A DNA stretch of 44,765 bases from Caldifarciminota bacterium (lineage in GTDB: Bacteria; Hydrothermota; Tepidihabitantia; SM23-42): contig JACUUY010000005.1 of the NCBI GenBank assembly GCA_014859085.1, positions 1 to 44,765 of the forward strand, given 5' to 3'. The notes under the pieces are model-generated. The model saw only the letters and a program-made list of their open reading frames with translations. It did no database searches and was not told where the DNA came from. A program made the position numbers and the translations under genes. Below are positions 1-44,765 of this stretch, in pieces (position 1 is the stretch's first letter; the number at the start of each line of letters is the position of its first letter).

Positions 1-55
1 CCACGGTTGGGAGATGTCATCGGGGCGGACGGCGGAGACGAACAGCGTCGGTGTC

Positions 56-83
56 TTGACATGCACGGCAGAATATGTATAAT
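56..83 (+). promoter_or_regulatory. sigma70-type promoter of secG-rplU-rpmA
   Basis: A perfect TTGACA (56-61) and a perfect TATAAT (78-83) are separated by 16 bp. The predicted start near 90 gives a leader of about 40 nt that carries a GGGAGG Shine-Dalgarno at 121-126. Bases 1-55 may be the end of an upstream gene that I cannot identify. Confidence 0.85.
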
Positions 84-130
84 AGAAAGATGAAGATTCT
101 TACCAATTGTCGACCGGACAGGGAGGTTCG

Positions 131-496
131 ATGTACGGCGTGATCATGTTTTTCCATGTTCTGGTCTGCATTCTCCTGATAGTTGTCGTGCTCATGCAAC
201 AGACGAAAGGCGCCGGGATTTCAAGTGTATTTGGCGGCGGCGGCGGTACTGATTCGCTGTTCGGCGGCAAGGGCGCAACGCCGTTCTTTGTCCGCCTCAC
301 TTCTGGATTGGCCATCGCTTTCTTCCTCACGTCGCTAACCCTTGTGCTGCTTTCGCGCCGTCCGCCAGCGGTCACCGCGGTGGAAAAAGGGATGCAGGAA
401 ATGCCGGTACAGCCGGGTCGAGGGATACCTGAAACACAGCCGGTCATCCCGGAGCAGGGAACGATCTTCCCTGAAGAAGTGCCAGGAGGCGAATGA
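131..496 (+). CDS. secG: SecG, preprotein translocase subunit
   Basis: SecG is the small inner-membrane subunit of the SecYEG channel that assists SecA-driven export. The 121-residue product has two hydrophobic helices (about residues 3-22 and 52-74). Between them is the typical glycine-rich cytoplasmic loop with QQ.KGAG.S..FGGG..TDSLFG, the family hallmark. The tail after residue 80 is proline-rich and variable. ATG 131 follows a GGGAGG SD by 4 nt. An in-frame TTG at 107 lies upstream of that SD and would only add residues absent from the family. It heads an operon with rplU and rpmA, and its stop overlaps the rplU start region. Confidence 0.93.
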   Translation: MYGVIMFFHVLVCILLIVVVLMQQTKGAGISSVFGGGGGTDSLFGGKGATPFFVRLTSGLAIAFFLTSLTLVLLSRRPPAVTAVEKGMQEMPVQPGRGIPETQPVIPEQGTIFPEEVPGGE

Positions 497-807
497 TGTT
501 TGCGGTTATCGAAACGAATGGATTTCAGTTTGTCGTGACCAAAGGCGAGAAGATCAAAATCCCGGCCATTCTTGGCGAAAAGGGCAAGGAATTGGAGTTT
601 GACAAGGTGATGATGGTCAAAGACGACAGCAATACGGTGGTCGGCCGGCCGTTTGTCCATGGCGCCCGGGTCAAGGGTATCATAAGAGGATGCGGACGGT
701 TGCCCAAGGTCATTGTATTCAAATTCATCCGCAAGGAAAAATACCGCCGCAAGCGCGGTCATCATCAGGATTTCTGTGAAGTCGAGATCACTGATATTAT
801 CAAGTAG
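496..807 (+). CDS. rplU: 50S ribosomal protein L21
   Basis: L21 binds 23S rRNA in the large subunit. The product of about 103 residues is normal length. It begins MFAVIET like other L21 proteins and carries the basic [16 protein letters not shown] stretch near residues 76-91, with the conserved RRKRGHHQ block. One oddity is NGFQ where most L21 proteins have GGKQ near residue 8. Tandem ATGs at 493 and 496 overlap the secG stop codon, and an AGGAGG SD at 484-489 fits either. The 496 ATG matches the family N-terminus best. rpmA follows 20 nt downstream, the usual L21-L27 pair. Confidence 0.94.
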
Positions 808-827
808 TATGGCAGGAGGATAAGCCA

Positions 828-1079
828 ATGGCGCATAAGAAAGGTGTTGGTGCATCAAGGAACGGCCGGGATACGGCAGGCAAGCGGCTGGGCGTGAAGA
901 GATTCGACGGCCAGACCGTTGAGTCCGGCACGATGTTGGTGCGTCAGCGAGGAACGTCGATCCACGCCGGCACGAACGTCGGCGTTGCCAGCGACTATAC
1001 GTTGTTCGCTCTGTGCGGTGGCAAGGTGAAATTCGGCTACACGAGGGGCGGGCGCCGGGTAGTGTCGGTCATACCATAG
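828..1079 (+). CDS. rpmA: 50S ribosomal protein L27
   Basis: L27 reaches the peptidyl transferase centre with its N-terminus. The 83-residue product begins [15 protein letters not shown] and contains [12 protein letters not shown] and [11 protein letters not shown], all diagnostic. The mature N-terminus is encoded directly, without the cleaved leader seen in Firmicutes. An AGGAGGA SD at 814-820 lies 7 nt before the ATG. It is the last gene of the secG-rplU-rpmA operon. The 170-bp gap to rpoN holds the rpoN promoter and no convincing intrinsic terminator. Confidence 0.96.
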
Positions 1080-1184
1080 CGCGTATTCAGGATTTGACAG
1101 ACCCCAGACCAGCAGAATGATCCGGTTGCAGCGACCAGGGGTCTTCGCAACATACCTTTATTGTGCGTAAGCGCTTGACGCGCC

Positions 1185-1212
1185 TTGACATTTGACTTCC
1201 TGCTGTTATAAT
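1185..1212 (+). promoter_or_regulatory. sigma70-type promoter of rpoN
   Basis: TTGACA (1185-1190) and TATAAT (1207-1212) are both consensus and 16 bp apart. The predicted start is near 1219, 30 nt before the rpoN ATG, with a GAGGG SD just before the start codon. Confidence 0.85.
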
Positions 1213-1249
1213 TAATTGGTGCGGCTGATCACACGCAGAGGGAAAAAGC

Positions 1250-2650
1250 ATGGATCGACGGAGTGAACTTCAATTCAGACCTGAGCTACGGCATTACATA
1301 CTTCCAACACTGAAGTATTATCTGAAACTCATCGAACTGCCCAGTCTGGAGATCGAGAATTTTTTACGCCATGAACTTGAGGTGAACCCCTTGCTTGAGG
1401 AAACCCCGGCCGAAGCCATCGCCGAACCCGGCGAGAGTGAGCCGGCGGGCGGGGAAGGCGCCGCCGAAATTGTGAGGGAAAGGGAGAAGGAGAAGGAGAT
1501 CGAGGATCTGAGCATCGCCGACCTGTTCGCTGACACCCCGAATACCACGTACGAAAGCGTTCTCGAAGAATTAGACCCGCTGGAAAATGTTGCGGCCGAA
1601 GGTGAGAAACTCGGTGAATATCTCCTGCGGCAGGCCCTCATTGCATTCCAGGACCAGGATCTTGAGATCGCGCGCGCCGTGATCGCCAATATCGAAGACG
1701 ATGGATTTCTTTCAGCATCGCCCGAGGAGATTGCGGGTGAGGGGTATGAGATAGGTGACGTGCAGCGGATCATTATGCGAATACAGCGTTTTGACCCGGT
1801 TGGATGCGCGTGGCGCGAAAAGAAAGAACCGTTGTTCGTGCAGCTCGAGGCGCTGGGTTATGCGCATGACTCGGTCGAAGCCGTTCTCGTCCGCGACTAC
1901 CTGAAAGACATCAGAACCAACCGTTACCAGGAGATAATCAAGGCGCTGAACATCAGCGGGGAACGGTTTCTCGAGGCGCGCACCGTAGTCCTCAAGCTTG
2001 ATCCCAAACCGGGCTGGCGTTATTCGAGCGCGGCCTCAGGATACGTTTCGCCGGATTTCGTGATCCGGTGGCGTGATGATCGTCTGGTCGCGAATCTCAA
2101 CGACGATACGGTGCCGCGCGTCAGGCTTCGGCGCCAGTACATCGACGTGCTGAAGAACCCCAAGGGCGTGCCGCGCGAGCAGCTCGATTTCATAAGGCAG
2201 AAGGCGCGTGCCGCGCACCATGTGATAGCTGCGATCGAACAGCGCAGGAAGACAATGTTGCGCATACTCGACAACATCCTGGAGTATCAGCGCGAGTTCT
2301 TCGAGAAGGGCTACAACTACCTGAAGCCGATCACGATGACCGAATTTGCCCGGCAGCTGAGTGTCAATCCTTCGACGGTCTCGCGCGCGCTTGCAAACAA
2401 GTATATCGAGTCGCCGCAGGGTATTCATAAGTTGAAGTTCTTTTTCAACGCCCCGCTCGGCGACACTGACAAGCGCATAGTATTCAAGAAGATACAAGAT
2501 ATCATTGCCAGCGAGGATAAATCATCCCCTCTTTCGGATACCCGGATCGCGCAGAAACTGGGCCGGCAGGGCATCGTCATATCGAGAAGGACGATCTCCA
2601 AGTATCGCGATCTGATGGGCATTCCGACGCACCAGTTCCGCAGCACGTGA
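1250..2650 (+). CDS. rpoN: RNA polymerase sigma-54 factor RpoN
   Basis: RpoN directs core RNA polymerase to -24/-12 promoters and needs AAA+ activators. The 466-residue product has the N-terminal activator-interacting region (PELRHYILPTLKYYLKLIEL, then ELEVNPLLEE). This is followed by an acidic linker (about residues 50-90), the core-binding domain, a helix-turn-helix (ARQLSVNPSTVSRAL, about residues 367-381) and the RpoN box SRRTISKYRD at 445-454, which reads the -24 element. It is slightly shorter than the E. coli protein. The gene has its own promoter and no ptsN or hpf neighbour. No bacterial enhancer-binding protein is visible here, so its targets are elsewhere. Confidence 0.96.
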   Translation: MDRRSELQFRPELRHYILPTLKYYLKLIELPSLEIENFLRHELEVNPLLEETPAEAIAEPGESEPAGGEGAAEIVREREKEKEIEDLSIADLFADTPNTTYESVLEELDPLENVAAEGEKLGEYLLRQALIAFQDQDLEIARAVIANIEDDGFLSASPEEIAGEGYEIGDVQRIIMRIQRFDPVGCAWREKKEPLFVQLEALGYAHDSVEAVLVRDYLKDIRTNRYQEIIKALNISGERFLEARTVVLKLDPKPGWRYSSAASGYVSPDFVIRWRDDRLVANLNDDTVPRVRLRRQYIDVLKNPKGVPREQLDFIRQKARAAHHVIAAIEQRRKTMLRILDNILEYQREFFEKGYNYLKPITMTEFARQLSVNPSTVSRALANKYIESPQGIHKLKFFFNAPLGDTDKRIVFKKIQDIIASEDKSSPLSDTRIAQKLGRQGIVISRRTISKYRDLMGIPTHQFRST

Positions 2651-2758
2651 GGCGTAATACGATCGCGCCGCGCTGCGGCACCCCGATCAATACTCATTCA
2701 CCCCGGGTTTCTTGCGACGATCCGGCGGCAACGGATGAAGCCGCAGTTGTGATGTGAT

Positions 2759-5365
2759 ATGGTGACGTTCGCATTTCTTTTGTTATACGGCTGGTTTGAC
2801 TGGAAGACAATGAAGACCGGGGACTTCATGGCTGTATACAAGGACGGATATGAATATGAGGCGCTGCATACCCTTCAGATCCTTCATTATTACAGAGCAC
2901 AAACCGAAAGTATAATCGGCCCTTACGAGACGAGCCTGCCGGTTGTGATCGAAGACGTGGGCGCGGTGAGCAACGGTTTTGCCAATCCGGTATTTCAGAA
3001 CATACACATCTTCACGCACGCGCCCGGCTTCTCCTACCGGCTTGAAGGGATCGAGAGCTGGTACCGCACGGTTGCCGTGCACGAATATGCACATATCCTG
3101 CACTTGTCGAGAGCACGCGGATTGCCGGGATTGCTGACCACTTTCTTTGGCCCCCTGTTTGCACCGAACATCTACTCGCCGGGCTGGATCATCGAAGGCA
3201 TCACGGTATTCAGTGAATCGCAGAACACGCGCTACGAAGGCCGGCTGAACGACGGGTTTTTCGATGCTTACATCGGCGCGCGCGCCAGCGCCGGTTCAAT
3301 GCCTTCGCTCATTGAGGCAACCAACACGCCGCTTTCTTTCCCGCTCGGCACGTACTACCTGTACGGCGGCGAGTTCTTCGATTTTCTCGGCCGGAGATAC
3401 GGCACCGAGCGCTTCGCCAGCTTCTTCGGGCATTACGGGTCCTATTTCTGGGCACCACTGTCTGCCGTCCTGCCCTTTACGGGCCTGGACGTCGCCGCCC
3501 GCCGTGCATTCGGTCGACCGTGGCCAGGCCTGTTCGATGAGTGGAAGCGATACGAAGAGCATCGTTACCAGTCCTGGCAGCCGGCCGGCAGGCGGATCAC
3601 CGAAAGGGGTTGGTATATGTATTCGCTCGCGGCGAGCAACGACCGGCTCTACTACGTTCGTTATGAGCCGGTCAAGCTGGATGCTTTTCGCCAGCTGAGC
3701 CTCACGCGCATCATTGAATTTGACCGTCTCAAAGGCACTGAAAGGACCATCGCGCACCTGAACCGCATCATCACGACTCCGCTGAGAGTGCACAAGGGCA
3801 AGTTGTACTACACCACGCCGCAGTTCGCGAGCGGGTACGCGAACGTGTACTACCGCGGCCGGGGGATCACGGCAAATCTTCATGAGCGTGATCTAATAAC
3901 GGGTGAAGACCGCATCCTGTTGACCGATGCCATTCGCGGCTTCTGCGTGCTGCCTGACGGTTCGATCTTTTACAGCCGGGACCGGGCGCGCGGTTTCGGC
4001 TCCGAGATCAGGTTGTATGACAGCGGCGCGAATGAATTGCTCTTTGAGAGCGAATTGCTCGTTGGCGAGCTCGCGGTGTCCGGTGGCCGCACCGTGGTCA
4101 CGGCGCGGCATGATTTCGAGAACTGGGATATCTATCGGTTCGATCGGGAAGCCCGGACTTTGGAGCCGCTGGTCGCCACGCCCTGGATCGAGGGCAGCAT
4201 TGGACTGCACGGCGATACGCTGTATTTCACCGCCAATCATGAGAAGACTTACTCGATATACATGTGCGATCTGGAGAACGGCGGACTGTATCGGCTGACC
4301 CGGGATGGCTACGCTGACTTTGGCGTTGCCGTCGACAATGTCCTGTATTTCATCGGTATTACCGGAGACGGGTTTGACTTGTATGCGGCCGACTTCGCGC
4401 CGGTAGAATATGTGCTACCATGCGCCGTGCCGGCGGCACGGCCTGATCTTGACGCACGGCCACTGGCAGTAGTCGAGGGCGGTTACTGCGATGTCGCCGG
4501 GACGCTCGTGCCTGCTTTGCGCATGCCCTGTTTGATACCGACAAATAGCGATCTCAGTGAATGGGCCTATGGTCTACTTTTCCTCGGCGGTGATGCAACG
4601 GATGAGAACGTGTACGGCGGTTTTATCGCGCAAAGGACCGCAGAGCAGGGGATGGCTTTCAATTTCCTCTGGCAGTCGCAGTTCTTCGCGCCGGCCGGTC
4701 TCTCGCTGCTCTATGACTATGGGAATGCGCTGGAATACACAGTGGCGTACCCGGCCTACTGGAGCCTGGAATACGGTGTTTCAAGCCTCAGCCTGTTCGT
4801 CGACGGCCGCGTCTTCGACCGCGCGGCGCGAAAGGAATTCGCGCCGGGATTGTACGTTGCGCTCCAATATCCGTCCACCACGTTTGGGGCGTGTTTTTCC
4901 TTTCCTTACGAACGGCCGGCATGGGGTTCGCAGATCAGCCGGAGTGCGCAGCGGATGCGGATCAGCGCGCGCCAGGTAATCCTGGGCGGCGAGGGGCGCT
5001 TTTTCTCGGACGCCTATGTCGACCGCGATGATCCGGAAACCCCTTCGTTCTCGCTGCGCGGCTATGAGCCGATCGCAACGGCGCGTGCACTGTCAGTGAC
5101 CGCCGAATACGGGCACCGTTTGCTCGGCGTGCGCCGTGGCTTGTGGAATCCCAACGTGTACCTCGAAGACCTCTTCTGGACCGTCTTTGCGGATTTTGCC
5201 TGGACCGATGCTGGAGCGGCATACTATTCGGCCGGCGTCGAGATGAGGCTTGAGGTGAAAGCGGGGTTTGGTTTTGTCCAGCTCGTGCCGAAGCTGGGTC
5301 TTGCGCTGACAAAATCCGGCGCGGTCAAGGTGTACCTTGCCCTTTCCCCGGAGCTGCCCATTTGA
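2759..5365 (+). CDS. Surface gluzincin (peptidase MA-like) with beta-propeller and barrel-like C-terminus
   Basis: This 868-residue protein starts with a short hydrophobic, export-like segment. A zinc peptidase domain follows, with HEYAH at residues 108-112 and a downstream IIEGI whose Glu (about residue 146) fits the third zinc ligand of the peptidase-MA/gluzincin clan. From about residue 260 to 560 are repeated short beta modules (YYVRYE, LYYTTP, SIFYSRDR, TLYFTANH, VLYFIG) typical of a TolB-like propeller. The last 300 residues alternate aromatic and polar residues like an outer-membrane barrel. All catalytic residues are retained, so it is probably a cell-surface protease, although its substrate is unknown. 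No strong SD precedes ATG 2759. It could be co-transcribed with rpoN, 108 bp upstream. Confidence 0.72.
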   Translation: MVTFAFLLLYGWFDWKTMKTGDFMAVYKDGYEYEALHTLQILHYYRAQTESIIGPYETSLPVVIEDVGAVSNGFANPVFQNIHIFTHAPGFSYRLEGIESWYRTVAVHEYAHILHLSRARGLPGLLTTFFGPLFAPNIYSPGWIIEGITVFSESQNTRYEGRLNDGFFDAYIGARASAGSMPSLIEATNTPLSFPLGTYYLYGGEFFDFLGRRYGTERFASFFGHYGSYFWAPLSAVLPFTGLDVAARRAFGRPWPGLFDEWKRYEEHRYQSWQPAGRRITERGWYMYSLAASNDRLYYVRYEPVKLDAFRQLSLTRIIEFDRLKGTERTIAHLNRIITTPLRVHKGKLYYTTPQFASGYANVYYRGRGITANLHERDLITGEDRILLTDAIRGFCVLPDGSIFYSRDRARGFGSEIRLYDSGANELLFESELLVGELAVSGGRTVVTARHDFENWDIYRFDREARTLEPLVATPWIEGSIGLHGDTLYFTANHEKTYSIYMCDLENGGLYRLTRDGYADFGVAVDNVLYFIGITGDGFDLYAADFAPVEYVLPCAVPAARPDLDARPLAVVEGGYCDVAGTLVPALRMPCLIPTNSDLSEWAYGLLFLGGDATDENVYGGFIAQRTAEQGMAFNFLWQSQFFAPAGLSLLYDYGNALEYTVAYPAYWSLEYGVSSLSLFVDGRVFDRAARKEFAPGLYVALQYPSTTFGACFSFPYERPAWGSQISRSAQRMRISARQVILGGEGRFFSDAYVDRDDPETPSFSLRGYEPIATARALSVTAEYGHRLLGVRRGLWNPNVYLEDLFWTVFADFAWTDAGAAYYSAGVEMRLEVKAGFGFVQLVPKLGLALTKSGAVKVYLALSPELPI

Positions 5366-5380
5366 GACTGAGTATCCGGC

Positions 5381-5408
5381 TTGACTTTTGGCGGCGTGGC
5401 GATATAAT
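5381..5408 (+). promoter_or_regulatory. sigma70-type promoter of recF
   Basis: TTGACT (5381-5386), a 16-bp spacer and TATAAT (5403-5408). Only 15 nt separate the -10 from the recF ATG, so the predicted leader is about 8 nt and lacks a Shine-Dalgarno. Confidence 0.82.
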
Positions 5409-5423
5409 TAAGTGTAGAAACAA

Positions 5424-6471
5424 ATGGTGCTCAAACGGATAAGATACCAGGGATTTCGTAACTTGCGCGATGCGGAAATCCAGTTCGCAGAGGACTTCAA
5501 CTACGTAACCGGTGATAATGGCGCCGGCAAGACGAATTTGCTCGAAGCCATATTCTACGCATGTAATGCATCTTCGTTCAGGGAGAGCGAAGACCGCAGT
5601 CTGATACGTTTCGGCGCAGAATGCTTGCGGGTTGAAGCCGAGGCGGATGGCGACCGGAGTGGAGCGGTCTATGCTGATGCAAGCAGGAAGCGGATCACGC
5701 TGGGTGGCAGGCACGTGAGCCGGATCAGTGATTTCATTGGCTGGCTCAGCGTCACGGTCATGTCGATCGATGACATCTGGATCGTGCGCGGCTCGCCGGC
5801 AAGACGGCGAGCTTTCCTGGATTGGACGATCGCAAAGCTCTCGGCGACATATGCGGCAGACCTGGCTGAATACCGGAAGGTTGTTTTCCAGAGGAACCGC
5901 TTCTTGCAGGCTTACCGCGATAGCGGAAGCGATAAGCTGTTTGAAGTGTTCGACGAGAGATTGATCGAAAGTGGCAATGAAATATACAAGAAACGCGAGG
6001 CGAAGTTGCCCGAGATCAGAAAGAGATTCGCAGAATTCGGACAGCAGTTCAGTTCGAAGGGGTTTGACATTAATTATCAGAGTTCATGCGCCAATATGAG
6101 GCTGGACGCCGATTTTCTCGGGCGCGTAAGACCGAGAGAGATAGCGCTCGGTCAGACCGTGGCCGGTCCGCACCGCGACGATCTGGTTTTTCTGATCAAC
6201 GGCCGTTCAATGCGGACTTACGCCTCTGAAGGCGAAGAACGTGCAGCGTCGATCTCATTGAAGCTGGCTGAGGCTGAAATGCTCTTCCAGGCGCGGGGCG
6301 AAAGGCCGGTTCTCCTGCTCGATGAAGTCGGCGCCGAACTTGATCTTACGAAGCGGGAAATTTTGCAGGATCTTGTAAAAGGGCAGGTTTTCTATGCCAG
6401 CACGCAGTTGCCGGCGTCAAATCCTGGGGCCGGCAGTCGTTGTCGGTGGTTCTGCATCAAGGACGGGACCG

Positions 6472-6485
<14 letters not shown>
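5424..6485 (+). CDS. recF: RecF, DNA gap-repair ATPase
   Basis: RecF is an SMC-like ABC ATPase that, with RecO and RecR, loads RecA at single-strand gaps. The 353-residue product has Walker A GDNGAGKT (30-37) and Walker B VLLLDEVGAELD near residue 297. Its ABC signature, about 268-283, reads SEGEERAASISLKLAE. Most RecF proteins have SQGQQR at that signature, so the Q-to-E changes are notable. AGPHRDD near residue 250 is also conserved. The start has no SD, and the promoter sits so close that the mRNA is nearly leaderless. The 3' end overlaps the dciA-like gene by 14 bp, followed by gyrB, the classical recF-DUF721-gyrB order. Confidence 0.95.
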
Positions 6486-8725
<2,240 letters not shown>

Positions 8726-8734
8726 GGAGGCAAT

Positions 8735-9802
8735 ATGGATCGTGTTGAACTGCTGCAAGAGTTGAGCGAGGCATTTGGTGTTTCAGGCTACGAGAACGAA
8801 GTGATCGAAATCATCAGGAAGCATTTTGGCCGCCGCGTGGCAGTCAGCCGGGATCGCATCGGCAGTATTATCGGGCGCAAGGATGGCACCCGCGATAGTC
8901 CGAAGATAATGTTCTCCGCCCACATGGACGAGATCGGATTCATGGTGAAGGATTTCACGAAACAGGGTTTCGTGAAATTCCTCACGGTCGGCGGCTGGTG
9001 GCCGGGCAATGTCCCGGGGATGAAGGTTCAGATAAGGACGAGGGATGGCAGGCTCGTGCCGGGTGTCGTGGGGTTGAAGCCGATCCACGAGCTGACCCCC
9101 GAGGAAATGAAGAAATTGCCCGAGATAAAGGATATGTATATCGACGTCGGAGCGACAAAGGACTTTGATCCGAAAAAGAAGCTGGGTATCGCTCCGGGTG
9201 ATCCGGTCGTGCCGGCTGGCTGCTTTGAACGAATGGCAAACAGCGATCTGCTGCTGGGCAAGGCCTGGGATGACCGCGTGGGCTGCGCGCTCCTGGTGAA
9301 CCTGCTCGACAACCTGCAGGACGTGGAACACCCCAACAGCGTGTACCTCGTAGGCTCGGTTCAGGAAGAGGTCGGCCTGCGCGGGGCTCGGACCTCAGCC
9401 TTTGCTATTGAGCCGGACATCGGATTCGCGCTCGATGTCAGCATATGCCGCGACACGCCGGGGAACGAAGACGAAGCGGCCGAGAGATTGGGCGGCGGCG
9501 TCGGTGTTTTGATCTATGATTCGACGATGATCCCGCACGTGAAATTGCGCGAATATGTGTGTGACCTTGCCGAGCAGAACAAGATCCCGTATCACCTGGC
9601 GTCGATCAAGGGAGGATACGACACCGGTACGATCCATTTGACAAAACATGGTGTCCCGTGTCTTGCTCTGGGCGTGCCGACGCGCTACGTGCATTCGGGT
9701 GCGAGCGTGATATCGCTCGACGACTATGACAATATCCTGAAGTTGATAACCTCGATCGTGAAGAATCTGAATGAGGATGTGTTGAAGAAGATCCTGGAAT
9801 AG
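8735..9802 (+). CDS. M42 family aminopeptidase
   Basis: M42 enzymes are cytoplasmic dinuclear metallo-aminopeptidases that form dodecameric tetrahedra and trim peptides. The 355-residue product shows SAHMDEIGF (first metal His/Asp), WDDRVGC (bridging Asp), VQEEVGLRGA (catalytic Glu pair), FALDVS and a late RYVHSG (metal His), all in the expected order. The length is typical. GAGGAGG lies about 5 nt before the ATG, 9 nt after gyrB, so it belongs to the recF-gyrB operon. Some relatives are annotated as endoglucanase or cellulase M; the metal motifs favour a peptidase. Side-chain specificity cannot be read from the sequence. Confidence 0.92.
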   Translation: MDRVELLQELSEAFGVSGYENEVIEIIRKHFGRRVAVSRDRIGSIIGRKDGTRDSPKIMFSAHMDEIGFMVKDFTKQGFVKFLTVGGWWPGNVPGMKVQIRTRDGRLVPGVVGLKPIHELTPEEMKKLPEIKDMYIDVGATKDFDPKKKLGIAPGDPVVPAGCFERMANSDLLLGKAWDDRVGCALLVNLLDNLQDVEHPNSVYLVGSVQEEVGLRGARTSAFAIEPDIGFALDVSICRDTPGNEDEAAERLGGGVGVLIYDSTMIPHVKLREYVCDLAEQNKIPYHLASIKGGYDTGTIHLTKHGVPCLALGVPTRYVHSGASVISLDDYDNILKLITSIVKNLNEDVLKKILE

Positions 9803-9811
9803 GGGGGAGCA

Positions 9812-10303
9812 ATGACCAAGAGAATAATCAGACCGGGCGCAATCTATGATCTGTGGACGACCACCAAGGACAATCTGGAAATTCTCGCGGATCCCCACTG
9901 GGCGAGATTTCTCCTGCTTTCGATAGGGTACCACCGTTACATGTTGAATTACCGGATCTATTCCTACCTGATACTTCCGGATTCACTCTACCTGATCATC
10001 CAGCCGAGTAAGATGTATTCGATATCGAAAATAATGAAGCTGATTAAGGGTAATTTCGCGCGCAAGTACAACGAATACAAGAAGCGCGAGGGCACGGTGT
10101 GGAGCCAGAGTTTCGATGCGGAGATCGTTGAGGGCCTGGAGGATTTGAAGGAACGGCTGGAGCACATACATTCCATGCCGGTAATCAGGGAATTGGTAAA
10201 AGAGCCGGGGCATTACGAGTTCTCAAGCTACAACAATTATCACCGGGCGCGCCGGACAAACGTGCAGCTTGTGATCGATGAATTACCGAAAGGATCTGGT
10301 TAA
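9812..10303 (+). CDS. RAYT/Y1-transposase-like protein lacking catalytic residues
   Basis: The 163-residue product aligns along its length with REP-associated tyrosine (IS200-like Y1) transposases. An early YDLWTTT strand corresponds to the family's first strand, YLILPDSLYLII to the HUH segment, GTVWSQSFDAEIV to the strand before the nucleophile helix, LEHIHSMPV to the usual RYIHLNPV, and YEFSSY to YPWSSY. The two HUH histidines are replaced by S58 and Y60, and the position of the catalytic tyrosine holds D111. It therefore cannot carry out normal HUH chemistry. The frame is intact, the SD (GGGGGAG) is good, and it sits 9 nt after the M42 gene in a core operon without terminal repeats, suggesting domestication, perhaps as a nucleic-acid-binding protein. 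Confidence 0.78.
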   Translation: MTKRIIRPGAIYDLWTTTKDNLEILADPHWARFLLLSIGYHRYMLNYRIYSYLILPDSLYLIIQPSKMYSISKIMKLIKGNFARKYNEYKKREGTVWSQSFDAEIVEGLEDLKERLEHIHSMPVIRELVKEPGHYEFSSYNNYHRARRTNVQLVIDELPKGSG

Positions 10304-10305
10304 GG

Positions 10306-11070
10306 ATCGCGGGCAGCAAGAGCACTGAACAAGTCTGGGACAGATTCTGGTCGGGAAGACACCCCGATACGGTATATCCGCCCGTAACCAACATAGCACA
10401 GGAATTAAAGAACACGGCCGAATTCGCCACCAAGAAGATACTCGAAGTCGGCGCCGGCACCGGTCGCACCGGCACCGAGATGCAGGCATCGGGCGGCGAT
10501 GTCTTCCTGCTGGACTACTCGGTACAGAGCCTGCGCATGATCCGGCTCTCGGCCGGAGACACGCCGGTCAAGGTCGTCCTCGGTGATGCACAGGATTGTC
10601 CGTTTGCGAGCGGAGTATTCGACATCGTGCTGCACCAGGGTTTGCTCGAGCACTTTCCATCACCGTGGGCCCTGTTGCGAGAGAATCACCGCATCCTCAA
10701 GAAAGGAGGATTGCTCATCGTCGATGTTCCCCAGACCTTCCATTTATATACGCTGATGAAACACGTGCTGATGGCACTCGGGTTCTGGTTCGGCGGGTGG
10801 GAACGGCAGTTCACGACCGGGTCTCTGAGCGCGCTGCTGAGAAAGTCAGAATTCGAACCGGTCCGTTCCTACGGTGATTGGTCGAGACCGGGGGTCATTT
10901 ACAAGACCGCCCGGCAGGTATTCGCGAAAATCGGGGTCAGACTGCCGATGTACCCGCGGTATCTCGGTCGGCTGACCGAGGGATATTACCGGCTGCAGGG
11001 CCGTTTGCGAACGAAGCGGTTGTTCTCCTATACCATGCTCTCGATCGGGGTTATTGCCCGTAAGGTGTGA
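10306..11070 (+). CDS. SAM-dependent class I methyltransferase, start codon uncertain
   Basis: The frame carries motif I (ILEVGAGTGRTG, coded near 10438-10473), a later acidic GDAQDCPF and HQGLLEHFP, and a post-motif KKGGLLIVDVP, all typical of Rossmann-fold SAM methyltransferases. The C-terminal part has RLTEGYYRLQ and no membrane segment of note. The first ATG in frame is at 10480, which would cut off motif I. The open frame extends back to 10282 without any ATG, GTG, TTG or CTG. I place the start at ATC 10306 only as a marker; ATT 10282, ATC 10294, frameshifting from the upstream gene, or a base error are alternatives. The substrate is unknown. Confidence 0.65.
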   Translation: MAGSKSTEQVWDRFWSGRHPDTVYPPVTNIAQELKNTAEFATKKILEVGAGTGRTGTEMQASGGDVFLLDYSVQSLRMIRLSAGDTPVKVVLGDAQDCPFASGVFDIVLHQGLLEHFPSPWALLRENHRILKKGGLLIVDVPQTFHLYTLMKHVLMALGFWFGGWERQFTTGSLSALLRKSEFEPVRSYGDWSRPGVIYKTARQVFAKIGVRLPMYPRYLGRLTEGYYRLQGRLRTKRLFSYTMLSIGVIARKV

Positions 11071-11073
11071 GGG

Positions 11074-11637
11074 CTATTTGGGCAGGTTCGTGAAGAAGGG
11101 TGTGCCCTCTTTGGTTATCGAGAAGTAGACCGGATTCTTCTTCACGCCGCGTCCGTACCTCGAAAGTACATAATCGACGTATTCCATGGTCGCCGGGATC
11201 TCCGGCATCCGGTTGAGCCGTCGGACCAGGCCCGGCCCGGCGTGGTAAGCGGCGAGGGCCAGTTCCAGATCCTGCCCGAACATGTGAATAAGGCGGCCGA
11301 GGAACTTCACGCCGCCCTTGATATTCTCCCGCGGGTTATACGGGTCCTTTATGCCCAGGCTGCGCGCCGTTTCCGGCATCAGCTGCATCAGGCCGATCGC
11401 ACCGCTTCTCGACACCGCGCGCGGGTTGAATTCGGATTCCTTGCGGATCACTATCTTCACCAGCTCCGGGTCGACACCGTAGAGCTTGCAGTAGTGTGCG
11501 ATGATATGGTCATAATCCGTGCAGACGAGGTCTCTTTGAACGATGCCGCCCGGCTCGACTGCCGGGATGTTCGTGAACAGGACATTGCCGGTTTTTGTCG
11601 TCGAGATGATCTGGCCGAGCAAAAATAAGATTATCAT
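11074..11637 (-). CDS. Lytic transglycosylase, SLT family
   Basis: It cleaves peptidoglycan glycan strands with 1,6-anhydro product formation in the periplasm. The 187-residue product has a short N-terminal hydrophobic export segment. The SLT domain has [13 protein letters not shown] with catalytic Glu67, then [13 protein letters not shown], and later [11 protein letters not shown]. Flanking the domain are two copies of a short motif, LFTNIP (residues 20-25) and FFTNLP near the C-terminus, seen in similar transglycosylases. It ends 3 bp from the convergent methyltransferase. The -10 of its promoter lies 6 nt before the ATG, so the transcript is predicted to be leaderless. Confidence 0.9.
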
Positions 11638-11643
11638 TGGAGA

Positions 11644-11671
11644 ATATTACACAAGATTCATATTTTGTCAA
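11644..11671 (-). promoter_or_regulatory. Leaderless-type promoter of the lytic transglycosylase
   Basis: On minus, TTGACA (11671-11666) and TAATAT (11649-11644) are 16 bp apart. Six bases separate the -10 from the ATG at 11637, putting the predicted transcription start on or next to the A of the start codon. Confidence 0.75.
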
Positions 11672-11714
11672 GAGTCAATTACTACACCTGACGTTTACAG
11701 TACTACTGGACGCA

Positions 11715-11732
11715 GGGGACATGGCTGTCCCC
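11715..11732. repeat. REP-like 6-bp palindrome between divergent promoters
   Basis: GGGGAC (11715-11720), a 6-nt loop and GTCCCC (11727-11732) form a tight hairpin. It lies between the divergent promoters of the transglycosylase and lemA, with no T-run on either side. It could be a protein-binding site or a REP-like unit. Only one copy was noticed here. Confidence 0.4.
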
Positions 11733-11741
11733 AAGGGTAAC

Positions 11742-11769
11742 TTGACAAGTGTGGCAATTTGTGTAAAAT
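11742..11769 (+). promoter_or_regulatory. sigma70-type promoter of the lemA operon
   Basis: TTGACA (11742-11747), a 16-bp spacer and TAAAAT (11764-11769). The lemA SD, GGAGG at 11778-11782, follows closely, so the leader is only about 11 nt. Confidence 0.78.
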
Positions 11770-11786
11770 TTGCCAGTGGAGGTAAA

Positions 11787-12329
11787 ATGATACTGCTTAT
11801 TATAATCATTGCGGCAATTGTGCTCGCGTTTGTTTTCATATACAACAGCCTCGTCGTGAAGAGGACGAGAGTGGATAACGGCTGGGCCCAGATCGACGTG
11901 CAGTTGAAACGGCGTTACGACCTGATCCCGAACCTCGTCGAGACCGTGAAGGGATACGCGGCGCACGAGAAGGCCGTTCTGGAGAAAGTCACTGAGCTGC
12001 GTTCCCGGGCGATGGGCGCGACCAGCCCGAAAGATGCAGCCGATGCGAACAACATGCTCAGCGCGACCCTCAAAACCCTGTTCGCCGTGGCTGAGAACTA
12101 CCCGCAGTTGAAAGCGAACGAGAATTTCATGCAACTGCAGGAAGAATTGACCGCGACCGAAAACAAGATCGCATTCGCCCGTCAGTTCTATAACGATGTT
12201 GTCATGGATTACAATGCAACGATCCAGAAAGTACCGCAGACAATAATCGCTTCAATGTTCGGCTTCACCGCCCGCGAATTCTTCGAGGCGCCGGCCGCGG
12301 AAAAGGAACCGGTGCGGGTCAAGTTTTAA
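11787..12329 (+). CDS. lemA: LemA family protein
   Basis: LemA proteins are membrane-anchored four-helix-bundle proteins of unclear function, often found beside HtpX or TPM-domain genes. The 180-residue product begins with one transmembrane helix (residues 2-21). The family signatures follow: [34 protein letters not shown], given here by its ends around residues 29-62, then [14 protein letters not shown] and [15 protein letters not shown] 11787 follows GGAGG by 4 nt. A longer upstream frame runs through the promoter and is rejected. The stop overlaps the htpX ATG (TAATG), indicating coupling. Confidence 0.93.
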
Positions 12330-13234
12330 TGCGTGAGACATTATACGATCTAGTCGCGGCCAACAAGCGCAAGACGTTCCTGTTCATAGTCGTGACCAGC
12401 CTTTTCCTGGGCGCACTCGGCTATGCGGTCGTGCAGCTTCTTGACTGGGGTGCCGGCGGCTATGTGCTTTTCGCGCTCTTCATCATCGTGTATAATTTCG
12501 TGTTGTACTATAACTCCGACAAGATAGCGCTCAAGTCAACCGGTTCAGTTCCGGCCGATCCGGATGAATTCAGGATGCTGCACAATGTCGTCGAGGAAGT
12601 CGCGCTTGCGGCCGGTGTCCTCAAACCCAAGGTCTATATCATGCCCACACCGTCGCCCAATGCGTTTGCGACCGGCCGGAATCCGCAGAATGCGTCGTTA
12701 GCCGTTACGACCGGACTGCTCGAGATAATGAACCGGCAGGAGTTGCAGGGGGTGATCGCGCACGAGATGGCGCACATCAAGAACTACGATATACTCCTCA
12801 TGACCGTGGTCGCCGCGATCGGCGGGCTCATCGTTCTGCTGCGCGACTTCTTTCTGCGCTCCATGCTCCTCGGCGGCCGGCGAAAGGACCGTCGGGGCAG
12901 CGGCCAGGCCGGTCTGATCCTGCTGATCGTGGGTATTGCGCTGGCGATCGTGGCGCCCATCTTTGTCGCGTTGATCCGCGCCGCAATTTCGCGGCAGCGC
13001 GAGTATCTTGCTGATGCCTCAGGAGCTTTTGTTACCCGCTATCCACAGGGCCTTGCCCAGGCCCTGGCCAAGCTCCGTGATGCGGGCCAGCGAATGGAGC
13101 GTGCTTCGGACGCGAACGCGCATCTGTTCATTGCCAGTCCGTTTGGCAAGGACCGTGTCGATGTGGTGAGTATGTTCGCGACCCATCCGCCGATCGACAA
13201 GCGTATCGACCGGTTGAACAGTCTTGTCCTGTGA
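12329..13234 (+). CDS. M48 family metalloprotease, HtpX-like
   Basis: HtpX-type proteases degrade misfolded membrane proteins at the inner membrane. The 301-residue product has two N-terminal transmembrane helices (about 17-36 and 46-62). HEMAH at residues 145-149 holds two zinc ligands and the catalytic Glu. Hydrophobic segments at about 158-172 and 195-220 follow. EYLADASGA downstream provides the third zinc ligand, and FATHPP near the end is a family motif. The lemA-htpX pairing is common, and the overlapping stop/start supports joint expression. The next gene overlaps its stop by 4 bp. Confidence 0.92.
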   Translation: MRETLYDLVAANKRKTFLFIVVTSLFLGALGYAVVQLLDWGAGGYVLFALFIIVYNFVLYYNSDKIALKSTGSVPADPDEFRMLHNVVEEVALAAGVLKPKVYIMPTPSPNAFATGRNPQNASLAVTTGLLEIMNRQELQGVIAHEMAHIKNYDILLMTVVAAIGGLIVLLRDFFLRSMLLGGRRKDRRGSGQAGLILLIVGIALAIVAPIFVALIRAAISRQREYLADASGAFVTRYPQGLAQALAKLRDAGQRMERASDANAHLFIASPFGKDRVDVVSMFATHPPIDKRIDRLNSLVL

Positions 13235-13905
13235 CCATAATTCTGCTGCTCCTTGGTTTCACGGTCGGCGAGAAGATCGAGTACGAGGCGCGGTATTCAT
13301 TCCTCAACCTCGGGACCATGACCCTGGAGGTGCGGGATACGATCACCTACAATGATGTTCCCTGTTACCATATCATGTCAGTGCTCAGATCGGCCAGCGG
13401 ATTGAGGCTGCTTTTTTCGATCGATGATACGATAGAAGTCTACACGAGCCGCGACGGGCTCATGCCGTATGTGTACCGCGAAAGGATCAACGAGAGTGGA
13501 TATCAAAGGGCGAGGGATCTATTTTTTGACCGGGACTCACTCTACGTCTCCTATGATGATACAAACAAAATCAGCATCACCGCCGAAACGCGGGACCTGC
13601 TGAGCTTCTGGTACTACTTGCGCACCGTTCCTCTGACAGAAGGTGATACGTTCACGGTTGACATTCACAGCGCCGGCGAGAATCACCGGATCGAGTGCCG
13701 GGTGGAGCAAAGAGAACAGGTGAAGACGCGGTACGCTGATTTCGAGGCGATCCTGGTCAGCCCCCGGACCGAAGGCAAAGGTATCTTCGGCGCCAGGGGC
13801 GGGATGGAGATGTGGTATTCTGTGGACGGCCGGTTGCCCGTGCAGATCCGGGCGAGTATGAAGATGGGCAGCGTGCTGTTCAGGCTGAAGGATGTGACCA
13901 ATTAG
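13231..13905 (+). CDS. DUF3108-like exported protein
   Basis: The 224-residue product has a very short hydrophobic N-terminus (TIILLLLGF) followed directly by GEKIEYEARYSFLNLGTMTLEV. The IEYEARYSFLNLG part is the opening strand pattern of DUF3108 periplasmic proteins. The rest is a beta-rich sheet (FDRDSLYVSY, FEAILVSP), with GKGIFGARGGMEMWYSVDGR near the end, also typical. Its function is unknown; related proteins are thought to be lipid-binding-like beta half-barrels. GTG 13231 overlaps the htpX stop as GTGA, the best evidence for the start. It lies in the lemA-htpX-manC operon. Confidence 0.75.
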   Translation: MTIILLLLGFTVGEKIEYEARYSFLNLGTMTLEVRDTITYNDVPCYHIMSVLRSASGLRLLFSIDDTIEVYTSRDGLMPYVYRERINESGYQRARDLFFDRDSLYVSYDDTNKISITAETRDLLSFWYYLRTVPLTEGDTFTVDIHSAGENHRIECRVEQREQVKTRYADFEAILVSPRTEGKGIFGARGGMEMWYSVDGRLPVQIRASMKMGSVLFRLKDVTN

Positions 13906-13915
13906 GAGATTCGCG

Positions 13916-14908
13916 GTGATGCTTGCCGGCGGCCGGGGCGAGCGTTTTTGGCCATTGAGTCAGCCTTCGTGTCCAAAGCAGTTTCTCTCGATCTTCGACG
14001 ACAAACCGCTGTTGGTGCAGACCATGGAACGCACTCAAGGATATTTCACCAAAGAAGAACGTTTGTTCATCATACCCAGGGAACTCAGAGGTTTGACCAG
14101 GAAGCATATTGGCAATGAGAACATTGTCGTTGAACCGGTGCGGCGCAATACGGCGCCGGCGATTTGCCTCGCCGCCATGGTCCTGCGCAGGAGGTTCGGC
14201 GACGGCGTGATGCACGTGATGCCGGCCGACCATTTGATAAAGCCCAAGCGCGCCTTTATCAGCGCTCTGAGGCATGGTGAGAAACTTGCCAGGAATGGAT
14301 ACCTTGTTACATATGGCATCCGGCCGGACCGCCCGGAGACTGGTTACGGCTACATAAGGATCGGTCGGACGATCGGTTCTTCGGGCCGGAACCGATCATA
14401 CGAGGGCGCCGGATTCACCGAGAAACCCGGTGCGGCGAGGGCGCGGCAATATGTGCGGAACCGGCGTTATCTGTGGAACAGCGGTATATTCACGTTCCGC
14501 GTCCAGACTCTGCTCGATGAGATCGAGCGTTTCGTCCCTGAAGTATACAAGGGTGTCGAGAAATTCGTAATGCAAGGCAGGGTGCGTCATTTCGAGCGAG
14601 TGCCCGACATCTCGATCGACTACGGTGTAATGGAGAAGAGCCAGCGGCTCTGTGTGGTCGAAGGTAATTTTGCCTGGGACGACGTGGGTTCGTGGCTTGC
14701 CCTGGAGAGATACTTCAAACCGGACCGGGCACAGAATGTCCTGGTTGGTGACGCACGGGGCATTCAGATAGCAGATTCGATCATGTTAAGCTATGATGTG
14801 CCCCTGCGCGCATATGATGTTGAGGGGATCATCGTGGTCGTGAGCCAGCACGGTGTTCTGGTCTGCAGCAAGAAGCGGGCCCAGGATCTGAAAAAATTGT
14901 TCAAGTGA
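13916..14908 (+). CDS. manC: Mannose-1-phosphate guanylyltransferase
   Basis: It transfers GMP from GTP to mannose 1-phosphate, giving GDP-mannose for surface polysaccharides. The 330-residue product has the nucleotide-binding signature LAGGRGERFWPLS, then HVMPADHLI, ETGYGYIRIG, FTEKPGAARA, YLWNSGIFTFR, DYGVMEKS and WDDVGSW, in the ManC order. It lacks the C-terminal isomerase domain of bifunctional enzymes. GTG 13916 has AGGAG 7 nt upstream but trims the first beta-strand. The codons just before encode RRFAV, which would complete that strand from ATT 13901, itself preceded by AAGGA, so a non-standard start is possible. No isomerase or mannosyltransferase is adjacent. Confidence 0.9.
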   Translation: MMLAGGRGERFWPLSQPSCPKQFLSIFDDKPLLVQTMERTQGYFTKEERLFIIPRELRGLTRKHIGNENIVVEPVRRNTAPAICLAAMVLRRRFGDGVMHVMPADHLIKPKRAFISALRHGEKLARNGYLVTYGIRPDRPETGYGYIRIGRTIGSSGRNRSYEGAGFTEKPGAARARQYVRNRRYLWNSGIFTFRVQTLLDEIERFVPEVYKGVEKFVMQGRVRHFERVPDISIDYGVMEKSQRLCVVEGNFAWDDVGSWLALERYFKPDRAQNVLVGDARGIQIADSIMLSYDVPLRAYDVEGIIVVVSQHGVLVCSKKRAQDLKKLFK

Positions 14909-14931
14909 ACGTATCCAAACAAGGAGGAACG

Positions 14932-15438
14932 ATGAAGAAGATACTCCTGATATGGTGCATTTTCCTGCTTGTCGTATGTGCACCGCGGAAGACCGCGATC
15001 CAGACCGAAGGACTGGAAGAGGTGGTCGTCTTTGGAGAAGAGGAGAGGGTGGCGACCGTGAGCACCACGCCGGTATTACCGGATGAAGAACCGCTCCTGC
15101 TGCCGCCTCCGGTTACCGAAGAAATAATAGTACCCAGTCTGCCGCCAAGGGAATCGCAAGTGCCGGCCCCGCCGATGCCCCCGGTCGCCGCGCCCCAGAA
15201 GGTGTATGGATTCCGGGTCCAAATATTTGCTTCCAATAGCGAGGAGAACGCTTCGCGTGTTGCCGCCGATGCCCGCCAGGTTTTTGGCGAGAAGGTCTAC
15301 GTTGATTATGTTGCGCCATACTACAAAGTGCGGGTCGGTGATTATCTGACACGCGAAGAGATCGAGCCGCTGAAGAATGAAGCGCTGAGTTCTGGCTACC
15401 GGGGTGCCTTCATCGTTGAGACGATGGTGACGCCTTAG
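14932..15438 (+). CDS. SPOR-domain envelope protein
   Basis: SPOR domains bind denuded septal peptidoglycan. The 168-residue product starts with a signal-like helix ending LLVVC, a weak lipobox that could make it a lipoprotein. Residues about 30-90 are acidic and proline-rich, a spacer across the periplasm. The last 75 residues form a SPOR domain, recognised by GFRVQIFAS, the central YYKVRVGDY and GYRGAFIVE. AAGGAGG at 14921-14927 supports ATG 14932. A longer frame begins at GTG 14905, overlapping the manC stop, but lacks an SD. It is fourth of the lemA operon's downstream genes. Confidence 0.85.
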   Translation: MKKILLIWCIFLLVVCAPRKTAIQTEGLEEVVVFGEEERVATVSTTPVLPDEEPLLLPPPVTEEIIVPSLPPRESQVPAPPMPPVAAPQKVYGFRVQIFASNSEENASRVAADARQVFGEKVYVDYVAPYYKVRVGDYLTREEIEPLKNEALSSGYRGAFIVETMVTP

Positions 15439-15488
15439 GTGATCCGGGCTTGGCCATTTTCCCCGGATAATTGAGAAACAGGAAAACG

Positions 15489-16061
15489 TTGTACCGTATT
15501 ATCCTCGCGACCCGGAATAAGAACAAGATCATCGAGATCGAGAGCATCATCGGTGATTTCGTAATGATCGAACCTCCGGCAGGCCTGCCCGGCATTGAAA
15601 TTCCGGAATGCGGGCGGTCCTTGCTCGAAAACAGCCTCGCCAAGGCGGCTTTCGTCTATCGGCTGCGCGGCCAACCGACGCTGGCCGACGATTCGGGTCT
15701 CTTTGTCGAGGCGCTGGATAACGAGCCGGGCATTTACTCGGCAAGATACGGGAAGAATGACCGCGAGCGGATCGCCAGATTGCTGGAGAATCTCACCGGC
15801 ATGAAGAGCCGCAAAGCGGCCTTTCGGGCCGTTTTTGTATATTACTATGCACCCGGTAAATACGAGTCCTTCGAGGGTGAATGTTCGGGCCGGATCGCGC
15901 CTGCGCCGAGGGGGACGAATGGCTTCGGCTACGACCCCGTATTCATACCGAATGGTTACAGAGTCACTTTGGCCGAATTAGACCCGGCGACAAAGAACCG
16001 GATCAGCCATCGTGCCCGGGCTTTGAACAAATTCCGTGAATATATCCTGAAGAACAAATAA
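15489..16061 (+). CDS. rdgB: RdgB/HAM1 family dITP/XTP pyrophosphatase
   Basis: It hydrolyses non-canonical purine triphosphates such as dITP and XTP to monophosphates, keeping them out of DNA. The 190-residue product shows LATRNKNKIIEIE at the N-terminus. The active-site block LADDSGLFVEALDNEPGIYS follows, then SARYG, and APRGTNGFGYDPVF and SHRARAL near the C-terminus. TTG 15489 is preferred because it gives the family N-terminus and AGGA precedes it. TTG 15471 would add six residues without an SD. It ends 5 bp from the convergent yggU-like gene, with a hairpin covering both stops. Confidence 0.92.
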   Translation: MYRIILATRNKNKIIEIESIIGDFVMIEPPAGLPGIEIPECGRSLLENSLAKAAFVYRLRGQPTLADDSGLFVEALDNEPGIYSARYGKNDRERIARLLENLTGMKSRKAAFRAVFVYYYAPGKYESFEGECSGRIAPAPRGTNGFGYDPVFIPNGYRVTLAELDPATKNRISHRARALNKFREYILKNK

Positions 16062-16081
16062 CGGATCTAAACATCCGTTAT
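16058..16081. terminator. Compact hairpin covering two convergent stop codons
   Basis: ATAACGGAT (16058-16066) pairs perfectly with ATCCGTTAT (16073-16081) across a 6-nt loop. The stem includes the rdgB stop TAA and sits over the end of the minus-strand yggU-like gene. No long T-run follows, so it may be an attenuating or RNA-end-protecting hairpin rather than a strong terminator. Confidence 0.45.
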
Positions 16082-16291
16082 CTCAACAACCTTATCGCGT
16101 GATGCAATGCCTTTCTTGATGGTGATCGACGATCTGCTCGTCTTGTAGTACCGGGCAAGAGATTCTATGAGTTCTCTATTGGCCCGACCGTCGGCAGGCG
16201 GGGAAACCACTTTCACTCTCACGCGGTTATCTCCCACGTCAATGACCTCATTCTTTTTCGAACGCGGTATGACCCGGACGCGCAGAATCAT
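16067..16291 (-). CDS. DUF167/YggU family protein
   Basis: The 74-residue product matches the small YggU/DUF167 family in length and pattern: LRVRVIPRSKKNEV at the start, VKVVSPPADGRANREL in the centre and IKKGIASRDKVVEI near the end. The family fold is known, but a biochemical role is not established. The ATG abuts the stop of the anti-sigma gene with no gap, so it is the last gene of the sigma/anti-sigma transcript. Confidence 0.9.
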   Translation of the reverse strand: MILRVRVIPRSKKNEVIDVGDNRVRVKVVSPPADGRANRELIESLARYYKTSRSSITIKKGIASRDKVVEITDV

Positions 16292-17056
16292 TTACTCTTC
16301 GTCCTCTTCTTCATCCGGCGCCGGCGAAAAATCGACGTATATCTGTGTCTTTTTGCCCTCGATCAAGGGTGGGGATAGTTGCTGGCCGGCGAGTTCCTTT
16401 TCCATGATGGTGTCCCTTACTGAGATCAGGGTGTTACCGGTAGCCACTTTGATGATCGTGCCGTTCGTGTCTATGATCGCCCGTACCACGGCCTCGCGCT
16501 GCGAAGAGATCGCCATGGATCCGACAGCGTCGCGGGCCTCTTCAGTGCTGGCTTCTAGGGTCTGTTCGCCCTTTGCCCGAAGCACCCTGTCTGCTGCCGC
16601 CTTTGCCGTCTGCCGCTGGGCCGCCGGTATTGGTGCAAGGATTAGTTCTGGTTCGGGCACGATCATGTGCACTTCCTGCCGGGGCGCGATCTCCTCGTAA
16701 GCGACGCGGTCACCTATGCTGACCATTCTTCGCGATGCGCTTGTTTCGGTGAGAACGATGAAAATGAAGATCGCCGCTGCTACCGGAGCGAAGACCGGCA
16801 CAAATCTCAGGAGGCTGCGCCTGGGTGCGACCCTTACTCTGTCCAAGACGCGGCGGTTCAGCGCGCGGGAGAATTCCGGTGATGGTTCCTCGAAAATCCC
16901 CTGCCTGACATTCTCGTCTATCGTTCTCAACGCATTCAATACTTCACGGCACCTGGGACAGACCGCCAGGTGTATTTCCGCAGCGGACCTTTCCTTTTCA
17001 TTGAGTTCGCCGTCAAGATACGCGCTCAACGACTCAATGGACAGATCACAGTTCAT
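16292..17056 (-). CDS. Zinc-finger anti-sigma factor, membrane-bound
   Basis: It likely sequesters the sigma factor encoded just upstream. The 254-residue product has an N-terminal anti-sigma domain (ZAS/zf-HC2) with H29-x3-C33-x2-C36 in HLAVCPRC. One transmembrane helix lies at about residues 82-101 (VPVFAPVAAAIFIFIVL). An alanine/glutamate-rich periplasmic domain is followed by VRAIIDTNGTIIKVATGN and an acidic tail. The periplasmic part is unusually long and may sense an envelope signal. Its start overlaps the sigma gene by 11 bp, supporting stoichiometric coupling. Partner assignment rests on this adjacency and the domain, not on data. Confidence 0.85.
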   Translation of the reverse strand: MNCDLSIESLSAYLDGELNEKERSAAEIHLAVCPRCREVLNALRTIDENVRQGIFEEPSPEFSRALNRRVLDRVRVAPRRSLLRFVPVFAPVAAAIFIFIVLTETSASRRMVSIGDRVAYEEIAPRQEVHMIVPEPELILAPIPAAQRQTAKAAADRVLRAKGEQTLEASTEEARDAVGSMAISSQREAVVRAIIDTNGTIIKVATGNTLISVRDTIMEKELAGQQLSPPLIEGKKTQIYVDFSPAPDEEEDEE

Positions 17057-17618
17057 TCTTGCGTGCCTCCGTTTCGTCCAGTATTTTTTTCAATTTCATG
17101 CGGGCGCGTGCTAACCTCGACATGACCGTGCCCTTCGGTATATTGAGCAACTTACCGATCTCGTCGTAGGATAGGTCTTGCTCGACCTTCAGCGACAGGA
17201 TGACGCGGGCATCCTTTGGCAACAGCGCAAAGGCTTTGTTGATTCGCTCGGCAAGCATCTTCTCCCGCGTCATCACGACCGGATCATTGCGCTGATCGCT
17301 TATGGTCTTTTCCACATATTCGAGCGGGCGGATATCGCTCCGGCGCTCGCGCTTTAAGAAATTTATGGCATTATTCACAGCGATCCTCCGCAGCCAGCTG
17401 TAGAACGGCCGGCCCGGCTCGAATTTCCCGATCGAACGGTATGCCTTTATGAATGCCTCCTCAACCAGATCTTCGGCATCGTCGCGGTTGAGCGCCATGC
17501 GGTACATCAGCCTGTAAAGGGCCAGTTTGTACCGCGCGACCAACCAACCAAAAACGTCGCAATTGCCGTTCTTAACCGCATCGATCAATGTTTCGTCGCT
17601 CTCACTAGTATTATACAC
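17046..17618 (-). CDS. ECF sigma factor (RpoE-like)
   Basis: The 190-residue product has sigma region 2 (FGWLVARYKLALYRLMYRMALNRDDAEDLVEEAFIKAYRSI, here named by its ends, about residues 23-63) with FYSWLRRIAVNNAINFLKR. Region 4 is LSYDEIGKLLNIPKGTVMSRLARARMKL, whose second helix should read the -35. It controls a stress or envelope regulon and probably its own operon. The start is GTG 17618; no SD is seen before it, and the next in-frame start would remove conserved region 2 sequence. The anti-sigma gene overlaps its 3' end. Confidence 0.9.
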   Translation of the reverse strand: MYNTSESDETLIDAVKNGNCDVFGWLVARYKLALYRLMYRMALNRDDAEDLVEEAFIKAYRSIGKFEPGRPFYSWLRRIAVNNAINFLKRERRSDIRPLEYVEKTISDQRNDPVVMTREKMLAERINKAFALLPKDARVILSLKVEQDLSYDEIGKLLNIPKGTVMSRLARARMKLKKILDETEARKNEL

Positions 17619-17656
17619 GGCGGAGGGCTACATATTCCACATCACATGTAATGTTG

Positions 17657-17728
17657 GATTCATACGGATGAACACCGATGGGGTTCGGTGTTGAAGGATT
17701 ACCCGATCCGTCTGCATCCGCCCGAATC
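17657..17728. repeat. Nested palindromic repeat downstream of the DUF4412-like gene
   Basis: An inner perfect stem AACACCGA (17671-17678)/TCGGTGTT (17685-17692) with a 6-nt loop sits inside an imperfect outer pair, GATTCATACGGATG (17657-17670)/CATCCGCCCGAATC (17715-17728), 11 of 14 complementary. It resembles intergenic repeat units containing CGGATGAAC and CATCCG words. It lies between two minus-strand genes, with no T-run that would mark a simple terminator. Confidence 0.55.
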
Positions 17729-17740
17729 CGTTTGAATCTA

Positions 17741-18487
17741 TTATTCCTGTAAGGAATATGAGGGGGGGATCTCGAACACCTTGTCGTTTATTGGTGTTGT
17801 TTCGATGTTTGTGACTTCGCTGTGGGCATTCATCGTAAAAGACATGCCCTCGCCGCCCATCGTCATCTCAATGTCGATCTCGAGCGGAAACCCTTCGATC
17901 TCGCTGATCTTCTTCCGGAACTCCTCATAACTTGCTTTGTTCATACCCATCATGGCTGATGACGAGCCCATGCCCGATTCCGCGATGTGCTGTTGGAAGT
18001 CCTGGACTTCTCTGTAGCCCGGGACGTCCTGGCTGACCCACATCGTCTGGGTGAAGGTCATATCGCCTTCGTCTGCCGCGATTTTCATGGACACGATGAT
18101 TTTCTCGCACTCCTTGCCGAGGATCTTTTTCTTGTCGCCGGTTTTCGTGACCGTCAGATCGGGCATTACCGCGTCCAGAGTATCATTTCCTTCGGCCGCG
18201 CCGGATATACGTTTGATGGGGTATTCGCTGTAGGTCTTGTTTTCATGGTCGATCGACCACATCACATCTTTGTCGAGACGGATTATCCTGGTATCGGACA
18301 TGGTGCCGCCCATCGGGTTCTCAGCGGTCATCTCGGTCAGCGACCGGTCACCTTTGATGAATACGCGCATCTGGGATTGGCCCTGCATGCCCATCATACC
18401 CGACATGGTTGACGTCATTTCGTACATGACATCGCCAAGAAGCATCGACGCGAAGCAGACTGACAAAGTGAAGCAGAATATTCTCAT
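17741..18487 (-). CDS. DUF4412-like exported protein
   Basis: The 248-residue product has a clear signal peptide (RIFCFTLSVCFASMLLG), then a methionine-rich beta-structured domain. That domain contains MYEMTSTMSGMMG, VFIKGDRSLTEM, DKDVMWSIDHENKTYSEYP and ECEKIIVSM. This pattern (export signal, a 'state your metal/marker' sheet, DHENKTYSEYP-like line) is seen in DUF4412 proteins, whose function is unknown. ATG 18487 follows AAGGAGG (18500-18494) and gives the natural signal peptide. The in-frame start at 18517 lies upstream of the SD and inside the promoter region, so it is rejected. A second DUF4412-like paralogue lies at 37846. Confidence 0.78.
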   Translation of the reverse strand: MRIFCFTLSVCFASMLLGDVMYEMTSTMSGMMGMQGQSQMRVFIKGDRSLTEMTAENPMGGTMSDTRIIRLDKDVMWSIDHENKTYSEYPIKRISGAAEGNDTLDAVMPDLTVTKTGDKKKILGKECEKIIVSMKIAADEGDMTFTQTMWVSQDVPGYREVQDFQQHIAESGMGSSSAMMGMNKASYEEFRKKISEIEGFPLEIDIEMTMGGEGMSFTMNAHSEVTNIETTPINDKVFEIPPSYSLQE

Positions 18488-18505
18488 CAATAACCTCCTT
18501 CTTTC

Positions 18506-18533
18506 ATTATACCGCAACCGCCCGGCGTGTCAA
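18506..18533 (-). promoter_or_regulatory. sigma70-type promoter of the DUF4412-like gene
   Basis: On minus, TTGACA (18533-18528) and TATAAT (18511-18506) are both consensus with a 16-bp spacer. The -10 ends 18 nt before the ATG, with a strong AAGGAGG between. Confidence 0.85.
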
Positions 18534-18618
18534 TCGACAATAGTCTATGCGCGCAGAATGCTCACCGGCCCTGAACGCCTGCCGCCAGCGCCCGGAGCAA
18601 GGACCTGGATGCAGCGCC

Positions 18619-19776
18619 TTAGCATAACAAAAGCCTTTTTACGAGTATCGTAGCATACGTTCCCGGCGGGAGCGTGCACTTCACCTGGCACTGGTATTTG
18701 CGGGCGTAGACCCTGTCAGGCTCCGGGGTCGATACAGTGAACGATTCTGGAAAGACGACCGCATGGCGCAAAAAAGACCTGAACCGCACGCCGCGCAGGC
18801 GCATCCTTCCGAGTCCCATCTCTTTCAACGCAATTCCCTCCTGCGCCACAACTCTTTCAATCATCTTGCCGGCCGGTCCGGACAATCGTGTCTTCTCGTT
18901 GACCATCGGGATCCGCATCTTGCGGGCCGCTCCCAGGTCGGTCAGACGACGGTAGAATACGAACTGCCCCACGGAGTATCTCACATCGACGTTGTCCACG
19001 CCGTATTCTTTGATCAGCCGCGCCAGGGTTTCATTGAATATATGAGACTGGTATGCGAGCAGATAGAGGTTGAGGAGCTCACGGTCGATCTTCTTGAGCG
19101 CGTTCTTATAGTCCTTAGGGTTTGCGCACAGGTATTTCAGTATCGGCCGGTAGAAAGTCGGGGCAATTCTCAAACATCCTGTCCAGTCGCGCCAGTGGCT
19201 CAGGCAGTACTGCTTGAACCGCTTCTCGCGGGTACTATCTTCCTTGTAGGCATAGCACATGAGCATTTTCAATGCACCCTGATAATGCTCGAGGAGCAAC
19301 TGCCGGGCGATAAAACCCCGGCCGTGGCGCGCCGACCCAAAGCGCTGGTCGTCGAAATAGTTCGGGAATCCGTGGTCAACTACTTCGACCGCGTTGTGCC
19401 GCACGGCCTCGCTCTCTTTTTCCGTCAGGTCCCGGACCGTGATGCAGAACGCATTTCCGCGCAGCATGGCCGGTGTGATCGCCGTTTTGCACTTGCCGAC
19501 GGGTATGAGCGTGAAGTTCTTCTCGTTGACCGCATGCCTGAAATTGCCTTTGAACGACAGGTACTGCGTGGATTGCGAGTAGCGGTCCTTGAGCCCGGCG
19601 CGCGCAAACAGGTTCTTGCGCGTATTCGTTTTGCGGGCGACAAAATCAATTACGTCGAGCGTGTTCCAGTATTTCTTCTCGAGTTTCAGGATCGTGTAGG
19701 CACCATTATCGGCAAACGGTATATCGATCAATTCCTCGACGATGAAATCGCCGGGGTTAGCCTTGATCTTTGCCAT
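18619..19776 (-). CDS. truD: tRNA pseudouridine synthase TruD-like
   Basis: TruD isomerises uridine 13 of tRNA. The 385-residue product begins with the family-typical KANPGDFIVEEL. It has the catalytic motif GLKDRYSQSTQ with Asp64, NYFDDQRFG near residue 140, and the inserted TruD subdomain between, containing LLLEHYQGALK. QSHIFNETLARLI begins the second half of the core. Length is normal. There is no clear SD or promoter before ATG 19776. It follows the M16 peptidase gene by 81 bp on the same strand and may be on the rpsO-pnp transcript. Confidence 0.93.
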   Translation of the reverse strand: MAKIKANPGDFIVEELIDIPFADNGAYTILKLEKKYWNTLDVIDFVARKTNTRKNLFARAGLKDRYSQSTQYLSFKGNFRHAVNEKNFTLIPVGKCKTAITPAMLRGNAFCITVRDLTEKESEAVRHNAVEVVDHGFPNYFDDQRFGSARHGRGFIARQLLLEHYQGALKMLMCYAYKEDSTREKRFKQYCLSHWRDWTGCLRIAPTFYRPILKYLCANPKDYKNALKKIDRELLNLYLLAYQSHIFNETLARLIKEYGVDNVDVRYSVGQFVFYRRLTDLGAARKMRIPMVNEKTRLSGPAGKMIERVVAQEGIALKEMGLGRMRLRGVRFRSFLRHAVVFPESFTVSTPEPDRVYARKYQCQVKCTLPPGTYATILVKRLLLC

Positions 19777-19857
19777 TGTGTCGGAAGATATGGGCTGCTT
19801 GTGTTGCGGTGAATTGACAGAGAATAGAGCCCTGACAGACGGGCCCGGCAGTGTGCA

Positions 19858-21153
19858 CTATGTTCTCAGGTCGTTGACAATGGCCGCCACTTCCTTCTCG
19901 CTGATCGGCCCGACCGCCGTGACCGTATAGTGTTTGGGGTCGAGGAAGTCGCCCGCCATGCTGTTGATCTGCACCTCGTCCACTCCATTGATCCGGGCGA
20001 CGACATCGTCGACGCTCGCGATCTCCTTTGAATACACCGCCTCGCGCGCAAGACGTAGCATGCGGCTGGTCGAACTCTCAAGACTGAGCAGCAGGTTGCC
20101 CGACAGGTACGTCTTGGATAATTCGATCTCTTCCCGGCCGAAACCATGCCGGTCGATCTCACGGAAGATCTTCTTGAGGCGGCGCACGACCCTCGGAATA
20201 TTCTTCTTGTCACACAGAAAGTAGAAACCACTTACCCCGCAGTCGCAATAGAAGTCGATGAATGACTGCACATGGTAGACAAGGCCGTCTTTTTCGCGCA
20301 GACCTTGGAAAAGGCGCGACGACATGCCGCCGCCCAGTGCCGTATTCATGATCGACAATTGATAGTGCTGGGGCGCGGCAAATGCAACACCGCGCGTTCC
20401 GAAAACGAAGTGAACCTGAGAGATCTCCTTGCGCGGTTGCACCGCGATCTTGCCGAGTTCGTAAGCCGGCATGGTGCGCTTTGTTTCACTCGCGTATTCG
20501 ATCAGGAGCTTCTGTTTTGCCAGATCGACGATCTTATCGTGGTCGTAGTTGCCGCTCAGGGCGATGACCATTTCCTGATGTTTGAGTTGCCGGTAGCGTT
20601 TCCTGGTTTGCAGCGCGTCGATCTGTTTGATCGATCTTGCGGTTCCGGCCACGGGCCGGCCCAGGGCGTGGCCCGGGAGGAGAGTCCTGAAGAACAGTTC
20701 GAATGCGGCATCACCAGGATCATCGTTGCTTGATTTTATTTCTTCGAGAACGACCGATTTTTCCTTTTTGAGGTCGTTGCGGTCGATCTTTGACTCCAGG
20801 AGGATCTCGGCGATCAGCTCGAAGACGAGAGCGATATGCTCGGACAGGAATTTGGTGATGATTATCAGATTTTCCTTAGTTGTATACGCATCGAACGCAC
20901 CGCCCAGACTTTCCATCAATTTCACGATCTCCAGCGCGGATTTCCGAGAGGTACCCTTGAACAGCATGTGCTCGATCAGGTGCGTGATGCCATTCTCGCC
21001 GGCAGATTCGTCCCGTGAACCATTATTAATGAAGAACCCCATGGAAAATGAATAGAACTTGGGGATTTGTTCGGCGATGATTCTAACGGCGGGATTGATT
21101 CTGGTCAGGGTTATCTTATTCTTTTCGGATAAGATTAATCCTCCCCTGATCAT
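19858..21153 (-). CDS. M16 family zinc peptidase
   Basis: M16 proteins of this length act as processing peptidases or dimerise with inactive partners. The 431-residue product has the inverted zinc motif HLIEH (His58, Glu61, His62) and the third ligand in VVLEEIKSS (Glu137/138), so it should be active. [20 protein letters not shown] near residue 285-304 is the conserved C-terminal-half motif. It is the classical neighbour of pnp. Its start overlaps pnp by 38 bp. ATG 21153 has no SD, while a strong GGGGAGGA lies inside the frame at 21146-21139 before a TTA codon, so the start is uncertain by seven codons. Confidence 0.9.
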
Positions 21154-23179
21154 CGATATTTGCGACTTTCACGACTATCTCATCACCGATCTTGACGACG
21201 TCCTCGACCCTCTTCACGCGCTGCCGTGACAGTTTTGAAATGTGGACGAGCCCTTCTTTGCCGGGCAGGATCTCGACGAACGCGCCAAAGGTCATTATCC
21301 GCTTGACCTTGCCGATGTATGTCTTGCCGACCTCGGCTTCCTGGACAATGTTCTGCACGGCCTCCTGCGCTTTTTCCACGTTCTGACGGTTGTCGCCGGC
21401 GATCGTGACCTTACCGTCGTCGTCGATATCGATCTCGACATCGTTCTCGGCGATGATCTTGCGGATCATCTTACCGCCCGGACCGATCACTTCGCCGATC
21501 TTTGCTTTCGGGACCGAGAACACGACGATCTTCGGCGCGTACTTGGAGAGTTCGCTGCGGGGTGTGCTGATCGTGCTGTTCATGACATCGAGAATGCTCA
21601 AGCGCGCATCGCGCGCCAGCTGCATCGCCTCGGCAAGAACATCGATCGGCAATCCCCGTGTCTTCAGGTCGAGCTGGATCGCGGTAATGCCGTCCTTGGT
21701 GCCCGCGACCTTGAAATCCATGTCGCCGTAATGGTCTTCGGCACCCAGTATGTCGCTGAGCAGGACGTACCTGCCTGCTTCCTTGACCAGGCCGACCGAA
21801 ATGCCCGAGACCGCGGTCTTGATCGGCACGCCCGCGTCCATCAGGGCGAGCGATGCCCCGCATACGCTGGCCATGGACGATGAACCATTGGACTCGAGAA
21901 TATTGGAAACGAGCCGGATCGTATACGGAAACTCCGTCTCTTTGGGCAGCACCGGTAGGATCGCCCGCTCGGCAAGGACGCCGTGCCCGACCTCGCGCCT
22001 GCTCGTGCCGCGCATGGGCCGGACTTCACCGACCGAGAAGGGCGGAAAATTGTAATGGAGCATGAAGGACTTTGATTCCTCGCCGTATATGTCATCGACC
22101 CGCTGCTCGTCGCTCGCGGTGCCGAGCGTGGTGACAGCAAGACTCTGGGTCTGGCCGCGCGTGAACAGGGCCGAGCCGTGAGTCCTGGGCAAGAGCCCGA
22201 TCTCGCAGGAAACCGGGCGAACTTCGGTCAACCCCCGTCCGTCAAGGCGGGTCTTGTCTTTCAGCACTTTTTCGCGCATCTTGGCGCGCATTATTTCATC
22301 AACGACGAATTTGACCTTCAGTTCGATCTCATCGTCCTTTCCCTGCATCTTGTCGATCGTGGCTTTGATCAATTCATATGTCGAATCTTCGCGCGCTTCC
22401 TTGTCTTTGAGATTCAGTATCTCATCGATGGTCGTGCCCAGGGCATTCTCGATCTCAACATAAAGCGGTTTCTCGATATAGGATTTGACCAGGTCGACTT
22501 TTTCTTTGCCCGCGTCCTTCACGATTTCCTCTTCCATATCAATGATGCGCGCGATTTCCGGCTGGGCAAATTTGATAGAACCGGCGACTTCTTCCTCACT
22601 TGCTTCTGTCGCCTCGCCCTCGATCATGACGACCGAATCCTGCGTGCCGGCAACGATGATGTTGAGCCTGCTTTCTTTCTGCTGGTCCAGCGTCGGGTTT
22701 ATGATGTATTTCCCGTTGATCAGACCGACCTTGACTGCGGCGATGGGTGTCGTGAAGGGCAGTTCGGACATCAGAAGCGCCGTCGCCGCACCGATGATAC
22801 AAAACGCATCCGGTTCGTGCTCGACATCCGAAGACAGCAGATTGGCGATGATCTGCACCTCGTTGCGAAAGCCTTTGGGGAAGAGCGGGCGCATGGGGCG
22901 GTCGATGAGACGCGAGATGAGGATCTCGCTTTCTGACGGTCTTGTTTCCCGTTTGATGAAGCCGCCGGGTATCTTACCCGCGGCAAAAGACAGTTCGCGG
23001 TAATCCACGGTAAGGGGCAGAAAATCGAGGCCTTTTGTCGGGTCGGGCCGGTACGAAACGCAGACGAGCACGATCGTATCGCCATAGCTGACCATGCACG
23101 CCGCCGCCGCTTGTTTTGCCACCCGGCCGGTTTCAATACGTAATTCTTTTTCTCCAACCTGAAGGGTCAATGAATGCAC
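21116..23179 (-). CDS. pnp: Polyribonucleotide nucleotidyltransferase (PNPase)
   Basis: PNPase degrades RNA 3' to 5' by phosphorolysis. The 687-residue product has two RNase PH domains. The first contains [10 protein letters not shown] and [12 protein letters not shown]; the second contains [18 protein letters not shown], and [21 protein letters not shown] with the catalytic Asp cluster. A KH domain follows ([15 protein letters not shown]), then an S1 domain ([20 protein letters not shown]) to the end. GTG 23179 is 1 nt after the rpsO stop and has GAGAGG before it. The rpsO-pnp order is the classical one. No RNase III site was evaluated. Confidence 0.96.
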
Positions 23180-23180
23180 A

Positions 23181-23450
23181 TTAACCTCTCAGATCGAGAT
23201 TTTTGACGATCTCAAGGTATTTACCGCGGTCTTTCTTCATCAAATAATTGAGATGACGCCTGCGGTCGTTTACCATCTTGATCAAACCGCGTCGGGAGTG
23301 GCGGTCCTTGGGGAATTGCTTGAGATGTTCTGACAGACTCTTGATCCGCTCGGTCAAAATGGCGATCTGCACCTCGGGCGAACCAGTGTCCTTGACATGC
23401 CGCTTGTGACTCTGGATCACTTCGCTCTTCTTGTTCCTATCTAACGTCAT
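23181..23450 (-). CDS. rpsO: 30S ribosomal protein S15
   Basis: S15 is a primary 16S rRNA binding protein of the platform. The 89-residue product has the diagnostic [15 protein letters not shown], the [22 protein letters not shown] block and a basic C-terminus. Its length is exactly typical. A GGAGAG SD precedes the ATG. pnp follows with 1 nt between genes, so rpsO-pnp-M16 (perhaps truD) form one transcript from the promoter at 23477-23504. Confidence 0.97.
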
Positions 23451-23476
23451 GATTTGCTCTCCTTTTCTTTTAGCTA

Positions 23477-23504
23477 ATTATCCACAATTTTTGGAGAAAG
23501 TCAA
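23477..23504 (-). promoter_or_regulatory. sigma70-type promoter of rpsO-pnp
   Basis: On minus, TTGACT (23504-23499), a 16-bp spacer and GATAAT (23482-23477). It lies 27 bp from the divergent promoter at 23531. Confidence 0.75.
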
Positions 23505-23530
23505 GATATATGAGGTCGGTGAGGCTGCGA

Positions 23531-23558
23531 TTGACACGGCCGTCCATTTCCGTATAAT
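23531..23558 (+). promoter_or_regulatory. sigma70-type promoter of the saccharopine-dehydrogenase-like operon
   Basis: TTGACA (23531-23536), a 16-bp spacer and TATAAT (23553-23558). The leader to ATG 23658 is about 93 nt, long for this window. It contains short complementary words such as CACTC/GAGTG and GAGGT/ACCTC that could fold, but no known riboswitch was recognised. Confidence 0.82.
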
Positions 23559-23657
23559 TGAGCCGTCACTCACGAGGTTGCGAGAGTGCTCGGGGAAGTG
23601 CCTGGTAATCGACCTCTTGCATGATCGCCCGACAGCAAAGTGGATAAGGAGGATAAC

Positions 23658-24887
23658 ATGAAGGTGTTGGTCTTTGGTGGCTCTGGGAAGATCGGTTCAG
23701 CCGTTGCCTGGGATCTTGCTCCGGACAATGAAGTAGAGGCCATTGGCATTGTGGGCCGGCACGAGGCGGCCCTTGACAAGGTGAAGAATTGGATCGGCAG
23801 CAAGAAGGTGTTCCCGCATATCCTGGATATCAACGACAAGAAGGCCGCGATCGACTTGATGAAGAAGTATGATGTCGGCGTTCTGACCCTGCCTAACCGA
23901 CAGACCAGTTACAAGGTCGTGCATTTTGCGATCGAGGCCGGATTGGATATCGTGGACACGATCGAGGAATTCCACCGCACGCCGGACGCTTATGAGACCG
24001 AAGGGCTCGAATTGCCCGAAGGCATGGAACTCGCCGAGTACGGCGAATGGCTGCACAAGCGGGCTTGCGAGAACGACGTGACGTTCGTTGACGGCATGGG
24101 TTTTGCACCTGGTTTGAGCAATATAACGCTCGGCGACGGCATCAGGAAGATCGATGTCGCGGAAAGGGCGGTTGCCCGGGTCGGCGGTATTCCATCGAAA
24201 GCGGCGGCAGTAAGACACCCCCTCCGTTATATGATAACCTGGGCATTCGAGCATGTACTCAGGGAATACATGATCAAGCTCAACGTCGTGAAGGACGGGA
24301 AGATCGTCGAGGTCGACGCGGCGACGGCTCTCGAGAAATTCCGGTTCAATAAACTGGGCAGGGATGAAGAACTGGAGTGCGCGATAACCCCGGGCATGCC
24401 GAGTTTTCTATTCACGCGGAAGCAACTTAAGGATTTTGCCGAAAAGACGGTTCGCTGGCCCGGCCACTGGCAGGGCATATACACGCTCAAGGAATGCGGC
24501 ATGCTCGACATCGGCCCGGTTGATTTCAAGGGCGTCAAGATCGTTCCCAGGGAATTCCTGCTGTCGATCATAACGCCGAGGTTAAAACCAGACAAAGATG
24601 AGACCGACGTTTGCGTAATGTACAACACGCTGGAGGGCAAGAAAGACGGCCGGAACGTGAAGATCGAGTATTTCATGTGGGACGAGGCGGATACGAAGAA
24701 CAATATCTCATCGATGATGAGAGCAACCGGCTATCCCATGGCGATTACGGCGCGCATGATCGGCCGGGGTGAGATAAAAGCGAAAGGCATTGTTGCGCCG
24801 GAAGATGCGGTTTTCGGTGATCTCTACCAGAAATTCATCGTCGAATTGAAAAAACGGGGTATCGAAATACTCGAGGTCATGACCTAA
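23658..24887 (+). CDS. Saccharopine dehydrogenase-like NAD(P)-dependent oxidoreductase
   Basis: The 409-residue product has an N-terminal Rossmann fold with GGSGKIGSAVAWDL (residues 8-21), followed by a dinucleotide strand ending in GRHEAAL. The catalytic-domain pattern includes GMGFAPGLSNI near residue 151 and a GVKIVPREFL segment, as in the saccharopine dehydrogenase/reductase family. Relatives make lysine-pathway intermediates or carboxynorspermidine; nothing here fixes the substrate. AAGGAGG (23646-23652) sets ATG 23658. GTG 23640 is upstream of that SD and is not used. A VOC protein and an unknown membrane protein follow on the same strand. Confidence 0.82.
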   Translation: MKVLVFGGSGKIGSAVAWDLAPDNEVEAIGIVGRHEAALDKVKNWIGSKKVFPHILDINDKKAAIDLMKKYDVGVLTLPNRQTSYKVVHFAIEAGLDIVDTIEEFHRTPDAYETEGLELPEGMELAEYGEWLHKRACENDVTFVDGMGFAPGLSNITLGDGIRKIDVAERAVARVGGIPSKAAAVRHPLRYMITWAFEHVLREYMIKLNVVKDGKIVEVDAATALEKFRFNKLGRDEELECAITPGMPSFLFTRKQLKDFAEKTVRWPGHWQGIYTLKECGMLDIGPVDFKGVKIVPREFLLSIITPRLKPDKDETDVCVMYNTLEGKKDGRNVKIEYFMWDEADTKNNISSMMRATGYPMAITARMIGRGEIKAKGIVAPEDAVFGDLYQKFIVELKKRGIEILEVMT

Positions 24888-24918
24888 CCCGGAAACGGCG
24901 GATCCTCCGAATCAAGAA

Positions 24919-25266
24919 ATGGCCGGGATCGTCTTCTTCAAGACGCAGCAGATAGATACGCTCGAAAAATTCTACACCGGCGAGATCGGCATGCAGGTCT
25001 GGCTGAGGCAGGAGGACTGCATTATCCTCAGGCACGGCAATCTGCTGCTGGGATTCTGCGCACGGCAGGATATTGAATGCGCGGGCATGATGACGTTCTT
25101 CTACGAAACCGTAAAAGAGGTGGATGCCATGTACGACCGGCTCAAAGACATCGCTACGGAGTTGCCAGCGGTCAGTGAAAAGTACAATATCTGCCGGTTC
25201 TTCAGCCAGGACCCGGAAAGGAGGCGGCTTGAATTCCAGTGCTTTCTCCATCCGGTCGACGTATGA
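24919..25266 (+). CDS. VOC superfamily (glyoxalase/dioxygenase-like) protein
   Basis: The 115-residue product has the betaalphabetabetabeta module of vicinal-oxygen-chelate proteins. GIVFFKTQQIDTLEKFYTGEIG and the start of the second strand, CIILRHGNLLLGF, open the fold. FFYETVKEVDAMYDRL and a terminal DPERRRLEFQCF close it, with Glu of the last strand a usual metal ligand. Single-module VOC proteins dimerise; the substrate cannot be guessed. There is no clear SD; it lies 31 bp after the dehydrogenase gene, so coupling is likely. Confidence 0.78.
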   Translation: MAGIVFFKTQQIDTLEKFYTGEIGMQVWLRQEDCIILRHGNLLLGFCARQDIECAGMMTFFYETVKEVDAMYDRLKDIATELPAVSEKYNICRFFSQDPERRRLEFQCFLHPVDV

Positions 25267-25314
25267 CCCTGTCGATGCGCCCGGGCGCGGCTGGTCTGGG
25301 GGCGGTGATTCGTA

Positions 25315-27060
25315 TTGGCGGCTGTGTCTGTGAAGCATAGGCAGCGTGTCTCAAACGCGCTCGGCTGCGTATTCGGCATCATTCTCGTCAGATTGGCGCT
25401 CGGTACTGCCTATCAATACGCCGCTGTTTATTCTCAATTCGCCTGGTACGTTCTGTACCCGGTAACTGCATTACGGTCCATGAGCGATCAGTTCGTCCTT
25501 GCCGTTTTCTATCTCCTGCTGTGGCTCTATATTCTCGTAGTGCAGGTTGTTGTCTACCAGAGGCCTGTCGGCCGCACTGTGCTGGGAACCCTCGTATGGA
25601 TGACCGTGCTCGCGCTGCCCTTTCTGCCTTTCGGCATCAGGTATGTATCCCTGGCGCGCTACACGTCCGGAATAAGCAGCTACACCCTGCGGATACTTCC
25701 GTTCGCCGGCCTGCTGGTCTCATTCTTTCTGGTCAACCGTCTCCATTTCAAACAGAACCATCTGGTCGCCGGCGCCTGGGCATGCGTCAATTTCCTGCTT
25801 TTGGTCGTGGTCGTCACGATGGCCGATCTTCTGCCGATGATCAAATCCGGGTTACTGTTCCACGCGCTGGGCTACCGGATATCGATTGCCAACACGTTCA
25901 TCAGCCGGATGCCGGTTCTCGCGTTGTTCGCGGCAATGGCACTTGCGGGGTTCTATATGTCCGTCTTTGAGCGTCACTTCCTCCGTGTTCCCCGGGAGAC
26001 GAATCGACTTGGTGCTGTGTCCGTCCCGGCTTTCATGGTGCTTGCGCTCATGCTGGTCATCGTGATCATGCGCGATGATTACCAGAGATACCGTTATTTC
26101 CATTATCAGGGCGGCATCACGACCGTTTTCTTTGCTCCCTATGACGACCGGCAGATGATCACGTTCGATGAGAACCGGTTCGCGATCGTCAACGGCCGAC
26201 AGAGCGTTTTCTACCCTTTTGGCCGGTTCAGTACGCAGGATACCCTGCGCCACCATGCAGAGAATGTCCTGCGCATGAAATTGATCGAGGGTCTGGACTA
26301 TTACCGGCTGGCGAGGATCGTCACGGTGCTCGCCCATGGACCGCGCGATACAATTGTCTACAAAAGACTGCGGCCGGTCATTACCGGCAGCAGCTACCGG
26401 ATACCCGAGCAGCTCAGGATCTGGGCACGATTTCTCGACCAGAGGTATGCATCTGATAGCAGCGATATCAGCGTCACTGGATGGGTGCGTGTCAATGGCT
26501 CGCCCCTGGCCGGGACAGAATTCATCGTCAACAAGGTCAACCGGACGTCTGGAAGCGACCGAAAGGATGCAGTGCCGGTCTGGCAAGACCGTACGGATAC
26601 GGAAGGAAGATTCGATTTCACATGCTACAAGGATGCAGGATCGGATACCGGATATTTCCAGGTCAATTTCTCGGTGCCGGATTCGGTCTTCGGCAGCAAT
26701 CTGCGGACGATTAAAGTAGTATCACCTCTGTCCGTGTTCAGGCAGCCCGGACGTCACCTGCTCGACACCCTCGATATCGTATTCACACGCCAGGGCACTG
26801 CGTCTTATCGCAAGAGCCTGGCGGTCGCGACTTCTTCGCGGCCGGATTCGTTCCTCGTCGTTTTGCCTGAAGTTGCAGCGATCGTGCCACTTCGGATAAC
26901 CGGCGCGGTCAATAATACCGGGGAGATGGCCGATGTTTTGCTGGAGTGCCTTACGTGGAGACTGGATGAACAGAGCCGGTTATCGTTCCTGGAGCAGCTC
27001 AACCCGTCCAGGTTCTATCTGAGCGAACCGGACGGCGACGTGATGATCAGTATATACTGA
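25315..27060 (+). CDS. Uncharacterised polytopic membrane protein with soluble C-terminal domain
   Basis: I do not recognise this 581-residue protein. The N-terminal half holds about seven hydrophobic segments (first near residues 15-40, last near 238-256). These are followed by a soluble C-terminal region of about 320 residues. In it, NRTSGSDRKD then DRTDTEGRFDFTCY resembles a carboxypeptidase-regulatory-like beta sandwich. YDDRQMITFDENRFAIVNGR just after the last helix looks like a ligand or docking segment. The start is TTG 25315 after a G-rich SD-like stretch; GTG 25324 and 25330 are alternatives. It closes the 23658 operon and converges with ribE, 33 bp away. Confidence 0.6.
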   Translation: MAAVSVKHRQRVSNALGCVFGIILVRLALGTAYQYAAVYSQFAWYVLYPVTALRSMSDQFVLAVFYLLLWLYILVVQVVVYQRPVGRTVLGTLVWMTVLALPFLPFGIRYVSLARYTSGISSYTLRILPFAGLLVSFFLVNRLHFKQNHLVAGAWACVNFLLLVVVVTMADLLPMIKSGLLFHALGYRISIANTFISRMPVLALFAAMALAGFYMSVFERHFLRVPRETNRLGAVSVPAFMVLALMLVIVIMRDDYQRYRYFHYQGGITTVFFAPYDDRQMITFDENRFAIVNGRQSVFYPFGRFSTQDTLRHHAENVLRMKLIEGLDYYRLARIVTVLAHGPRDTIVYKRLRPVITGSSYRIPEQLRIWARFLDQRYASDSSDISVTGWVRVNGSPLAGTEFIVNKVNRTSGSDRKDAVPVWQDRTDTEGRFDFTCYKDAGSDTGYFQVNFSVPDSVFGSNLRTIKVVSPLSVFRQPGRHLLDTLDIVFTRQGTASYRKSLAVATSSRPDSFLVVLPEVAAIVPLRITGAVNNTGEMADVLLECLTWRLDEQSRLSFLEQLNPSRFYLSEPDGDVMISIY

Positions 27061-27093
27061 GTTGCCTGACTGCGTTATCGATCTCAACCCCGG

Positions 27094-27663
27094 TTAGACA
27101 TCAAGGGTCGCCCGCCGGATCAGGACCTTAGCCAGATAATCGTATTCGATATTAACTCTGCCGCCTACGCGCAGGCTGCCCAGCGCCGTGTTCTGCAGAG
27201 TATAAGGTATGAGAGAAACCGAGACGATGTTACTGGTAATGGATGAAACGGTCAGGCTCACGCCATCGATGCCGATCGACCCCTTATCAATGACACAGGG
27301 CGCGTATTCCGGGTCTATTTCAAGAAAATATTCATTCGTCTTCACCCTTGCCAGCCTCCCTACATCATCGACGTGGCCCAGCATGATATGACCGCCCAGC
27401 CGGTCGCCGACGCGCAGGGCGCGCTCGAGATTGACATAGTCACCCGCGCGCCAGTAGTTGAGCGTGGTCGCGCCGAGCGTCTGCTTCATCGCATCCACAA
27501 CGAACCCTTGTTTCGTGAGACCGGTCACGGTGAGGCAGATACCCTGGACCGCGATACTGTTGCCTTTATTGACCTGCAGGCTCGACTCGATTTTTATCTT
27601 CTGCACCTCTGCTCTCGAGATCGATAATACTCTGCCTTTTTCTTCAATTATCCCGGTAAACAT
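27094..27663 (-). CDS. ribE: Riboflavin synthase, alpha chain type
   Basis: It converts two lumazine molecules to riboflavin and a pyrimidinedione. The 189-residue product begins MFTGIIEEKG, the universal start. It has two lumazine-binding repeats: first NSIAVQGICLTVTGL, second GSIGIDGVSLTVSSI. GHIMLGHVDDVG between them is conserved. ATG 27663 is chosen from that start; the frame opens seven codons earlier. It overlaps ribD by 20 bp, so the two are translated from one transcript. ribBA and ribH are not in the window. Confidence 0.95.
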   Translation of the reverse strand: MFTGIIEEKGRVLSISRAEVQKIKIESSLQVNKGNSIAVQGICLTVTGLTKQGFVVDAMKQTLGATTLNYWRAGDYVNLERALRVGDRLGGHIMLGHVDDVGRLARVKTNEYFLEIDPEYAPCVIDKGSIGIDGVSLTVSSITSNIVSVSLIPYTLQNTALGSLRVGGRVNIEYDYLAKVLIRRATLDV

Positions 27664-28702
27664 GGTATAATATATCCTCCCCAATAGATTCTGGTCTGGC
27701 GCGCTCGATCATTGCGCTTGCGGCCGGCACATCGATACCCGTGCTGACCGTGATCGGCGCAACAAAAACATACATCTCGTCATAAGTCCGTTCCTCGAGG
27801 AATTGCGTGAAGGTTTTGCCGCCGCCCTCCACGATGACCGCGCCGATCTTCAGCATGCCGATCCTTCGGAGCAGATCCGCGGTCGGAAAGTGCCTGGCTT
27901 CCATCTGCACGACCTCGACACCCAATGTCTGCAACCGTGCGATTTTTTCTCGATCGCTGCCCGGTCCCGTAAAAATAATACGGCGCGCGTTGGCGGCGAG
28001 GACATTCGCCTCGGCCGATATTCTGAGCCGGGGGTCGATAATTATCCTTGCCGGATTACGGCGCGCAGCCAGCCGGTCAGTGAGATAAGGGTCGTCAGCG
28101 AGCACGGTGTTGATCCCGACGAGCACGGCGCCGGTCCGGCCGCGCAATGCGTGGACATAGCGCAGGGCTGGTTCTCTTGTCACATATTTGCCAGCATAAC
28201 CGGATATTTTCATGTTGCTGGTTAACGCGATCTTGAGGATCACGTAAGGCGTCATCGTGGTGATATATTTCCGGTAGTGGCGGTTGAGGGTCGCAACGTA
28301 TTCTGGCGGATTTACGAAGGTGACCTCGATATTGTGTCGACGCAGCATTTCCACGCTCCGGCCATTGACCGCCGGGTTGGGGTCGGTCTCGGCGATGCAG
28401 ACCCGCTTGATGCCGGCGGCCAGTACCGCATCGACACAGGGCCTGGTGTGGCCGTGCGTGCAGCACGGTTCAAGATTGACATGAAGGTCGGCACCCCGGC
28501 CACGATTGCCGGCCTCGGACAGGGCGACAACTTCGGCATGCGCCTCACCGATCTTGCGATGAAATCCCTGGCCGACAATGCGTCCGTTCTTGATCACAAC
28601 CGCTCCGACCAGCGGATTGGCGCCGGTCTGCCCGGCACCCCGGGTCGCCAGGCTGAACGCGTACTGCATGTACATTTCATCACAGGCTCGGGAAATCAGC
28701 AT
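27644..28702 (-). CDS. ribD: Bifunctional riboflavin deaminase/reductase RibD
   Basis: It deaminates and then reduces the pyrimidine intermediate of riboflavin synthesis. The 352-residue product has the deaminase zinc site HAEVVAL (His55, Glu57) and PCCTHGHTRPC (Cys80, Cys89). The family form is PC-x-H-x-GRTPPC, so the middle is slightly altered. ADPNPAV-like TDPNPAVNG follows. The reductase half has VLVGINTVLADDPYLTDR and VIVEGGGKTF. No FMN riboswitch precedes it; the -10 lies only 11 nt before the ATG, giving a nearly leaderless message. Confidence 0.95.
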   Translation of the reverse strand: MLISRACDEMYMQYAFSLATRGAGQTGANPLVGAVVIKNGRIVGQGFHRKIGEAHAEVVALSEAGNRGRGADLHVNLEPCCTHGHTRPCVDAVLAAGIKRVCIAETDPNPAVNGRSVEMLRRHNIEVTFVNPPEYVATLNRHYRKYITTMTPYVILKIALTSNMKISGYAGKYVTREPALRYVHALRGRTGAVLVGINTVLADDPYLTDRLAARRNPARIIIDPRLRISAEANVLAANARRIIFTGPGSDREKIARLQTLGVEVVQMEARHFPTADLLRRIGMLKIGAVIVEGGGKTFTQFLEERTYDEMYVFVAPITVSTGIDVPAASAMIERARPESIGEDILYHVYRDN

Positions 28703-28713
28703 ATAGTTGCAGG

Positions 28714-28741
28714 ATTATAGCCGTGCACCCGCCCAAGTCAA
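28714..28741 (-). promoter_or_regulatory. Near-leaderless promoter of ribD-ribE
   Basis: On minus, TTGACT (28741-28736), a 16-bp spacer and TATAAT (28719-28714). Eleven nt separate the -10 from ATG 28702, leaving a predicted leader of about 4-5 nt and no room for a riboswitch. Confidence 0.8.
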
Positions 28742-28782
28742 GCCGGCACGAGAACACCCATGCGCATTCATCCCATGATACC

Positions 28783-28834
28783 TTTCAGTGTTTTCAGTGT
28801 GTGTTTCTTTTAGTGTATTCAGTGTATGCTGTGT
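28783..28834. repeat. Imperfect tandem TTCAGTG-type repeat
   Basis: TTCAGTG recurs as TTTCAGTG, TTTTCAGTG, TTTTAGTG, TATTCAGTG and TATGCTGTG within about 50 bp. It lies between the hypE stop and the ribD promoter. The unit is 8-12 bp and degenerate. No protein-coding role is apparent. Confidence 0.6.
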
Positions 28835-29836
28835 TCAGCAGATCCGCGGCAACCCTTCGGCCTCCATTTGGAGCAGCGGATGGGTGCCGCCGATGTGGGT
28901 TCTGACCCAGACACCGGCCGGCCCATCGGTGACCTCGCCGATCATCGCGGCATTCTTACCGAGGACATGCCCGCGCATTACTCTGAGGACCCGCGCCGTG
29001 TCTTTCCTGTCCACAAAGGCGATCAATTTCCCTTCGTTCGCAATGTAAAGAGGGTCCAGCCCAAGAATTTCGCTGGCACCCCTGACTTGCTTTCTTATGG
29101 GAAGGGCCGTATCCTGGATGAGGATTCCGTGACCAGTACCTTCGATCGCCTCGTTGAGGACCGAGGCAACACCGCCGCGTGTGGGATCGCGCATGAAATG
29201 GATACTCTTGCCCGCGGCGAGGATTGCCCGCGTCAGGGTATGGAGCGCGGCCACGTCGCTTTTAATGTTGGACCGAAGTCCCAAGTTCAGGCGTTCATTC
29301 ATGACGGCGATGCCGTGATCGCCGATCGTGCCGCTGACCAGAATCCGGTCGCCGCGGCGGATCTTCTCCTTGCCGAGATCGTGCTTTATAACACCGACAC
29401 CGCTTGTGGTGATGAATAGCTTGTCGGCTTTGCCCTTTTCCACGACTTTCGTGTCGCCGCATACTATCCTGACCCCGGCCGCCCGCCCAGTCCGCGCCGC
29501 AGACCGCAGAATCCTTTCCAGATCAGCGATCAATAACCCCTCTTCAATGATCATCGCGAATGACAGGTACTTCGGTATCGCGCCTTTCACGGCCAGGTCG
29601 TTTATCGTGCCGCAGACGGCCAGTTTTCCGATATCGCCGCCCGGAAAGAATACCGGGTCGATAACATAGGAATCAGTCGTGAATGCGATCTTAGCGTACG
29701 GCAGCGCCAGTTCGGCGGCATCCTCGAGGCGCTGCAGGATCTTGTCATCGAAGTATTTCAGTACGGATTGACGGATGAGTTTTGATGTTAACAAACCGCC
29801 GGCCCCGTGACCGAGCCGGATCATGTCTTCATTCAT
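28835..29836 (-). CDS. hypE: HypE-like hydrogenase maturation protein
   Basis: HypE dehydrates a C-terminal thiocarboxamide to the cyanide ligand of [NiFe] hydrogenase. The 333-residue product is an AIR-synthase-fold protein. RLGHGAGGLLTSKLI starts it, and FTTDSYVIDPVFFPGGDIGKLAVCGTINDLAV (given by its ends, about residues 52-83) is the HypE block. MRDPTRGGVASVLNE is also conserved. It ends LPRIC, the modified C-terminal cysteine motif that separates HypE from PurM or SelD. No other hyp gene or hydrogenase subunit is in the window. It follows the FemAB-like gene by 55 bp, with no promoter noticed between them. Confidence 0.93.
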   Translation of the reverse strand: MNEDMIRLGHGAGGLLTSKLIRQSVLKYFDDKILQRLEDAAELALPYAKIAFTTDSYVIDPVFFPGGDIGKLAVCGTINDLAVKGAIPKYLSFAMIIEEGLLIADLERILRSAARTGRAAGVRIVCGDTKVVEKGKADKLFITTSGVGVIKHDLGKEKIRRGDRILVSGTIGDHGIAVMNERLNLGLRSNIKSDVAALHTLTRAILAAGKSIHFMRDPTRGGVASVLNEAIEGTGHGILIQDTALPIRKQVRGASEILGLDPLYIANEGKLIAFVDRKDTARVLRVMRGHVLGKNAAMIGEVTDGPAGVWVRTHIGGTHPLLQMEAEGLPRIC

Positions 29837-29891
29837 CTATGGTAGACTCCAGGATCCGATATGATCGTCGAACATCGCTGCCCCCGGATCC

Positions 29892-30836
29892 TCAGAGGGT
29901 CAGTTGATACGTGTCGCGCAAGAAACCACGTGCCGCGAAGTTTTCCTTGAACCGGCCCAATCCCCAGTTTGGCGCCATGTTGAGGGTGAAGGTTCCGAGG
30001 TCCAGGTACCTGAATCCCTGATCACGGCCCCACTTGCTGACTTCGTAGAAAAGCAGATTGACCGGGCGGTAGTTCTGATACTTGTCGTCATGGCTGATAT
30101 AGAACGCAAGAATGACCCTCGGGTTGGCTACGAAGACCACCATGCCGCCAGCCATCTTGTCTTTGATGTACGCGCCGAAGAGGATTATGCGCTCCGGGAA
30201 TATCTTCTGCAACTTCATCAGCTCGTCCAGTGAGTGGGTCGGCGTGACGTTGTGCCGCATGCCGAGGTTGTTCTTCAGGATCTCGTAGAAACGGGGGAGA
30301 TCACCGGAGATCCTGACGCGCACGCCTTCGCGCATCGCTTTCTTCGTCGAGCGCCGGGCGTCACTGTGAAAGGCCGTCATGGGCTCGGCCGTGTCGAGCG
30401 GGATCACCGCGGTGACATCCCGCTTCAGGTAGCAGAAATTGTGCTTCATGAGGGCGAAGTCGATGTACTGGTCCGGCTTGCGGTAGTAGATGAGCGGCGG
30501 CTGGGTGAGGATGATCTTCTTGCAGCCGTGTGTCTTGAAGTACTGTACGACATGCTCCACGAGCAAATAGACCGCGTGAATGCCGAGACCTTCGCGGAGC
30601 ACGAAGCCGCCGTAGGAAGCGCCCCGGTGCGAGATGATCGCGGCGTCGTCCTCGACCGCCGGCAGGACGGCGATCGTGTTGCCCCGCTCTTTGACGATGA
30701 GATGGTGATCCTTGAAGCGTTCGGGCGGGTGGTAACCGAGGAACTTCAGGCTGTGGAAGATCGTGCCGTTGTTCGCCTTTGCTGCGAAATCCTCCCAGTT
30801 AGCCCGCTCGTTCTCGCTGAACTTCAAAATATCCAT
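29892..30836 (-). CDS. FemAB-like GNAT-fold acyl/peptidyltransferase
   Basis: The 314-residue product resembles FemAB/GNAT-like proteins that add amino acids to lipids or peptidoglycan precursors. It has FHSLKFLGYHP near the N-terminus, a first GNAT half with KKIILTQPPLIYY, a second half beginning SDARRSTKKAMREG, then GAYIKDKMAGGMVVF and FYISHDDKYQNYRPVNLLFYE. The late segment YLDLGTFTLN...NWGLGRFKENF is typical of lipid/polysaccharide-linked homologues. ATG 30836 is set by a promoter whose -10 lies 10 nt upstream. An in-frame ATG at 30858 falls inside the promoter spacer. The acceptor is unknown. Confidence 0.75.
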   Translation of the reverse strand: MDILKFSENERANWEDFAAKANNGTIFHSLKFLGYHPPERFKDHHLIVKERGNTIAVLPAVEDDAAIISHRGASYGGFVLREGLGIHAVYLLVEHVVQYFKTHGCKKIILTQPPLIYYRKPDQYIDFALMKHNFCYLKRDVTAVIPLDTAEPMTAFHSDARRSTKKAMREGVRVRISGDLPRFYEILKNNLGMRHNVTPTHSLDELMKLQKIFPERIILFGAYIKDKMAGGMVVFVANPRVILAFYISHDDKYQNYRPVNLLFYEVSKWGRDQGFRYLDLGTFTLNMAPNWGLGRFKENFAARGFLRDTYQLTL

Positions 30837-30846
30837 ACTATCCGTG

Positions 30847-30874
30847 AGTATACCCATGGTATGACAGATGTCAA
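30847..30874 (-). promoter_or_regulatory. Near-leaderless promoter of the FemAB-hypE operon
   Basis: On minus, TTGACA (30874-30869), a 16-bp spacer and TATACT (30852-30847). Ten nt separate the -10 from ATG 30836, and no SD is present. Confidence 0.72.
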
Positions 30875-30928
30875 TGACACCGCAGGCCGCGATGAGGCCG
30901 GTGTTAGATGGCGGTCGCGAGCCGGGGC

Positions 30929-30956
30929 TTGATTCACCGCCTCCGTTACGTATAAT
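30929..30956 (+). promoter_or_regulatory. sigma70-type promoter of the acyltransferase gene
   Basis: TTGATT (30929-30934), a 16-bp spacer and TATAAT (30951-30956). The -10 is 15 nt before ATG 30972, as at recF; the leader lacks an SD. It is divergent from the promoter at 30847. Confidence 0.72.
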
Positions 30957-30971
30957 CCCTTCATTATCCAC

Positions 30972-32054
30972 ATGAAAACCCGTTATTACTTTCTGGATAT
31001 GCTACGCGCGCTTGCCGTGGCCGAGATGATCCACGGCCACAGCCTGGATGGCTTGCTCGACACGGCGTTGCGCGGCACCGCGTTCTTCGTGAACTGGACT
31101 TTCGTGCGGGGGTATGCCGCGCCCGTCTTCCTTTTCGCGGCCGGCTTCGCCTTTGCGGTCGTCAACGGGCCGCGCCTCGAGATGCCGGTGAAGTTCGACC
31201 GGGTCTTGCTGCGGCGGCTGCAGAGGCTGTTGTTTCTGATCGTGCTCGGGTATCTCCTTTACCTCCCTTATTTTTCGCTGCGCAAGACGATTCTGTCGGT
31301 CGGCACCGCACCGTGGGGTGATTTCTTGAAGACCGACATCCTGCGGTGCATAGGTGTGTCGCTGGTGGTCTTGCAATTATGGTGTCTGCTTAAACCAAAG
31401 TGGCCCGCAATCTGGATCATGACCGGACTGGCCGCCCTCATGCTTGCGGTTCTCACGCCGGCCGTTCCGCACAGCGCATTCGTCCAGAATCTGCCGACCG
31501 CGGTCAAGTATTACTTCACGGATGCACATTTTTCGGTTTTTTGCTGCTCGTCGTTTGTCTTCCTGGGATTCACGAGCGGATGCCTTTTCAGCAGGCAGCA
31601 GGATTCGTGGCTGAAGAGTTCGCTGGTCATTGCCGTGATGCTGATCGTGTTCGGCCGGGTGGTGCACGGCGCAGGTGTTCTGTCTGGACTCCACGTTTTC
31701 GCAACCAAGAGCGGCGTGATAATCCTGCTCACGGTACTGCTGCAGAGATGCGAGCAATTATGGCAGCGCTCGCCTTTGCCGGTCAAGTATTTCGGGCAGG
31801 AATCTCTTGTCGTCTATGTCGTGCACCTCATGATCGTTTACGGCTCGGTATTGAACAAGGGTATGGTATTCTACTGGGGCACGACGCTGTCGTACGTCGA
31901 GGTCTATCTTTTCATTGGCTGGTTGATGGCGGCAATGGTGGTGCTTGCATATGTCTGGCACAGATTGAAGGTCGAACATGCCGGCATCGCAAAATGGATA
32001 AAAAGGACGATCTACTGGTCTTTCCTGACCCTCTTCCTGCTGAAACCCCATTGA
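30972..32054 (+). CDS. Membrane acyltransferase, YeiB/DUF1624-like (heparan-glucosaminide N-acetyltransferase-like)
   Basis: The 360-residue product is a polytopic membrane protein with about ten hydrophobic segments. YYFLDMLRALAVAEMIHGHSLD at the start is the family's diagnostic opening, with a conserved Asp/Arg and a His in the MIHGH helix likely to act in transfer. FLFAAGFAFAVVNG, KTDILRCIGVSL and YFGQESLVVYVVHLM are further family positions. Such proteins move acetyl or other acyl groups across the membrane onto sugars. The acceptor is unknown. It is divergent from the FemAB-like gene, both being possible cell-surface modifiers. Confidence 0.78.
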   Translation: MKTRYYFLDMLRALAVAEMIHGHSLDGLLDTALRGTAFFVNWTFVRGYAAPVFLFAAGFAFAVVNGPRLEMPVKFDRVLLRRLQRLLFLIVLGYLLYLPYFSLRKTILSVGTAPWGDFLKTDILRCIGVSLVVLQLWCLLKPKWPAIWIMTGLAALMLAVLTPAVPHSAFVQNLPTAVKYYFTDAHFSVFCCSSFVFLGFTSGCLFSRQQDSWLKSSLVIAVMLIVFGRVVHGAGVLSGLHVFATKSGVIILLTVLLQRCEQLWQRSPLPVKYFGQESLVVYVVHLMIVYGSVLNKGMVFYWGTTLSYVEVYLFIGWLMAAMVVLAYVWHRLKVEHAGIAKWIKRTIYWSFLTLFLLKPH

Positions 32055-32192
32055 CGGCCAGAACCCGAGGCCCCGGCAATCCAGGACACTCTTCACGGCC
32101 GACGCGCATGTCTTTTCGTATGAAACCTTTCTTCCTCCTCTGCGTATTATTTAGCAATGGAGCAAGTCCAATGCAACAGTGAAGGAGGAAGC

Positions 32193-32519
32193 ATGCGAAT
32201 TTTCTTGACCACTTTGTTTCTACTCGGTGCGTTGGTCACCTTGGCAATTGCCGGCGGCGACGAATACGACGGTCTAATGCCGGCGGTCGAGGTGACGGCA
32301 GCGCGGCATCAAAGCGAAGCACCGGCGTACGTCGGTTCAATGGACGGAGTGGAAGTGACGGCGCCGCGCTACGAGTTCGAGGATGAAGCATGGAGCGGTT
32401 TGATGCCGGAGGTCGAGGTGACCGCAAAGCGGCCCGGATCCGGGCCGCTGGCGCGTACGGTTAACAGAGAGACAAATCCAAAGCGTTCATCCAACACGTT
32501 CAGCATCATGATACATTGA
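32193..32519 (+). CDS. Small secreted protein with three 21-residue TonB-box-like repeats
   Basis: I do not recognise the family. The 108-residue product has a signal peptide (residues 1-20, ending LAIA). Three repeats start at Gly27, Gly48 and Gly69 with a period of exactly 21: GLMPAVEVTAARH, GSMDGVEVTAPRY and GLMPEVEVTAKRP. The core VEVTAxR resembles the VVVTATR TonB-box region of TonB-dependent receptors. The last 28 residues are basic and lack the motif. GAAGGAGG (32181-32188) sets ATG 32193. It stands alone between the acyltransferase and glmM-like genes. A secreted ligand, decoy or receptor-plug peptide is speculation. Confidence 0.72.
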   Translation: MRIFLTTLFLLGALVTLAIAGGDEYDGLMPAVEVTAARHQSEAPAYVGSMDGVEVTAPRYEFEDEAWSGLMPEVEVTAKRPGSGPLARTVNRETNPKRSSNTFSIMIH

Positions 32520-32545
32520 TCCTGGTGCGATCATAAGCCCCCCCG

Positions 32546-32578
32546 CGGCTCTGACTTTACGCGCAAGGCAGAGCCGCT
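32546..32578 (+). terminator. Hairpin after the small repeat protein
   Basis: GCGGCTCTG (32546-32554) pairs with CAGAGCCGC (32570-32578) across a 15-nt loop, with only a weak T-containing tail (CTCTTGATGTCTATT). Its location fits a transcript end for the gene at 32193. Confidence 0.5.
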
Positions 32579-32655
32579 CTTGATGTCTATTGCACCATCA
32601 CCGTAATCTTGTTTTTTATCGCCGCAATCATCCCAGAGTTCACCTCTGGTCTGCG

Positions 32656-32683
32656 TTGACAAACCGGTCATGCAGCGTATAAT
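32656..32683 (+). promoter_or_regulatory. Leaderless-type promoter of the glmM-like gene
   Basis: TTGACA (32656-32661), a 16-bp spacer and TATAAT (32678-32683), both consensus. Six nt separate the -10 from ATG 32690, so transcription should start at the A of the ATG. Confidence 0.85.
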
Positions 32684-32689
32684 TGCCGA

Positions 32690-34012
32690 ATGGCGCTGAA
32701 ATTCAGCATATCGGGCCTGCGTGGCATCGTTGGCAAGGATCTGAATCCGGCCGTGATATACAGGTATGCCCGTGATTTTGGCCGGTTCGTGAATGCGGGG
32801 AGCATTGTCATTGGCCGCGATACGCGTCAGTCCGGCAAGATCTTCCGGCAGGCCGTGATCGAAGGATTGAACGCGGCAGACTGCCCGGTCATTGACCTGG
32901 GTATCGTCCCCACACCGACCGTGCTCTTCATGGTCCGCCGGCTCAAAGCCGGGGGCGGTATTGTTATCACCGCGAGTCACAATCCCATAGAGTGGAACGC
33001 GCTCAAATTCGTTTCATCACAGGGGCTCTTTCTCGATGAAAGGCAGTTTGCGCGTTTTGCCGCGCGTCTCGCGCCGGATGATAATGCTTCCTGTGACAAG
33101 AGACAGCGGGTCAGGGTGCGCCGGTCCGGCTTGCGCGAGCATATCGGTGCCATCGTCTCGAAGGTCAAACCCGTGGACGTGCGCCTGCGGGTCGCGGTCG
33201 ACGCCGTGGCTGGTGCCGGTTCGATCGGCCTGCCGCGTGTCCTCGAAGCGATGGGCTGCCAGGTCTTCCGGCTCAATTGCCGCTTTGCACCGGTCTTTCC
33301 GCGCGGGCCCGTACCGACCGCGCGGAACATTACGGCGCTCCGCCGGTTCGTCAAGGAGCACAAGCTTGATATTGGTTTTGCCTGCGACCCGGATTGCGAC
33401 CGGCTGGCCGTCGTCGACGAGCGCGGCCGGGCAATCGGCGAGGAGAACACCCTCGTCCTGGCGGCCGATCACGTGCTGGGTCTGGAGCGCGGCAGCGTCG
33501 TGACCAACCTCTCGACGACCGCGCTCGTGGATTTTGTCGCGCGGCGGCACCGGGTCCGGCTCTTCCGCACCAAGGTCGGTGAGGCGAACGTCGTGTCGAA
33601 GATGCGTTCGGTGTCCGCGGTCATCGGCGGCGAGGGTAACGGCGGCGTGATCTATCCGGCGGTGAATTTCACGCGCGACGCGCTCGTTGCCGCGGCGCTG
33701 ATCGTGAAGCTCGTTGCCAAACGCGGCATGAAAATGTCACAGATCATGGCGTCATACCCCAGGTACTACATGCTGAAGACGAAGTTATCGATCAGCCGGG
33801 AGAGGTTCGAAGCGAAGAAGCAGATGATCATCGAAGAATTCCCGGGCAAAACGGATCATACCGACGGTCTTAAGATCACGGGCGACGGCTGGTGGCTCCA
33901 TATCCGGCCGTCCCAGACCGAACACGTGGTACGGCTGATCGGCGAGGCGGGAGACAAGACACAGATTAAAGATTTCATCAACCGGGCGAAGAAGATACTC
34001 TCTCATAAGTAA
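32690..34012 (+). CDS. glmM: Phosphoglucosamine mutase-like phosphohexomutase
   Basis: It interconverts hexose 6- and 1-phosphates, most likely glucosamine, feeding peptidoglycan synthesis. The 440-residue product has the early FSISGLRGIVG, the phosphoserine loop TASHNP (Ser96), the metal loop DPDCDR near residue 234 and the sugar loop GGEGNGGVIYP near 312. The C-terminal phosphate-binding loop IRPSQTE is also present. Some enzymes of this clade are phosphomannomutases, and manC is also in this window, so the substrate is not certain. The mRNA is predicted to be leaderless. A strong hairpin follows the stop. Confidence 0.85.
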   Translation: MALKFSISGLRGIVGKDLNPAVIYRYARDFGRFVNAGSIVIGRDTRQSGKIFRQAVIEGLNAADCPVIDLGIVPTPTVLFMVRRLKAGGGIVITASHNPIEWNALKFVSSQGLFLDERQFARFAARLAPDDNASCDKRQRVRVRRSGLREHIGAIVSKVKPVDVRLRVAVDAVAGAGSIGLPRVLEAMGCQVFRLNCRFAPVFPRGPVPTARNITALRRFVKEHKLDIGFACDPDCDRLAVVDERGRAIGEENTLVLAADHVLGLERGSVVTNLSTTALVDFVARRHRVRLFRTKVGEANVVSKMRSVSAVIGGEGNGGVIYPAVNFTRDALVAAALIVKLVAKRGMKMSQIMASYPRYYMLKTKLSISRERFEAKKQMIIEEFPGKTDHTDGLKITGDGWWLHIRPSQTEHVVRLIGEAGDKTQIKDFINRAKKILSHK

Positions 34013-34044
34013 CCGGCGGCGCGGATAATCAAGCATCGAAAAGA

Positions 34045-34072
34045 AAAAGGGGCAGATGTCTCTGCCCCTTTT
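34045..34072. terminator. Bidirectional intrinsic terminator
   Basis: AAAAGGGGCAGA (34045-34056), a 4-nt loop and TCTGCCCCTTTT (34061-34072) form a perfect 12-bp stem. T-rich ends on both strands fit termination of the glmM-like gene on plus and of the sorting-domain gene on minus. Confidence 0.9.
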
Positions 34073-34099
34073 CGCTTTCGTTCGCTTCGCAGCAGAAGA

Positions 34100-35706
34100 T
34101 CAGTGTACCAAGATCATTTTCTTCGTCACGCTTTCGCTTTCGCCCTGCAGCCGATAGAGGTAGACGCCGCTTGAGACTTTCGTGCCGCGGGAATCGCGGC
34201 CGTCCCAGATCGCCTGGTGTGTACCCGCATTCCTGGTCTCATTGACCAGGGTTCTGACGAGCTGCCCGGTCACGTCGTATACCGAAAGTGACACTCTCTG
34301 CGCGACCGGCAGCTGGTATTCGATGATGCCTGCTGTTCTCACCGGATTGGGCGCGATCTGTGCAAGGTTGAAGACCGAGAACGGTTTGTTCGTGTTCTCC
34401 TCGACCCCGGGCGGTACAAGCGGTATGACCTTGAGCCGCATCAGGAAATCGCCGGCCGACTCGGTCGTCCACTGTCCCGACTGGTAGTTCCACATCTGAC
34501 CGAGATAGTCGCAATTAGCATCGCGCAGCAGCCCGACCGAATCGCCTGGACCGATGATGTAGCCGACGAAGATTCCCCACGGACTGGCGGTCTGGGCATT
34601 GAGTTGCGTCAGTGTTACGGTCGACCACTGGTAGCCCGGTGATTGGAACCCGGCAACCGAGTCGATGAAGGCGCCAGGAGCACCCGGTCCGGTTGCCTGA
34701 TACAGACGGATATCGACCGTGCCCGGTCCCTCGAACAGGAACTTGACCCGGTGGACGAGTCCGCTGTCAATGCCGACGTCGAGGAATCTGAAGCGCGTGA
34801 AGCATCCATCTCCCGGGTTGGTGACCTGGGGCGCATAGTTCGGCTGGTTATCGTCGTAGTGACCGTGTAGTTGCTCAGGGTGTCCGGTGTATCGAGTAGC
34901 GGTGTATGGGCGATAACGGGCGGCTGCAGGTCAGGCGGCGGAGCATCACCGATATAGACATCGTCAATGAAGAAACCCTGGCCGCCGGAAAGCGCGTCGT
35001 ACGCAAAGTTGACGCGGACTTTGATCTGGTTGCCGGCTGCGACATAACCCAGGGCCATCAGATCCTGGGAGCTCACCGTGACCCAGTCGGGATTGGTCGA
35101 GTAGCAGTATGCCCATCTCGTACCCAGCTGCCCGGTGTTCGCCAGGTGCGCGTCATAGGTCGGGTTCAGGTGACCGACGGCATTCGAATCGACCTGGAGC
35201 CACGTCGTGCCGTTATTCGGTGAGATCTGTACGATGGCGCCGTCGAAGTTGGTCATTGCGCCCTCGAGGTCAGACCAGTAACTGAATGATATGTAGAGGG
35301 CCGGCCAGCCCGTGATATCGATCGTCGGCGATGCAATCCACGTCAGATATCCGGGATTCGACCCGGGTGACGGATATTCTGGAATATCGGTCGACGGATG
35401 ACCCGCATACCGGTAGCCGTCCCATGCCGGTGCCTGGGGACCGTAGGTATTCGTCGTGTCCCGTATTCCCCACAGACCGGATGCCGCATCGCCGCCGGTT
35501 GTCCAGGGCGCGATGCCCGCGCGTTCGAAGCTGTCGACGAACTCGGCGCGCATCGGGTAGCTGGCCGGCGCCGACTCGGGCGACAGTTCCACGTGGATGA
35601 TGCGGGGATTGGCCTGTTGGTTTTCGACTTCTGCAGTGTAGCCGACGGCTACCATTAGTAACAAGGCGGCGACGGCGATTGGAAACCTCAACCTTTTGTC
35701 CTTCAT
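34100..35706 (-). pseudogene. Secreted sorting-domain protein with a 1-nt frameshift
   Basis: The first frame (ATG 35706) encodes a signal peptide (IAVAALLLMVAVGY) and a carbohydrate-binding/MAM-like beta domain with DSFERAGIAPWTT, WIASPTIDITGW and GQGFFIDDVYIGD. It holds to DTLSNYTV near 34861, then changes frame. In the frame resuming at 34852 (DNQPNYAPQVTNPGDG) it continues to 34100. It ends with IAPNPVRTAGIIEYQLP, VYDVTGQLVRTL and SSGVYLYRLQ, a FlgD/T9SS type A-like sorting domain. A 1-nt deletion near 34850-34870 explains everything, either a true lesion or a sequence error. Reconstructed length is about 535 residues. A GAGGAGGT SD and a 160-nt structured leader precede it. Confidence 0.8.
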
Positions 35707-35868
35707 GTAATACCTCCTCTTGTCCTGTATTATTCTTCAAAAGATGATGCCCTTTTCCGGCGGCGTTCAACACCATGGTCGATCTTGAAATATGCGTCTG
35801 CGGCTCACCTCCTTTCGGTCCGATCCAAGGGCATCGATCGGTTTTGACAACACCATATACGATGTGTC
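35707..35868 (-). promoter_or_regulatory. Structured 5' leader with orphan extended Shine-Dalgarno
   Basis: Between the promoter at 35875-35903 and ATG 35706 lies a leader of about 160 nt. GATGCCCTT (35835-35827) can pair with AAGGGCATC (35754-35746), enclosing about 72 nt. Inside is GAAAGGAGGTGA (35816-35805), a maximal SD with no start codon at normal spacing, followed by GCCGCA. The true SD, GAGGAGGT, is near 35719-35712. It could be a standby site or an RNA switch; no known class was recognised. Confidence 0.5.
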
Positions 35869-35874
35869 TTCATC

Positions 35875-35903
35875 ATTCTACATAAATTTACAGGGGGTGT
35901 CAA
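35875..35903 (-). promoter_or_regulatory. Candidate promoter of the sorting-domain gene
   Basis: On minus, TTGACA (35903-35898) and TAGAAT (35880-35875) with a 17-bp spacer. It is the only good promoter seen here without a 16-bp spacer. The MITE target duplication begins 3 bp upstream of its -35. Confidence 0.55.
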
Positions 35904-35906
35904 CTA

Positions 35907-35915
35907 GTTAATGTA
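35907..35915. repeat. Left 9-bp target-site duplication of the MITE
   Basis: GTTAATGTA at 35907-35915 is repeated exactly at 36167-36175, directly flanking the terminal inverted repeats of the element between them. Confidence 0.8.
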
Positions 35916-36166
35916 CTGAGTCCTCTTCACTTTCTCCAGAACCTTGAATTGTCATTACAAGGACTCCGGGCTGGTCGAGGAGGACGAAGTCCCGCGAAGC
36001 GAGGATCCTCGGGACGGGACAATCTCAGTGCCGAAGAAGTCCCAAGAAATTATATGATCGCCGCGTTCGTCCTGCCTTTTGGCAGGCCTCACGCGCAATG
36101 ACAAGAACCGTCATGCGCTGGAAGAGCATTGTTAACAACACTTTGCGAAAAATGAAGAGGATTCAG
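35916..36166. mobile_element. 251-bp MITE-like element with CTGA-type inverted ends
   Basis: The left end CTGAGTCCTCTTCACTTT (35916-35933) matches the complement of the right end (36166-36149, CTGAATCCTCTTCATTTT) at 16 of 18 positions. Both ends are bounded by the 9-bp direct repeat GTTAATGTA. CTGA-starting ends and a 9-bp duplication are the geometry of IS4-superfamily elements such as IS10 and IS50, though family membership is inference. No transposase is encoded. It carries the inner palindromic repeat at 35949-36104. It lies between the sorting-domain gene's promoter and the 3' end of the aminotransferase gene. Confidence 0.78.
35949..36104. repeat. Palindromic TGTCATT-type intergenic repeat inside the MITE
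   Basis: TTGTCATT (35949-35956) and AATGACAA (36097-36104) are terminal inverted words. Between them are GCGAAGCGAGGATCCTCGGGA and GACAATCTCA-like words of the dispersed 'TGTCATTGCGAGxxxCGAAGCAATCTC' intergenic repeat type. It is probably non-coding. Confidence 0.6.
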
Positions 36167-36175
36167 GTTAATGTA
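36167..36175. repeat. Right 9-bp target-site duplication of the MITE
   Basis: GTTAATGTA, identical to 35907-35915, immediately outside the right inverted repeat. Confidence 0.8.
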
Positions 36176-36247
36176 TTGGACAATCGATGTCAGGACAAGT
36201 GTTATCGAACAGAGTTTGGTTGCGTGTCCCGGAATGCAGGGCAGGGG

Positions 36248-37663
36248 TCAGAGGGTGAAGAATTTTGAAAAATCTACTGAGAAGTTTTCGGGGTGATATT
36301 CTCCCCGTTCTCTGTCCAGAATATACTTGCCCTTATACTCCCTCCTGACAACAATGCCGAGCATGCCGCAGTAATAGTCGATCTCTTCTTTCGTGTTGTA
36401 GAGGCCGAAGCTGATCCGGATGGTGCCGGGGATCTTTGAGCGGTCGCGGCTGAGAATGTGCTTCTCGACGTCCTTTGCCTGTTCTGGAGTGACGCCCAGC
36501 AGGCATTTCACATACGGATGCGCGCAGAAACAACCGTTTCTCACGCCCACGCCGCCTTCGTAACTCAAGATCGCGGAAACCAGGGCGTGATCCATGTCTC
36601 GGACATTAAAGCTGATGACGCCCAGCCGCTGTCGTGCATTATCCGGCTCCTTATCGCCATATATTATGATTTCGGGCATGCCATTCATTTTTTCCAGGGC
36701 ATAGGCCGTCAGGTCCGCCTCGTGGTCGATTATCGAATCGAAGCCGACTTCTTCGATCAACTTGACGACTTTGGCCAGGGCAACGACGCCGATAATATCA
36801 GGCGTGCCGGCCTCTTCTCTTTCCGGCAGGTCCTTCCAGTAGGCGCTTTCGAGATCGACGATATCGACCGTGCCGCCGCCCACGTAATCTGGATCACCGT
36901 GCTCGAATGCTGACCGGTCGGCAACGAGAACACCGATGCCGTACGGCGCATACATCTTATGTGCGGAGAACGAGAGGTAGTCGATGTGCTCGGGGTCGGT
37001 CTTTGGTTTGATGCGGATCGGACGGTGGGGTGCGAGCTGCGCCGCGTCGACCGCGATCTGCGCTCCGGCCTCGTGCGCTTTCGCCGCATATTCGTGGATC
37101 GGATTTATGTAGCCGGTGACATTTGAAGCGCCGCTGATCGCGACCAAGCACACTTTACCTTTATGCTGCCTGATTTTGTCATCGAAATCCCTCATGCTTA
37201 TCGTGCCATCGGGATTGAGATCGATATGGACAACCCGGCCGACCTTGCGCCAGGGCAATTCATTGGAATGGTGTTCCATGATCGAGGTCAGTATTACCGG
37301 CTTATCGGCGTCTTGCCCCATTGCCTTGATCGTCGGGCACTGAAAGCGCCACGCGAGCCGGTTGATCGCCTCGGTCGTATTCTTGCAGAATATAACGGTG
37401 GAACTGGCATCGGCGCCGACAAAGCGGCCGATTATGTGTCGCGCTTCTTCAAATACCCGGGAAGAAAGCTGCGACTTGAAACCGGTGCCGCGGTGCACAT
37501 TGGAATACCACTTGGAGAACTCGTCGACCTTAGCCATGACCGGCAGCAGCGTCGGTGTACTCGCCGCATTGTCAAAATTAATGTATTTTACCCGAGAACC
37601 ATTCAGGAGCGGGACTTCTTCATTCAAACCTACGATCTGCTTCTGTAATTCCTTCAGATCCAT
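36248..37663 (-). CDS. Aminotransferase class V, cysteine desulfurase-like
   Basis: The 471-residue PLP enzyme resembles SufS/NifS-like desulfurases. It has YINFDNAASTPTL early, HHSNELPW near residue 131, the PLP lysine Lys236 in SFSAHKMYAPYGIG and a catalytic-loop Cys378 in VRNGCFCAHPY. A longer C-terminal tail ends DFSKFFTL. It would mobilise sulfur from cysteine for clusters or thio-modification, but a related lyase role is possible. No scaffold protein is adjacent. ATG 37663 has no SD. It lies 4 nt after the stop of a leaderless mini-ORF, so it may be translated by reinitiation. Confidence 0.85.
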   Translation of the reverse strand: MDLKELQKQIVGLNEEVPLLNGSRVKYINFDNAASTPTLLPVMAKVDEFSKWYSNVHRGTGFKSQLSSRVFEEARHIIGRFVGADASSTVIFCKNTTEAINRLAWRFQCPTIKAMGQDADKPVILTSIMEHHSNELPWRKVGRVVHIDLNPDGTISMRDFDDKIRQHKGKVCLVAISGASNVTGYINPIHEYAAKAHEAGAQIAVDAAQLAPHRPIRIKPKTDPEHIDYLSFSAHKMYAPYGIGVLVADRSAFEHGDPDYVGGGTVDIVDLESAYWKDLPEREEAGTPDIIGVVALAKVVKLIEEVGFDSIIDHEADLTAYALEKMNGMPEIIIYGDKEPDNARQRLGVISFNVRDMDHALVSAILSYEGGVGVRNGCFCAHPYVKCLLGVTPEQAKDVEKHILSRDRSKIPGTIRISFGLYNTKEEIDYYCGMLGIVVRREYKGKYILDRERGEYHPENFSVDFSKFFTL

Positions 37664-37667
37664 GGGG

Positions 37668-37694
37668 CTATTTCACTTTGTCAGTTAAGCTCAT
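37668..37694 (-). CDS. Leaderless 8-codon mini-ORF upstream of the desulfurase-like gene
   Basis: ATG 37694 lies 6 nt after the -10, the same distance as in the leaderless transglycosylase and glmM-like genes. It opens MSLTDKVK followed by TAG at 37670-37668. The main ATG is 4 nt after this stop and one base out of frame. It may drive translation by termination-reinitiation. Short length alone makes a coding role uncertain. Confidence 0.4.
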   Translation of the reverse strand: MSLTDKVK

Positions 37695-37700
37695 GCAGTC

Positions 37701-37728
37701 ATTATAACATAATACAGCCCGCAGTCAA
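37701..37728 (-). promoter_or_regulatory. Promoter of the desulfurase-like gene
   Basis: On minus, TTGACT (37728-37723), a 16-bp spacer and consensus TATAAT (37706-37701). The mini-ORF ATG is 6 nt downstream of the -10. Confidence 0.85.
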
Positions 37729-37766
37729 GAACAGAAGTCCAATGTCCAGAAAAGCCATGTCAGTTA

Positions 37767-37794
37767 TTGACTAAGCCATCTTTATGTATACTAT
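37767..37794 (+). promoter_or_regulatory. Candidate promoter of the second DUF4412-like gene
   Basis: TTGACT (37767-37772) with TACTAT (37789-37794) at 16 bp, or with the better TATACT (37787-37792) at 14 bp. The -10 is ambiguous, so this is weaker than the other promoters here. Confidence 0.5.
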
Positions 37795-37845
37795 TACTTG
37801 TACACAACAGAGAACATCAAAACAACCAAAGAAAGGAAGGTGAAC

Positions 37846-38784
37846 ATGCGTGATAATAGCAGTGCAGGATGGTTCACTATAGTTTGTATTGCGTTTCTTC
37901 TGTCCACGTGTTTGAATATCTCTTTTGCTGCTCAGTTCGTAGCAAGCATGTCCGAGACCATGGATAACGTGACCAGGACGAATAAGATATACGTCAAAAA
38001 TGACAGATATCGCATGGAGCTGGAGGAAGAAGGCCACAAGGTCTTTGTTCTGGTCGATCAGACTGCAGGACTGACACGCATCCTCATGCCAGAGGAAAAG
38101 GTCTACATGGAAATGGCCAACGATGATATGCAGAGCCTGATGAACGATCCTTTCCAGGCCGCCAAATACACAGAGAAGATGGGCGAGAAGGTGAAGACCG
38201 GGGCCGAAAAGATCAACGGATATGATTGTGACGTCTACGCCATTCGGAGCGGAAACGATGAGTTGATGCAACTGTGGTTTTCAAACACACTTGGCTTCCC
38301 GCTGAAAATCGCCATAACTGGTGAGCCCGCGCGTACCATGGAATTGAAAGATATAAAGGTGGAGGAAGTTGATGATGAGGTGTTCGCGATGCCCGTTGGT
38401 TATTCAAGAATGAGCAGCCGTGAGGAAAAGGTTATTGAGCTGCCAGATTGGGCACATCGTGTTTCATTGGTGGCGTTCGTTGATTTACCATTCGAACAGA
38501 TGATATTTGATGAGGAGATCGTACGGGTCAGAATCGTTGCGGGAAAAGGTGTCAGAGTGACTGGTATGAACAAACTGGATGATAAGTCAGCATTCATGGC
38601 GGTGCCCTTTAAGGATGGCAAACCGATACATGAGCCGACGATGTATTTATATAACATGACCTGGAATGGCGAAACCTGGAATCCAAGTTTTGAGTTAACG
38701 CCAGAACAAGCGGATGAAGTAGTCGTCCGCGTTAAAGACGGAACGATCGATCTGAAAATCGAACAATTCGATCTAAAAGATTGA
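37846..38784 (+). CDS. DUF4412-like exported protein with C-terminal extension
   Basis: The 312-residue product has a signal peptide (IVCIAFLLSTCLNISFAAQ). A DUF4412-like domain follows, with FVASMSETMDNVTRTNKIYV, MELEEEGHKVFVLVDQTAG, EEKVYMEM and a late NGYDCDVYAI. After about residue 190 it has an added beta domain of about 100 residues (WAHRVSLVAFVDLPF to IDLKIEQFDL) that the paralogue at 17741 lacks. Its role is unknown. AAGGAAGG (37833-37840) sets ATG 37846; the frame opens earlier but without an SD. Base use here is more AT-rich than in most neighbours. Confidence 0.75.
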   Translation: MRDNSSAGWFTIVCIAFLLSTCLNISFAAQFVASMSETMDNVTRTNKIYVKNDRYRMELEEEGHKVFVLVDQTAGLTRILMPEEKVYMEMANDDMQSLMNDPFQAAKYTEKMGEKVKTGAEKINGYDCDVYAIRSGNDELMQLWFSNTLGFPLKIAITGEPARTMELKDIKVEEVDDEVFAMPVGYSRMSSREEKVIELPDWAHRVSLVAFVDLPFEQMIFDEEIVRVRIVAGKGVRVTGMNKLDDKSAFMAVPFKDGKPIHEPTMYLYNMTWNGETWNPSFELTPEQADEVVVRVKDGTIDLKIEQFDLKD

Positions 38785-38948
38785 AGAGCTGCCGCAAGTG
38801 CCATTGATGATGGGCCGCTTGAGTCAACGCTTTGATGGCTGCAATCGTTATTGCGTGTGCAGGCTGGAAGCTGTTTTGCTGACGCTGCTTCGATTGGCTT
38901 CCGTGTGATCCATATCGGAACTTACTTTAGTGTGACTGTGGGCAAGGG

Positions 38949-39536
38949 ATGGCGCAGAGAAGAAGATTGAAAAGATGTGCGTGGGCGGAAGGTAGTTCAC
39001 CATTGATGCTGCAATATCATAACCGGGAATGGGGCGTGTCTGTCCACAGTGACCGCAAGCTTTTCGAGTTTCTTATTCTTGAAGGCGCTCAAGCTGGCTT
39101 GAGTTGGAGAACAATACTGGATAGGCGGCAAAATTACCGACGAACATTTGACAATTTCGATATGCGCAAGATCGCAAAATATGCAAAGAAAGACATCAAT
39201 CGATTGCTGAAAGACGCCGGTATTATTCGCAGTCGTCTAAAGATCGCAGCGACGATAGAAAATGCGAAGAGGTTTATTGAGGTGAAAAAGGAGTTCGGGT
39301 CGTTTGATAAATACATCTGGCAATTCGTGGGCGGAAAGCCTATTCATAACAAATACGAGACACCTGCGGAACTACCTGCTCAGACAAAAGAGTCTCAAAT
39401 GATGAGCCAGGATTTGAAGAAACGCGGGTTCAGATTCGTTGGGCCGGTTATTTGCTATGCCTTCATGCAAGCCGTGGGCATGGTTAATGATCATACAACT
39501 GATTGCTATCGTTATCATGAAATCAATAAACGATGA
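38949..39536 (+). CDS. tag: DNA-3-methyladenine glycosylase I
   Basis: Tag excises 3-methyladenine from alkylated DNA. The 195-residue product has the zinc-snap ligands Cys10 (RCAW), His24 (YHNREWG), His182 and Cys186 (NDHTTDCYR). EGAQAGLSWRTIL and FVGPVICYAFMQAVGMVNDH, near the C-terminus, are diagnostic. It overlaps the alkyltransferase-like gene by 4 bp (ATGA), so the two form a repair operon. No clear promoter was found in the 164-bp gap upstream, which otherwise holds nothing I can assign. The gene is AT-richer than its partner. Confidence 0.95.
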   Translation: MAQRRRLKRCAWAEGSSPLMLQYHNREWGVSVHSDRKLFEFLILEGAQAGLSWRTILDRRQNYRRTFDNFDMRKIAKYAKKDINRLLKDAGIIRSRLKIAATIENAKRFIEVKKEFGSFDKYIWQFVGGKPIHNKYETPAELPAQTKESQMMSQDLKKRGFRFVGPVICYAFMQAVGMVNDHTTDCYRYHEINKR

Positions 39537-39853
39537 ACTACAATATTGAAAAGGGGTTCTACGAACGCGTTGTTAAAGTCATAAAGAGCATACCCGCCGG
39601 CAGGGTCGTGACCTATGGCCAGATCGCGGAGTACGCGGGAAAGCCCAGGGCGGCGCGCGAAGTCGCGTATATATTACATTCATCTTCAGAAAAAGAGAAC
39701 CTGCCCTGGCAGCGCGTGATCAATAGCAAGGGGCAGATATCCCTGAGGCCGGGGTACGGGTACGAATTGCAGAAGAGGCTGCTCGAGGATGAGGGTGTGG
39801 TGTTTGACGGAGAAGATCGCGTTGATTTCGAGCTTTATCTCTGGCAACCGTGA
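39533..39853 (+). CDS. Alkyltransferase-like protein (ATL)
   Basis: ATL proteins bind O6-alkylguanine and hand lesions to nucleotide excision repair without removing the alkyl group. The 106-residue product has the MGMT-like DNA-binding fold with AGRVVTYGQIAEYAG and ARAxREVAYILHSSS. In place of the catalytic PCHR it has LPWQRVI with Trp59, so it cannot accept an alkyl group. GYELQKRLLEDEGV closes the domain. It is coupled to tag, and together they handle N- and O-alkylation damage. Confidence 0.9.
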   Translation: MNYNIEKGFYERVVKVIKSIPAGRVVTYGQIAEYAGKPRAAREVAYILHSSSEKENLPWQRVINSKGQISLRPGYGYELQKRLLEDEGVVFDGEDRVDFELYLWQP

Positions 39854-40007
39854 AAACAGATGAGATAAGCCGGGGGGTCTGTTGCCACATCGCGGAAACA
39901 TGCATCGAACAGAGACCGTGCAGCAGCCGGCCACGGGTCGGACAAGGGCCGGCGCAGCATAAACCGGAGAGACCGCCCGGCAGTCCAAATATCGCTCGGA
40001 AAAAATC

Positions 40008-40571
40008 ATGATTGGAAATGGACACGCTGGCGTAGCCGACGAGGATCTGCTCAAACGCGCCGCTCTGGGCGACGAGCATTCCTTTGAACAGCTGCTCAGT
40101 AGATACCAGCAGGCCGTTTTCAACACGATCTACCACTACACGGGCAACCGCGAAGATGTCCAGGATCTGGCCCAGGAGATTTTCGTTAAGGTCTGGCGGA
40201 ACGCGGCAAAATTCAAAGGTAAGTCTAAGTTCTCAACGTGGCTCTACAGGATCGTCGTGAATCACTGCCTCAATTATCGCCGCAAGAACCGGCACAAAAA
40301 TGTGTCGCTCGATGAACTGATCGCACAGGGCAATCTGCCTGACCCCCTCGTGGTCGAGCCTGATTGGGAACAGCGAAGAAAGGTCGAGATCGTGCGCCGG
40401 GCGGTCGAGGAGCTGTCGGAACGGCAGCGCATGGCGCTCATCCTGGCGCAGTTCGAGGGGAGGTCGTACAGCGAGATCGCCGAGATCATGAAGGTTTCCC
40501 AGTCTTCTGTCGAATCGCTGATCTTTCGGGCACGCCGGGCCCTGAAGCGCAAGCTGGCAAAGGTTTTGTGA
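40008..40571 (+). CDS. ECF sigma factor of the envelope-stress module
   Basis: The 187-residue product has sigma region 2 with FEQLLSRYQQAVFNTIYHYTG and DLAQEIFVKVWRNAAKF, then FSTWLYRIVVNHCLNY. Region 4 reads MALILAQFEGRSYSEIAEIM and SQSSVESLIFRARRALKRKL. It is followed by an anti-sigma gene and two Spy/CnrX-like genes, as in metal- or envelope-stress systems such as CnrYXH. A GGAAAC word at 39894-39899 might be part of an autoregulated ECF promoter, but this is weak. ATG 40008 is chosen for the typical N-terminus. Confidence 0.9.
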   Translation: MIGNGHAGVADEDLLKRAALGDEHSFEQLLSRYQQAVFNTIYHYTGNREDVQDLAQEIFVKVWRNAAKFKGKSKFSTWLYRIVVNHCLNYRRKNRHKNVSLDELIAQGNLPDPLVVEPDWEQRRKVEIVRRAVEELSERQRMALILAQFEGRSYSEIAEIMKVSQSSVESLIFRARRALKRKLAKVL

Positions 40572-40632
40572 GGTTCACACTGGACCGCAAGAATCTGATA
40601 GATATTGGTGTCTCAATAAATAGGAGCAATGA

Positions 40633-41106
40633 ATGAAGTGTTCTAAGGTAAGAAGAAAATTATCTCGATACCTGGACGGCGAAGTGTGCCCGGATGAGCA
40701 GCGGTTGTTATCAGAGCACCTGGAGCTTTGCCGGGAATGCCAAGCCGAACTGGCCGCATTGTCCAGGCTCGGTGATGTCCTAAACAGTACATTAGAGGGG
40801 ATGGAAATCCAGCCTTTTTTCATGACCCGTCTGAGGCAGTGCGTGCGGGAAGAGGTGCGCCCGGCAATGATCATTGAGAAGATCCGGAGAGTGGCCGTCG
40901 CGGCGGCAACCGCGGTTGGCATTGTTGTTTCGTTATTGATCGGCAATCAAGCAGGCAAGACATTGTATCGATCGATCGCGTCGAGTTATGTCGCGCAAGG
41001 CGTGGAGGAGAGTGATATCTTCGGTCTAAGTTCATTTGATGAATTCTCGGATGGCTCGTTGTCCGATGTTTACAACCAGCTTGTTGCGGGAGGCCATAGT
41101 GGATAA
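40633..41106 (+). CDS. Zinc-finger anti-sigma factor
   Basis: The 157-residue product has H29-x3-C33-x2-C36 in HLELCREC, the same spacing as the anti-sigma at 16292. A single transmembrane helix follows at about residues 83-102 (VAVAAATAVGIVVSLLIG). The periplasmic tail of about 55 residues is short and acidic. AGGAG lies 6 nt before the ATG, 61 nt after the sigma gene. It probably holds the sigma factor at the membrane until released. The next start overlaps its stop by 8 bp. Confidence 0.85.
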   Translation: MKCSKVRRKLSRYLDGEVCPDEQRLLSEHLELCRECQAELAALSRLGDVLNSTLEGMEIQPFFMTRLRQCVREEVRPAMIIEKIRRVAVAAATAVGIVVSLLIGNQAGKTLYRSIASSYVAQGVEESDIFGLSSFDEFSDGSLSDVYNQLVAGGHSG

Positions 41107-41641
41107 GAAAGTTCTGGTTGTTGTGCTCGTCATCTCGGTCGCCATAAATCTGGCCACGGTTTTCACACTGGGATATTTCTGGTTAACGAGGCCGCCCGCC
41201 GGGCAGGAATTTCCTTCCGGCCCACAGCCCATGGCGCCGGAGTGGCGGAACACGCGGATCGTCAGGGAACTCGGCTTGAGCGAGAAGCAGATAGAGAAGA
41301 TAAAAAAGGAAAATGAAGAGATGAGAGAAACGATGCTCCCCTTGCGTCAAGAGTTATTCATGAAGCGGCAGGAGTTAATGTCAATGCTGCGCGAAGAAAG
41401 AATCGACCGGGAAAAAACGGATACCCTGATCGAGCAGATAGCCCGGCTTCAAGTGAAGCATGATGCGCAGGTTTTTGAGCGTTTGGCCAGGATCAAGACA
41501 ATTCTTACGCAGGAGCAGCAGGAACGGCTGGGCGGTTTGCTTCATCAACTGCTCATGAAAGGCAGTCCCGATGAACCTCAACCGGTACCGATGCGGCGCC
41601 ATGGTGTCCGCAAGTTACCGCGCGTCGAGGAAGGACGTTGA
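41099..41641 (+). CDS. CnrX/Spy-like membrane-anchored periplasmic protein
   Basis: The 180-residue product has an N-terminal signal-anchor helix (VLVVVLVISVAINLATVFTLGYF). A long helical periplasmic domain follows, with LGLSEKQIEKIKKENEEM, LRQELFMKRQELMSMLREE, and LARIKTILTQEQQERL near the end. This is the LTxxQ-like helical repeat of the Spy/CpxP/CnrX (periplasmic heavy-metal sensor) family. A membrane-tethered copy next to an anti-sigma gene fits a signal sensor. GTG 41099 has GGGAGG (41088-41093) 5 nt upstream. The metal or ligand is unknown. Confidence 0.8.
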   Translation: MDKKVLVVVLVISVAINLATVFTLGYFWLTRPPAGQEFPSGPQPMAPEWRNTRIVRELGLSEKQIEKIKKENEEMRETMLPLRQELFMKRQELMSMLREERIDREKTDTLIEQIARLQVKHDAQVFERLARIKTILTQEQQERLGGLLHQLLMKGSPDEPQPVPMRRHGVRKLPRVEEGR

Positions 41642-41669
41642 GATGCTGAGCAAAAGAAAGGAGAAACAC

Positions 41670-42155
41670 ATGCATAGACTAAACTCAAAACAAATCGCGG
41701 TGCCAGTCCTTGCATTATTGATGCTTGCTGGCAGCGCGTTCGCGCAGGCTCCGAAAATGGAGCCGGAGCCCGGTAAAGCCCGGGGTATGGGGGAATGTCG
41801 GATGTCCGAGCCTGGACACATGATACCCGGCTTGACCGAAGAGCAGCAAACCCGGATCAAGACCATGAGGGTAGAGCACATGAAGGCGATGCAGTCTCTG
41901 CGCAATCAACTGGGCGAGAAGAAAGCGCGTCTGCGCACGCTCACGACCGGTGATAAGGTCAACATGACCGAAGTCAACAAAATGATCGACGAGATCGGCA
42001 GCCTGCGCACCAAAATGATGAAGCAGAAAGAACAGCATCGGCAGGAGATACGGAATCTTCTCAATGACGAGCAGCGGATATTCTTTGACACCCGTCACAA
42101 AATGCACGAAAAAGGAGAGCGCCAACGGCATGAAGCAATGCCCCGCATGAGATAA
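41670..42155 (+). CDS. Spy/CpxP-like soluble periplasmic protein
   Basis: The 161-residue product has a cleavable signal peptide (VPVLALLMLAGSAFAQ). A helical methionine-, histidine- and lysine-rich domain follows, with PGLTEEQQTRIKTMRVEHMKA and IRNLLNDEQRIFFDTRH. Both contain the LTxxQ-like elements of Spy, a periplasmic chaperone/metal-responsive family. AAAGGAG (41657-41663) sets ATG 41670; an upstream ATG at 41643 lacks an SD. It is the output partner of the 40008-41641 module and is followed by a strong hairpin. Confidence 0.82.
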   Translation: MHRLNSKQIAVPVLALLMLAGSAFAQAPKMEPEPGKARGMGECRMSEPGHMIPGLTEEQQTRIKTMRVEHMKAMQSLRNQLGEKKARLRTLTTGDKVNMTEVNKMIDEIGSLRTKMMKQKEQHRQEIRNLLNDEQRIFFDTRHKMHEKGERQRHEAMPRMR

Positions 42156-42176
42156 GGGGTACGTTCGGAAAGGCAT

Positions 42177-42208
42177 CCGGGGTTTGCGGCGTCTGCCGCA
42201 AACCCCGG
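42177..42208 (+). terminator. Intrinsic terminator hairpin after the Spy-like gene
   Basis: CCGGGGTTTGCGGC (42177-42190), a 4-nt loop and GCCGCAAACCCCGG (42195-42208) form a perfect 14-bp stem, followed by CTTGTTTCTATT. Confidence 0.85.
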
Positions 42209-42322
42209 TGCGGTATCTTGTTTCTATTACTCAAGAATTTTTGGTTCTCAATTCAAATGAATAAGAAAGACGCCCGGTTGTAGTAGTTACAGATCAGATC
42301 CGGGGCGTACTGCTTTGCGGCA

Positions 42323-42350
42323 TTGACAGATCTTCCGTTTCCGTTATACT
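42323..42350 (+). promoter_or_regulatory. sigma70-type promoter of the M1-like gene
   Basis: TTGACA (42323-42328), a 16-bp spacer and TATACT (42345-42350). The -10 ends 38 nt before ATG 42389, and no clear SD was seen. Confidence 0.75.
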
Positions 42351-42388
42351 TGCACCTATAAAGATCACCTTCACATGATACGAATATC

Positions 42389-44765
42389 ATGATCATCATT
42401 CTTTTTCTCCTGCATGCAGCGTGGCAACAACGCGTGTCATATGAAATACGGGCAGTACTCGACACCGATGAGCATACACTTGCCGCGTCGGCCGATCTGA
42501 CATACTATAATAATTCACCCTTCGCGCTCGATACCATATATCTTTATCTCCATGCAAATGCGTTCGGCAGCCGGCAGACTTACTACGTGCGGGAAGCCGG
42601 GAAGATGGGGGATCAAAGGTTCGAAAGAATGCCCATTCAGGGTCATGGCGGCATGACCGTTGACCGGGTCGCATCGAACGCACACGCACTGGGATTCTGC
42701 ATCACGGAGACAATACTGGCGGTACCGTTGGCGCAACCTGTGATCCCCGGGGATTCCGTGAATTTCACGATTGATTATTGGCTCAGGATCCCAAGAGAAT
42801 TGCACGAGTTCGGATACTGGCCCGGTCATTATGAGATGACTTGCTGGTATCCAAGGGTCTGCGTCTTTGACGCCGCAGGGTGGCATGTTGAAGCCTTGCA
42901 TCCGCTCGGAGGCACGTATGGCGAGTTCGGCCGGTATGACGTCACGATCGACCTTCCGGCTGATTATGTCGTCGCCGCTACAGGACGGCAGGTAGTGCAT
43001 GCAGGGAGAGAATTTGCGAGCGATCTCAATGACCGCGACAATGAAAACGTCTCTGGCGGGCGCAAGCGCGTGCGCTTCGCGGCTGATGACGTCGATGATT
43101 TCATATGGGTCTGCGACCGGGAATTCGGGGTCCGGATGTGCAAGGTGGAGAATACTAACATCTCTGTTTTTTATCGCCGGGAAAACGAAAACCATGGTGA
43201 GAATGCATGCCAGTATGCAATTGATGCCGTATCGAGGCTCGCCCGGTGGTTCGGAGATTATCCTTACGGGGATATTTGTATTGTCGACGGCTTCCACCGG
43301 GGAGGCGCAGCATATCCACAGATGATCATTATCAGCATGAAGGAAGACCGCCTGACACGCTATTTCGAAGCGCAGCTGGCCGGCGAAATAGGCAAACAAT
43401 GGTTTGACGCGGTAATCGGCGTGAATGGATCGCGGGATGGTTGGCTCGGCCAGGGTCTTGCCGCCTATGCTGCAATAAGATACATGGAGGATAAGTACGG
43501 ACCGGAATACTCGCTCATGAAGACACCGCTGTTGCCTCCCTTATCCCTGGAGTATTGTCACCGGTTGTACTATTACGTGATGCAGACAAATCGGCTGGAA
43601 AAGCCGGTTTCGGCATCTGCCGGCAACTATGTCGATCTGCCCATCGTCTATGAGAGCAGCATTAGATCAAAGCCCGCGCTCTTTTTCCGGTCGCTGGAGA
43701 ACATGTGCGGCAGGGATCAATTCGATGGAATGCTCCGGCAGTACTATCAGGAGCACACGTTTAAGCATGCGCGGCCAGAAGATCTCATCGGCATATGCAG
43801 CCGCTTCAGCGATCACGATCTGGCGCCGCTCTTTGATTCATTCATCCATACTACAGAATTCTGCGACTGGGCGGTGAAACGGGTGACCGGGCATACGGTG
43901 GAGATAGAAAACAGGGGAGATCTGAGGATGCCGGTCGACGTGCTGGTCCGGACTGCATCCGGCGAACATAATTTCGCCCTGGACGGTAAGGCGAAGGATT
44001 ATTTAATCGAGCTGCCGCATGACGCGGGAGAAGTGACCGGGGTGGCGATAGACCCGTCAGAGAATACTCTGGACCCGGACCTCTGGAATAATCACTTCCC
44101 GCGCAGGGTCTCGGTCAAGCCGGTTTTCGATTTTGACTGGCCGTCGTTTTCCACCTACCAGATCATCTGGTCGCCGTATCTCTGGTATAATCACTATGAT
44201 GGCGTGAAAGCAGGTCTTTATGTCTTTGGCGACAAGTTCGCGGATTTTGATTTTGTCAAGGGCGGATACCAGAAGACGGCTGGCTATGTTCGCGGGTTTG
44301 GCAGCGGCCGGGACTATCCGCTGCTCAACTACCAGACGCCGGTCGTGTTCAGGGATGGGTTGCGCGTTCGCCTGCGATTCAGCGGCTCACGTTCCCGAGG
44401 TGGAGATTACATCAGCCTCGGTTTCGCCAGCAGTCTCGGACGTCCCTTCGCACGTAAGCCGCAGGTTGAGATTACGAACATGCTTGTCTATGGCGGGCTT
44501 TTCACATATGCAGGCTTGGACTCGATCGATTGGGACTTGGGCAAGAACGTCTCCCTCGATAATCATTTCCGGTTCCGGTATTCGGCATTAAACATCGATG
44601 CCCGATTAGCTTTTGCCCATCATGCGCTCGGCAGTGACTGGCAATACTTGAAATCGACGTTTGAGATAAGGCGTTCATTCGCGATCGGCGTGCCGTTCAC
44701 AGTTCGCCTTTTCGTCGGCAAGATATTCGGCGCGGCGCCGGTCCACGAACAATTGTTCCTGAGCA
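42389..44765 (+). CDS. M1-aminopeptidase-like pseudopeptidase with barrel-like C-terminus (partial)
   Basis: The frame is open for 792 codons and runs off the window. A short export-like start (MIIILFLLHAAW) precedes an M1 beta-saddle domain, then the catalytic-fold region. GGAAYP (residues 305-310) stands where the family has GGMEYP, GEIGK (332-336) where it has HExxH, and WLGQGLAAY (352-360) where it has WLDEGLA. All three zinc ligands, two His and the Glu, are replaced, at the exact HExxH-x18-E spacing. The general-base Glu remains. The last third has barrel-like alternation (YLWYNHYDGVKAGLYVFG). A non-enzymatic surface binding role is likely. Confidence 0.82.
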   Translation, partial: MIIILFLLHAAWQQRVSYEIRAVLDTDEHTLAASADLTYYNNSPFALDTIYLYLHANAFGSRQTYYVREAGKMGDQRFERMPIQGHGGMTVDRVASNAHALGFCITETILAVPLAQPVIPGDSVNFTIDYWLRIPRELHEFGYWPGHYEMTCWYPRVCVFDAAGWHVEALHPLGGTYGEFGRYDVTIDLPADYVVAATGRQVVHAGREFASDLNDRDNENVSGGRKRVRFAADDVDDFIWVCDREFGVRMCKVENTNISVFYRRENENHGENACQYAIDAVSRLARWFGDYPYGDICIVDGFHRGGAAYPQMIIISMKEDRLTRYFEAQLAGEIGKQWFDAVIGVNGSRDGWLGQGLAAYAAIRYMEDKYGPEYSLMKTPLLPPLSLEYCHRLYYYVMQTNRLEKPVSASAGNYVDLPIVYESSIRSKPALFFRSLENMCGRDQFDGMLRQYYQEHTFKHARPEDLIGICSRFSDHDLAPLFDSFIHTTEFCDWAVKRVTGHTVEIENRGDLRMPVDVLVRTASGEHNFALDGKAKDYLIELPHDAGEVTGVAIDPSENTLDPDLWNNHFPRRVSVKPVFDFDWPSFSTYQIIWSPYLWYNHYDGVKAGLYVFGDKFADFDFVKGGYQKTAGYVRGFGSGRDYPLLNYQTPVVFRDGLRVRLRFSGSRSRGGDYISLGFASSLGRPFARKPQVEITNMLVYGGLFTYAGLDSIDWDLGKNVSLDNHFRFRYSALNIDARLAFAHHALGSDWQYLKSTFEIRRSFAIGVPFTVRLFVGKIFGAAPVHEQLFLS

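Follow-up and report, generated by a model that had tools for sequence, protein, structure and literature searches.

The gene that runs off the end of the window (the whole stretch of 44,765 nucleotides analysed, contig C143 of a 2.57 Mb MAG from the candidate phylum WOR-3/Stahlbacteria) is, judged from sequence, a real and old pseudoenzyme of the M1 peptidase family. We assign a probability of roughly 0.6 to the full reading, namely that its product is an outer-membrane protein combining an M1 fold with a barrel, which has lost catalysis and is retained for the barrel.

The gene is seen in the window as a single open frame on the + strand (42389..44765), of which the first 792 codons (42389-44764) are present before the contig end cuts it. 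A profile search of the genome located the missing 3′ end, the last ~124 codons, on contig C62:2-394. The ends of C143 and C62 overlap by 15 bases (CAATTGTTCCTGAGC); the C62 part is in frame and closes with ...GTGIHF, followed by a stop. The complete protein would comprise about 916 residues, so that the first-pass annotation was right to regard length and frame as kept, even with the contig ending inside the gene. The protein opens with a short hydrophobic, signal-peptide-like N-terminus, MIIILFLLHAA (42389..42421, +; read from the sequence, with a helix at residues 2-10 in the model). Very short hydrophobic N-termini in which no basic residue precedes the hydrophobic stretch (MIIILFLLHAAWQQ, MFILLFIITTSADH) were observed in M1-barrel proteins and in a SurA protein (L046:3469); such N-termini are unusual for Sec signal peptides and are present in several WOR-3 proteins.

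The remaining domain layout was assigned from AlphaFold2, Foldseek and Pfam. The N-terminal beta domain of the M1 fold covers about residues 14-262 (42428..43174, +; AlphaFold2) and is followed by the helical M1 catalytic-domain homologue at residues 264-490 (43178..43858, +; PF01433, AlphaFold2 and Foldseek), the M1-like domain amounting to about 570 residues. From residue 589 on, the window holds the first part of a predicted 16-strand Omp85-like barrel (44153..44765, +), the remainder of which lies on C62. Pfam places Peptidase_M1 (PF01433) on residues 328-485 with 39.2 bits against a cut-off of 27.7, and no NCBIfam family was over threshold. The AlphaFold2 model of the window protein has a mean pLDDT of 74, and its top PDB structures in Foldseek are ERAP1 and IRAP (~600 columns, E about 1e-23, TM about 0.5; E=6e-24 for ERAP1). 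The significant PF01433 match together with the M1 fold establishes membership of the family by descent, in agreement with the earlier suggestion that the fold is kept.

Direct reading of the DNA and alignment confirmed the loss of the catalytic site. GEIGK replaces HExxH, i.e. zinc ligands 1 and 2 (residues 332-336; 43382..43396, +), Gln355 replaces the third zinc ligand Glu (43451..43453, +), and GGAAYP replaces the substrate N-terminus binding motif GGMEYP (residues 305-310; 43301..43318, +). Aligned active relatives show HEIGH, Glu and GGMEYP at these positions. The x18 spacing is preserved to the residue between Lys336 and Gln355, yet none of the three zinc ligands is left. Moreover, Arg426 stands in place of the catalytic Tyr in the alignment (43664..43666, +; AYSKPA in active relatives). 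In M1 enzymes this Tyr stabilises the transition state. Where M1 enzymes carry HExxHx18E, a G(A/G)MEN-type motif and the Tyr, the window protein thus reads GEIGKx18Q, GGAAYP and Arg426. The sole catalytic residue remaining is Glu333, the general base of HExxH, and its equivalent is gone in several congeners. The first-pass description of the loss of every zinc ligand and of GGMEYP is accordingly accurate; it overlooked the loss of the Tyr and did not note that Glu333 persists.

For comparison, 63 homologues from the phylum were aligned, taken from incomplete MAGs with one genome per species. HExxHx18E is kept in 37 and absent from 26, the latter comprising the window's genus (6/6), its sister genus (G009), genus g9 (G015) and all 18 members of f6, a distant family of the same class as the window's genus. 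Catalytic positions are lost in 7/7 proteins of the window's genus and G009, albeit with substitutions that differ from protein to protein: the ligand triplets are GKQ, NWQ, DLQ, TRS, NKH and GEE in the genus and ARE in G009. Hence, of the expectation that orthologues would lack the site through the same substitutions, the first half holds for six congeners and G009 and the second does not. Frames are intact at ~910 aa (54-59% identity) in four congeners and at 727 aa in a fifth; congeners G002 (67% complete) and G006 (94% complete) yielded no homologue. A single scan of 84,980 genomes with one barrel peptide pattern returned WOR-3/Stahlbacteria/TA06 records only.

A canonical HExxH in aligned orthologues had been named beforehand as a sign of local error or recent decay, and such orthologues do exist in sister genera. 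Still, the loss is old rather than an error or fresh decay, because genus and sister genus all lack the site and do so in intact frames. Sequencing error and recent decay are rejected with the absence of the site in all congeners carrying the gene. Chance is likewise excluded, as 37 of the 63 homologues have a complete zinc site and every gene-bearing congener is without one. With the motif columns left out of tree building, the active or dead state changes three times. A single origin for all dead members was rejected (AU test, p=0.0001), whereas a joint origin for the window's genus, G009 and G015 was not (p=0.06). At least two separate losses of the zinc site in the phylum are thus firmly established, and a third is likely. 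G015 reads HKIGR and would represent the youngest loss, since the Tyr and MEYP are still kept.

What disappears in parallel can be delimited from the columns that reach 95% conservation or more among the 36 active rows of full length. Ten such residues are gone from both large dead clades (R140, E175, M307, E308, H332, H336, E350, D354, E355 and Y426), and most other columns conserved in the active proteins are kept in the dead clades. By M1 enzymology, H332, H336, E355, Y426 and M307/E308 are catalytic and substrate-binding residues; a catalytic or substrate-binding role may be inferred for R140 and E175 from their parallel loss. That the dead proteins are still enzymes, with another metal site or chemistry, seems very improbable: positions 332, 336, 355 and 426 mostly differ across the seven proteins and provide no conserved metal-binding set, even if Glu333 and the helical scaffold persist in the window protein and pseudoenzymes sometimes prove unexpectedly active.

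The genomic surroundings also differ between active and dead members. Active f1 genes are flanked on one side by three PPIase genes, ending with a SurA-like one, and on the other by a CCA-adding/poly(A) polymerase gene; every scorable active f1 member adjoins SurA and/or the CCA-adding enzyme gene, within the limits that contig breaks set to scoring. Conversely, in G009 and in every genome of the window's genus that could be scored, SurA and CCA genes are direct neighbours with 142-456 bp between them; there the ancestral slot is empty and the pseudo-M1 gene is located elsewhere. The M1-barrel gene of G015 is also away from SurA. As three active f2 members likewise lie elsewhere, leaving the SurA slot is insufficient for loss. 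In G010 (L115, L116; CP070664.1) and G012 (L088, L114; CP070834.1) the M1-barrel gene is split, with one half at SurA and the other at the CCA enzyme, 0.18-0.35 Mb apart and accompanied by runs of N. Misjoining during the scaffolding of these public single-contig MAGs is the probable cause, and both homologues were left out as evidence for domain loss. In G031, two SurA matches of identical score 5,750 bp apart (C2:330300-331520 and 336050-337270) represent either a tandem duplication or an assembly repeat.

Upstream of the pseudo-M1 gene, Pfam identifies an ECF sigma factor, a zf-HC2 anti-sigma factor and two Metal_resist/LTXXQ proteins (40008..42155, +), a context partly common to the congeners. 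A Y1 (IS200-like) transposase lies directly downstream on C62 (L077:544-1419) and in L034, L035, L039 and L040; with its presence in 5/5 scorable genus members it appears to be stably kept there. Family f6 has a context of its own, with the same HTH-domain gene immediately upstream at 17/17 loci with upstream sequence (one partial match). The encoded protein has ~220-250 aa, an N-terminal HTH_31 and an unknown C-terminal part (L117:7875-8531, L118, L119-L127 and others), and its gene was absent at the nine g1, g3, g9 and active f1 loci searched.

The part of the protein kept by selection was addressed by comparing the domains within pairs, since dS is mostly saturated in the window's genus. 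Dividing the M1 distance by the barrel distance gives a median of 0.80 for 11 active pairs (range 0.61-1.19), in which the M1 domain thus evolves no faster than the barrel, against a median of 1.78 for 12 dead pairs (range 1.04-5.27; Mann-Whitney p=9e-5). The pairs are near neighbours picked by hand and not all strictly independent. For pairs with estimable dS in the window's genus, dN/dS is 0.11-0.19 in the dead M1 domains; the barrels of the genus give 0.04-0.13. In f6 the dead M1 domains give 0.18-0.43; across both groups the M1 values vary with pair and method. As dN/dS is well below 1, the dead M1 domain should have some role beyond dead weight. Among columns invariant in 14 active f1/f2 rows, the window clade retains 71% in the M1 domain and 95% in the barrel, and the dead clade has newly fixed residues at 4/530 and 7/216 columns, respectively. 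In congener L040 (G005) residues 32-222 are missing, with the hydrophobic start and barrel kept; about the first 255 residues are absent from f6 members L075, L076, L078 and L079, again with the barrel kept. Taken together, these data suggest that the barrel is the needed part and that the M1 domain, though still constrained, is under relaxed selection compared with it.

The first-pass annotation had proposed that selection maintains the M1 domain for binding or structure at the cell surface. The relaxation of this domain, the small number of newly fixed residues and the partial deletion in a congener all speak against selection for binding. In its most specific form, the dead cleft would now be a peptide- or protein-binding receptor, much as Tma108 holds nascent chains in its M1 pocket. 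Fold and frame are indeed preserved over long divergence with an M1 dN/dS below 1, and binding roles are on record for M1 pseudo-peptidases (PMC11266112). However, a receptor is difficult to reconcile with seven different ligand triplets in seven proteins, with the fixation counts above, or with the loss of M1 segments from one congener and four f6 members. We regard it as rather unlikely and, because the pocket drifts, poorly supported. Decay toward loss, in which the intact frames are transient, is considered less probable again. It would account for the faster evolution of the M1 domain, the N-terminal deletion in G005 and the failure to find the gene in G002 and G006, but not for intact frames in five congeners, for the dN/dS of both domains, for the 95% of invariant columns retained by the barrel, or for f6, which has been dead much longer and keeps the gene in 18 genomes. 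Retention for the barrel thus remains the preferred reading.

A barrel-like C-terminus, as noted from the sequence at the outset, was supported by prediction. In the full-length congener protein L034, 16 strands were predicted after residue 589 with modest confidence, and the barrel portions of the models have a pLDDT of about 35-90. In G009, one of the dead relatives, PF01103 (Omp85) scores 26.2 bits, above its cut-off. Across a set of 26 barrels a single one matched, so the relation to Omp85 is distant. Using hhalign, the family barrel profile matched WOR-3 BamA barrels with E=3e-6 and a probability of 88, and GNMRGYQ was placed on the VRGY motif; in the window protein, NMRGYQ is found in the C62 part. 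A search with the barrel profile found no sequence relative in the PDB, and the whole-protein Foldseek list says nothing about the barrel because it is filled by M1 structures. Pfam detected no POTRA domain in the M1-barrel protein, the M1-like domain occupying that position. The protein may be described as distantly Omp85-like, without standing as a canonical Omp85 member.

Omp85 proteins carry their POTRA domains on the periplasmic side. PlpD is an Omp85 protein whose N-terminal enzyme domain lies in the periplasm (PMC11116518). By this analogy the M1-like domain N-terminal to the barrel is expected on the periplasmic side rather than at the cell surface, where it had initially been placed; the dead M1 domain is probably periplasmic. 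A more far-reaching proposal, which we put forward tentatively and with the odds against it, is that the M1-derived domain, with catalysis lost at least twice, replaced POTRA as the periplasmic docking or gating module of a lineage-specific outer-membrane transport or assembly protein, an Omp85 subfamily outside the ten described.

The annotation had further suggested that the protein forms an active/inactive surface pair with the product of 2759-5365, also in the window. This product resembles gluzincins and has HEYAH, propeller-like repeats and a C-terminus rich in strands; no Pfam or NCBIfam family was over threshold for it. Apart from their location in one window and strand-rich C-terminal regions in both, little connects the two, and we see almost no chance that they act as a pair. 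They belong to separate families, their homologues lie 0.5-1.3 Mb apart in single-contig congeners, and their distributions are mismatched: the 2759-5365 gene occurs in 8/8 genomes of the genus and 34/65 of the class, including congeners and f4 genomes without the M1-barrel gene, and was not detected in G015 or most f6 dead genomes. An active/inactive pair by duplication within the M1-barrel family is rejected as well, a profile search having found this gene as a single copy in each genome of the window's genus.

In summary, the family ancestor would by sequence have been an intact zinc aminopeptidase encoded between the SurA and CCA-adding enzyme genes, a position from which we infer that it probably acted on peptides on the periplasmic side of the outer membrane. 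On the branch to the window's genus and its sister genus, the gene left this slot, and the zinc, substrate N-terminus and Tyr functions were lost, as the proteins of both genera show. Since then, the protein would have been kept for its barrel, with the dead domain sitting in the periplasm at the POTRA position, an appendage for structure or docking that is under loose constraint. The data suggest that the barrel, not peptide cutting, is what the cell needs. Pseudoenzymes are common, but many living active relatives and two or three independent deaths in one phylum can seldom be compared. Such a comparison lets one see which part selection keeps, here the barrel, and makes two questions testable: the purpose of an M1 domain on an outer-membrane barrel, and the turning of enzyme domains into periplasmic modules of Omp85-type barrels.

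Among known systems, the window protein has its fold, domain order and motif positions in common with the M1 aminopeptidases ColAP, ERAP1, IRAP and aminopeptidase N, ColAP (3cia) being the closest solved sequence and ERAP1/IRAP the closest folds. In contrast to these enzymes it lacks the zinc ligands, the G(A/G)MEN-type motif and the catalytic Tyr, and carries a barrel where they have a C-terminal helical domain. The active WOR-3 M1-barrel fusions (e.g. L012, L046) have the same architecture at 44-46% identity and one copy per genome, but keep HExxHx18E, GGMEYP and the Tyr. Non-enzymatic roles on a retained M1 or aminopeptidase-homology fold have been proposed or accepted for Tma108 (PMC11266112) and TAF2 (PMC6220335); both are soluble eukaryotic proteins with no barrel, and Tma108 keeps its zinc ligands, unlike the window protein. 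In the literature as far as it was accessible to us, no paper joined peptidase M1, Omp85 and domain architecture, and papers on M1 and Omp85 dealt with other subjects. The text of Heinz and Lithgow 2014 (PMC4104836) has no word beginning with "peptidase", and its "Metallo" group has PF00149. The ten Omp85/TpsB subfamilies described there share the barrel type and a VRGY-like motif with the window protein. PlpD and the patatin-like Omp85 proteins likewise have a 16-strand Omp85 barrel preceded by an enzyme-type domain; PlpD, however, has a patatin domain, possesses POTRA and is no pseudoenzyme, whereas the window protein carries a dead M1 domain in the place of POTRA.
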